From the IMG/VR virus record IMGVR_UViG_3300049489_001027, positions 1 to 39,995 of that record: a stretch of DNA of 39,995 nt, one strand, 5' to 3'. The translations under genes were made by a program, and so were the position numbers. Below are positions 1 through 39,995 of this stretch, piece after piece. Numbering within the stretch: position 1 is the first letter of the stretch; each line of letters opens with the position of its first letter. Source of the stretch: a virus. The notes beneath the pieces are model-generated. The model worked only from the letters and a program-made list of their open reading frames with translations. It was not told the origin of the DNA and made no database searches.

Positions 1-2379
1 TTCAAGGCGCATTATAATGATTCTTTGGTTGGGCCTGCTATTGATGCTCATTTGATGAAAGTCGGTTTTTGCACATTGCCGCTGGCGCATCTTACGCGTG
101 TGGCTTCAATCATTGAAGCTGCCGGAGGTACGCAAGAAGCATATAACAAAGCGATTCAGGATTTTGGTCTCGGCGACGCTGAGCCAACAGCCATTCGAGC
201 GCGCGCTTTCATCCGTAGCTTGTTGGCGCAATTCGGCACTGATATGCCAGGTGGTATGTTTGGCGAAGAGCATGAATTGCCAAAAAAACTTGACCAACAG
301 AAGAAGCCGGTGCCCGCGCCCAAGGCTGGATCCGAAGATGAAGAATCCGCGACCATTATTACAAGCCCAATCACTGGCGAACCATTAATGCTTGAAATTG
401 AGACCCTTGAACAGGCCGAAGAAGAAGGCGAGTTGTCACTAGACGGCTTGATTCCTATGGGTCAGCTGGAAGAGCTCGAAGTCACAGTGCTTGACCCGAC
501 CGATGAAGCGGGAGGTTCGTTGTCGCTCGAACTTACTCCAGCCGAAAAAGAGGCGGTTGCTCCTGAAGGTTGGGAAGAAACTGTTAAGGAGATGAAGAAG
601 CATCCTGAGATCGACAATCCTTGGGCGCTGGCTTGGTGGCTTAAATCACAAGGAGCTGAGCCCAGAGGAAAAAAGGAGAGTGTCCGAAGGCGTAAGTTTG
701 TGGTGTATGCATACACGCAAGGCAAGCGCGCGGAACATCCTATTGACCAGTTTGAAGCGTTGGGAATGGCTGCCGCTTTGCGCCGTCTCGCGTCGTTTGG
801 TGTTAAAGGACAAATCCTTGCGCAGCCTTCGTCGTTAGCTGATGAAGCTGTAATTGTGCTGGAGCCTGAAACAAAAAGCTATTTGACCGTAACGATTTCC
901 GATGAACCTCCAGCACAGGCTGAGGAAGAGGCGCCACCAATTAGCGAAAATGAGCAGCTTCCTGCGCCAGCTGAAATTGAAGAACGCCTGATGGCTGGTG
1001 AGCGCGTTGCATATCGGCGCGCTGCCATTGAAGTCAATGACGACGCCGAAGTCGTCCTTGAGTCACCAGAAGGCCAAGAAACGCGTATGCCACTTGCAGA
1101 ACTCGGTGACGCGATTTCGGCGTTTTTGTGCATGTTGCAAGAAAAGCAGGGTAATTTCGGCGTAGTCGCACGCTTCAAAGCGGTATGCGCTAGTTGCAAT
1201 TCACCTGCTGAATATCCAATGGGACACGAAGCCGTTGATATACGTTGTGGGCGTTGCTCCTTTGTAACGTCTGCCCAAGAGGTCTCCCGTCAGTTCGAAG
1301 CGGGTGCTGCCAGCGTTTGTGGTTACACGTTGGTAAGTGACGTTCCTGGACGGAGCGCGCGTGAACAATTACTTAACGCCAAACGCATACTAACCGCTAT
1401 TCAAAAAGAATTGCCTGCGTCGACTGGGCTATTGCGAAAAGACAGTCGACTGCAAGTGGACTTGAATGAAAATGATGAATCGTCACTTAAGCGTGCTACG
1501 AAAATCTTAGAGGAACGGTATGGATTGTGTGTTCATGCGCAGGCACAAACGTACGTCGGTCCACCTGCGCCAGTAGAAACAGGCGCGCAGGCACAACAAG
1601 AAGAAATCGAAAAGCAAATGGAAAAGGCTAAGCCGTTGACGGCCCAGCTGGAACAGCCGGCAATGCGCTTGTCTCCTGAGGAGTCAGAAGCTGCAAGAGC
1701 TGCGCTAACACATTATCGCAATAAGGGCATGGGACCTGCTGAAGCTGTTGCGGCGTTCTTGAAAGACTACGCTGAACTGCTCGATCGTTATGGCGATGAA
1801 ACTGACTTCTCGCGTCACATGGTCGAGGCCGAAATTATGGCTATTGCCCGAGATGTATGGCAAAAGCCGGCCGTGCTTCATACTGCGGAGCTTGTCAGCT
1901 TGGTTGCCTCGCCTCTTGGTGAACATAGTGATGCTGACGACGCTGTAACCATGTCATTGGAGGCGCCAGTTATTAATGATCAAGTTGAACCACAAGGTCA
2001 GTTTAGTGGCACTAAAACAGAGCCTGGCAGCGACTCTCGTGACCCGGGCGACTTTGGCGCGGGAGTGCCGGCGGCACAGCATGCAGGCGATGAACAACTA
2101 GGCACATCACTATCAGACATTGAGTTTGAAATTGACTCTTCAAGTGGTGAGAATGACGCCACACGAATGATGGACGAAGTTAGCAAGAGCGCGCAAACGC
2201 TTGAGCAACGCCAAACCCAGATTAACCAATTGATTGAAAACCTTAAAGTGCACATTCAGAAAGCAGAGGAACAAATGCCGTATATGCGAGGCCGAGAGAA
2301 GGGTGAATTGCGGCGTGAAATCGACCTAAATAAAAAACAACTTGAAGAACTAAAGAATGAGCTAGGGGCTTTGAAATGA
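1..2379 (+). CDS. Large phage protein of unknown function with a zinc ribbon, 5'-partial
   Basis: The reading frame is open from base 1 and reads as natural protein before the first possible start (TTG at 25), so the gene probably begins upstream of the window. At codons 189-221 is a Trp-rich motif (EGWEETVKEMKKHPEIDNPW, then ALAWWLK) that I recall from several phage structural or capsid-maturation proteins; this is memory, not a search. A zinc ribbon of two CxxC pairs is encoded at 1186-1257 (CASC and CGRC). Long Glu/Pro/Ala-rich linkers separate the segments, and the last 80 residues are charged and heptad-like, a probable coiled coil. The stop overlaps the ATG of the next gene (ATGA), implying translational coupling. 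A virion or morphogenesis role is inferred only from position ahead of the terminase genes. Confidence 0.75.
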   Translation, partial: FKAHYNDSLVGPAIDAHLMKVGFCTLPLAHLTRVASIIEAAGGTQEAYNKAIQDFGLGDAEPTAIRARAFIRSLLAQFGTDMPGGMFGEEHELPKKLDQQKKPVPAPKAGSEDEESATIITSPITGEPLMLEIETLEQAEEEGELSLDGLIPMGQLEELEVTVLDPTDEAGGSLSLELTPAEKEAVAPEGWEETVKEMKKHPEIDNPWALAWWLKSQGAEPRGKKESVRRRKFVVYAYTQGKRAEHPIDQFEALGMAAALRRLASFGVKGQILAQPSSLADEAVIVLEPETKSYLTVTISDEPPAQAEEEAPPISENEQLPAPAEIEERLMAGERVAYRRAAIEVNDDAEVVLESPEGQETRMPLAELGDAISAFLCMLQEKQGNFGVVARFKAVCASCNSPAEYPMGHEAVDIRCGRCSFVTSAQEVSRQFEAGAASVCGYTLVSDVPGRSAREQLLNAKRILTAIQKELPASTGLLRKDSRLQVDLNENDESSLKRATKILEERYGLCVHAQAQTYVGPPAPVETGAQAQQEEIEKQMEKAKPLTAQLEQPAMRLSPEESEAARAALTHYRNKGMGPAEAVAAFLKDYAELLDRYGDETDFSRHMVEAEIMAIARDVWQKPAVLHTAELVSLVASPLGEHSDADDAVTMSLEAPVINDQVEPQGQFSGTKTEPGSDSRDPGDFGAGVPAAQHAGDEQLGTSLSDIEFEIDSSSGENDATRMMDEVSKSAQTLEQRQTQINQLIENLKVHIQKAEEQMPYMRGREKGELRREIDLNKKQLEELKNELGALK

Positions 2380-4037
2380 TCAATGATGACCTCTTTCTGC
2401 TGCAACCTGCACCAGAAGCGCCTATTAGGCGCTCAAAGACAGAATTTGAATCTGCGCTGCGTGGTATTGGCGGAGGTTACTTTGAATCGTTTGGTGAGCG
2501 CACTGCCAGTGCTTTTGGCGTTGGCGATGTTGTAGAGTATTACACGCCAGACAAGCTTCATGTTATTGGTGAACTGCATCGAAAAATTAACGACCAATGG
2601 GTCGTTAAAATTGACGATGGTGCGTATCAAACTGTACCAACAAGCATGTTACAACACTCGACGTCATCACCTAAGCATGTTGCCAGAGCAAAACTAAAAA
2701 CACTGTTCGACCGTGAAGGCGCAAATACATGGACGCTAAGCAGCGGACCAGATTGGCTTGACCCAAAAACGTTTCGGGTCACTGTTGATTATGGTCAACA
2801 CAATGCAATTCCGTCAGACGACGCGCTTAACGCTTATTTGTTGACGAAATTTGGCGCGAAAATGTACGACGCTGGACACGTGCGTCCTGGTGTATTGCAG
2901 ATTGTCGCAAACGCAGTTGACTCTCGTCCGGAGCACGCTGAACCGGGTACTGAACGCCCCGAACTAGACGGTACTGGAGTGGTACGTCAGGCCTTTGAAG
3001 ACCTGTGTGCGGCTAATCCTACTCTGAGCCTAGCGCCTCACGAAATCACTGAAGACTTAAATAGCACCGTCTTGGCCTTCTCGGTGAAGGATAGTAATAC
3101 ACGAGGGACGATTGCATGGAATGGTGAGGACGAAGCCACAATATCAGTGTTAGCTAAGTCAGGTCCTGTCATAGTGCAAGGGCGTGACTTGGCGCCTTAT
3201 GGTGATGGCAATGGACCGATATCCATACATGAAAATGAGCCAAACGTACAGAATAGTGGCAATTATATTGTAAATGCTCAGTCTCGTCCCGGTGAAGGTT
3301 ATTACACCCGTGAGCAGTGGGAGGAGGAAAAGAAAAAATACCAAGAACATGAGGAGACTGCCCCTAAGCCGCCACAGAAAAAAGAGGCGCCTCCGCAAGA
3401 GTGGATGACGGCCGCCGTTGATCCTGTGGCCAAGCAATATTGGTGCGAATATTTTGGTGAAGATTATTGTCAACATCTTATTGATGATGTGACTAAGCAC
3501 AACGCTGAGCTTGTGCGAACTATTACCGCTTCGTGGCTACTTAACCAAGATCGTGATCCTACCAACGAAGAGACACTAGGAGTGTTGGCTGCACAGGCGA
3601 AATTAGGGATGAGTGCGCGAGATGCAAAACAGCTCGCCAAACAATTAAGTCGCACACCAGAACGTCTACAAAACCTAGCCTGGGTCTTTGTGGCGCAACG
3701 TCAGGCTGAAGTTATGCCACCAGCGGCTGGTGATGCCCATGCTCTTCATATGCATGTTCAGCGCCGAGTGAGTGATGGTGGGTATTTCTTGATGGACGTC
3801 ATGTGGGACCCTGAAGCTGCAGACGGTCTTGGTCTGCCGTCGATCAAGCAACGTGTAATCAGCTTCATTAAGGGGCTTGAGAGCCAAAAAGCTTATATTG
3901 ATTATGGGGTTCTTGGGCGGGTTGTTGTCGAAGAGATTGATGCTGAGCTTGGGCTTGCCAAAGTGCGCGTTCGAAGCAGTGAAGCTCGAGCTGCCCCAAA
4001 GCAGGTAGTAAATGAGACTGATCAACAAGACACATAA
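2376..4037 (+). CDS. Conserved-type phage protein of unknown function, SH3/KOW-like N-terminal segment
   Basis: A 553-residue protein starting at the ATG of an ATGA overlap with the upstream gene. Residues about 45-90 (GVGDVVEYYTPDKL through WVVKIDDGAYQTVP) look like a small beta-barrel of SH3, Tudor or KOW type, with short strands and a turn rich in Gly and Asp. The centre is mixed alpha/beta. A Lys/Glu/Pro-rich linker follows at about residues 310-345, then a helical C-terminal half. The last 90 residues (RRVSDGGYFLMDV onward) may form a second small domain. No catalytic motif or membrane segment is visible. Tight coupling to the preceding zinc-ribbon protein suggests the two act together. 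Function not recognised. Confidence 0.8.
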   Translation: MINDDLFLLQPAPEAPIRRSKTEFESALRGIGGGYFESFGERTASAFGVGDVVEYYTPDKLHVIGELHRKINDQWVVKIDDGAYQTVPTSMLQHSTSSPKHVARAKLKTLFDREGANTWTLSSGPDWLDPKTFRVTVDYGQHNAIPSDDALNAYLLTKFGAKMYDAGHVRPGVLQIVANAVDSRPEHAEPGTERPELDGTGVVRQAFEDLCAANPTLSLAPHEITEDLNSTVLAFSVKDSNTRGTIAWNGEDEATISVLAKSGPVIVQGRDLAPYGDGNGPISIHENEPNVQNSGNYIVNAQSRPGEGYYTREQWEEEKKKYQEHEETAPKPPQKKEAPPQEWMTAAVDPVAKQYWCEYFGEDYCQHLIDDVTKHNAELVRTITASWLLNQDRDPTNEETLGVLAAQAKLGMSARDAKQLAKQLSRTPERLQNLAWVFVAQRQAEVMPPAAGDAHALHMHVQRRVSDGGYFLMDVMWDPEAADGLGLPSIKQRVISFIKGLESQKAYIDYGVLGRVVVEEIDAELGLAKVRVRSSEARAAPKQVVNETDQQDT

Positions 4038-4251
4038 GAACATTAGTATTCAGTTGAATACTAATACACAACCGGCTTGCCCCTCATTTCGTCGTGTGCC
4101 ACTTACGTCCTCTATTTTGATTGAGCGCAATAGTGATGTGGACTTGTGCGCGCTTTTGGGCTTACCTGAAGATGACGTAGTACGTATTGTTGAAAAAAGC
4201 TCAGACGTTCGTAGTATGCATCGACGGGGACTGATTGAGTTATGTCGTTAA
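4012..4251 (+). CDS. Small hypothetical protein
   Basis: A 79-residue ORF overlapping the upstream gene by 26 bases and the downstream gene by 10 bases. An AGGTAG sequence just ahead of the ATG could serve as a weak ribosome binding site. The product is polar with no recognised domain; its C-terminal half (DLCALLGLPEDDVVRIVEK) looks like a folded helix-turn-helix-sized segment. Its 5' part contains the 24-bp palindrome at 4042-4065, so some of this stretch may be regulatory rather than coding. It fills the only space between two genes in a tightly packed operon, which favours a real gene. Moderate confidence only. Confidence 0.55.
   Translation: MRLINKTHKNISIQLNTNTQPACPSFRRVPLTSSILIERNSDVDLCALLGLPEDDVVRIVEKSSDVRSMHRRGLIELCR
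4042..4065. repeat. Near-perfect 24-bp palindrome
   Basis: ATTAGTATTCA and its exact reverse complement TGAATACTAAT are separated by GT, giving 11-bp arms. It lies five bases after the stop codon of the upstream gene and inside the small ORF at 4012. The symmetry and AT-richness suit either a dimeric repressor or activator operator, or an RNA hairpin at the gene boundary. No U-tract follows, so a simple intrinsic terminator is unlikely. Confidence 0.7.
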
Positions 4252-5048
4252 CTGCCGGGCAGGGTGTTATTGGGTTTCCAGAGCTGATTTATGCGCCTAA
4301 GTGCAAGATATGTCGGCTAGTCGGTGTCCAGCGTGGATTGCTGAAGCTCATCCATCGAAAGCACCGAGATGAGGGTTTAGGAGAATACGCCCTATACACC
4401 AGCCTGGAAGCGGTGTTTGCTTCGTACAACATACCTAGGCCCTCAATACGGTCATTCGGGCGGCACCTAGCGAGTCATGTTAATTGGGACGAATTGCAAG
4501 ATACTGGTGGTGAGTTTGACTTGCCGGATCCTGTAGAGGCGAGACTAGAGCGTCTTGCACAGGACGCTGATAGCCTACTTAATAGTAATTATCATAATTT
4601 GCCGTTAGGGCAAAATGATAGTGATTACCATAACATGGTTAATCTCTTCCAAAAACTGCTCAGGCGTATTGAATCCTTAGACGCGGATCCAACGGCCTTC
4701 CAAAACGAAGATGGCAGTCATGGATTCCAGAAACTAAACACGTGGTCTGGAATGATCGCCAACGCTAAGAGCATTTTGGAGGGGTTGAGCAGGATGCGTA
4801 ACAGTGATCGAATGACTGTTTCGATTCTTGAGCAGCACACCAAACGTTACGCTATGGCCATAAGTGGCCCTATTGGGCTTATCCTTCGAGAAATACGCGA
4901 TGAGCTGCAGGGTGTTCGGAGTGACAAGGCTCAGGCGCTAGCAACGCGCCTTACACTTGTACTCGATCATGATATTTTACAGCTTATGACTGACGCTGCC
5001 ATGCGTTCATTGCGCGAAAGTAAAGAGCAGTATAAGCTCCTTAACTAG
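4242..5048 (+). CDS. Cys/His protein, possible small terminase subunit or DNA-binding protein
   Basis: A 268-residue protein whose ATG overlaps the previous ORF by 10 bases. The N-terminal 80 residues carry C21-x2-C24 and H75-x3-H79, a plausible zinc site, around a helical segment (SIRSFGRHLASHV) like a DNA-binding helix-turn-helix. The remainder (about 95-268) is helical and charged, suited to oligomerisation. Small terminase subunits often combine an N-terminal DNA-binding domain with a helical oligomerisation core and are usually encoded shortly before the large subunit, which here begins about 1.7 kb downstream. I do not recognise the family, so the small-terminase call is inference from architecture and location; a transcriptional regulator remains possible. 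Confidence 0.75.
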   Translation: MSLTAGQGVIGFPELIYAPKCKICRLVGVQRGLLKLIHRKHRDEGLGEYALYTSLEAVFASYNIPRPSIRSFGRHLASHVNWDELQDTGGEFDLPDPVEARLERLAQDADSLLNSNYHNLPLGQNDSDYHNMVNLFQKLLRRIESLDADPTAFQNEDGSHGFQKLNTWSGMIANAKSILEGLSRMRNSDRMTVSILEQHTKRYAMAISGPIGLILREIRDELQGVRSDKAQALATRLTLVLDHDILQLMTDAAMRSLRESKEQYKLLN

Positions 5049-5050
5049 CT

Positions 5051-5311
5051 ATGAACGACGAAGTTGCGCTCACCGAGCAAGATATCGACCGACTACGTGC
5101 GGTCGATCATCAATATCAAGAGGCTTTGTTCAAGCTCGGGGCATTGCTTGAACAGTTTGAAGTCACAAAAGACACCCTTATGAATGCGGCTAATAGTACC
5201 CGTACTGAACGAGAAACACTCATCAAGGCCTTTAGTCAAAGTTACTTAAAAGGTCTGGAAGGTAAGTGGGTGCTTGACTACAGTACAATGACATTTCGAC
5301 GCGCGGAATAA
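5051..5311 (+). CDS. Small helical (coiled-coil) phage protein
   Basis: An 86-residue protein starting two bases after the upstream stop. Residues about 7-60 are almost entirely helical with heptad-like hydrophobic spacing (IDRLRAVDHQYQEALFKLGALL). The C-terminus ends in a short strand-like segment (GKWVLDYSTMTFRRAE). Small coiled-coil proteins with this helix-plus-short-tail shape are frequent in the structural modules of large tailed phages, but I know of no assigned function. No membrane segment or signal peptide. It sits between the Cys/His protein and the DUF192 protein and is almost certainly co-translated with them. Confidence 0.75.
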   Translation: MNDEVALTEQDIDRLRAVDHQYQEALFKLGALLEQFEVTKDTLMNAANSTRTERETLIKAFSQSYLKGLEGKWVLDYSTMTFRRAE

Positions 5312-5313
5312 TA

Positions 5314-6120
5314 ATGCGAGACGGTAGGATACATATTGGCGACGAAGTGTATCATTGCCGAGTCGTTGAGTCTGATGCTGAACGGCGTCGTGGCCTGCAG
5401 GACATGCCAAAGTTGGCTCAAGGTGAGGGGATGCTATTTCCTATACCACCTAGGGCTAGCGCTGCGTTTCATATGGGTTCAGTGTCCTATCCTATTGACC
5501 TTATTTTTATTTCGGCCGGTAAAGTCGTAAAAATTGTACATAACGCGCAGCCCGGATCGAATGACACATGGTCACATCCAACCTGTGATTATGTTTTAGA
5601 AGTTCTTGGCGGAAGTGCCTTAGGAGCACTAAACAAGGATGCTGTCGTTGATTACATTATTACAATTCCGAATGAACTAGACAATCCAACAACGGTCCCT
5701 GCATACGAACGCTATCAACACGCAGACCCAATGTTAGGTCCACTCGTCGATCAGCATGATTCCAAATATGTCCGTTGGGAGCTCGGCAAAGATCCAATCA
5801 CGCAGGATGAGGTTGAACCGTTAAAGCATGCCGTGGCAGATGATGCCATTAGTTCACTCAGCCGACATCTTAATTGGCGTCGTGACGCCCTTCGCGGTGA
5901 TTTGATGTCTGCACTCGTCCTTGATGATGACATTGCTGAGTGGATCGCTGGTATGGCGCTACCGACTGAAGAGGCGACGCATGCTTTTGATTACTACTCT
6001 CGGCGTGAGGGGCTGGCTGAATTAGCTGAGGCGTTTGTACTGCAGGGTGTTGCAAGTGCTACCAACATAGGCGTTACTCCGGCAGGCGATGTGTCTCTAG
6101 TCCTTTGGAGGAAATTTTAA
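5314..6120 (+). CDS. DUF192 domain protein with extra C-terminal domain
   Basis: Residues about 1-105 match the DUF192 family pattern (PF02643): an early segment RRRGLQDMPKLAQGEGMLF, then AFHMGSVSYPIDLIFI, then KIVHNAQPGSNDTW and YVLEVLGGSA. Typical family members read GLxxRxxLPxxxGMLF, then FWMKNTxIPLDIxFID, then NxxPxS and VLExxAG, so all four blocks are present. Bacterial DUF192 proteins are usually secreted or membrane-attached and of unknown biochemical function. This one has no signal peptide and carries about 160 further residues, helical and acidic, not seen in the plain family. Its place between the candidate small terminase and the large terminase suggests a role in head assembly or packaging; that is inference. 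It starts three bases after the upstream stop. Confidence 0.8.
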   Translation: MRDGRIHIGDEVYHCRVVESDAERRRGLQDMPKLAQGEGMLFPIPPRASAAFHMGSVSYPIDLIFISAGKVVKIVHNAQPGSNDTWSHPTCDYVLEVLGGSALGALNKDAVVDYIITIPNELDNPTTVPAYERYQHADPMLGPLVDQHDSKYVRWELGKDPITQDEVEPLKHAVADDAISSLSRHLNWRRDALRGDLMSALVLDDDIAEWIAGMALPTEEATHAFDYYSRREGLAELAEAFVLQGVASATNIGVTPAGDVSLVLWRKF

Positions 6121-6722
6121 TGAATCCAATTCCGATTGGTCAGGACCAAGTTGCAGTTCTCGCCGTTCAAATGGCGCGTGCCGCGCTGGGCGACTTTAAC
6201 ATGCTTGGGAGTCAAGTTGAGATACGTTATATCGCAACACACGACGTACGTCCCCATAAGGTGGCTTGGGTTCACGCACGCATTCGGAGCTTGAGTGGAA
6301 TTAAGCAGAGCATTGATATTCCCATGATCATTCGCGATGGTGTTATATACCCGCCTGAGTTGTTCATGCATGATGGGCAGCCGCGAATTTTGGCACAATC
6401 GAGTTTTGATGATGTAGTTAAGGCTGCGACCCTGTGGCGCACGCCTCCAGATCGGCGCCATTGGTATCAACTACCATCAGCGCTAAAAATGCCTGAACAG
6501 ACCCAGGTTCCGTTAGTCAGTGAAGGCATTTTTGGACGTTGCGCACAACAAGACCCGCATAAAATGATTGGGGGCTTAGAGGCAGTACTCACAACATTGT
6601 TGTCGAACCTTGATTCTATTATTCCATTACTTGAGGCAGAGCCACAACTTGCGAGAACTCTGCTTCAAAGATATATTGGTGATGCGCGGGCTGGTGTTGC
6701 ACGAGTCACCAATGGAAAGTGA
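6120..6722 (+). CDS. Phage protein of unknown function upstream of the large terminase
   Basis: A 200-residue protein. GGAGGA at 6107-6112 lies seven bases before the ATG at 6120, and the ATG shares its A with the upstream TAA stop (TAATG), so this start is well supported; a TTG at 6105 would place the ribosome binding site inside the gene. The product is mixed alpha/beta, with a beta-rich region at about 35-80 (VEIRYIATHDVRPHKVAWVH) and a helical C-terminus at about 145-195. No motif, signal peptide or membrane segment is visible and I do not recognise the family. It overlaps the start of the terminase gene, so packaging or head assembly is the natural guess. Confidence 0.8.
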   Translation: MNPIPIGQDQVAVLAVQMARAALGDFNMLGSQVEIRYIATHDVRPHKVAWVHARIRSLSGIKQSIDIPMIIRDGVIYPPELFMHDGQPRILAQSSFDDVVKAATLWRTPPDRRHWYQLPSALKMPEQTQVPLVSEGIFGRCAQQDPHKMIGGLEAVLTTLLSNLDSIIPLLEAEPQLARTLLQRYIGDARAGVARVTNGK

Positions 6723-8769
6723 TGAGCTATTTTCATTTGATTTCACTGAGGCGATCAAGGCATCGCTGAGTGGTGGTGGAGTCAAATCGGCCAACAGCAC
6801 AGACTCTGAGCGTGCTTATCTCAAAGTTCCTGCTCCAAATGTGATTCAATGGGTTGTCGATCGTGAATATTTGAATTCGCCCTCATTGTATGAGTACACG
6901 AGATGCTATCAAGTAATCAGGGACGTGTTTCAGCTTCGATGTCCAAACTGTAATGCGCAAGACCCTTCAGCGGTCGATTGTTGGAACAAGTCCAAGGACT
7001 ACTTGCAAAGCGAATGCCTACTAGAATGGTCAGCAGACCACGACGATGACGTGTGCCCTAAGTGCCGGCATACTCGAACGGATTTCATCATCGACGGAAA
7101 ATTTCAACGCATCAACCAAATGCATCTTGTTTGCGGGCAGCGCGCAGGAAAATCAATCACGGCGGCTCTGGCAGGCACGTTTATTGAGCACCGTCTCATT
7201 ACGATCGGTCTGTCCCATCCGGGCGGGTTGCGCGGTTATTTAGGGTTAACTGTCAGTGATCCGATAGAAATGGGTTTTTTAGCGTCTAACGAAGCCCAAA
7301 GTAAGGATACTATTTGGGCCAAGTTTTTGGCATTTCGTCGAGATAGTCCATGGTTCCGTCGATTTGTGCCTTGGGTTAAGGATCAGCAACGGCTGCAAGC
7401 AATGCCCGAAGGCATGAAACGCTGGGAATACGATGAGTCAAACCAAAAGATCCTTAACGAACATCCTGATATTTTCATCATCCTCAAGAGTCAAAATAGT
7501 AACTCCTCAGGCTTGCGTGGATGCACTCGTATATTCGGTGGATTAGATGAAATTGCGTTTATGATGGACGGCGAAAGTCGTATTTCAGCCGATGAAATTT
7601 ATCGCGCGGTGAATAATAGTTTAGTGACAGTTCGGTCTCGCGCTAAGCTACACAATAGACCACCATGGTTAGGCTTGTTGTGTAGTGTCTCGAGTCCACG
7701 TCACAAAGATGACAAGGCCATGCGCCTATTACGCACCGCACCGCAGACAGAGGGCATGGTGGCGTATCATTACGCGACTTGGGAATTTAATCCATATGAG
7801 CCTCGAGCTAATTTCGATGACGAGTACGCAAAAGACCCAGTAGGTGCAGAACGTGACTTCGGCGCGCGTCCGCCGCTTACGAGTCATCCACTTATCCAAG
7901 ACGTTGCTCGTTGGAGAACTTCGGTAATCAGTACCGGGCTTACACCCACAGCGCACTTCAACTACGACATTTTTAGTCAAGACGGACGAGATTATGTCGG
8001 CGTTGAAGTGCAGACCGCTTGGCTCCAAACAAATGGTGCGCGCTTTGTCGCTTTCGACGCAGGCAAGAGCTTCGACGCGTTCGCCGGCGCGTGTGCGCAC
8101 GCTGAAATACTTGTCGATGAAGTTACTGGTGCGCAGCGAGTAATTACTGTGTTTGATTGGGTCATACGAATACTGCCTGCAGTCGGGACGGAAGTTTACT
8201 ACGAATCAGTCTTTAACGTGTTACAGGCACTTCGACAGAAACACAACATTATTCGTTGCGAATTCGATCGGTGGAACGCGACGCACTTAATACAACAAGT
8301 TCGAAGACTTGGAGTTCATTGCGAGGAAGTAAATAACAAAAACGAGGATTATATTAGATTCCGCGCTGACGCATTTAACGGCCTTGTTAAAATGTTACCT
8401 CCATCAGCCGAGGACATGAATGAAGCAGGAGAATGGATAATTGATCCACCATACATGTCCGCAGAATCTTGTGCGTTGTACGAAATTGAAGTTCTTGAAG
8501 AGGATCCAGAGACGCGCAAGGTCTTTAATCCACGCAAAGGGGAACAAAGGGGGTGGAACAGCAATGACGTTGCAGAAGTAGTGGTCCACGCGCACAAAAT
8601 GGTCCAAGAATCTGGCTATACAAAGCGAGAAGGGACTAACTCAAAGGACGACGTGCGTAAACGAAGCGAGGCGGACGCAGTTCGTTACAGCACTGCTAAA
8701 CAAGGTGGTGTTTTTAGTCCTGGTCGGTTTATGCTAGGTAAGGGCCCTCGGTCCGGAAGAGGTTGGTAA
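6712..8769 (+). CDS. terL: Terminase large subunit (ATPase-nuclease) with zinc-ribbon insertion
   Basis: The DNA packaging motor: an ATPase that pumps DNA through the portal plus a nuclease that cuts concatemers. With the ATG at 6712 the protein has 685 residues. Walker A is GQRAGKS at 142-148 and Walker B is GGLDE, with D279 and E280. CSVSSP after it fits the coupling motif. The RNase H-like nuclease shows D449 (FDAGKS), D519 (FDRWN) and D619 (NDVAEVV) as the three expected acidic residues. An unusual feature is a zinc ribbon of C77, C80, C115 and C118 ahead of the ATPase. An upstream TTG at 6610 is in frame but adds an unconvincing leader inside the previous gene; an ATG at 6682 is possible. 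No intein is present here, unlike in the portal. Confidence 0.95.
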   Translation: MESDELFSFDFTEAIKASLSGGGVKSANSTDSERAYLKVPAPNVIQWVVDREYLNSPSLYEYTRCYQVIRDVFQLRCPNCNAQDPSAVDCWNKSKDYLQSECLLEWSADHDDDVCPKCRHTRTDFIIDGKFQRINQMHLVCGQRAGKSITAALAGTFIEHRLITIGLSHPGGLRGYLGLTVSDPIEMGFLASNEAQSKDTIWAKFLAFRRDSPWFRRFVPWVKDQQRLQAMPEGMKRWEYDESNQKILNEHPDIFIILKSQNSNSSGLRGCTRIFGGLDEIAFMMDGESRISADEIYRAVNNSLVTVRSRAKLHNRPPWLGLLCSVSSPRHKDDKAMRLLRTAPQTEGMVAYHYATWEFNPYEPRANFDDEYAKDPVGAERDFGARPPLTSHPLIQDVARWRTSVISTGLTPTAHFNYDIFSQDGRDYVGVEVQTAWLQTNGARFVAFDAGKSFDAFAGACAHAEILVDEVTGAQRVITVFDWVIRILPAVGTEVYYESVFNVLQALRQKHNIIRCEFDRWNATHLIQQVRRLGVHCEEVNNKNEDYIRFRADAFNGLVKMLPPSAEDMNEAGEWIIDPPYMSAESCALYEIEVLEEDPETRKVFNPRKGEQRGWNSNDVAEVVVHAHKMVQESGYTKREGTNSKDDVRKRSEADAVRYSTAKQGGVFSPGRFMLGKGPRSGRGW

Positions 8770-9749
8770 TGTCAATTGATCCAGTCAAAGAACCAAAGTT
8801 ACTTAAACAGCCAGGTAAGATGGATTCTCAAGATACCAATTTCCCGGCGAGAGAGCTTGAACCAGGACGTGAGAGTGCAGATCCTATGCCTGAGCGATGG
8901 ACAGCAGACCTGTTGCCGGGCGGCAAGGGAGATGACATTTCTGACGATAACTTTGATCCAGATCAGCTGCAAGAAGGTATATTACATGAGCTTGAACATA
9001 CTCCTAATGTATTGCTCGCCAAGGAGATTGCCAAAGACCATCTAACGGAAGATCCTGAATACTATACAAAGCTGCGCCAAATTGAAGGCGAGCTAGGTAA
9101 CAGCCTCGACGATTTAACCATTACACAGGTTATCAATCCGCATACAACACCAATTAATATGTACCGTGAGTGGTCTGAGTCCTACCACGATTGGAATGTG
9201 CATGAGGGGCCACGCGACAAATTAGGAATGGCTGCGCGCGTCCCAGAAGACTTACCCGCCGATTGGTCATTCAGGGTTGAACAGGATGACGACGCCTTGA
9301 TTGTTAGCCTGATTGACCCGACTAGACCTAAACCGGTTGCCGGCATAACCGTTGATAAGAGCACCAATGAAGTGTCGTATTCGTATTCAGATATACCTGG
9401 ATGGGGTCCGCTTATGTATGAGGTCGCCATGGAAATGCGAACTGAGCAGGGTGCAGGCATTCGAAGCGACCTCTGGAACGTAAGTGATGCCGCTCGTCGA
9501 GTGTGGCAGCGCTTTTATGTACGGCCGGACGTTCAGCGAAGTCCTTCAGACGCCCCAAAACATGGTGATCCAGCGCTGCAGTATCAATATACAAAACCTC
9601 GAGAGCGTCTTACACAACTCGAAGAACAACAACAGATCCAGTATACCGGCGTTGCGCTGATAGATTGGGAGCAATATGACTGGACAGACCCTACGTACAC
9701 ACGCAAAGATAGAAGTATTAAGGTCTTGCCTCCGGAGAATGCTCAATGA
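8769..9749 (+). CDS. DUF5661-like phage protein with GNAT-like C-terminal domain
   Basis: A 326-residue protein. The ATG at 8769 overlaps the terminase stop (TAATG). The first 75 residues are polar and probably disordered. A motif of the form EHTPNVLLAKEIAKDHLTED followed by PEYYTKL (about 75-105) matches what I recall as DUF5661, a short helical domain common in phage structural regions. Residues about 200-255 (GWGPLMYEVAMEM, then GAGIRSDLWNVSDAARRVW) resemble a domain seen in many phage proteins that looks like part of an acetyltransferase-type fold; whether it is enzymatic is unknown. The gene stop overlaps the portal ATG and it sits between terminase and portal, so a portal-associated or head role is likely by position. 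Both domain names are from memory. Confidence 0.8.
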   Translation: MSIDPVKEPKLLKQPGKMDSQDTNFPARELEPGRESADPMPERWTADLLPGGKGDDISDDNFDPDQLQEGILHELEHTPNVLLAKEIAKDHLTEDPEYYTKLRQIEGELGNSLDDLTITQVINPHTTPINMYREWSESYHDWNVHEGPRDKLGMAARVPEDLPADWSFRVEQDDDALIVSLIDPTRPKPVAGITVDKSTNEVSYSYSDIPGWGPLMYEVAMEMRTEQGAGIRSDLWNVSDAARRVWQRFYVRPDVQRSPSDAPKHGDPALQYQYTKPRERLTQLEEQQQIQYTGVALIDWEQYDWTDPTYTRKDRSIKVLPPENAQ

Positions 9750-12700
9750 GTCGCATAAAAATATACGACAAATATGCCAGCATAAAAAAGCACGCTGATG
9801 AAAGCGAAGCACATGGCTTACAGGGCGACACCATCGAGCGCTTGGCCGAACGTTTTGAGAAATTTGTGCCGAAGATGGCAGGTGTCCGCGCGAATACCGT
9901 TACGGAAATGGACAAAATACTTCCAAAGAATGCCAGTTGGAGTCCTGAAGCGTTTTCAAAGCGCGGCAATGTTCCGGGCGGCGTTTCGATGGGAGGCAAT
10001 ACCTTTCATACCAATCAGCGTCCATATGACCCCGCGTTCGAAAGCCCTGATCGTCAAATGTATCCAGTGCATCGCATCTTGGCGAATCGATATTGGCGCC
10101 TGTTTTACAAACTTGACCCTGTCATCGGCACGGCCGTTGATCTTCGAAGTGAGCTGATGTGGGGTAATTTCACGCTTAGTGGGGAAGGCATTGATGGGGA
10201 GGTAAAAGATACTTTGGAGTATATGGTTGAAGAAACCAAGCTTCGAACCATGCTGCCCTATCTAAATCGTGAATATGATGTCGTCGGTGAAGTTGCGCCA
10301 CATTTGTTTTTTGATGACGCAAAAGGGATTTGGACGCACTTAACGCTGCTTAATCCAGACCAGCTTGAAATTATTGATGCGCCATTTATCCGCATGGAAC
10401 CTATCGCAGAGTTCGTGCCGGATGATCGCTTGTACGAGGTACTTACAAGCAATAACGTTCTGCTTCGACAAGTTCGTGACACTATGCCAGCTGAACTTGT
10501 TAGTCGATTAATGTCGCGGCAAAACATTCCGTTGTTGCCAACAAACTTCACGTTTATTCCACGTAAACTGCACCCATATGACGTTCGAGGGACGAGTATC
10601 ATTAGCCGAATGTGGCGCATATTAATGTATGAAGACTGCTTCCGTGCAGGTACCATGGTCTCGCTGGCCGACGGTAGTTCAAAACCAATTGAACAGGTCT
10701 GTGTTGGCGACAAGGTGTTAGATCGGTTAGGGTACGAACAAATTGTAACCGCCTCAGTTGAGAAATCACCACAAAAACTCTATGAGATCAAGCTATTTGG
10801 AGGAGTTACGCTTGCTGCGACTGCTACTCACCGATGGCCTGTTTGGGCCTATCCACGCACGTGTCAATGTGGCTGCGGTGAAGATGTTAACAAATTTAAG
10901 AGCTTCAAAGCTACGCATGTTGCAAAGAACGCTGAGATAACTTGGAAAACATATGGCAATGCATCAGATTCTAGATGGAGTCGTTGCCGTCTCCCGTCTG
11001 CATACAATCCTTATCAAAAAATAGAGACAAAAGACCTGAAAGTCGAAGATTATTTATTGGTCCCAAGAAAATTTGATGTTAGGGAAACTGACGCTACGCC
11101 GGACTACGCACGATTACTTGGATATTATTTGGCTGAAGGTTCAATAAGCCAGCTGTCAAATGAGGAAAAAGTCGGCGTGCATTTCGATTTTCATATCAAT
11201 GAGAAGGAAACTTACGCTAAGGACGTCGTCGATATCTGCGCAAAACTCGGCGTCGTTGCGCAGATTTATGACAATGCCGCACGAAATGCGTGCACTGTAA
11301 CTGTGCATAAATACGAATATTCGTGGTTGGCTGAAAAGTTATCCGCTGATGCTGGGCGATTTTCGCACGCCAAGCAACTGTCCGCCGAGGTGATATCCTG
11401 GCCCGTCAGACTAAAGCGTGAGCTTTTAATTGGTTACTGGCGCGGCGATGGGAGTAAAACAATACGTTTAGTGCCGACTCGTTCCATCTCGTTGTCATGG
11501 ATGACAGTTTCAGAACAGCTAGCAAGCCAATTGTGGTTAGTTTGCGCACAGGTGGGCTGGCCTGTCACGTCTAAGACCATCACTCGACATAGATGTAAAG
11601 ACGGCCGTAATCGAAAACTGCGTCACGAGATGACTATTAAAGGTCCGTTGGTTGACGAGGTGATAAAAGCAACTTATGGAATCGTCATCGAACGAAGTGT
11701 AGATTCAAACGCCTGGTCTAAAGTATGGTTAGACGATGACTTCGTTTATTATCCTATCAAAGCTATAACGAAGCTTGAAGATGAAGAGCCTGTTTTTGGT
11801 CTCACCGTCAGTGGAGACCACAGCTATATTGCTAATGGCCTTGGAACTTATAATAGCATATTCAATGCGAGTATTGCCACCGCTCGGCGTGCATCGGCCC
11901 CATTAAAGGTTGCGAAGTTAGGAAATCCAGCGAGTGGCTGGATACCTGACCCTGACAACGAACGGCGCTTGCTTGAGCTACTAGCACAAGCTGAGCTAGA
12001 CCCACAGTGTTTTACGCCAGAGACGTTAGTTACGCTAGGTGACGGTACACATCGACAGATTGGTAACATTAAGCCAGGTGATGTTGTGCTTGATCGAAAT
12101 GGCCATCCATCTGAAGTCGCTGACGTCTATGACGAGTTAACACATGATTTAGTGCGAATTACGCTCGCTGGCGGGGAGGAATTTGACTGTACGCCAAATC
12201 ATGCATGGCCTGTATTTGGCTCGCCAAGAGTGTGTCAATGTGGATGCGATACACCAATTAGCCAAGGTAACTTCGCGCCGTTTCATGCGGGCGGTAAGCC
12301 TGGGATTCAATACTGGCGACATCCCAATGCACCGCGCAAAATAAAAGATGTCCAATTTAGATTCTTGAAGGACTTTGACCCAAATCAACGTTTAGCGGCA
12401 AAAGATATCCGTCCTGGTGACTTCCTCAAGATGCCACGTAGCTTTAAGGAGCGCGCTCCTACATGTACAGAAGATCAAGCTTGGCTCTTGGGACTTTACG
12501 CTGCCGAGGGCAACATTGTTAATACTTATTTGCGTGAAGACGGAACCGTACGTCTTGGTGTTGAATGGTCACTCAATGCTGCTGAAACGCACTTAGCTGA
12601 TCGTATCGATACAATCCTTGGGCGCAAAATTAGTAGGTTTTTTAATCGCGAACATAATCTTCAAGTGTGCGCCCGAACAAATGGCGATACAGGTATAGCA

Positions 12701-14224
12701 ACTTGGCTCGCTAAACATGCGGGTACTGGAGCACGAGACAAGTCCTTATCGGTTGAGGTCATGCAATGGCCCCTCACCCATAAATTAGCATTTCTTGAGG
12801 GGTATGTCGCAGGTGACGGTGCGGCTGTAATAGTGAACAGCGGCAGGGCGGTGATTGAGGTCAGTTCCGCTTCGTTACAACTAATACGACAGGTTAAACA
12901 AATTATTACGCAGCTTGGTTCACTCGCGAGCTTCGAAGAACACTCACAACCAATCAATTCATTTGGCCACGGCAACACGATTTATCGACTTCAAATATAT
13001 GGAGAATTAGCAGCGGACCTTGCGATTAACGCAAAAAACGTTGATGCAATAAGGCCAAAAAGGCATAAATCATTCTCTTGGTCCGATGAAAATTATGTTT
13101 ATGCGCGCGTATTGAAAGTAGAACAGCTGCACTTCGCCGAGCCAAAGCGTGTAGTAAATCTCTCAGTTCATGGCGATCATAGTTATCAAGTTTGTGGAGT
13201 CGGTACTTATAATAGCTGGCTTTGTTACCACTACGGCGTTCAGTTTGAACTAGTTGGTGACCCTGGGCGCGTCATGACAATTGATAAGCATTGGGATCTT
13301 ATTGAGCGCGTCAAAATGGTCGCAATGGGTATATCGAAATCTTTTGTTCATGGCGAAGTTAGTTACGCGAGTGCTGCAACTGGCCTAACTGTATTTTTGC
13401 AGTCACTTAAGGCGCGTCGACAGATGTTTGAGGCGCAATGGCTGATGCCAAAGTTTTTCAAGCCGGTATCCGTCATCAACAAATGGGTCAAGCCAAGTCA
13501 GGCAGAGCTTAGCCATCGCGTACGCGTTCGAAGGTCACACCGCGAGCTCCTTGAGGACAAACGCTACATCATGCCTACGTTGACTTGGGATCGTACTTTG
13601 GATCCAAGTATTGACGCGGAAATGATCCGTGCGATGCAGGCATTGCAACAATTGGGGATCAAGTTCAGCCCGTCAACGCTCATGTCTACCGTGCATCGCG
13701 ACTTCCAAGAAGAAATACAGCAGCTTGCGAGAGACGGGGAGCACATGAAAAAGATGTATGGTGAGCATCCTGAGCTCGCATTCTCGATGGGGTCACAAGG
13801 GCCCGGTGGCAATAACACAGTTATGGCACCTCCATTGCCAGGTATTCCGCCCGAGCAGTTTGGTGACGCGCCGGCGCCTGAGCCTGCAGCAGCTCCTGAA
13901 GCGCCTGTGTCAAGTATTTGGAATGAAGAAGGCAAATACGGCTGTTGGCACCAATCAGACCTGCAAGACTTAATAAGCTTAATGCATGGTGGGGACGTTG
14001 ATAGCGAACCGTGGAGTGACCTAGCCAAAGATCCGCGTGTACAAGTCGCAATTCAGCAAGACGATCACGCGCAAGTTTGGAGTGCGATTGAAGGCTGGAT
14101 GACTGACCATGATTATCCTGCGCGTGACATTATCGATCTTGAGGACATACTGAAGCATTATGGTGTAGTGCGATCGGCGACGTTCGAAGATCTCGAAAAA
14201 TTAATTGACGGCCCTATTGTGTAA
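9746..14224 (+). CDS. Portal protein precursor containing two inteins
   Basis: The portal is the dodecameric ring at one capsid vertex through which terminase pumps DNA. The ATG (GGAG at 9734-9737, eight bases upstream) overlaps the previous stop. The frame is 1492 codons; removing two inteins (residues 298-703 and 755-1156) leaves a 684-residue mature protein. The exteins read as portal: RPYDPAFESPDRQMYPVHRI at about 90-110, a FRAG-free junction MYED/SIFNASIATARR, the linker GNPASGWIPDPDNE, and WLCYHYGVQFELVGDP to FLQSLKARRQMFEAQW. After a Pro-rich linker (about residues 1350-1395) a C-terminal helical domain follows, the last 95 or so residues. No upstream or downstream frameshift interrupts the frame, so splicing at protein level is expected. 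The portal call comes from location, size after splicing and extein sequence similarity that I recognise. Confidence 0.92.
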   Translation: MSRIKIYDKYASIKKHADESEAHGLQGDTIERLAERFEKFVPKMAGVRANTVTEMDKILPKNASWSPEAFSKRGNVPGGVSMGGNTFHTNQRPYDPAFESPDRQMYPVHRILANRYWRLFYKLDPVIGTAVDLRSELMWGNFTLSGEGIDGEVKDTLEYMVEETKLRTMLPYLNREYDVVGEVAPHLFFDDAKGIWTHLTLLNPDQLEIIDAPFIRMEPIAEFVPDDRLYEVLTSNNVLLRQVRDTMPAELVSRLMSRQNIPLLPTNFTFIPRKLHPYDVRGTSIISRMWRILMYEDCFRAGTMVSLADGSSKPIEQVCVGDKVLDRLGYEQIVTASVEKSPQKLYEIKLFGGVTLAATATHRWPVWAYPRTCQCGCGEDVNKFKSFKATHVAKNAEITWKTYGNASDSRWSRCRLPSAYNPYQKIETKDLKVEDYLLVPRKFDVRETDATPDYARLLGYYLAEGSISQLSNEEKVGVHFDFHINEKETYAKDVVDICAKLGVVAQIYDNAARNACTVTVHKYEYSWLAEKLSADAGRFSHAKQLSAEVISWPVRLKRELLIGYWRGDGSKTIRLVPTRSISLSWMTVSEQLASQLWLVCAQVGWPVTSKTITRHRCKDGRNRKLRHEMTIKGPLVDEVIKATYGIVIERSVDSNAWSKVWLDDDFVYYPIKAITKLEDEEPVFGLTVSGDHSYIANGLGTYNSIFNASIATARRASAPLKVAKLGNPASGWIPDPDNERRLLELLAQAELDPQCFTPETLVTLGDGTHRQIGNIKPGDVVLDRNGHPSEVADVYDELTHDLVRITLAGGEEFDCTPNHAWPVFGSPRVCQCGCDTPISQGNFAPFHAGGKPGIQYWRHPNAPRKIKDVQFRFLKDFDPNQRLAAKDIRPGDFLKMPRSFKERAPTCTEDQAWLLGLYAAEGNIVNTYLREDGTVRLGVEWSLNAAETHLADRIDTILGRKISRFFNREHNLQVCARTNGDTGIATWLAKHAGTGARDKSLSVEVMQWPLTHKLAFLEGYVAGDGAAVIVNSGRAVIEVSSASLQLIRQVKQIITQLGSLASFEEHSQPINSFGHGNTIYRLQIYGELAADLAINAKNVDAIRPKRHKSFSWSDENYVYARVLKVEQLHFAEPKRVVNLSVHGDHSYQVCGVGTYNSWLCYHYGVQFELVGDPGRVMTIDKHWDLIERVKMVAMGISKSFVHGEVSYASAATGLTVFLQSLKARRQMFEAQWLMPKFFKPVSVINKWVKPSQAELSHRVRVRRSHRELLEDKRYIMPTLTWDRTLDPSIDAEMIRAMQALQQLGIKFSPSTLMSTVHRDFQEEIQQLARDGEHMKKMYGEHPELAFSMGSQGPGGNNTVMAPPLPGIPPEQFGDAPAPEPAAAPEAPVSSIWNEEGKYGCWHQSDLQDLISLMHGGDVDSEPWSDLAKDPRVQVAIQQDDHAQVWSAIEGWMTDHDYPARDIIDLEDILKHYGVVRSATFEDLEKLIDGPIV
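10637..11854 (+). mobile_element. Intein 1 in the portal gene, with LAGLIDADG-type homing endonuclease
   Basis: A 406-residue in-frame intein (portal residues 298-703). It begins with Cys at 10637 in block A (CFRAGTMVSLADGSSKPIEQ), has a TxxH block B (TATHRWPV), and ends with block F (FGLTVSGDHSYIANG) and block G (LGTYN), followed by Ser as +1 residue at 11855. Two dodecapeptide motifs, LLGYYLAEG (11114-11140) and LLIGYWRGDG (11423-11452), mark a LAGLIDADG homing endonuclease. A CQCGCG cluster lies at 10862-10876. The penultimate residue is Tyr rather than the usual His. Excision would join Asp of MYED to Ser of SIFNAS. Boundaries are read from motifs, with high confidence at both ends. Confidence 0.93.
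12008..13213 (+). mobile_element. Intein 2 in the portal gene, with LAGLIDADG-type homing endonuclease
   Basis: A 402-residue in-frame intein (portal residues 755-1156), inserted only 51 extein residues after intein 1. Block A starts with Cys at 12008 (CFTPETLVTLGDGTHRQIGN), block B is CTPNHAWPV (TxxH), block F is VNLSVHGDHSYQVCG and block G is VGTYN, followed by Ser at 13214. Dodecapeptides LLGLYAAEG (12485-12511) and FLEGYVAGDG (12791-12820) indicate an intact-looking LAGLIDADG endonuclease. It shares with intein 1 the CQCGC cluster (12233-12247), the segment preceding the endonuclease, and Tyr in the penultimate position, so the two are paralogous. Excision joins DPQ to SWLCYHYG. Confidence 0.93.
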
Positions 14225-14255
14225 ATAGTGTATCACATTGTAACATTGGTCTCGC

Positions 14256-14330
14256 ATGGCCTTTAAAAAGGTTGGGAAGGGTAAGTCGCTAGGCGTCATA
14301 TTGCCTCAGCCTGAAGGTCCTAAAAAATAA
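14256..14330 (+). CDS. 24-residue basic peptide ORF
   Basis: A very short ORF between the portal and protease genes, encoding a Lys/Gly-rich peptide beginning MAFKKVGKGKSLGV and ending PQPEGPKK. Its stop overlaps the ATG of the protease gene (TAATG), the same junction used elsewhere in this operon, and it occupies most of the 105-base gap after the portal stop. There is no strong ribosome binding site. Small basic peptides in this place are familiar in large phages, but I have no function for it; it may mainly couple translation to the downstream gene. Confidence 0.5.
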   Translation: MAFKKVGKGKSLGVILPQPEGPKK

Positions 14331-17230
14331 TGTTTACGAAGTTCGCAAATGTCGTGCCGCTTGGTACGCTTGAGCTGCGTGACAATACTATTACGCGCGT
14401 TGCTGGAATCGAACGCAGCTACTACCTAGATGGTAGCTCGAAGTTGCCGATCAAAGAGATGCTTGCAACTGCAGCATCAAAATACGCGATTAGTGATAAC
14501 CCAAATGATTATATCTATGAGGCCATTCGTGCAAATACGGCAAATGTGCCGAACGATAATCATGACGGATTCTGGCGTGACGAACTGTTGCGCTTTGACG
14601 TACGGCAGCAACAACCAGTGTACGCGACCTATCGCGGAAAGCCCCATCATGTTAATCATCGCGCAGAGAATCCTTTAACGGCGCGCGGCGTCATTTTGGA
14701 CGCTACGTATAACGAATCTGCCGGAGCCCTAGACGTGTGTCCAGGCTGCTCAGCGCCGACGAAAGAAAAGTCTGCACGCGACGCGACTGGAATTCATTGC
14801 GCGCGTTGTGGCGCTACTGTAAAGGATGAGTTTGTTGAAATCTTGCTAGCAGTAGATCGAAAGAAAGATCCGATCTTTGCTGAGGGCGTCAGAACTGGTC
14901 TGTTGCGGTTTGGAAGTATGGGGTGTAGTTGTGAAGCTACACAATGCAACGTGTGCCAGCATGTTGCGAGCTCGCAGGTGGAATTCTGTGAGCACATAAG
15001 ATACGGTAACAAAGGCACCTATTGGGTTCGTGACAATGGTAAATGGGAACGTATTGCCGAGCCGGCATTGCGTAAACGCTTGGCAGAGGTCGGTTTGGAG
15101 ATGACGGATGATTTTGTTGCGATGCATAGCGAAGATCAAAAATTCGAAGCGCGCAAATCATTTGAGCGTTGTCTTGGTGTCACCTATGACGAATACAGTC
15201 GAGTCGATGAACCGGCCGACCGCAAAGCTGAACAATACGAAATACTCAACAAGGCAGCAGAACGTCTTCCAACCGAAGATGAATTGGCCTTAGAGTCTCA
15301 GCAAATGATAGCAAGAGCGCGACGGCGCCAAAGGAGAACTGCTATGAAGTACTACATTGTGCGCGTCGATGGAAAGGATATCTACGCAGCTGAATCAGAA
15401 GATGATGCATTGGCGCTTGCTGAAGCTAGTGGTGGTGCGCGAATGGAAATTGGCGAAGTGGAAGCTTTGAGCGCTGAGACCGCCCGCGAGATGCAACCTG
15501 CCGCATGGAGAACAGCGCAATTTGCGCAACCAGACTACTCGGAATTGCCTGAAGGCACTAAAGAAAGGACGGAGCAACAACGTGCAGTCAATCGGCAAGA
15601 TGCATTGGACGCGTCAATTCGTCGCGTTGAGAAGCTCGAATCAGATTTAGAATATAAGCGCGTTCCTCCAGATAAAATGGAACAAGTTCTTGAAGAACTT
15701 CGAGAGCTAAAAGAAGAGTTTATTCCATCGCTTGAAGCACACGCACCTAAAACTGCCGATGACGTCGGCTCGCCGAAAGAACCAGGTATTGAAGAATATG
15801 TAGACCAAAAGCTCGTGCCGACACTTGGTAATGAAGAAGACGGTTACACACCAGAGGAAATGGGAATCATGCCTTCAGCTGAAAAACATGCCGAAAGGTC
15901 TTGGCAAGAATCGTACAACGATTGGCGTGTGCAAGTTTCGCCACGCGGAAACGCTCAAATTGTAGCTGCCGATGGAACGCCTACTCTTGTCATCCGCGCT
16001 GCTGTATCGCCTAAAAATGACGATGATCGATTGGCTTTCGGTCGCGAGATTATTGAACACCTAAAGACCGCAGGGCTGACAGCGACAGCGATTAAATACA
16101 ACGCGCTGTTTTCGCCAAAACTCGCGCAAATGGCCGACAACGCGACGACGGATATGGAAGATTGGCAACATCCAGACATGCCTATTAGCATGACACAAGA
16201 CGGTGGTGCCGACGATATGGAAGACGCCGCAGCGCGCGCCATGCCAGCTAAGAGTCTTACAACTGACGGCGGAGATGATGATCACGCAATACGTGAGGCA
16301 CCAGCTCAAAGTCTTGTTGATGACCACCAACCTGACCACGAAATGCATGAAACTAAGCCGCCCAGCATGATCGAAGATGGCGAACACGCTGACACGCGCC
16401 AACATCGCCCCGAACGAAGCTTGGCAGACAGCCTGTTGGACGGTGGTGCTGATGATATGATTGGTAAGCGTGTGGCAGCGAAAGACGGTAGTGAGTGGCT
16501 TGTTGCCGCTGCTGGCGCGTCTGGTTTCACGCTCGTGAACAAGGAACTGGAACAGCGCAGCGTGACTGCATCATCGTTTGTTGATGAATATCGACTATGT
16601 CTAAAACATGACGATGCGTATGAAAAGCGCCTTCAAAAGATCTATGCGGCCAAGTATGAAAAGCTGAAAGAGGCTCATGCACGGTTAGTGGCTGAGGCTC
16701 AGGGGCGCGCTGTCGAAGAATTTAAACGTTGCTTGCGCATCGCTGCAACACGACATGCGCTTAGCATTGAAGGTTCTCCGCTCAAGGAAGCTTTTGGCAT
16801 CGCGCTATGCAATCCACGAACAGTTGGCTATGATGCCAGCACACGTGAACCTTTAGATTACCGTCCCATTTCGCCTGAATTGGCAGTTAACTTGATTGAG
16901 ACTGCATGGAAGACGGGAGCGGCACAAGAGCTAGAACGGCTCATGACACGTGCGGCTGAACTTGCTAAATCCGGTGCCGAGTACCTCAAGGCGGCTGAGG
17001 CCGACCTATCAAAGATGGCTCACCGGGTACCGCCTGTAACGGCGGCGGGCATGATTGATGATCTCGAACGTGAGGCTGAGGCGCTACGCCAACGTGTCAC
17101 GGCGGGTAATATGGAATTGTCTTCGGCGGTCGGCGTCAGTAGTTCTGGCGATTTGACTTCGAAGATACGTGACGCACTAGGTTCGGTCACTCGAACAGGT
17201 GCATTGGTAAGCCAGTACCGGCAAGTGTAG
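14330..17230 (+). CDS. Putative prohead protease fused to scaffold-like region
   Basis: A 966-residue protein between portal and capsid genes, the usual place for capsid maturation protease and scaffold. Residues about 75-290 look like a prohead protease domain: NHRAENPLTARGVILDA with H110, then RTGLLRFGSMGC with S196, resembling the His and Ser placement of phage head proteases. It is decorated by a zinc ribbon (C137, C140, C157, C160) and a second Cys cluster (C199, C201, C206, C209). From about residue 339 it becomes helical, charged and scaffold-like, with a five-fold acidic repeat at 16178-16458 and further helices to the end. An in-frame ATG at 15344 with a strong AGGAG could yield a separate C-terminal product. 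Assignment of the catalytic pair is inference; zinc-bearing non-catalytic structural protein is the main alternative. Confidence 0.75.
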   Translation: MFTKFANVVPLGTLELRDNTITRVAGIERSYYLDGSSKLPIKEMLATAASKYAISDNPNDYIYEAIRANTANVPNDNHDGFWRDELLRFDVRQQQPVYATYRGKPHHVNHRAENPLTARGVILDATYNESAGALDVCPGCSAPTKEKSARDATGIHCARCGATVKDEFVEILLAVDRKKDPIFAEGVRTGLLRFGSMGCSCEATQCNVCQHVASSQVEFCEHIRYGNKGTYWVRDNGKWERIAEPALRKRLAEVGLEMTDDFVAMHSEDQKFEARKSFERCLGVTYDEYSRVDEPADRKAEQYEILNKAAERLPTEDELALESQQMIARARRRQRRTAMKYYIVRVDGKDIYAAESEDDALALAEASGGARMEIGEVEALSAETAREMQPAAWRTAQFAQPDYSELPEGTKERTEQQRAVNRQDALDASIRRVEKLESDLEYKRVPPDKMEQVLEELRELKEEFIPSLEAHAPKTADDVGSPKEPGIEEYVDQKLVPTLGNEEDGYTPEEMGIMPSAEKHAERSWQESYNDWRVQVSPRGNAQIVAADGTPTLVIRAAVSPKNDDDRLAFGREIIEHLKTAGLTATAIKYNALFSPKLAQMADNATTDMEDWQHPDMPISMTQDGGADDMEDAAARAMPAKSLTTDGGDDDHAIREAPAQSLVDDHQPDHEMHETKPPSMIEDGEHADTRQHRPERSLADSLLDGGADDMIGKRVAAKDGSEWLVAAAGASGFTLVNKELEQRSVTASSFVDEYRLCLKHDDAYEKRLQKIYAAKYEKLKEAHARLVAEAQGRAVEEFKRCLRIAATRHALSIEGSPLKEAFGIALCNPRTVGYDASTREPLDYRPISPELAVNLIETAWKTGAAQELERLMTRAAELAKSGAEYLKAAEADLSKMAHRVPPVTAAGMIDDLEREAEALRQRVTAGNMELSSAVGVSSSGDLTSKIRDALGSVTRTGALVSQYRQV
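15332..15346 (+). promoter_or_regulatory. Internal ribosome binding site and in-frame start
   Basis: AGGAG with a preceding A (15332-15336) lies seven bases before ATG 15344, in frame within the protease-scaffold ORF. Translation from here would give 628 residues beginning MKYYIVRVDGKDIYAAESED, which reads like a natural N-terminus directly after an Arg-rich stretch (RARRRQRR). This signal is stronger than the one at the gene's own start. In phage lambda the scaffold Nu3 is made from an in-frame start inside the protease gene C, so the same arrangement is plausible here. Confidence 0.6.
16178..16458 (+). repeat. Five imperfect acidic repeats in the scaffold region
   Basis: The encoded protein repeats a unit of about 18-21 residues: MPISMTQDGGADD, MPAKSLTTDGGDDD, PAQSLVDDHQPD, PPSMIEDGEHAD and PERSLADSLLDGGADD, each followed by a charged linker. 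The pattern is Pro-x-x-Ser-(Leu/Met) and then an Asp/Gly-rich turn. Similar short spaced motifs in disordered proteins are often docking or cleavage sites; here they might be protease cleavage or capsid-binding sites, which is inference. Confidence 0.7.
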
Positions 17231-17256
17231 TCGGGACGGCAATGAGGAGCTAGATT

Positions 17257-18018
17257 ATGGCAGACAGTTCAAAGCTCTTGGCATTTCAGCCCGATCCTCA
17301 CAAGACCGGGCTTGAATTGAGAACCTCGAGCATTCTAAGAGACCCAGGTGTCTATCAAGCTGACCCAGCGGCCAGTTTCGAACAAGGCATGATGGTGTCA
17401 TTAAACAGTGGTGGGAAATTGGTTCTTGCTACTGGTTCTGATGTGTTTGGCGTGGCCAAGCACAATAAGGTCAACCTGCAATCTGCATTGGCGATCGACG
17501 AAGAAGTGATCGTTGATGCCAGCGGCGTGAGCCAGCTTAAGCACGCAAATGTCAGCAACTTGGTGGTTCGTACCGCAGCTAATCAAGGCGGCACGGCGAT
17601 TACGCCTGCTGGCGACTTTGCGTTGAGTGGCGTCAACGGTACCCTTACTTGGGTGGCGGTTCCGGCTGAAGTCGTCGATGGTCAAACTGTGTGGGTCTCA
17701 TATACCTACGCCATGACGAATGACGATTATAAGTTCCAAGGACGGAACTTTTTCAACCAAGTTGATGATGTGAGCGCGGCCGCCGGTCGGTGCGCCGTTA
17801 TTATGGCTCCCGCCGATATTTTCACGACGCACTTTGATACAAGCCGCACCTACTCCCTTACCGGAGCTGGCGCCGAGTTGTATTGTGGTGGGTTGACTCC
17901 AGCACTCGCTGGGTTGTTCACAAACAACCCTGCAGAAGGTCAACGTGTTGGACGTGTGATTCAACTTCCATCGGCTAGCGACCCGTTCATGGGCGTGAGA
18001 TTTGGCGATCTGCCGTAG
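17257..18018 (+). CDS. Probable capsid decoration or head structural protein
   Basis: A 253-residue protein with a strong ribosome binding site (GAGGAG at 17244-17249, seven bases before the ATG), consistent with high expression. The sequence is beta-rich with Gly and Val turns (MMVSLNSGGKLVLATGSDVFGVAKHN, read as two strands). No signal peptide or membrane segment. It is placed immediately upstream of the major capsid gene with a six-base gap, where decoration or head-stabilising proteins are commonly found. The region SGGKLVLATG...FGVA resembles the small beta domain of decoration proteins that covers metered surface positions, but this is recognition of style and not of a named family. Confidence 0.7.
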   Translation: MADSSKLLAFQPDPHKTGLELRTSSILRDPGVYQADPAASFEQGMMVSLNSGGKLVLATGSDVFGVAKHNKVNLQSALAIDEEVIVDASGVSQLKHANVSNLVVRTAANQGGTAITPAGDFALSGVNGTLTWVAVPAEVVDGQTVWVSYTYAMTNDDYKFQGRNFFNQVDDVSAAAGRCAVIMAPADIFTTHFDTSRTYSLTGAGAELYCGGLTPALAGLFTNNPAEGQRVGRVIQLPSASDPFMGVRFGDLP

Positions 18019-18030
18019 GAGTGAATGAAT

Positions 18031-19182
18031 ATGTCGACGATTAATCCATATAAAGATCTCGTTGCCCAGAAGAGCCTCAAGGCGGCTTCGCGTGCTGAAG
18101 AGCATGTGGTCGGTGAGGACGGGGCGTACAATCCAACGTCTGCAGGTACGTGGGAAAACGCGCTTCGTGGCGTTGCTGCACAACCAAAAGATCGACTCTT
18201 TTCCAAAGAAGGTGAGTTGAATGCTTGGAACAAAGAAGATGCGCTATACCAAATCGCCCATCTTATGCAGAATGTGACCAAGACAGCTGCATCCAAGAGA
18301 ATTTTTGGACGTGGCGGGCCGATGGACGCTGAAAAGCGTCGCATTGTCGCCGAAGCATTGCGTGACCACGAAGGTCCGGGATTCCGCGTTCTTGGCCAAG
18401 AGTTGCTGCTGCCAATTAAAGACCTCATTGACTATGAAGGTTGGGCACGGAAGATTTTTCGCGTGCGCAAGCTTCAACAAGGTGAGTTTTTTCGTATCGC
18501 ACGCGACGTTCGTTCTGTTGCTTGGATTATTGGCCAAGACGGACAAAGCATTGAGTCGCGCGTTCGAGGCAAATACATTCAGCTTGAAGAGTTTAAAATT
18601 AGTAGCTTCCCTACTGTGGACATCAGCGATGTCTATCAAGTGAACTACGACATCCTGGACCGTGTGCAAGACACTGCGCGTCAGGAGATCGAGCTCAAGG
18701 AAGACGTTCGTGCTCTGGCATTGCTTGATCAAGCTGCTCGTTCGGCCAACGCTGTGACTACGTTTGCGACTTTGGGCGTTGCCGCCTTTGAAGACGTGCA
18801 ATACCAGGTTGAGCGTCATCGTAAGCATGTCGCTAAGTTTTTGATCAATCGACAAGAGCTTGGTGACATCAAGAAGACCATGTCAGCGCAAATTGACCCA
18901 GTGTCTGAGCGCGAGTTGTTGCTTGCTGGTTATATTGGCAAGATCTTCAACGCTGACGTGATTACCGCTGCTGGTACAGGCGTTGAAGAAGTTGTGCCGG
19001 CTGGTACGTTTTATGCGTGCACTGACTCCGATTACCTCGGAGAAATGGGCATTCGTATTGAACTGTTTTCTGAGCCGTTCAACAAGTTCTCTCATATGCA
19101 AACCGTTAAGGGTTGGGCGTTTGTGGAAGAACTTGGATTTGGTATTCCTTCTGCTAGTTCCGTCGCTGTCGGCGAAAAATAA
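18031..19182 (+). CDS. Major capsid protein
   Basis: A 383-residue product from ATG 18031. AGGAG at 18017-18021 is nine bases from this ATG but only three from an alternative ATG at 18025, so the second is preferred. Features suit an HK97-fold capsid protein: a helical N-terminal arm, a long helix segment (LDRVQDTARQEIELKEDVRALA), the stretch SERELLLAGYIGKIFNADVI, and a C-terminal beta/alpha domain (GTFYACTDSDYLGEMGIRIE). Size, location after protease-scaffold and decoration genes, strong translation signal and the hairpin after the stop all agree. The N-terminus is polar and could be trimmed by the prohead protease, though no cleavage site can be fixed from sequence. Confidence 0.85.
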   Translation: MSTINPYKDLVAQKSLKAASRAEEHVVGEDGAYNPTSAGTWENALRGVAAQPKDRLFSKEGELNAWNKEDALYQIAHLMQNVTKTAASKRIFGRGGPMDAEKRRIVAEALRDHEGPGFRVLGQELLLPIKDLIDYEGWARKIFRVRKLQQGEFFRIARDVRSVAWIIGQDGQSIESRVRGKYIQLEEFKISSFPTVDISDVYQVNYDILDRVQDTARQEIELKEDVRALALLDQAARSANAVTTFATLGVAAFEDVQYQVERHRKHVAKFLINRQELGDIKKTMSAQIDPVSERELLLAGYIGKIFNADVITAAGTGVEEVVPAGTFYACTDSDYLGEMGIRIELFSEPFNKFSHMQTVKGWAFVEELGFGIPSASSVAVGEK

Positions 19183-19195
19183 TCAATAACAGATA

Positions 19196-19222
19196 CTTGA
19201 GGGTCCATTTTGGATCCTCAAG
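19196..19222 (+). terminator. 11-bp hairpin after the major capsid gene
   Basis: CTTGAGGGTCC and GGATCCTCAAG flank the loop ATTTT; the arms pair over 11 positions with a single G-U wobble. It starts 14 bases after the capsid stop. The following bases (gcctcttactcct) contain only scattered T, not a clean U-tract, so it may act as a weak or partial terminator or as a 3' stabiliser of the capsid mRNA. Confidence 0.6.
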
Positions 19223-19237
19223 GCCTCTTACTCCTAA

Positions 19238-19266
19238 TTGACTAATTACATTGTCAATGTCATAAG
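19238..19266 (+). promoter_or_regulatory. Candidate sigma-70-like promoter
   Basis: TTGACT (19238-19243) and CATAAG (19261-19266) are separated by 17 bases, each with at least four of six consensus matches. It lies right after the capsid hairpin in one of the two widest non-coding gaps of the window and points at the next gene. The spacer also contains an inverted repeat, TTGAC with GTCAA, that could be an operator. No experimental support; phage-specific promoters would look different. Confidence 0.4.
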
Positions 19267-19353
19267 TCAGACTTGCATGCTGGCCAATTCAGTGTATTGG
19301 GCTGCGTGCGGGAATAAGATTACACTGGCGAACCGGCCGCTTTAGCCGAGACG

Positions 19354-19370
19354 CGTTGTGGGTGACAACG
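19354..19370 (+). promoter_or_regulatory. Stem-loop just upstream of a start codon
   Basis: CGTTGT and ACAACG pair around the loop GGGTG, five bases before ATG 19376. The alternative GTG start at 19358 is inside the stem. The hairpin could modulate translation of the gene at 19376; the rest of the region from 19183 holds the capsid hairpin and promoter-like site described separately, and no further gene. Confidence 0.35.
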
Positions 19371-19375
19371 AGTTA

Positions 19376-20299
19376 ATGACGGAAGATAGTATACTTGTCG
19401 TTGATGCGCAGTGTCAGTTCGTCGAGTATGTATCTCCAGCTATAGCACGGCGGGCACTAAGAAATGGGTACGTTACACTGTTTTGTCGTCAGCCGTTTAG
19501 CATACAGCTTCCTCATGGAATTAGTCATTGTCCTCGTTGGGCCAAGCGTGTTGTAGAGGGCAAATCAATGGAACCGACTTTTAGAAGCTGGACTGAATTC
19601 TTTAGAGAAGAACGTGATGTTTGGGTAAAGGCTATTGTACCAGGTCAAGTTAGCCTCGAGATTCGCACCGCCAATGGGCGCGTAGAGGGTATCCCGCCAA
19701 TTCAATATACCGGAGATCCGATCTGCCTCACGGATCTGATTCCATTCAGTGAGGTGCGCAACAGCACTGAACTTCGAAAACTGTGCAATCCCAGAAAATC
19801 ACCACGAGGAACCAAGCCGCCTGCGCTGAAGCTTATGACTCCTGAAGAGGCGCAAGATCATTTTATGCAGAAGGCGCGCAAGAAGAAGTTGTTTTTGAAG
19901 AATGCCGACGGGTCTTTTGCGACTGACGAAAATGGTGAATATATTCCTGACATCGAAATGGCTCGAACACCAAAAATGACTGCATCCTCTGTCATGTCCC
20001 CATTGACGATTCAAGATCGCACACAAACTGTTGAAGACATGAAAAACTTGAGTGATGATGTGCCTGACGCAAGACAAAGCAACGAAATCAAGGCAGTAGA
20101 CCCTGTTCATCCTCGAGTGACGTACCTATTGGTGACACTCAAAAACGCTGAATCGAATTCGGACAAGCCTTTGGCAGATGACCTCATTGATGAATTTGAA
20201 GCACTTGGACAGCTTAATGAAGAAACACTTGAATACATACGTACGAACTGTGAATATAAGTCTGTCGTGACATGGGCTTCGGAGAACCTCGGAGGTTAG
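19376..20299 (+). CDS. Virion-type protein of unknown function after the capsid gene
   Basis: A 307-residue protein from ATG 19376 (a GTG at 19358 would add six residues; neither has a good ribosome binding site). The N-terminal 110 residues are mixed alpha/beta. PPALKLMTPEEAQDHFMQKA marks the beginning of a helical, Lys-rich middle. The C-terminus (VTYLLVTLKNAE, then LADDLIDEFEALGQLNEETL and YIRTNCEYKSVVTWA) looks like a compact domain that I associate with proteins encoded next to the capsid gene in several large phages. Function is not known; a head-completion or inner-capsid role is a guess from position. Confidence 0.75.
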   Translation: MTEDSILVVDAQCQFVEYVSPAIARRALRNGYVTLFCRQPFSIQLPHGISHCPRWAKRVVEGKSMEPTFRSWTEFFREERDVWVKAIVPGQVSLEIRTANGRVEGIPPIQYTGDPICLTDLIPFSEVRNSTELRKLCNPRKSPRGTKPPALKLMTPEEAQDHFMQKARKKKLFLKNADGSFATDENGEYIPDIEMARTPKMTASSVMSPLTIQDRTQTVEDMKNLSDDVPDARQSNEIKAVDPVHPRVTYLLVTLKNAESNSDKPLADDLIDEFEALGQLNEETLEYIRTNCEYKSVVTWASENLGG

Positions 20300-20302
20300 T
20301 GT

Positions 20303-20650
20303 ATGGGACCTTGGCGGCAAAATCAGACTTTGACAGTGCCTGCCGGTGGCGCAGCCGTATTTACATTGAGCCCTAGTCGTCCCACCGCGCTAGGAAAATT
20401 GACCATTTGGGTGACAAGGCCCAATGACGCGCCACTAGGGGCTGCGTTAACATTGACGCCTCGGCTCAATACGGTGCCATTAAGCGCTCCTGTGGTCGTG
20501 CCGGCCTTATCCGCCGTCGGGTCGTTGGTTTATGCGGCAGACGATAAGTTGTTTACGGATAATATTATGGACTTGGATGTGTTGGTAAGTAACGCCGACG
20601 CAGTACCAATTACGGTCATTATACTTGCATTAGGAGTTGAGTATGCCTGA
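20303..20650 (+). CDS. Small beta-rich structural protein
   Basis: A 115-residue protein with a good GGAGG ribosome binding site before ATG 20303, three bases after the upstream stop. It is almost wholly short beta strands with Pro/Ala/Leu turns (TVPAGGAAVFTLSPSRPTAL, then KLTIWVTRPND and DLDVLVSNADAVPI), like an immunoglobulin-type or jelly-roll virion decoration domain. No cysteine, no membrane segment, no signal peptide. Its 3' end overlaps the holin-like gene. Family not recognised; a capsid or tail surface protein is the likely role. Confidence 0.7.
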   Translation: MGPWRQNQTLTVPAGGAAVFTLSPSRPTALGKLTIWVTRPNDAPLGAALTLTPRLNTVPLSAPVVVPALSAVGSLVYAADDKLFTDNIMDLDVLVSNADAVPITVIILALGVEYA

Positions 20651-20963
20651 AACTTTAACATCATCAGTTGCTGGAATTGAGGAGATGGCGCGAACCGCGG
20701 TCTCTGCAGGTCAGAATGGGACATGGGGACTGGCTATTGGGCTGGGTATCATGTTGCTGATTCGGATCGCGAGTCGGCTAAACTTGATCGCCTGGCTGCC
20801 CGAGCACAGTAAGAAATGGGTAGCGTTAGCGATGTCTTCAGCGCTTGCAGTCGGCGCAGGATTGGTGGCTAATGCAGATGCGCTGACAATCATCGTCTCA
20901 GCACTTAGTGGAGCTGGTGCAGCCATTGGTAGCTGGGAGATGACTAAGGGAATCGTCAAGTGA
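20643..20963 (+). CDS. Holin-like membrane protein
   Basis: A 106-residue protein; AGGAG at 20632-20636 lies six bases before ATG 20643. Three hydrophobic segments are visible at about residues 28-50 (WGLAIGLGIMLLI), 59-78 (WVALAMSSALAVGAGLV) and 81-98 (LTIIVSALSGAGAAIG), with a short positively charged C-terminus (TKGIVK). Size, hydrophobic profile and the two spanin-like genes directly downstream fit a phage holin, which forms lesions in the inner membrane to time lysis. Holins are too diverse to be assigned to a class by eye. The stop overlaps the next gene's GTG start. Confidence 0.7.
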   Translation: MPETLTSSVAGIEEMARTAVSAGQNGTWGLAIGLGIMLLIRIASRLNLIAWLPEHSKKWVALAMSSALAVGAGLVANADALTIIVSALSGAGAAIGSWEMTKGIVK

Positions 20964-21277
20964 GCTGGATAGTTTGGGTAGCGCTTGGTGGCGCGCTGGT
21001 CGGGTTGGTTGTCTGGTTATGGTCGCGGCGTGGTTCCGCAATTCTGAAATCGAGTGTCGCGCTCGTCCGAAGTTGGTCAGAGCGACGGCGCGCGGAGCTG
21101 GACCGTCGTTTGGCCGAGGCGCAGTCCGAGGTTGACCAAGCCGCCAAGGATACAGCGCAATTGGACAGAAGGCTGACTGACCTGAAGGCTGACTTGGGCA
21201 AGAGAAGTGACTTGGAGGGCTTGACTGATGAGGCATTGGCTGATCGTTTTAATAAGTTGCCTAAGTCTGACAGTTGA
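20960..21277 (+). CDS. Putative i-spanin (Rz-like)
   Basis: A 105-residue protein starting at GTG in a GTGA overlap with the holin stop; AAGGGA is upstream. One N-terminal membrane segment (residues 3-21, WIVWVALGGALVGLVVWLW) is followed by RR and a long charged coiled coil (about 35-90, ERRRAELDRRLAEAQSEVDQ). This is the classical inner-membrane spanin layout: N-terminal anchor with the coiled coil in the periplasm, bridging to an outer-membrane partner and fusing the membranes in the last step of lysis. The downstream gene overlaps it by 50 bases in another frame, as Rz and Rz1 often do. Confidence 0.6.
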   Translation: MSWIVWVALGGALVGLVVWLWSRRGSAILKSSVALVRSWSERRRAELDRRLAEAQSEVDQAAKDTAQLDRRLTDLKADLGKRSDLEGLTDEALADRFNKLPKSDS

Positions 21278-21626
21278 TGCTGCTGAGTCATTGCGGCATC
21301 CCATAACCGGTGCGCCTGGTGTGTGGTTGCCTCGTGATGAGGCAATTCAAGTGCTAGACGCGGTCGAGCGTAAGCTTCCGAAGACGGAAGCCGCCCTAAG
21401 CGCATGTGACGAGCTTCAGTTAGCCCTAAAAGGGCAAGTCTTGACGGCTACGACTGCGACACAGCGCGCGTTGGACCTAGCTAATTTCGAGCGCGAGCGT
21501 GCAGACCATTGGGAAAAGTTGTACACAGAATCTGTAGCTAGCCAAGGCGGATTATTGCAAGAGCCGATGTTTTGGCTGGTCACTGGTCTCGTTATAGGCG
21601 GTGGTGCTATTATCTTGGTTAGGTGA
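21228..21626 (+). CDS. Exported protein with C-terminal anchor, possible second spanin component
   Basis: A 132-residue protein with GGAGG before ATG 21228, overlapping the previous gene by 50 bases in another frame. An N-terminal signal sequence ends near residue 19 (LIVLISCLSLTVDAAES). LISC at residues 8-11 fits a lipobox, but it is close to the N-terminus and cleavage after VDA is also plausible. The centre is helical and polar; residues about 113-131 (FWLVTGLVIGGGAIILV) form a C-terminal membrane segment. A lipoprotein with an additional C-terminal anchor would be unusual for an o-spanin; it could instead be a one-piece u-spanin-like protein or an unrelated membrane protein. The lysis role is inferred from neighbours. 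Confidence 0.6.
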   Translation: MRHWLIVLISCLSLTVDAAESLRHPITGAPGVWLPRDEAIQVLDAVERKLPKTEAALSACDELQLALKGQVLTATTATQRALDLANFERERADHWEKLYTESVASQGGLLQEPMFWLVTGLVIGGGAIILVR

Positions 21627-21639
21627 CGGGTAGTCCAAG

Positions 21640-22299
21640 ATGAAAATGATTGTCACCAATAACCAGCCAGAGCAGTACAGTCTTGAAGTACCGCTGGCTA
21701 GTGGCGCAGTCATTCGTGAGCTAATACAGCCTGGGTGCACGTTAATCGTACTGAATATTGATCCTTACGACATAAACCGCAATAAGTTACTGCGGAATGA
21801 GGTGTTCTCGAACGGACATCTTAACGTCAAATTTGAGTGCGAGCCTGACGACCTGATCTGTTTTCTGACTGGTGGAATTAATGAGGTCCGTGATGAAGGC
21901 GTCACTGTCGCAACCGGCGTGCAGGTGCTTAATTTTGTTGGTCCTGGAGTAGTTGCGGCGGATGCAGGCAGTAATGTAACCGATGTTACCATAACCAGTA
22001 ATGCACCGTTGGGTGTCATTACCGTTGATGACTTTCGCGAGTACGTGTTATTATCAGGCGTACAAGATGGCGTCAACCTCGTTTTTACAATTCCTGACAA
22101 GGCGATACATAATCCTCCAAAATTACATCTCAAGGTGTATCGAAATGGCGTCTTGCAGTATCCAGGAGTTGGGAATGACTATGTCGCCTCGGAAAGCGGC
22201 GGTGCGGGTACCGGCTTTGATACCGTCACGCTTGCAGTTGGTACAGCGCCAATTGCCAACGAAAAACTATGGGCAAATTATGTACTGTACGGTACCTAA
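21640..22299 (+). CDS. Virion structural or fibre-associated protein
   Basis: A 219-residue protein whose ATG is 14 bases after the upstream stop. The N-terminal 85 residues are beta-rich and polar (NQPEQYSLEVPLASGAVI). A segment VQVLNFVGPGVVAADAG followed by SNVTDVTI is a repeat-like motif seen in many phage tail fibre and virion proteins. The C-terminal half (VFTIPDKAIHNPPKLHLKVY and RNGVLQYPG) looks like a compact beta domain. No signal peptide. It opens a run of virion genes between the lysis genes and the neck proteins, so it is most likely a fibre or baseplate-associated component. Confidence 0.65.
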   Translation: MKMIVTNNQPEQYSLEVPLASGAVIRELIQPGCTLIVLNIDPYDINRNKLLRNEVFSNGHLNVKFECEPDDLICFLTGGINEVRDEGVTVATGVQVLNFVGPGVVAADAGSNVTDVTITSNAPLGVITVDDFREYVLLSGVQDGVNLVFTIPDKAIHNPPKLHLKVYRNGVLQYPGVGNDYVASESGGAGTGFDTVTLAVGTAPIANEKLWANYVLYGT

Positions 22300-22315
22300 A
22301 TTAGGAGAATAGGCT

Positions 22316-23908
22316 GTGGCTAGAACCTTTATTCGTCAAGACATCCAGATTAGGAACTCGAATCTGTATGATGACACAATCTCACCGTCTCTCGCAAACT
22401 TCGAGACGAGCGCCACTAACATTGAGCACGATCTGAATGCGATCCGGTCGCAGTTACATAACCTACTGAAGAATCAGTCAGGTAATTGGTATGATGACCT
22501 GAACGTCCCCTCCTCGCTTGAAACAGGTGTACAACGAAGCGTCAACGAAATCAACAGCGCGTTGCACTTAATTGAAAAAAAGCGCGTTTTGCGGGATGTG
22601 CACCGTTTGGTCGATGTCACTGTCGGCGCAGGTAATAATTTTGTCATTCTTGGGACAGGGGAACTGCCAAGTCAAACCACGGCGGCTGTTGGAGCGGTGA
22701 CAACGCTCGGTACGGTTGTCGCGGCGCACGGAGGCGCATTCGGTACCCATGTTTTGTCTGAGGTTTCTGGCGCCAATGCGTTGAGTCCGCAGAACTTGAT
22801 GATCATCGTGGACGGTTCCACGCGTGATCCAATTTTGTCGGGAGGCCGACAAGTCTATGGTTTATTGCAAGGTGAATCTGGGCTAGCTGACGGCGGTACG
22901 ATTACTACCACTACAACGACAAGAGTCCAGATTTCGTTTGTGCGCCAAAACGCTGCAGGTGATGACCTTGAGGCATGTCCAGTCGCAGATATCGAAAATG
23001 CAGTCATTAATTATAGTACGCGTGAACGCGTACGCCTCGAAGACCTGAATGAGGCGGACTTTCTACGTGGTGCGATTATCGACGTGTCTCCGACTGGGGG
23101 AACAGTTGACCTTCAAACAGCCATTACTAATCAAGGCGCAACTCCTGTTGATGTATTGACCAATATTGATATTGACCTCGAAGCTCCTGGTCTAGCGTGG
23201 TGCTGGCGAGATGACACTCAAGCAGATTTGCTCTGTATCATTGAGGGGTCAGCTGGCGGGACTAGCGAAATTCACGTAGCACCTGCTGTAGACACTTTTA
23301 ACGTTGACGCAGTTGTTAACGATTTTTTGAATGGCGCCGCGTTCGATACTGGTTCGGCAGGCACAACCATTAATATTGGCGTGACCGCTAATCAGATCGA
23401 TAGTGGCGGCGCACTGCAGATACAGTCTGGTGGTGCGGGCAACTTGGACCTACAAGCTGCCAATGAACTTAATTTAACAGATGGTTATCGTGCCAGCTCG
23501 ACGTGGTCGCTGGCTGACGGCATTCCGCTTGCTAATTCTGCAAGTGAGTGGTCGGCTTTTGAGGCTGCATTTGGTGAAACTTCGTTGCTTGATGCGCTTG
23601 TACAAGCCAGCAACACAACAGGCATTACCAAGGCGTATGCGAATGTTACGGCTAACGTGAACGAAGACATCAATGTAAGCCTCAGCGATACGAATCTGGA
23701 TGCGGCACTCGGTGACCTTAGTGGTGGTAGCTTTGTCGATGATTATGACATCTTCGTCAACGGTCAGCTGCTACGAAACGGCGCTAACGCTGCCGCGAAC
23801 CACGACGTATATCCAGGAACAGACCTCAACAACGGCGGTGATGGACAACTAAAGTTCGAGTTTAAACTGAAGATCGGTGATGTTATTTGTGTCATTGGAC
23901 GCGCATAA
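22316..23908 (+). CDS. Large virion structural protein
   Basis: A 530-residue protein starting at GTG 22316, with AGGAG at 22303-22307 eight bases upstream. The N-terminus (MARTFIRQDIQIRNSNLYDD, then SATNIEHDLNAIRSQLHNLL) matches a type of protein I recall as a conserved virion structural protein of large tailed phages. Next is a Gly/Ala/Val-rich region (about 110-200), a region with THR-rich strands (TITTTTTTRVQISFV), and a C-terminal beta-rich part with DGQLKFEFKLKIGDVICVIG. It has no signal peptide or membrane segment. Fibre or head-surface function cannot be separated from sequence alone. Confidence 0.75.
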   Translation: MARTFIRQDIQIRNSNLYDDTISPSLANFETSATNIEHDLNAIRSQLHNLLKNQSGNWYDDLNVPSSLETGVQRSVNEINSALHLIEKKRVLRDVHRLVDVTVGAGNNFVILGTGELPSQTTAAVGAVTTLGTVVAAHGGAFGTHVLSEVSGANALSPQNLMIIVDGSTRDPILSGGRQVYGLLQGESGLADGGTITTTTTTRVQISFVRQNAAGDDLEACPVADIENAVINYSTRERVRLEDLNEADFLRGAIIDVSPTGGTVDLQTAITNQGATPVDVLTNIDIDLEAPGLAWCWRDDTQADLLCIIEGSAGGTSEIHVAPAVDTFNVDAVVNDFLNGAAFDTGSAGTTINIGVTANQIDSGGALQIQSGGAGNLDLQAANELNLTDGYRASSTWSLADGIPLANSASEWSAFEAAFGETSLLDALVQASNTTGITKAYANVTANVNEDINVSLSDTNLDAALGDLSGGSFVDDYDIFVNGQLLRNGANAAANHDVYPGTDLNNGGDGQLKFEFKLKIGDVICVIGRA

Positions 23909-23915
23909 TAGTAGT

Positions 23916-24347
23916 ATGGATAAGGCTGAGGTTAAGATGCTCACGCTGCATGAGGTGGGATGCAGAGTTGATGACATGCTTGACGGCGCGCAGCAAGAGC
24001 TGTGTCGTCTTGAGGGTGGTGTCGTTGCGATAACCTCAGCGAAAAAAGCAATCGAACAGCTTAGTGCGTTGGTGTCCGATGACGTAACCAAACAGCGCTA
24101 TGACGAAAGTGCCGCTGCTAAAATTAAGGAATACATTGAACGCTGCATGTTGATCCTCGCAGCACAGCAAAAAAGGGCGGACTTTGAGCGAGTTGCTGCA
24201 CATGGAAAAATTACCGCATTGAAGACTGTTGTTGACGCCATCAAGAAGGAACATGCAGCCGAACAAGGAAAACTCGGCAAGAATCGAGTTTCACCAGCGC
24301 CGGGACTGAAGAAACAGCGCGGGAGTCAGCGTGGCAAGGACGCCTGA
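23916..24347 (+). CDS. Small helical protein of unknown function
   Basis: A 143-residue protein using ATG 23916, a few bases after the upstream stop; an in-frame GTG at 23877 lies inside the previous gene and is less likely, and neither has a clear ribosome binding site. The product is nearly all alpha-helical and charged (ITSAKKAIEQLSALVSDDVT, then IKEYIERCMLILAAQQKRAD), with a Lys/Gly/Arg-rich tail (KKQRGSQRGKDA). This suits an assembly factor or chaperone acting on the adjacent fibre genes, which is inference. The 3' end overlaps the next gene by 17 bases. Confidence 0.65.
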   Translation: MDKAEVKMLTLHEVGCRVDDMLDGAQQELCRLEGGVVAITSAKKAIEQLSALVSDDVTKQRYDESAAAKIKEYIERCMLILAAQQKRADFERVAAHGKITALKTVVDAIKKEHAAEQGKLGKNRVSPAPGLKKQRGSQRGKDA

Positions 24348-24777
24348 TAGACGTACAGGGCGACTCGAAGAGGAAGAGATCCTTTTTGATGACCGCACCT
24401 CTGACGGCGATCCAGCAGACACGCGCGCGCTTCGTTATACGAATGGGGCTTTTAAGGCTAAAGACGGTCAAGGTGTATTCAATTTAAGACTTAATGTTGG
24501 CACGGATATCGATTTTTTGTTGTGTAATGAGCCTCCCGAGCCTACGACCGACTACGCAATTACCCGAAGCGGTGGAGTTGTTACACTTGAGGCATGGACA
24601 CGTAATGGTGGAAATTTGCTAAAGGACGTCGCCTACACGCGCAGCAGTGGCGTTGTTACGCAGGAAGACCGCAAAGTCTATGATACTGATGGGACCACTG
24701 TGCTGGGGCACCTACGAGTTACCTACACGCGTAGCAGTGGACAAGTAGTCAGTGGAACGTATACAAGGGTGGTGTAA
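24331..24777 (+). CDS. Virion protein with three short beta repeats
   Basis: A 148-residue protein from GTG 24331, with GGGAG upstream, overlapping the preceding gene. The N-terminus is polar (MARTPDRRTGRLEEEEILFD) and is a type of leader I recall from phage virion proteins. The C-terminal half has three repeats: YAITRSGGVVTLEAW, VAYTRSSGVVTQEDRK and VTYTRSSGQVVSGTY, each a strand-turn-strand unit. The DNA of the second and third copies is similar too. This makes a small repetitive beta-sheet, as in fibre or collar proteins. Function unassigned. Confidence 0.7.
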   Translation: MARTPDRRTGRLEEEEILFDDRTSDGDPADTRALRYTNGAFKAKDGQGVFNLRLNVGTDIDFLLCNEPPEPTTDYAITRSGGVVTLEAWTRNGGNLLKDVAYTRSSGVVTQEDRKVYDTDGTTVLGHLRVTYTRSSGQVVSGTYTRVV

Positions 24778-24780
24778 GTT

Positions 24781-25716
24781 ATGCCGTTTAACGTAGTTGA
24801 CATCGACGGCGTAACACAGACTCCTGGGGCATCAATCCCTAGTCGCGGCGTACAAGTTGTTGGGTCTGACGGCGCCATCTCACGTGTGCTGCTTGTCGAT
24901 AGCAGCGGTCGGCCTCTTGTGACTGTGGCAACCGCTCTTCCGGCGGGCACAAATACCATTGGGCGTGTCCAGCTGAGAAACCCGGCAGACAGCGCGACTA
25001 TTGGTGATTCAAGTAATCCAGTTCGTGTTGACCCAACTGGTACGACACGGCAACCGGTAGTGCTGTATGACGCTGCTGGGAATGCCGTGGCAATCGCTGA
25101 TGGCGATACCGCAACAAGCTTAACTCGTGGGTTCCCGGTTGCAGGTATCACGGATGGCGGAATACTTAAGTGGTTAAAGCTAAACGCTGCGGGCGAGTTA
25201 GTTATTTCGCAGTCGAGTACACCTGCAGACCCTCAGCTTATTTTTGCGTCTAAATGCAAGAATGGAAGCTCAGCTAACATGATTGTTAATGGGTCCTTGG
25301 GATCCCCAATTCATTTTGACGTTAACGCAGACCCTTCAGTGGACATCTTATTAACTGAATTACGCATGGTATTTTCTTGTGCACAGATTGTTTATAATGG
25401 CGCTTCCTTCGGTCAGGGTCTGACTTTAACAAATGGAATTAAGTTAGACTTGACCGTAAATAATGGAACAACTGTCACGATTTCAACAGTTACAATTAAC
25501 GAAAATCTCTCAGAATTTGCAACGGTTGCAGGTATAAACTTGTTCAGTGAATTTTCGGGTACGAATGATCACTTGGTGTCATCTTTTAGTCTTGTCGGCG
25601 GAATGCGCTTGAAGGCAGGAACTTCTGACAAGGTAAGGATTTCCATACGAGACAATTTGACAGCCACACAAAACAAATACTTACAGGCGACTGTATACGG
25701 TCAGAAGGTCATATAG
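24781..25716 (+). CDS. Fibre- or collar-type virion protein
   Basis: A 311-residue protein starting three bases after the upstream stop. It is beta-rich throughout, with a repetitive N-terminal half of short Val/Asp/Gly strands (SRGVQVVGSDGAISRVLLVD, then SGRPLVTVATALP, then NPVRVDPTGTTRQPVVLYD) and a C-terminal globular part (about 150-311) with long strands (VDILLTELRMVFSCAQIVYN). Very few charged helices. This pattern is typical of receptor-facing or decorating virion proteins. No catalytic motif is seen. Confidence 0.7.
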   Translation: MPFNVVDIDGVTQTPGASIPSRGVQVVGSDGAISRVLLVDSSGRPLVTVATALPAGTNTIGRVQLRNPADSATIGDSSNPVRVDPTGTTRQPVVLYDAAGNAVAIADGDTATSLTRGFPVAGITDGGILKWLKLNAAGELVISQSSTPADPQLIFASKCKNGSSANMIVNGSLGSPIHFDVNADPSVDILLTELRMVFSCAQIVYNGASFGQGLTLTNGIKLDLTVNNGTTVTISTVTINENLSEFATVAGINLFSEFSGTNDHLVSSFSLVGGMRLKAGTSDKVRISIRDNLTATQNKYLQATVYGQKVI

Positions 25717-25717
25717 T

Positions 25718-26446
25718 ATGCCATTACACATATTCAATACCGCGCCTGATGATTACGAAAGTTCGACAGCATGTGTCACGTATGGGCGCGTGACACTCGG
25801 CACGATCACACGAACCGTAATGCGCAGTACAACCTACACTGAGCCCACAGCGAACGCTGAGCGTTCGCTGTCTTCAAGCAGCACCAATGATACTTCTGGA
25901 GGCACTGGAGCCCGTACGGTTACAATCACATATTATGACGCGGCGATGACGGGGCCTCACACGACGACGGTTACAATGAATGGTACTACTGCCGTTAATA
26001 CCGGTGTGACAAATATCTGCTTTGTCGAGAGCATCATGGTCGCCACAAGCGGCTCAAGCGGCACTAATGCTGGGACCATTACACTTCACGCCTCGACGGG
26101 CGGAACGGGCGTGACTGTTGGAACTATTGGCGCGAGTGCAACACGAACGTATTGGGCGCATCATTACGTTGCCGACGGTAAATCAATGCGATTGTGTGCA
26201 ATCACTGGAGGTTCTGATGGTAAAATGTCCGGGCGCATAAGTGCAGAATTTGTGAATCCGTTAGTGTCAAACCAGACGCCGGCTTTGATTGACGGTGTGC
26301 AGGTCGGTAATGATGGAGCGTGTGTTCAGCGAATTTTCCCTGCGCCGCCAAGGTTCGCGGGACCCGGTAAATTTACGTTATATGTGTCACCTGATGCTAG
26401 CCAGTCGTCGACATGGTTTGGTAGCTTTGACGTTTACGAGAGGTGA
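25718..26446 (+). CDS. Fibre-type virion protein
   Basis: A 242-residue Ser/Thr/Gly-rich beta protein. ARTVTITYYDAAMTGPHTTT followed by VTMNGTTAVNT and FVESIMVATSGSSGTNAGTI forms a domain I have seen in many phage structural proteins: a beta-sandwich with two or three extended hairpins. The C-terminus (RFAGPGKFTLYVSPDA and WFGSFDVYER) is a short beta module. The DNA contains a perfect 25-bp palindrome at 25847-25871, unusual inside a coding region. The gene starts one base after the upstream stop and ends three bases before the next start, so it is tightly coupled. Confidence 0.7.
   Translation: MPLHIFNTAPDDYESSTACVTYGRVTLGTITRTVMRSTTYTEPTANAERSLSSSSTNDTSGGTGARTVTITYYDAAMTGPHTTTVTMNGTTAVNTGVTNICFVESIMVATSGSSGTNAGTITLHASTGGTGVTVGTIGASATRTYWAHHYVADGKSMRLCAITGGSDGKMSGRISAEFVNPLVSNQTPALIDGVQVGNDGACVQRIFPAPPRFAGPGKFTLYVSPDASQSSTWFGSFDVYER
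25847..25871. repeat. Perfect 25-bp inverted repeat inside a coding region
   Basis: ACAGCGAACGCT and its exact reverse complement AGCGTTCGCTGT flank a single central G. At protein level the stretch encodes a Thr/Ala/Asn/Ala/Glu/Arg/Ser segment with no apparent reason for symmetry. In RNA it would form a stable hairpin. Possible roles include a DNA-binding site or a translational or mRNA-stability element within the fibre gene. Confidence 0.7.
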
Positions 26447-26449
26447 TCT

Positions 26450-27421
26450 ATGGCGCTGTTTGGTAGCTCTAACATTCAAGTCCATCGTCGATGGACTCAA
26501 CTACATGAATTAGTTCACTCACGTAATTTGTCTTTGCAATACGATGAAACTCCAGAAAAATATGAGATTTTTGCAATCGACGACAAAATCGTATTTGTGA
26601 CGGAAATTTGGAAGGGACCTGTCCCTCCTGCTATCGAAGCCACATACTCCCAAAGCCAGAACGATGCAGATAAAACTGATTTTGAGACGAATCATAAACA
26701 ATGGGTCTTTGCGGCCCTCCCTAAGACTCCTGACAGTCGGCAAGTTGTGGTTATTAGCCCTGCGACTGAGGGCTGGCAAACATGGCTCACCGGTGCTGGA
26801 GATACCTTGTCTCCGCCAGCTGTCGGGACCGGCACTAAAATACGCTTATCATGGACGGCTGAAGAGTCACGAGGACTCAAAACGGTAGATATCCAATTTA
26901 TCGAGCCGATTGAAGTACATGACGGCCAAGCAGTCTTTTATCCTGTTGGTAATTGGACACCTGATGACTGCATGTCCATGAAAGTCATTATCCCAGCAAA
27001 CTCAACCACCACCAACGGTGGGGGTACAGGTAATTGCAATCGCGTGCCCTCTGGGCTTGGTTACGACGTTATTGTGCCAGCTGCTGGCAATGGCGCCTAC
27101 GACATTGACTTGTCAACAGCGGTCCCGTTACCGGCGCCATCAAAGGACGGTTATTGGGATGTGGATTATGATGATGGTACCGTAACTGCATCTGAGCACC
27201 CGGGTAACGCAGCATTCCATTTGATTGCCGCAGAAGTCAAAGTCGGATTTTTGAATCGCATGCCTGCAGGACAAGCACATGGGGTTATTGACGTTGACGT
27301 TTACAAGACTGAATGGATCCACAATGGTTGGAAAATTCGTGTTGAGTGTGACAAACAAAGCGCTGGTGCGGGTGAATTCGGTGGATGGTTGCTTACCTTT
27401 AGGCACACGGTTAATGTATGA
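26450..27421 (+). CDS. Virion structural protein
   Basis: A 323-residue protein with a good GAGGTGAT ribosome binding site before ATG 26450. The N-terminal 85 residues (VHRRWTQLHELVHSRNLSLQ, then YEIFAIDDKIVFVTEIWKG and SQNDADKTDFETNHKQW) form a polar domain of a kind I recall in structural proteins of large phages. Residues about 110-323 are beta-rich (LKTVDIQFIEPIEVHDGQAV and GNWTPDDCMSMKVIIP), and the last part (WKIRVECDKQSAGAGEFGGW) ends in strands. The stop overlaps the next start (ATGA). No enzymatic motif visible; a fibre, collar or baseplate component is likely. Confidence 0.7.
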   Translation: MALFGSSNIQVHRRWTQLHELVHSRNLSLQYDETPEKYEIFAIDDKIVFVTEIWKGPVPPAIEATYSQSQNDADKTDFETNHKQWVFAALPKTPDSRQVVVISPATEGWQTWLTGAGDTLSPPAVGTGTKIRLSWTAEESRGLKTVDIQFIEPIEVHDGQAVFYPVGNWTPDDCMSMKVIIPANSTTTNGGGTGNCNRVPSGLGYDVIVPAAGNGAYDIDLSTAVPLPAPSKDGYWDVDYDDGTVTASEHPGNAAFHLIAAEVKVGFLNRMPAGQAHGVIDVDVYKTEWIHNGWKIRVECDKQSAGAGEFGGWLLTFRHTVNV

Positions 27422-28248
27422 ATCCCATAAACGCTCAGCCGGTACAGCTAGTGCTGCAAAATACTGTGGGCGCGCCCGCGTTCTATACATTTGACAGTGC
27501 AGGAGCGCTAGCCAATGCGGTGAGCGTAAAATTGACCGTAATGACCATGGGCGGTAATACGCTAACCACTGATGATATAAGTGTTATCGGTACGCGTATC
27601 ACCAACCCTGCAGTTGGAACATATCGGTTCGCGTTTGGTGACATATTACCAAATAATGAAACAAACTTACCAGGTGATTTCATATTTCAGTGGAATGCCG
27701 ATGACAATTACACTACGCAAGTCGTTAAGGTTGTAACGCCTTGTACAATGCGCCTGATTCCCTACTTTCGGCTGCTGGTCGATAAAAGCGCAAAGCACGT
27801 CAAGGAAGACCCTGTGACCCCGTGCTTTCTAGGCTATACTGATGCGCAGCTCGTGATGTATTTAGAGCAAGGGTTGGGGATCATCAACGCTTATGAGCCG
27901 TACCCCATCTTTTTGACGCTTGATACATTTCCAGATGCATTTCGGCACCTTCTGCTCGAAAGCGCCCTCATTGCAGGTGTGCTTTCACAGCAACTGTTCG
28001 CCATCGATGAGGATGTGCCGAGCTTTAATGATCAAGGGAATAGTTTTGTCATTCAACATGCTCCGCAACTAGCGTCATTGCTAAACCAGATAACAGCGCG
28101 CCTTGATAAACTCATACCTCAAATGAAGCTGAAGTTCGTACAGAGTGGTTCAGTGCATGTCCAAGCTGGTGGTAACTTTAGATTGGCTCAACTTGTTTCA
28201 GCAGCACCTTCTGGCGCGTTGTTTCGAAACATGTTTTTTAGTGGTTGA
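27418..28248 (+). CDS. Neck- or connector-type virion protein
   Basis: A 276-residue protein whose ATG overlaps the upstream stop by ATGA. Residues 1-105 form an immunoglobulin-like beta domain (QPVQLVLQNTVGAPAFYTFD, ending GDFIFQWNADDN). From about 115 a helical domain follows: PYFRLLVDKSAKHVKEDPVT, FLGYTDAQLVMYLEQGLGIIN, FPDAFRHLLLESALIAGVLS, QQLFAIDEDVPSFNDQG, ending in a beta tail. Proteins of this design sit upstream of sheath genes in several large phages and probably belong to the head-tail neck. The assignment is by context. Confidence 0.7.
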   Translation: MNPINAQPVQLVLQNTVGAPAFYTFDSAGALANAVSVKLTVMTMGGNTLTTDDISVIGTRITNPAVGTYRFAFGDILPNNETNLPGDFIFQWNADDNYTTQVVKVVTPCTMRLIPYFRLLVDKSAKHVKEDPVTPCFLGYTDAQLVMYLEQGLGIINAYEPYPIFLTLDTFPDAFRHLLLESALIAGVLSQQLFAIDEDVPSFNDQGNSFVIQHAPQLASLLNQITARLDKLIPQMKLKFVQSGSVHVQAGGNFRLAQLVSAAPSGALFRNMFFSG

Positions 28249-28250
28249 TT

Positions 28251-29270
28251 ATGAGTAAATGTGTGCCAAGTTATTGGGGGCGCAGCACTTGGAAGCGCGT
28301 TCAAGAAGAACGTATTCCAGACAAGGTTGCTGAATTGCTCATACAAAAGCTGTTGGCGCAGGGAACGCCTGCGTGGCTGTACACGCCTGTCACTGACGGC
28401 CTTATTTGTACTTGCGTTAAGGAAACTAGCAAAACAAATGACCGTCCGTGCAATGAATGTTACGGTACTGGTTTTGTTCCTGGATATAACCTGTTTCTCC
28501 ACGAAACCATATTTTTCGGCGTGTCCGAGTCGTCCGGATACACGCTGACCAATTGTGCTATAAGCTATGAATTTAAGCCCAATGTCATCTTTATGACAGA
28601 TGGTACAACAACCGCAACCATCGTTACGCCAGACAAACCGTACGCCAATCCAAACGGAGATGATTGGGCGGTAAATCTTGACGCTTATGAACGCGCAGCA
28701 GGCAGCGCGGTGACCGCTGAATTCAGTACAGACAGTGGCGCGACTTGGTTTAGTACGAGCTTGATCAATGGGCTAAGCAAGCCAATAGGTTCAGGGGTGC
28801 TGCGTTTCCGAATCACCCTGACGCGCGCGTCAGCTGTAGACCGTAGTCCAGGCTTCCAAATCATTCGAGCCCGGCATGTCAACAGCATTAACTACAACGC
28901 CGAGCGTATTACTGACATTCGCGGTAGTGTACAGCTAGGTCAGATCTTGGTACTTCGTCCATGGGTGAATGAGCAAGCACGCAGTGACATAGGACGTGGC
29001 GTTACTGCTGAATGGACTAATGACGCGAGTTGGACCGCTCCACTAAGCTTCTTCGACTTGAGCATTACGTCAAATACGCCAGCAGATGTGATCCGCGACA
29101 CGGAGCCTGGTCCACACCCATTCATTGAGTACGGTGCGGGGATTAAAACCGGCGAGCGAAGTGTGTTAACATTGATCAAGTTTAATGAAGAATTCGGAAC
29201 GTTGACACAACAAAGCTTTGACTCACGACGGGCGCAAGACAAGGAATTACCTTATACACTTGTCTGGTGA
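28251..29270 (+). CDS. Neck-region protein with DnaJ-like zinc finger
   Basis: A 339-residue protein from ATG 28251; an in-frame TTG at 28245 inside the upstream stop is not needed. A zinc-finger of C53-x-C55 and C67-x2-C70 followed by YGTG (CTCVKETSKTNDRPCNECYG, then TGFVPGY) resembles one half of a DnaJ-type zinc domain. The remaining 260 residues are beta-rich (TAEFSTDSGATWFSTSLING). No signal peptide. It lies between two neck candidates and the sheath. The zinc finger may rigidify a connector or bind a tail partner; that is inference. Confidence 0.75.
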   Translation: MSKCVPSYWGRSTWKRVQEERIPDKVAELLIQKLLAQGTPAWLYTPVTDGLICTCVKETSKTNDRPCNECYGTGFVPGYNLFLHETIFFGVSESSGYTLTNCAISYEFKPNVIFMTDGTTTATIVTPDKPYANPNGDDWAVNLDAYERAAGSAVTAEFSTDSGATWFSTSLINGLSKPIGSGVLRFRITLTRASAVDRSPGFQIIRARHVNSINYNAERITDIRGSVQLGQILVLRPWVNEQARSDIGRGVTAEWTNDASWTAPLSFFDLSITSNTPADVIRDTEPGPHPFIEYGAGIKTGERSVLTLIKFNEEFGTLTQQSFDSRRAQDKELPYTLVW

Positions 29271-29293
29271 CCTTGTACGGGGTAGGATGATTC

Positions 29294-30415
29294 GTGTCGA
29301 ATGAAGATTTCGCAGGTACAAAGCATGTGCCTGTTACGCCTCCTGATCAAAACGATCCTCCGCGGTTTGGTCAGATTCTTGAGACGACAAAAGACGCCTT
29401 TGTAACTCATTTGCGAGAATTTTTCGACATTCAATCAGCGCGCATCGCCGAAGTGCCTATCCATAAGTACACCACTAACGCCTCATTTGATGCTTTTGAG
29501 ACGCCAGTGCGCATCATACAAGAATATCCAGACATCATTGAAAATCTGCCGCAATTAAGCATTTCAATCAGTGGCGGACGTAACAGCCGCATGAACATTG
29601 GGCGTCCATATGTCGCGACGGTGCAAGCTCCGCCTAGGCTAGTGGCCGCAAACCCTGGGCCTTATGCACTGGCCGACGGTGATCAGATCGTTCTGCGCAC
29701 AAAGCCTGATGGCGAAGATTGGACGACCAGCACCTTCGTGCTTCGAGCGTCAAGGTTCCCGGTGGGCGCGCCTATCACTGCCGCCACCACCAATGACTTG
29801 GCACGCGCCATTAACGAATTGGCCCTATATGTACACGCAGAAGCCGTTGATATTGCAGGCAGCATGTACCTTCAAATTTCGACCGGAGGCCCCGGAGGAG
29901 GCACTTCAACACCAAATGCAATTGAGCTATTAACCGGCACAAGCGCTAACGTGCTGGCGGCGTTGGGTTTGACGATTGGGCAAGCAGACGATTCTGAAAA
30001 TACCGTACGCCCGCCGATGAACCGATATCATATGAGCAGTGAACTGACGGTCAATGTAGATGTTTTTGCGACTGACGTTAACGTGCGGCGTGAATTAGCA
30101 GATCTTGTCTATGGTTGGGCTACTTTTTGGCTCGAAAGGCAATACTTTGAGCTTATTGGGCGTAGCGTCTTCGACGAACAAGTCGGTGGGGAGCATTACC
30201 ATATTGTGCTGCATCAAGAAGTAACAATCGGAGGCGACGGCCAAACGACGGCGCGCTTGAACGATGGAAAGGATTATGTCCATTTTCAGCGTGTAACTGT
30301 ACCAGTAACGGCGTTTTACTACCTTGACCGTCCTGTTGTTACGCCGTCAGGAGATAACTGGTTCGTGAACAGCGCTGATGTCCAACAAGACGACAACTTG
30401 CCCGATCCAAGTTAG
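29294..30415 (+). CDS. Neck- or tail-completion-type protein with a beta domain shared with the sheath
   Basis: A 373-residue protein starting at GTG 29294, with AGGA upstream. The N-terminal 120 residues include RIIQEYPDIIENLPQLSISI and a helical lead. Residues about 121-231 (ALADGDQIVLRTKPDGEDWT, then DLARAINELALYVHAEA, then AIELLTGTSANVLAALGL) match in pattern two copies of a domain inside the sheath protein. The C-terminal part (VNVRRELADLVYGWATFWLE) is helical followed by beta (EHYHIVLHQEVTIGGD). Position directly before the sheath gene suggests a tail terminator or neck component. Unknown family otherwise. Confidence 0.7.
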   Translation: MSNEDFAGTKHVPVTPPDQNDPPRFGQILETTKDAFVTHLREFFDIQSARIAEVPIHKYTTNASFDAFETPVRIIQEYPDIIENLPQLSISISGGRNSRMNIGRPYVATVQAPPRLVAANPGPYALADGDQIVLRTKPDGEDWTTSTFVLRASRFPVGAPITAATTNDLARAINELALYVHAEAVDIAGSMYLQISTGGPGGGTSTPNAIELLTGTSANVLAALGLTIGQADDSENTVRPPMNRYHMSSELTVNVDVFATDVNVRRELADLVYGWATFWLERQYFELIGRSVFDEQVGGEHYHIVLHQEVTIGGDGQTTARLNDGKDYVHFQRVTVPVTAFYYLDRPVVTPSGDNWFVNSADVQQDDNLPDPS

Positions 30416-30449
30416 CATCCTACACTTGACTACCTAGCTGTTCACGTGC

Positions 30450-30461
30450 GATACATGTATC
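30450..30461. promoter_or_regulatory. 12-bp palindrome upstream of the sheath gene
   Basis: GATACATGTATC is a perfect palindrome ten bases before the sheath ATG. A TTGACT box lies 18 bases upstream of its start (30426-30431), so it could form a weak promoter with an overlapping operator. The gap 30416-30470 shows no Shine-Dalgarno motif. Evidence is thin. Confidence 0.25.
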
Positions 30462-30470
30462 ATATAAGCG

Positions 30471-32996
30471 ATGGCTGTCACACTAAGTCAATATGTGGAT
30501 CCGGGCGTTTACGTTCAGCAAGTTATCGTCCCAGGACCATTAAATTTAGCCACAGTACCGGTACTTCCTACCATCATCGCGCATGGGAGTCGGCTGAAAC
30601 AAGCGATTAATGAGGCGGTTATTCGTGGGCTGGTGAGTGGTGAGACGCTCACAGTCGCTGGTGCGTCTCCGCACACCGCGCAACTTGCAAACCGCAGTAA
30701 TCGCAAGCTCACCAACACGACGGTGTATGGTAATGGAGTTGCGATTAGCGACAGCTTTATTAGCTATCAATCTGCGCGCATTCTCGGTACGGCGGCAGGT
30801 ACTTTTAATATCAGCTCGCCTGTCAGCTTTTCTATTGAACTAGACGGAAACTTACCGATTCAAATTGTGCTGGAGCACGCCGCTGTGCCAGTTGCGCCAG
30901 TTGTGAGTGAAGCGCAAGTGACCGTCGAAGCAACTTTTAGCGGTGTAGGCGGTAGCGCGGCAACACGCGCTGAAGTCGCAGCGGCCATCAACGCCGGACT
31001 GGCAGCAGCCACAAATGCGGCATTAGGCGTGACAAGTGGAGGCTACGGCTCGTCGTATAGTGCCGTGGCGTCTGATGGTACTACAGGCATTCGAATCATC
31101 AGCCCAATTAGCACGCCATCGAGTGATGTGCGCGTATTTGCAAGCGTTCCTGGAGCTGCGGCAGGCCTGACCGCCTTGTTTGGCGGGACACTTGATGCCG
31201 CCTCAATCATCATTGTCAGTGATACAATTTATAGCTCGAGTGTTACATACACTGCAGACTATATTGCACTGACAGACGTTGTTGATACCCTTTCAAATGA
31301 CGACCCACGGACCTTTACAAAAGTTGGCCGATTTCCTGGCGTGGGCACATTTACTGAAGATACCGACTTCGCTGTCGACGGAAATAGCGATCTTGATTGG
31401 AGTAACGCTACGGCCACTGGTGTCATTACAAGTGCTACGACGACGAGCTTAAGTGACACCTATAACTTGTCTGTAAATGATACTATTCAACTCGCCTTCG
31501 ACGGTAAGGCGGCGGTCACAATTGACCTAAATGGGTTGGTCAGTCCTCCAGTAGGGTATGCAAATCCTGCGGTGCCTGCGGCGGCCACCGCTGCTGAAGT
31601 GGCCGCGAACATTAATGCCGTGCTGGCCAACGACAATAATCATGGCGCACGCTATCGATCCGTAGCGGTTGCTAGCGGTGGGCGAGTTGTTTTGACTAGT
31701 CCAAATGATGGTTCGACAAGCAGCATCGCTATTACGCATCCATCGTCCAGCGATGCAACACTGGCTATCTTCGGCCTTGGCAGCAGCACTAACCTGACTG
31801 TGACCGGCACTGGAACACGCCCGGATCTTGCTTCAGTTTACTACGCCACGTACTCATATCCTCGTCCAGCAGGAGATTATAACGTTCCTAAGCAATTCTT
31901 CTCGCTTGAACAGGCGCTGTCCTTTACTGGGCCGATCTCAGCCAGCAATCCATTGGCGGTGGCAGCTGAAATTGCATTTCGAAATGGCGCGCCGACTGTG
32001 TTACTGATTCAGGTCGATGATTCATCGGCGCCCGGAGCGCCAACACGCCTAGAAATACTCGACGCCTTAAATGCGGCGGGTACTAAGTCCACCGCTACTG
32101 ACATCGTTGTGTTGAGTACTGACCTTGCTGTGCAAGTCGATGTCATGCAACATGTCGAAAACCAAAGCAGTCTTGTAGAAAAGAACTATCGTCGCGGTTG
32201 GTTCGGTATGGCACGAGATACCGCAATTGGCGACAAGGACACTGCCGACACATTTGTTTATCGCGCCACACGCACATTGCAGGTCGCTCCTGATAGTCCT
32301 GCTCGAGGACGACTTATTTTAGTGTCGCCGCCAGGAATTGAGGGCAACACAAAGACGCTAACACTTGAGGATGGCACAACCGAAGAGATGGAACTCGATA
32401 GCAGCTGGAACGCGCTTATGGTCGCCTCAAAGCTTGCGTCATTTACAAGCCCCGCAGAATCGTTGTTGCGAAAGACAGTTAGTGGCGTTGATGCAGACGA
32501 AAATGACTTCACACCTTGGGTACGTGCAGAGCGCGCATCCTTGGCGAGCGCCGGCGTCACTGTCGTAACTTTTGACGCGGGTCGATTTATCCTGCTGGAC
32601 CCGACGACCACTGAACGTGGTGGTGGCGGTCTTGTTGGTTTTGAAGAGATCAGCGTCAGTGTCCAAAAGGATAATGTTGTACGTAAGGTGACACAAGCTC
32701 TCGACGCAGGTGTCATTGGCCTGGTGCCAACCGATTTGGCAGACTTCGTTCTTGATATTAAACAGATCATCGCCAATGTGTTGCAAGGCGAAATCGGGCG
32801 TGGCGCGATTGCGCCATTTGTCGACGACAACGGTAATACCCGTGATATCGATTACAGTCGTGATATTAAAGTCGAGCAAGACGCAAACGATCCAAGGACG
32901 TTTTTGTTTAAATTCTTCTTCCGCGCCCGCTACCCTGCCAGGTTGCTTCTTGGTGAATACAGCTTAGACAACCCATTCTTTAATGCAAACTTGTAG
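30471..32996 (+). CDS. Tail sheath protein
   Basis: An 841-residue contractile tail sheath subunit. The N-terminus (SQYVDPGVYVQQV) is the hallmark sheath start (PGVYxxE/Q), and the C-terminal 200 residues have the conserved sheath order: TPWVRAERASLASAGVTVVT, FEEISVSVQKDNVVRKVTQA, IIANVLQGEIGRGAI, FLFKFFFRARYPARLLLGEY. The protein is longer than simple sheaths because it carries two copies of a beta/alpha domain at about residues 103-240 and 324-439, probably on the outer surface. In the particle the sheath contracts to drive the tube into the host cell. No clear Shine-Dalgarno sequence precedes the ATG. Confidence 0.92.
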   Translation: MAVTLSQYVDPGVYVQQVIVPGPLNLATVPVLPTIIAHGSRLKQAINEAVIRGLVSGETLTVAGASPHTAQLANRSNRKLTNTTVYGNGVAISDSFISYQSARILGTAAGTFNISSPVSFSIELDGNLPIQIVLEHAAVPVAPVVSEAQVTVEATFSGVGGSAATRAEVAAAINAGLAAATNAALGVTSGGYGSSYSAVASDGTTGIRIISPISTPSSDVRVFASVPGAAAGLTALFGGTLDAASIIIVSDTIYSSSVTYTADYIALTDVVDTLSNDDPRTFTKVGRFPGVGTFTEDTDFAVDGNSDLDWSNATATGVITSATTTSLSDTYNLSVNDTIQLAFDGKAAVTIDLNGLVSPPVGYANPAVPAAATAAEVAANINAVLANDNNHGARYRSVAVASGGRVVLTSPNDGSTSSIAITHPSSSDATLAIFGLGSSTNLTVTGTGTRPDLASVYYATYSYPRPAGDYNVPKQFFSLEQALSFTGPISASNPLAVAAEIAFRNGAPTVLLIQVDDSSAPGAPTRLEILDALNAAGTKSTATDIVVLSTDLAVQVDVMQHVENQSSLVEKNYRRGWFGMARDTAIGDKDTADTFVYRATRTLQVAPDSPARGRLILVSPPGIEGNTKTLTLEDGTTEEMELDSSWNALMVASKLASFTSPAESLLRKTVSGVDADENDFTPWVRAERASLASAGVTVVTFDAGRFILLDPTTTERGGGGLVGFEEISVSVQKDNVVRKVTQALDAGVIGLVPTDLADFVLDIKQIIANVLQGEIGRGAIAPFVDDNGNTRDIDYSRDIKVEQDANDPRTFLFKFFFRARYPARLLLGEYSLDNPFFNANL
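30777..31191 (+). repeat. Sheath accessory domain, copy 1
   Basis: Encodes ILGTAAGTFNIS, then FSIELDGNLPIQIVLE, then AATRAEVAAAINAGL, then SDVRVFASVPGAAAGLTALF. The same order (strand with DG, central AEVAAxINAxL helix, terminal Ala-x-x-x-Leu-Phe-Gly motif) recurs in copy 2 and in the protein at 29294. Boundaries are approximate. Confidence 0.6.
31441..31788 (+). repeat. Sheath accessory domain, copy 2
   Basis: Encodes DTYNLSVNDTIQLAFDGKAA, then TAAEVAANINAVLAND, then SGGRVVLTSPNDGSTSSIAI, then SDATLAIFGLG. It parallels copy 1 at about residues 103-240 of the sheath and points to an internal duplication. Boundaries are approximate. Confidence 0.6.
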
Positions 32997-33091
32997 TGCT
33001 GTGGTCACTTGCTGACCAACCGCAGACAAGCTAGGTCATTTTGTCCCAAGTATTGCCAAAATGAGCCATAAAAGCTAACATACAGCTAATT

Positions 33092-33592
33092 GTGGCACGT
33101 CCTATAACTCCGCCAAACACCCGAACTCAGACATCGCACGCGATGACTATTCATGCAAACGGTACAATGATTGGCGCCGTGAGTGAATGGTCTCCAGAAC
33201 ACTCACTCGATATCGCCGCAGTCTATGAATTTGGGCAAGTCACGGGCCCGTATGGACACGAGTTTGGGGCGCCGTACGAAAAGGTGCCTCAGAATATCAG
33301 TGGCCAGACTATTAGTATCAGTCGGTATGATATTTACACAGCTCAAATGGAATCCGTTTTTGGTACTGTTGACCTACAAATGTTGAGTAGTGACCCTGGT
33401 ATGGCAAACGGCGGTACGGGGCATCTGGACCTAAGGGAGACTTGGCACACACCTGGCGGAACCAATAATTATTCCATTTTGTACCAAGGGTGCTGGTTTT
33501 CTCGAATTGGGCGTACTATGTCCGCCTCTGGGGACAGAATTATTAACGTTGGCGCTACTGTAGAGTGGACTCAGCGTAGACGGGTTAAGTAA
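33092..33592 (+). CDS. Tail tube protein, copy 1
   Basis: A 166-residue protein starting at GTG 33092, following a 95-base gap that contains only two weak stem-loops (33002-33018 and 33036-33064) and no Shine-Dalgarno. It directly follows the sheath gene, the standard place for the tube. It shares with the next gene the blocks TRTQTSH, IGAV, VPQN, SISRYDIY with ME and F, and YQGCWFSRIGRT with RIINVGA, so these are paralogues. The beta-rich profile suits a tube protein that stacks as hexameric rings on the tape measure. The paralogue, not a database search, supports the family call. Confidence 0.8.
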   Translation: MARPITPPNTRTQTSHAMTIHANGTMIGAVSEWSPEHSLDIAAVYEFGQVTGPYGHEFGAPYEKVPQNISGQTISISRYDIYTAQMESVFGTVDLQMLSSDPGMANGGTGHLDLRETWHTPGGTNNYSILYQGCWFSRIGRTMSASGDRIINVGATVEWTQRRRVK

Positions 33593-33610
33593 TCCATCCG
33601 CTACCGGTGC

Positions 33611-33635
33611 GTAACCGAGACCCTTAGGGGGTTAC
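33611..33635 (+). promoter_or_regulatory. Hairpin that can sequester a ribosome binding site
   Basis: GTAACC (33611-33616) pairs exactly with GGTTAC (33630-33635), and CCC (33621-33623) can pair with GGG (33627-33629). The AGGGGG ribosome binding site (33626-33631) lies inside the structure, one base before the TTG start region. When folded it should lower translation of the second tube gene. Energy calculation not available. Confidence 0.45.
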
Positions 33636-33636
33636 A

Positions 33637-34194
33637 TTGGGATCTCCTTTTTTAGGCGACATCGCCGATGCTGCAACCGAGCAATTCGGCATTGACCGCA
33701 ATTTAATAAACGACCTGATTACCCCGGACCGCGTTCCACATACCCGTACTCAGACGTCTCATGGGCTGACGATACGCGTCACAGGAGGGCGTATTATCGG
33801 TGCTGTGCACACTTTTACACATACGACTGAACGCCAATTGGACGAAGAGTGGGAGGTGAACATTGGTGCGCGCGGTGCAGGACCTACCGAAATCGTGCCT
33901 CAAAATGTGACAACGCGTGCCCTGAGCATTGAAAGGTATGATCTGTACGTCCGAAACATGGAAGAAGCATTCAATAATACAGGTGAACTCATCTCATTGA
34001 GTGACCAGTTCAGGCCATTTAGCTTACGCACGATCTGGCAATCGCCAGTGGGGCTTGTGCTCGGCGGTCGTCGGGTATACGAATACAGAGGATGTTGGTT
34101 CCGCAGTATTGGCAGGACTGCATCGGCCGATGGTCAAAGGATCATCAATGTTAACGCTGAGATTGTGTATCGAGATCGGGTGAGGTTGGTATGA
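33637..34194 (+). CDS. Tail tube protein, copy 2 (TTG start)
   Basis: A 185-residue paralogue of the preceding tube protein. The TTG start at 33637 is supported by AGGGGG five bases upstream and by alignment: TRTQTSHGLTI, IIGAV, VPQN, LSIERYDLYVRNME and YRGCWFRSIGRTASADG match the first copy, which begins TRTQTSH near its own start, here preceded by 30 extra residues. Two tube-like genes suggest one is the main tube and the other a specialised ring, for example a terminator, initiator or baseplate-proximal adaptor. The rare start codon and hairpin-masked ribosome binding site point to lower expression of this copy. The stop overlaps the next ATG (ATGA). Confidence 0.8.
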   Translation: MGSPFLGDIADAATEQFGIDRNLINDLITPDRVPHTRTQTSHGLTIRVTGGRIIGAVHTFTHTTERQLDEEWEVNIGARGAGPTEIVPQNVTTRALSIERYDLYVRNMEEAFNNTGELISLSDQFRPFSLRTIWQSPVGLVLGGRRVYEYRGCWFRSIGRTASADGQRIINVNAEIVYRDRVRLV

Positions 34195-34673
34195 AAAGGC
34201 ACGAGTTGCTTAGTAAAATTGATGAGGGGCTGCGCGGGCTACCACAGGAACGAACTGTTGAATTGCACGGGCACAAGTTTACCTTGCGTCTGCTTGACCG
34301 CGGAGAGGAAACGGAGATGAAGGCGCTCATTCCGGATACCGTGAGTTTAGCACAAGCTGTTGCTGATAATAGCGCGCCTACAATGGCCATCGCCCTGAGA
34401 GCGATTGACGGAACACCCGCTGATGTCTTATTTGGTGACATTCCAGACGACTATGACGACGAGATGCGCGCGCTCATTAGTCGAGAACTCGTCGCGCGAA
34501 AACGTATGCAGTGGCATAACTGCCTGAAATGGCTACAAGATAAGCCTGGTGTTTTTGTGCAATACTTGTGGGCTGAATACTTGGACCTCAAGAACGAGGC
34601 AAGGGAGGTGATGACTAAGCTCACCGACCCTTTATCGAAGACACCTCTGAACTCGCAATCCGTGCATATGTGA
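34191..34673 (+). CDS. Tail assembly chaperone, short (unshifted) form
   Basis: A 160-residue protein between the tube and tape measure genes, the conserved position for the gpG-type chaperone in lambda-like and myovirus tails. GAGG precedes the ATG, which overlaps the tube stop. The sequence is helical and charged (FTLRLLDRGEETEMKALIPD and EMRALISRELVARKRMQWHN). After residue 148 lies the slippery site, and the frame ends 12 residues later; a fraction of ribosomes should shift into the -1 frame to make the fused long form. These chaperones coat the tape measure before tube polymerisation. Family assignment is from gene order, size and the frameshift signature. Confidence 0.8.
   Translation: MKRHELLSKIDEGLRGLPQERTVELHGHKFTLRLLDRGEETEMKALIPDTVSLAQAVADNSAPTMAIALRAIDGTPADVLFGDIPDDYDDEMRALISRELVARKRMQWHNCLKWLQDKPGVFVQYLWAEYLDLKNEAREVMTKLTDPLSKTPLNSQSVHM
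34628..34634 (+). promoter_or_regulatory. Programmed -1 ribosomal frameshift site CCCTTTA
   Basis: C CCT TTA in the zero frame is a canonical X XXY YYZ slippery heptamer. The -1 frame is open from 34619 onward, and slipping here joins TKLTDPL to IEDTSELAIRAY and then the downstream ORF without a stop. The fused product would be 148 + 180 = 328 residues. A 7-bp stem (CGCAATC with GATTGCG, 34654-34678) lies further downstream than the usual stimulatory distance and may or may not contribute. Confidence 0.85.
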
Positions 34674-35176
34674 TTGCGCGTAAGGGGGTGTGCATCAATG
34701 ACCCTTCGGTACGAACTATGACTGACCTGCAGTGGAAATTTGAGTATTTGGCGTTGCAGCGACGAGACGCTGAGCACGCTCAGATGATTCAGATCATTCA
34801 GGATCGTATCGTTGATATGTTAGGCCTAAATGTTGGCAGTGTCGTACGTGAAGGATTTGATTACAAAGTACCGCTGTCATTGTTAGTCGGTAATCCGGAG
34901 ATGCTAAAAACCGTATTCGAACAGGCGCAGCAGGCGGCACAAGCCGATGATGCAGTCAACGACAATAGTTTTGATGAATTTAGTAAGCAGTTGATGGAAG
35001 CGACGAGGCCCGGCGAAGATATAGGTGACATTGTGCCGTTCGCTGTTCCAATTGATACAAACGCCGTTGAGTATAAAAACCCATACTTATATAGTGAAGA
35101 GTACCAAAGCGCCCTCACGACTTTGGTCGAATTGAAGCCTGGTAAAGGGGCTAAGGTACTGCTAGAAGATGGCTGA
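34670..35176 (+). CDS. Tail assembly chaperone, -1 frame extension
   Basis: A helical 168-residue ORF with a possible GTG start at 34670, but the frame is continuous back to 34619 and reads sensibly there (HRPFIEDTSELAIRAYVIAR), so most expression is probably through -1 frameshifting from the upstream gene, giving the long chaperone. The C-terminal part (SLLVGNPEMLKTVFEQAQQA) is helical and acidic. In phage lambda the gpGT extension (T) binds the tube protein while the G part binds the tape measure. The stop overlaps the tape measure gene by eight bases. If GTG 34670 is used a separate protein would exist as well. Confidence 0.75.
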   Translation: MIARKGVCINDPSVRTMTDLQWKFEYLALQRRDAEHAQMIQIIQDRIVDMLGLNVGSVVREGFDYKVPLSLLVGNPEMLKTVFEQAQQAAQADDAVNDNSFDEFSKQLMEATRPGEDIGDIVPFAVPIDTNAVEYKNPYLYSEEYQSALTTLVELKPGKGAKVLLEDG

Positions 35177-37106
35177 CCTGGACCCAGAGGTCGTTGCCGC
35201 AATGGCAGAGAATCTGCAACGACTGCGTATGGACGCAGAGGCGTTGGAGTCTGCACTAGGTAGTACTTTTGACGCCGCATCAAAAGATTTCGATCGAATG
35301 GCTGCTCGCGCAGAGTCTAGGTGGAAGAAACTATCAGACAGCATGGTCGCAGGTATGGGCAAAGTCGGCGCGAAGCTTAAGGGACTGTCAAGTTTTGGTG
35401 GACAAGCGGGGACTGGTGGGGCTAAGGGACCTGATGCTGTAGCGCGTGTAGCTGCGCGTACGACCGGCGTTGTTCAAGGGTTTCAAAAACATTTGGCGTC
35501 GATTGGAATTGCCGGACTGCCATTCGGCGGCCTGCTTGGGCTTATGATGTTCGGCAAATGGAAAGAAGCCGAGTACGCTGCACGTGGCAATAAGATAGCA
35601 CAGCAATTTGAAGGACTTGGTGACGTCGGCAATAACATCGCAGGCAGACTCGGAAGCAATATTCGACGCTTAAGCCTTCAACTCGGTCGGGACATTTCTG
35701 GTGAGCTTGAGTCATTGGCCTCTGGGTTATCCGATTTTGGCGTAACAGCAGAACAAGCTTTTGGCAAAACTTCACGAGCAGCTTTTAAGACTGATGGGGC
35801 TACGCGCTCGCTAGGCGAAACTCTTTTTGTGCTCGATCAGGGTTTTGAGGGCGGAGGCGCGGCTTTTAAGACCGCAGGTCAGCTTATTATTGATACAAAC
35901 ATGTCATTGCGCGACTCGGTGACATTAACAAAAAACATTGGCCTGGCTGCAGGCGCTGTGGGTATGAAGTTTTCAATGTTCTCTTCGGTTGTAACGCAGG
36001 CAACTAGTGCCCTGCGTATGCAAGGCGTTGAGGCTGAATCTATCGCGGATACTATCGCTACCGTAAGTCGACAATACCAAAGAATGGGTATGCAAAGCGG
36101 TCGAGCGGCGGCAATGGCGGCTTCTGGCATACAAGGCGCAGCAGACGCACTCGCTAATATGGACATTGGCATGAAGGCTATTCTCGGCGAACGTATGACT
36201 GGCGGGCGCGTTACGGGTCTTGCGGCGGGAACTCAATTCGAACGCGGTACACTTGGCGCAGGCGAACAATTTGGTGCAAGTATCGCAGAACTAATCGAAA
36301 TAACGAAAGAAAACACGAATGACGAGGCATCACAATATTACATGTTAAAGCAATTCTTGGGGGGCAATGCACAGGCGGCTGATGCACTTATGCGCTTACA
36401 AGAAGCCGGCGGCAAGGACCAAGGAGCCATCAAAAAATTGGCTGAGCAGCAAAGCGGGCGACTAAAGGGTATGCTTGATAAAGAAGCACAAAAGACCAAC
36501 GTGTTCGAACGGCATATGAATGTTATCAGGGATGCAATTGGTCAGCTTGGTTCAGGGTTGATGAAAATAATGATGGCAGGTTTCGGTCAGTTGAGCCTTA
36601 TATATCAAATAATTCGGGGATACGTTACCGGCGAAAAGGTTGATTGGGACGCGATCAGTGACGCCTCTATGGGACTTGAGCGCGCTACTAAGGATGCTTG
36701 GACCAAAATTCAGGGCGCTGGCGGAATTATTGGTAAGGAACTTGGCGGTTCTGCGCGCGACTTAGGCCTCGTCATACCAAACGCTCTTGGCGCAGGTCGA
36801 GGTGCAGACGTCGCACCGGAGTTGCGCGGGCGTAATACATTTCAGCATGATACCGCAGGAATCGTAAATAGATTAATTCAAGAAGAAAGGTTGCCTGAGA
36901 AGTCACGTGAGAAATTATATTCAGCGGTCAAGCGCGTCTCGCGTAGCCTGATGACACAAGGAACCACAGCTGCGCCGGCACACGAAGCAGCAGTGGAACG
37001 ATTTTTGCACAGTGATGAAGCCGCCGCGCTAGTGCAGGGTGGGCAAAAAATGAAAGTGACAATTTCATTTCACGCTAAACCCGGGGCGACGCCGGAAAGG
37101 CCGTAA
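35169..37106 (+). CDS. Tape measure protein
   Basis: A 645-residue protein with the usual order after tube and chaperone genes. The N-terminus is helical (ALESALGSTFDAASKDFDRM), a hydrophobic stretch lies at about residues 110-130 (IGIAGLPFGGLLGLMMF), and long Ala/Gly/Met-rich helices and small turns follow (GRAAAMAASGIQGAADALAN). Tape measure length sets tail length at roughly 1.5 angstrom per residue, so about 95-100 nm, moderate for a myovirus. A C-terminal 50-residue segment (about 595-645) is short and charged. No peptidase or transglycosylase motif was seen. The ATG is coupled to the chaperone gene. Confidence 0.85.
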   Translation: MADLDPEVVAAMAENLQRLRMDAEALESALGSTFDAASKDFDRMAARAESRWKKLSDSMVAGMGKVGAKLKGLSSFGGQAGTGGAKGPDAVARVAARTTGVVQGFQKHLASIGIAGLPFGGLLGLMMFGKWKEAEYAARGNKIAQQFEGLGDVGNNIAGRLGSNIRRLSLQLGRDISGELESLASGLSDFGVTAEQAFGKTSRAAFKTDGATRSLGETLFVLDQGFEGGGAAFKTAGQLIIDTNMSLRDSVTLTKNIGLAAGAVGMKFSMFSSVVTQATSALRMQGVEAESIADTIATVSRQYQRMGMQSGRAAAMAASGIQGAADALANMDIGMKAILGERMTGGRVTGLAAGTQFERGTLGAGEQFGASIAELIEITKENTNDEASQYYMLKQFLGGNAQAADALMRLQEAGGKDQGAIKKLAEQQSGRLKGMLDKEAQKTNVFERHMNVIRDAIGQLGSGLMKIMMAGFGQLSLIYQIIRGYVTGEKVDWDAISDASMGLERATKDAWTKIQGAGGIIGKELGGSARDLGLVIPNALGAGRGADVAPELRGRNTFQHDTAGIVNRLIQEERLPEKSREKLYSAVKRVSRSLMTQGTTAAPAHEAAVERFLHSDEAAALVQGGQKMKVTISFHAKPGATPERP

Positions 37107-37111
37107 TTGTC

Positions 37112-37903
37112 ATGGTGGGTATACCAATCGCACAGGCTCTCACGGGTCTTTTTAATGCAGGATCAACAGGACCAACAGGTAACGCGCAGCTACAACATTG
37201 GGTGTTCACGTCAACATTACGGCAAGCGTATGCTTATAGTTCTTCATCTGACACGCCATCAGAGGCGGCGTTGCTAGCTCTTGGCTTCCGTCCGGATGCT
37301 ACATCTTTCGACTTGGCACCAGGATTTAGCGTCTCGAATAGCATGACACCAAATATCGTCATGGCAATCAACCCAAAAAGTGTGACTTTTGACCAACCAA
37401 AACGGTTTACCCGTCAGGATACGCGCGATGGTAGTGTGTTTTTTCATTGGACGAACAAGAAGGGACAGAATAATGATATTTTAGTTATCAAATTTGCAGG
37501 AAACACCGGAAACATTGATCTTCGTGGTGATTTGGCATTACCTTCATCAGACCAGACAGGTGCAATGAGCAAGTTACAAGTATTCCTGAATTTGTGGCAG
37601 TTAACGCGTGAGCCAATGTTGCTGGGTAACAATACTACAAACGTTTTCGCACTGACCTATTCTTCACAGGCACTTCCAGTTCCAATTACATTCAGTGGGT
37701 TTTTCAACCAAGTTATGAGTTTTGAGGAAAGCGCCGACAAGCCGAACAGTCGTGATTACAGTTTCGAATTTACAGTCACCAACACAGAGCCGGATTTAGA
37801 TACGTATATTGAAGAAGTTACATTCGCAAGCGCAAATGCACCAGCTGACGCTACCGACGTGTCATCACTGTTTGGGGTCAGTGTTGACAGCTCGAAAGGG
37901 TAA
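37112..37903 (+). CDS. Baseplate- or tail-tip-type structural protein
   Basis: A 263-residue protein five bases after the tape measure stop. A conserved-looking block VTFDQPKRFTRQDTRDGSVF followed by FHWTNKKGQNNDILVIKFAG and NTGNIDLRGD resembles a virion protein I have seen repeatedly in large phages after the tape measure. QLTREPMLLGNNTTNVFALT follows. The order suggests a hub-adjacent or tail tube-cap role: LysM-like peptidoglycan-binding proteins often occur here, but I see no LysM motif with certainty. No membrane segment. Function inferred from location. Confidence 0.7.
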   Translation: MVGIPIAQALTGLFNAGSTGPTGNAQLQHWVFTSTLRQAYAYSSSSDTPSEAALLALGFRPDATSFDLAPGFSVSNSMTPNIVMAINPKSVTFDQPKRFTRQDTRDGSVFFHWTNKKGQNNDILVIKFAGNTGNIDLRGDLALPSSDQTGAMSKLQVFLNLWQLTREPMLLGNNTTNVFALTYSSQALPVPITFSGFFNQVMSFEESADKPNSRDYSFEFTVTNTEPDLDTYIEEVTFASANAPADATDVSSLFGVSVDSSKG

Positions 37904-37906
37904 CAT

Positions 37907-39995
37907 ATGGTCGTCAGGAACTTATATCCTGGTCTTCGTGTATTTGTGTTTGGTGAAGAAGTTACTGATGACGCCATTTCAGTCAGCGTCACCCATCAAG
38001 ACGGGTTCGCACCAAGTACTGCTGAGATTGTTCTTGTTAATGCCGGACGGACGCAAGAGAATGAGCATGACGCGATTATAAGCTCAACAGGACAAGATCG
38101 TTACATCATTACTGAAGAGGATATATTCGCGTTGTTTCCTGACGTTGACGTTGATATTCAGTTGGCGCATCTAAAGACGACTGCCGAGGATTTCGTACAA
38201 ACATTTTCGGCACTAGGCGCCAGTAAACAAGCATCACAACAAATTTTTCAGCCGATCACAAACACCATTCGAGAAACCACGGCCGAAGCTGCAGATCATA
38301 TTGATCGTGCAGTTCGTGAAGCAATTTCCACGCAAGTTCGCGATCCGCTAAAACGTCGCGTACTTCTCGACAAATTTAATGTGATTCAAGAAATCGACCA
38401 ACCAAGTTTTGACGAATTGGGAAATATTACCACAACGAATAATCGAAGCTTGCGACACCTTCGTGGCGAAGCCTTCCGCTACCCGTTCCAGGTTGGCGAA
38501 TGCATTTTTCATACAAATGATCCTGTTCGCATATTTTTCCGGGACCCATCGAACCCATCCGTTTGGTACCACATGTTTGCTGGTTGGGTTAGTGATTGGA
38601 CCGAATCTGTTGACGAAAATAATACTAAAACGGTGACGTTACGCTGTGAAGATGTTTCACGGATCTTACGCTATGCACGAATTACGACGAATCCGGGAAT
38701 TTTCAACATTGATGCACAACGACAAGCTCAAGATGCTGTATACCGCACATTTTTTAGTAATGGATTTGCAAATTTATCACTTACCGAATTTTTGTATTTA
38801 GTTGTTTTCGGCAGCGCACCTCTTGGCGCCGATATACGAGAACAATTAAGGCTCGGCGCTGGACAAAATATACCCAGTCCTCAAACGTTCCAATATGAGC
38901 GTGTTGGGCGCAACGGCAACGGCACTACGACTGTTCAAGCCAGCTTTGATGCAACAGGCGCATTTGACTTCGACCGAAGCATCATCGCCGTGCTATCAAT
39001 ACCAGGACAAGAACCAACTCAGGGCTTCAACGAAAACTTAGATAAGCGCGTCATGACCATTACATCGCTAGCAGAGTACTTAGCGCTCGTCGATCACCGT
39101 GTCTACCTGAGTGATATCGACAACATGATCCTGTGGGAGCGTCGTGATGAAGCGGAGTCGTTAAAGGACCAAGTGACAATTGGCTCTGACGGACAACCTG
39201 TTATCTCAGACAATCAACCGGAAACCAACGACTTAATAACATTGCTAGGTACGCGTCCTGAGCTGTTTCCGATCGAAGGACGATTGCTAATGTTCTTACC
39301 ACAGTCATTAGGGCCGAACACGAATCGAAATGTTTTATTAAAGGACATTTGCACAGTTGCTACGGAAACGACTTGGACAACTCGTTTGGCCTTGATCTAT
39401 GCACTGATGGAACGTATTGAGTTCAGCTTTTATGCCAGCCCACGAGGTGATCTTATTTGTGAGATGCCCTTGTACAACTTCGAGCCTGATGATTTTGGAA
39501 CAGAGGAGATTACTTGGGACAGGCTTAGACATGCGCCGCCAGGCGCGTTTGTGCTGGACCGAGAAGAGAAGCGCGGCCCATATCAAAAGGATTACCTGAT
39601 CGATAAGGCCAGCACAATTGGCTGGGAACGCAGCTTTAGTGACGAACATGTACGGACTGGCATGCTGTGCTGGCCTTCAATCTTTCAAGGTTACTCAAAT
39701 CTCGGTGAAGCTCTTCAACTGGGGTCTCGTCTGGAGTTAACCATACTTAGCTCACTTGTCCCCCAGTTTGGCGTTCGGACAGAAATATGTGACCCTAAGG
39801 GTTTGATTGTTTCACCTGAGGGTGCAAAATTATTCACAGAGATCCAACTAGCCAAGTGGAATGCTGACGCGCGCAGTGCAAACGTCCGCGCTCTGCCGAG
39901 GCCGAGTGTTTGCTTTCCAAACCGGCCGATGGAGTTTACCGCGCGCAGCTTCGTTGGCACGCTACGCAGTGTGACCCACAGCATTGTGTGGAATA
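37907..39995 (+). CDS. Baseplate protein, 3'-partial
   Basis: An ORF that starts at ATG 37907 with AAGGG six bases upstream and remains open to the window edge, so at least 696 codons. The N-terminus (MVVRNLYPGLRVFVFGEEVT) is beta-rich and like a gpD- or hub-type start. Helices follow (EAADHIDRAVREAISTQVRD), then mixed domains with FRYPFQVGECIFHTNDPVRI and MFAGWVSDWTESVDEN, a layout typical of baseplate hub or wedge proteins. In the last part is FYASPRGDLICEMPLYNFEP. No lysozyme motif was noticed within the visible part. The baseplate organises the tube and sheath and contacts the host. The gene's end lies outside the window. Confidence 0.75.
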   Translation, partial: MVVRNLYPGLRVFVFGEEVTDDAISVSVTHQDGFAPSTAEIVLVNAGRTQENEHDAIISSTGQDRYIITEEDIFALFPDVDVDIQLAHLKTTAEDFVQTFSALGASKQASQQIFQPITNTIRETTAEAADHIDRAVREAISTQVRDPLKRRVLLDKFNVIQEIDQPSFDELGNITTTNNRSLRHLRGEAFRYPFQVGECIFHTNDPVRIFFRDPSNPSVWYHMFAGWVSDWTESVDENNTKTVTLRCEDVSRILRYARITTNPGIFNIDAQRQAQDAVYRTFFSNGFANLSLTEFLYLVVFGSAPLGADIREQLRLGAGQNIPSPQTFQYERVGRNGNGTTTVQASFDATGAFDFDRSIIAVLSIPGQEPTQGFNENLDKRVMTITSLAEYLALVDHRVYLSDIDNMILWERRDEAESLKDQVTIGSDGQPVISDNQPETNDLITLLGTRPELFPIEGRLLMFLPQSLGPNTNRNVLLKDICTVATETTWTTRLALIYALMERIEFSFYASPRGDLICEMPLYNFEPDDFGTEEITWDRLRHAPPGAFVLDREEKRGPYQKDYLIDKASTIGWERSFSDEHVRTGMLCWPSIFQGYSNLGEALQLGSRLELTILSSLVPQFGVRTEICDPKGLIVSPEGAKLFTEIQLAKWNADARSANVRALPRPSVCFPNRPMEFTARSFVGTLRSVTHSIVWN

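Follow-up and report, generated by a model that had tools for sequence, protein, structure and literature searches.

Two inteins of one clade in a phage portal gene, probably acquired separately by homing

An intein is normally catalogued under one gene and a single site. Genes with more than one are on record: DnaB with two inteins (PMC6195587), and MCM with four intein sites and polB with three inteins (PMC10643990). The haloarchaeal MCM helicase gene (sites MCM-a to -d) resembles the portal gene described here in having several nearby sites, often two of them occupied, but it is an archaeal replication gene with four sites, whereas the portal has nine, taken by one intein clade that is also found in TerL, protease and connector genes (PMC10643990). 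Two inteins per head-packaging gene are likewise described for cyanophage Mic1 (PMC7156551) and a crAss-like phage (PMC7886860); both cases concern TerL rather than the portal, and the two Mic1 inteins are of different types. Portal inteins have been reported from mycobacteriophage cluster C1 (PMC5050341), where the available part of the article tabulates six in one cluster without multi-site colonisation, and where some phage inteins lack the penultimate His; the likeness is drawn from their description. The cultured Eggerthella phage LE2-3 (MW679026) also has a portal intein, but at another site, with an HN/C ending and outside the clade considered here. Multi-intein genes and portal inteins are already known, then; what seems to be new is the colonisation of head genes at many sites by a single lineage. 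No report of one intein clade spread over many portal sites was found in the full-text literature, within a scope that takes in few subscription journals.

The window (the whole 39,995-nt stretch of viral DNA analysed) contains a portal precursor gene of 1492 aa at 9746..14224, a single open frame with a PHROG match; this gene, its parts and the packaging and head genes named next are on the plus strand. Its exteins match portal family PHROG 16240 (1.4e-65), and also PHROG 2833, and they are those of a phage portal both by this homology and by their place between TerL (6610..8769, PHROG match) and the genes for the head maturation protease (14330..17230) and the major capsid protein (18025..19182). 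The TerL and protease genes have no intein, and a second pair of family inteins was looked for in the window and is absent. ORFs 5314-6120 and 8763-9749, between or before the packaging genes, have DUF192 and DUF5661 domains; most other window ORFs have no family match.

By alignment to intein-free portals, the precursor divides into an N-extein (portal residues 1-297, 9746..10636), a middle extein of 51 residues (298-348, 11855..12007) and a C-extein (349-684 plus stop, 13214..14224), which join to 684 aa. The portals of L002, L003, L004 and Virus Rctr197k (KX853510) run gap-free across the two junctions in the alignment, their empty sites reading MYED/AIFNASIATARR and DPH/AWLVYHYG. Intein-free homologues with matching junctions (MYED/A or S-IFNAS, and DPH/A-W), which an earlier note on this DNA had suggested looking for, thus exist, and the alignment runs straight through both. 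In the Virus Rctr197k record several genes, including TerL, are given as misc_feature (L006, KX853510.1 46139-52666), and a 6.5-kb misc_feature lies between TerL and portal. An AF2 model of a relative's portal (pLDDT 55) was too poor for mapping intein sites.

Intein 1 (I1, 406 aa, precursor residues 298-703) occupies 10637..11854, at site 297/298 (MYED/S); intein 2 (I2, 402 aa, precursor residues 755-1156) occupies 12008..13213, at site 348/349 (DPQ/SW). Both start with Cys1 and have a block B TxxH (TATH at 10820..10831 in I1, TPNH at 12191..12202 in I2), a CQCGC motif (10862..10876, where the cysteines are possible zinc ligands, and 12233..12247), two LAGLIDADG dodecapeptides with intact acidic residues (LLGYYLAEG, 11114..11140, and LIGYWRGDG, 11426..11452, in I1; LLGLYAAEG, 12485..12511, and LEGYVAGDG, 12794..12820, in I2), and blocks F/G running from GDHSY through the terminal TYN (11813..11854 and 13172..13213), with Ser as the next residue. 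Each is inserted in frame at a place that is empty in homologues, and neither has a frameshift or a lost motif. The earlier note's description of two inteins in the portal gene is therefore borne out, with every length exact (406, 402, 51 and 684 residues) and every motif in place. The features are those of class 1 inteins with LAGLIDADG homing endonucleases, except that the penultimate residue is Tyr in place of the usual but non-obligatory His. As inteins without a penultimate His can splice (PMC5050341), its lack marks a variant and leaves class 1 membership intact.

Profile and structure comparisons agree with this anatomy. The inserts match Pfam LAGLIDADG_3 (1.1e-19), Hom_end_hint (6.4e-12) and Intein_splicing (2.5e-10) and NCBIfam intein_Nterm (2e-8), and a profile built from eight relatives matches solved inteins by sequence. 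An AF2 model of I1 (pLDDT 84, pTM 0.85) finds the PI-SceI and TliVMA inteins (PDB 1ef0, 7qsu) as its best PDB matches (E 4e-17 to 8e-17) and also resembles the I-DmoI fold. PI-SceI and TliVMA share the overall fold of I1, a splicing domain with a LAGLIDADG endonuclease, but are inteins of cellular ATPases only 14-18% identical to it. These intein and endonuclease matches are not due to chance.

Single-protein searches of viral contigs with I1 or I2 gave no relative. Relatives came only from a profile: portals were collected with portal-based patterns, some proved to have inserts at several other positions, and a profile of eight such portal inteins yielded 76 loci in viral contigs. A family search in the genome collection gave only five weak matches. 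In the window's extein numbering (residue before/after), inteins of one clade occupy nine portal positions: 99/100 (L018, L069, L070); 297/298 (I1, L024, L070); 300/301 (L028); 302/303 (L025, L064); 348/349 (I2, L029, L069, L080, and L084, which is cut by a contig end); 390/391 (L070); 396/397 (L027); 399/400 (L064); and 400/401 (L069, L076, L080, L087, L089, and L097 to within a residue). Three family inteins are found in the portals of L069 and L070 and two in those of L064 and L080; the L089 portal also has two, one of them, at 186/187, from outside the clade. The earlier note had thought two inteins in one portal gene unusual; in this virus group they are no rarity. The same clade is present in TerL (sites 222, 297, 651), in the protease (112) and in a connector-like gene (L071). 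Because portal inteins served as seeds for the large searches, sampling may be too thin for inteins of other genes. In three large records (G025, 175 kb; G028, 192 kb; G031, 212 kb) every family match sits in the portal. Along the portal gene the sites are no more clustered than expected by chance (p 0.57), and they are marginally associated with more conserved stretches (p 0.046).

The best reading of these data is that one lineage of inteins in phage head genes has homed repeatedly. A probability of about 0.88 is given to the view that the portal gene acquired its two full-length homing inteins separately, both from one clade that, as far as sampled, inhabits head-module genes. In two trees, a quick one of 85 rows and a careful one of 35, the 27 inteins form a single clade (support 100/99 in the 35-row tree; SH-aLRT 100 in the 85-row tree). 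Its members are unevenly distributed: among the 33 distinct, complete portals that portal-anchored searches yielded, the window not counted, seven have family inteins and 26 are intein-free. Intein presence changes nine times on the portal tree, four times at site 349 alone, where the inteins form a single clade although the portals bearing them are widely separated in that tree. This patchiness suggests mobility, although it could also reflect old inheritance with many losses.

The same distribution bears on a suggestion in the earlier note, that head assembly could be timed by intein activity. Conditional splicing of the precursor as a regulator has some appeal: head assembly requires the portal at an early stage, inteins with Cys1 can respond to redox state or stress (PMC6195587), and the same idea has been proposed for the Mic1 TerL (PMC7156551), although no test of it was found in the available part of that article. 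Nothing in the present data supports it, however. Most related portals do without any intein, the sites vary between viruses, the repeated changes in presence are those expected of mobile elements, and the intact endonuclease motifs point to mobility. Regulation is an unlikely explanation, though individual viruses may still have such a timing role.

It is less likely still that I2 is a duplicate of I1 made within the portal gene. The two resemble each other from end to end (30% identity, E 2e-51) and have their motifs in common, but a sister relation is rejected (AU p = 2.1e-7), which refutes duplication as a recent event, and their nearest relatives differ. I2 falls with the other site-349 inteins, which are monophyletic (100/100) and 40-44% identical to it, while I1 is nearest to the inteins at 301/303 (38-40% identity). 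The repeated invasion proposed in the earlier note thus fits better than duplication. A jump between sites 298 and 349 may have taken place in the distant past, earlier than the origin of the site clades.

Movement between sites and genes is also visible elsewhere in the trees. Three of four tested 401 inteins form a clade with the 400 intein (100/100). The inteins of 298, 301 and 303 as a single clade are not rejected (p 0.42), with weak branch support (31/28); all inteins of sites 391-401 as a single clade are rejected (p 0.004). A grouping of all portal inteins apart from those of TerL and the protease is rejected as well (p 1.4e-4), which means that the lineage has moved from gene to gene. 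On one contig (L075, L097) the TerL 222 intein and the portal 401 intein are sisters (100/99) with 40% identity, which points to such movement within one virus lineage.

The clade has a splicing signature of its own. Its penultimate residue is Tyr in 18 cases, Phe in five, another residue in four and His in none of 27, against His in 50 of 58 inteins outside the clade; the +1 residue is Ser or Thr in 27/27, against Cys in 48/58 outside. A CxCGC motif, often followed by His, has a constant position behind block B in 21 of the 27 and in 12 of the 58 others. It looks like a small zinc site, and the predicted site is perhaps part of DNA recognition. A penultimate Tyr for His could slow or spoil Asn cyclisation; the block F His is kept in 8/8 seed inteins. 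Among the eight relatives T62, H65, D394-Y397 and the LAGLIDADG acids are invariant, and some inteins at the C sites have an altered form of the exact DHSY string.

The +1 residue at sites 298 and 349 is mostly Ala where no intein is present and Ser in every occupied portal: 3/3 occupied vs 2/36 empty at 298 (p 0.0011), and 4/4 occupied vs 5/35 empty (Ser/Thr) at 349 (p 0.0015; both Fisher tests, with portal kinship ignored). Because Ser is needed as the nucleophile, this supports working splicing, and the pattern is a footprint of selection for it. It agrees with MCM-d, where invaded alleles have Ser at +1 and most uninvaded ones Pro (PMC10643990). Several empty sites already have Ser (L011 and L179 at 298; L025, L027, L076 and L089 at 349), which could be a trace of inteins since lost or could mark targets already suited to invasion. 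Purifying selection is seen in two pairs of relatives that share a site, with dN/dS of ~0.07 (dN 0.17, dS 2.3) and ~0.12 (dN 0.30, dS 2.5), dS being near saturation. These estimates cover relatives only; the best relatives of I1 and I2 themselves are no more than 40-44% identical. Degenerate inserts or an assembly artefact, with the 1492-aa protein kept whole, might be suspected in a metagenomic virus record whose inteins lack the penultimate His, but this is the least probable explanation of all, given the relatives at the same two sites on independent contigs, the undamaged frames and motifs, the +1 Ser at occupied sites and the low dN/dS of relatives.

Under repeated homing, the steps envisaged from motifs and phylogeny are as follows. 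Each intein would be translated within the portal precursor and then excise itself by the class 1 route. Cys1 would undergo an acyl shift, transfer to the +1 Ser would follow, and the terminal Asn would cyclise, probably with the block F His standing in for the absent penultimate one; the product would be the 684-aa portal. Each LAGLIDADG endonuclease would cleave portal alleles that lack an intein at its site (297/298 or 348/349), and the intein would be copied into the cut allele during repair. In the longer term the lineage would reach new sites in the portal, and pass between portal, TerL, protease and connector genes. A wider synthesis is tentative, and judged to fall somewhat short of an even chance: one intein lineage specialised on phage head genes would change address within and between them, its endonucleases shifting between adjacent positions (298/301/303; 400/401) and the +1 Ser travelling with the intein, with the portal, TerL, protease and connector genes as a reservoir, hence two or three inteins per portal.

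Alleles with no, one, two and three inteins are all documented. With nine positions in the portal and several in neighbouring genes, and a chemistry signature (no penultimate His, +1 Ser, often CxCGC) shared by a single clade, the group offers a natural system for questions of intein address: how inteins gain a new one, whether the homing of one intein is aided or impeded by another nearby, and how costly two or three rounds of splicing are for a head protein that has to form a ring. For annotation, it should be borne in mind that portals of this group can appear as proteins of 1100-2000 aa.

In the wider intein set, the most populated site is SMG/C of the head protease, of the VHN/C type (L018, L034, L035, L090-L095, L103, L106, L114-L123, L126-L128, L134); L122 and L134 have three inteins within one protease-type ORF. 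Three TerL genes (L034:1-3654, L083:1740-6407, L025:523-4308) have an extra large insert near TerL profile position 156-158, which the family profile matches partly or not at all; those of L034 and L083 contain a family intein besides. In Eggerthella phage LE2-3 (L007:3686-6907 and L007:8850-9773), whose portal intein is of another type, an ORF annotated as a tRNA synthetase looks misannotated, since its start resembles a head protease and it has an intein inside.

Follow-up and report, generated by a model that had tools for sequence, protein, structure and literature searches.

In phage lambda the slippery heptamer of the tail assembly chaperone gene is G_GGA_AAG, and the gpG:gpGT ratio is 30:1. 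According to PMC5009743, the -1 extension supplies the T domain of gpGT, and both proteins work together with the tape measure and the tail tube protein. Such -1 chaperone shifts are reported to be widespread in tailed phages and to occur also in some haloarchaeal viruses (PMC5009743, PMC8211752), so that the gene described here belongs to a known kind of system. Stem-loops and Shine-Dalgarno sequences are named as frameshift stimulators in PMC5009743, and PMC4342338 gives a stimulator spacing of 5-9 nt after the heptamer. In Bacillus phage G, gp181/gp182 is annotated as a joined CDS for a tail assembly chaperone.

The window analysed here is a 39,995-base IMG/VR virus record. Comparison with related loci makes it very probable that its tail assembly chaperone gene (34191-34673) undergoes a -1 ribosomal frameshift on C_CCT_TTA, giving a second product of about 328 residues. 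Most ribosomes would end at 34673 and release the 160-residue chaperone. A fraction would slip back by one base, the tRNAs on CCT and TTA re-pairing with CCC and TTT, and would then translate to 35176, adding a C-terminal extension (TDPL-IEDTSE...). A Shine-Dalgarno-like stretch upstream, binding the ribosomal 16S tail, and a 51-nt hairpin 6 nt downstream probably help the slip. By analogy with lambda gpG and gpGT, the two products may bind the tape measure and tube proteins.

Gene order and the predicted chaperone fold

The overlapping pair of ORFs, the second in the -1 frame, sits on the plus strand between a tube gene and a tape measure gene, the tube label being inferred from position and from PHROG 985 ('virion structural protein', E 7.8e-5). 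At 33092-33592 lies the gene for probable tail tube protein 1, and its paralogue, probable tail tube protein 2, is encoded at 33637-34194 from a TTG start. The two are tandem paralogues (33092-34194) with 38.8% identity across 170 columns; one related locus, L004, has three stretches matching tube protein. The zero-frame ORF (34191-34673) follows, and the open -1 frame, which ends at 35176, overlaps the start of a tape measure-like ORF (35169-37106, PHROG 10613, E 2.3e-4). Elsewhere in the window, a DUF192 domain ORF (5314-6120, E 5.6e-18) lies within the phage structural region. A 1492-residue ORF at 9746-14224, a probable portal by position only, apparently contains two inteins, with Pfam Hint/intein splicing matches and two LAGLIDADG stretches; two Cys...HSY...TYNS blocks were spotted in it by eye.

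Pfam has no family for either the zero-frame or the -1 ORF. The product of the first ORF is chaperone-like by its predicted fold. Its model, built from 8 sequences, has a mean pLDDT of 81.7, and the best match among 718 chains is the HK97 tail assembly chaperone 2ob9 (Z 6.7, 98 aligned, rmsd 4.5 Å), followed by YqbN 3klu (Z 5.1). Z reached at least 5 in three of the 718 chains and stayed under 8, making the support for a chaperone fold moderate. With Foldseek alone, no PDB entry came within E <= 0.001, and 2ob9 ranked first with E 0.29. Five matches in BFVD reached E <= 0.001, including phage G gp181 (E 5.7e-5), phage G gp182 and the chaperone of Rhodococcus phage Finch (E 4.2e-5). Profile comparison with phage G gave 96.0% probability (E 4.3e-9) for the first part and 94.5% (E 7.5e-8, 49 columns) for the -1 part. 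Modelling of the -1 protein gave a poor result (pLDDT 61).

The probable slip site in the window and in related loci

The zero-frame codons GAC CCT TTA TCG place C_CCT_TTA at 34628-34634, inside the ORF overlap. Twelve sense codons follow before the stop TGA at 34671-34673. The -1 frame opens at 34619, past a TAA at 34616-34618, and continues to 35176, with a T-like extension of 180 residues encoded from 34634 and the length of the fusion following from these coordinates. The preliminary description had read the heptamer, the distance to the stop and the extent of the -1 frame in the same way, and codon reading agrees on each. The first ATG, GTG or TTG of the -1 frame is the GTG at 34670-34672, which overlaps the zero-frame stop and is the start that a gene caller would pick.

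Canonical X_XXY_YYZ heptamers (Y = A/T) occupy 21 of 11,677 zero-frame codon pairs in the 28 longer plus-strand ORFs of the window, and the 17 codon pairs of the overlap would hold about 0.03 of them by chance. A single canonical heptamer is by itself no proof; it is the relatives that carry the argument. The best bacterial -1 sites have AAG or AAA in the A site. C_CCT_TTA places UUA there, which puts the efficiency of the shift in doubt.

The window was compared with nine relatives: Virus Rctr197k (L001), seven loci (L003, L004, L007, L008, L011, L013 and L014) that came from two-row, four-row and sheath alignment scans of viral contigs, and Bacillus phage G, reached through sheath similarity. 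All counts exclude L009 and L010, which lack the gene pair, and the duplicates L002, L005, L006, L012, L015 and L016. Used singly as queries against viral contigs, neither of the two proteins found a match. A tblastn search of phage records found one record, Virus Rctr197k, with proteins 28% and 32% identical; it was likewise the only match to the -1 protein, and the proteins of L008 and L014 had no match among phage records. In PMC7412058 the capsid and terminase of Rctr197k, which comes from a DAMO enrichment, put it close to phage PaBG. Over the stretch compared, L013 does not differ from a contig assigned to an Archaeoglobales MAG (L013/L016, QMZE01000009.1). That contig carries the sheath, tube and chaperone set, and an archaeal host and mis-binning are both possible. 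Two separate tape measure matches each, as if the gene had been duplicated, are seen in L011 (12927-17050) and L014 (13171-17054), and likewise in the duplicates of L011.

The preliminary description had proposed a gpG/gpGT-style frameshift and had made the loss of the heptamer in relatives that keep two separate ORFs one point at which the proposal could fail. The frameshift interpretation is supported: the second ORF lies in the -1 frame in all nine relatives with the homologous gene pair. The heptamer itself fared less well, since a canonical one lies within the overlap in six of the nine (seven of ten loci with the window) and is absent from three. Canonical sites are C_CCT_TTA in L001, A_AAA_AAT in L004, C_CCA_AAC in L007, A_AAA_AAT / A_AAT_TTT in L008, A_AAA_AAA in L013 and A_AAA_AAC in phage G. 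Non-canonical candidates stand at the same place in L003 (G_GAT_TTC) and in L011 and L014 (A_AAA_GC). PMC5009743 describes Z_ZZN as a minimal -1 site, which the A_AAA of L011 and L014 fits, and PMC4342338 names G_GAU_UUY as a site for insect-specific flaviviruses. For L003, the slip site was also read as ACC CCT TCT; this was rejected on the Y-V spacing and the position of the hairpin in favour of G_GAT_TTC (9057-9063), a post hoc choice.

From the slip codon on, the alignment of the -1 proteins runs across the junction, in L003, L011 and L014 as well. In alignment A10, which holds nine loci (phage G was compared separately), the slip codon stands about 11-13 codons ahead of a conserved Y-V or T-V in eight of nine, L013 having an insertion. 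Shared 12-mers around the site link L011 with L014 (nine) and L001 with L003 (one) and no other pairs, indicating that the likeness among the loci is at the protein level and not recent nucleotide similarity. Substitution phases between L011 and L014 in the first 100 nt of the overlap are flat (10/34, 9/33, 14/33).

The strongest alternative is that of two separate genes under translational coupling, in which ribosomes would terminate at TGA 34671-34673 and reinitiate at GTG 34670, which overlaps it. It would suit the GTGA of the window and the ATGA overlap formed by an ATG at the zero-frame stop of L011 and L014. However, conservation of the -1 frame reaches back beyond any start codon, with the consensus xxIxxxxxxxIxAYVLxRKG. 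The first -1-frame start codon comes past this conserved segment in L004 (6094), L007 (4079) and L013 (12198); that of L008 (TTG 4004) falls within it. As the first three have no start ahead of the conserved N-terminus, only a shift reaches it. The GTG also sits within the predicted hairpin and lacks a Shine-Dalgarno sequence (-1.7 kcal/mol vs -8.0 for the ATG of the first ORF), although such scores are poor at the sheath and tube 1 starts too (0.8 and 0.2). Coupling is thus very unlikely, and a -1 frameshift remains the preferred reading. Still less credible is a single intact gene broken by a sequencing or assembly indel: metagenomic contigs do carry indels, but nine independent records, the isolated phage G among them, agree on the -1 relation and on its position while their bases differ, and a fused single ORF was found in none of the ten loci.

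Probable stimulators around the slip site

A hairpin of 51 nt (-26.3 kcal/mol) is predicted at 34641-34691, 6 nt past the heptamer, where it covers the zero-frame stop as well as the GTG. It is a probable downstream stimulator. The fold of 34635-34700 has an energy of -26.9 kcal/mol (z -4.05), which none of 200 shuffles equalled, and at the best offsets z is -3.8 to -4.7 with the 6-nt spacer. Rfam gave nothing at E <= 5 for 34500-34800.

The hairpin is common to the relatives, with covariation, and is mostly kept. When nine loci aligned on the slip site were scanned with 62-nt windows across 540 nt, the lowest mean z fell at +6 (-2.55, negative in 9/9 loci); elsewhere the lowest was -1.47, at -66. 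With phage G included, the per-locus z minima of ten loci average -2.84, vs -0.83 (sd 0.35) at random places, for which 140 places per locus were taken from the same records. This mean was reached in none of 100,000 random draws for the ten loci, in one of 100,000 without L011 and in none without the window and L011. An enclosing hairpin with a spacer of 4-7 nt is present in nine of ten loci, spanning 50-65 nt but 36 nt in L001; folding found no single enclosing hairpin in phage G. Values of z are weak in L001 (-1.25), L011 (-1.28) and phage G (-1.65). The loci devoid of a canonical heptamer range from strong (L014, -3.86) through fair (L003, -2.58) to weak (L011).

Covariation was examined in seven of the ten loci, with L008, L013 (insertion) and phage G omitted. 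In the outer helix of 11 pairs, 81.3% of cells are paired, and five pairs, comprising ten cells, are changed on both sides. Shuffles matched the percentage in 0/500, the cell count in 0/500 and the pair count in 42/500. Sliding the partners of the outer helix drops pairing to 38-54%, a control that leans toward the helix because the structure was derived from the same sequences. Searches of the open-access literature showed no description of a hairpin conserved in chaperone genes of this type, and it is with this conserved, covarying hairpin that the locus goes beyond the known chaperone frameshifts.

Upstream, within the first ORF, the Shine-Dalgarno-like stretch AGGGAGGTGAT (34602-34612) lies 17 nt before the heptamer and is a probable stimulator by its energy with the 16S tail. 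The value for AGGGAGGTG is -14.2 kcal/mol, which 0.1% of 1000 places drawn at random from the window attain. The preliminary description had mentioned neither this stretch nor the hairpin. Averaged over nine loci, the anti-Shine-Dalgarno energy is lowest 12-16 nt ahead of the slip site. The stretch falls below 5% of background in four of nine loci, with percentiles of 0.7% in L013, 0.7% in L014, 2.6% in L011 and, above that limit, 5.8% in L004; it was not found in L001, L003, L007 and L008 (4/9 loci scored).

These elements also bear on slippage by RNA polymerase instead of the ribosome, which would draw on the run of seven A in L013 and of six A in L004 but is scarcely conceivable as the source of the shift, as the longest run at the site is at most 3 in the window, Rctr197k, L003 and L007, polymerase slippage is linked in PMC5009743 to runs of 9 A or T, and a conserved hairpin past a short spacer fits ribosomal slippage.

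Comparison with known systems

Across the loci, the slip sequence varies, with CCCTTTA, CCCAAAC, AAAAAAT, AAAAAAA, GGATTTC and AAAAGC among its forms. If the slip sequence is exchanged while the machinery is kept, the stimulators would set the efficiency of the shift. The chances are about even that this describes a large contractile-tailed virus lineage, in which the chaperone frameshift would be driven by the conserved hairpin, often together with a Shine-Dalgarno-like stretch as in dnaX. Were it true, the gpG:gpGT ratio may be far below that of lambda. Since the slip sequence varies naturally from locus to locus and the covarying downstream hairpin stays, the loci make it possible to test with ordinary reporters how slip site and stimulators share the work. 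The frameshift reading would also correct the annotation of the chaperone gene in an uncultured group, the GenBank entry of Virus Rctr197k included.

In Rctr197k, the heptamer between Rctr197k_069 and Rctr197k_070 is identical to that of the window and at the same place (L001:5959). Unlike the frameshift reading, GenBank lists two hypothetical proteins without a join. The second CDS starts at L001:6049, 90 nt past the slip site, and the first -1 residues are missing from it; the split of one gene into two that the preliminary description had expected of a gene caller is thus seen here.

Phage G has the same order of sheath, two virion structural proteins, chaperone pair and tape measure, with the second ORF in the -1 frame, both chaperone parts homologous by profile comparison and a heptamer before the stop. 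It differs from the window in the heptamer (A_AAA_AAC), in a stop directly after it and in little sign of a downstream hairpin. Compared with lambda, the window has a different heptamer together with a predicted hairpin and a Shine-Dalgarno-like stretch. This combination of heptamer, downstream stem-loop and upstream Shine-Dalgarno sequence is that of E. coli dnaX. In contrast to dnaX, an unrelated gene with AAG in the A site, the window has UUA there and its shift would yield a longer product. The window cassette would work like the stimulated cassette of dnaX without being a member of it.
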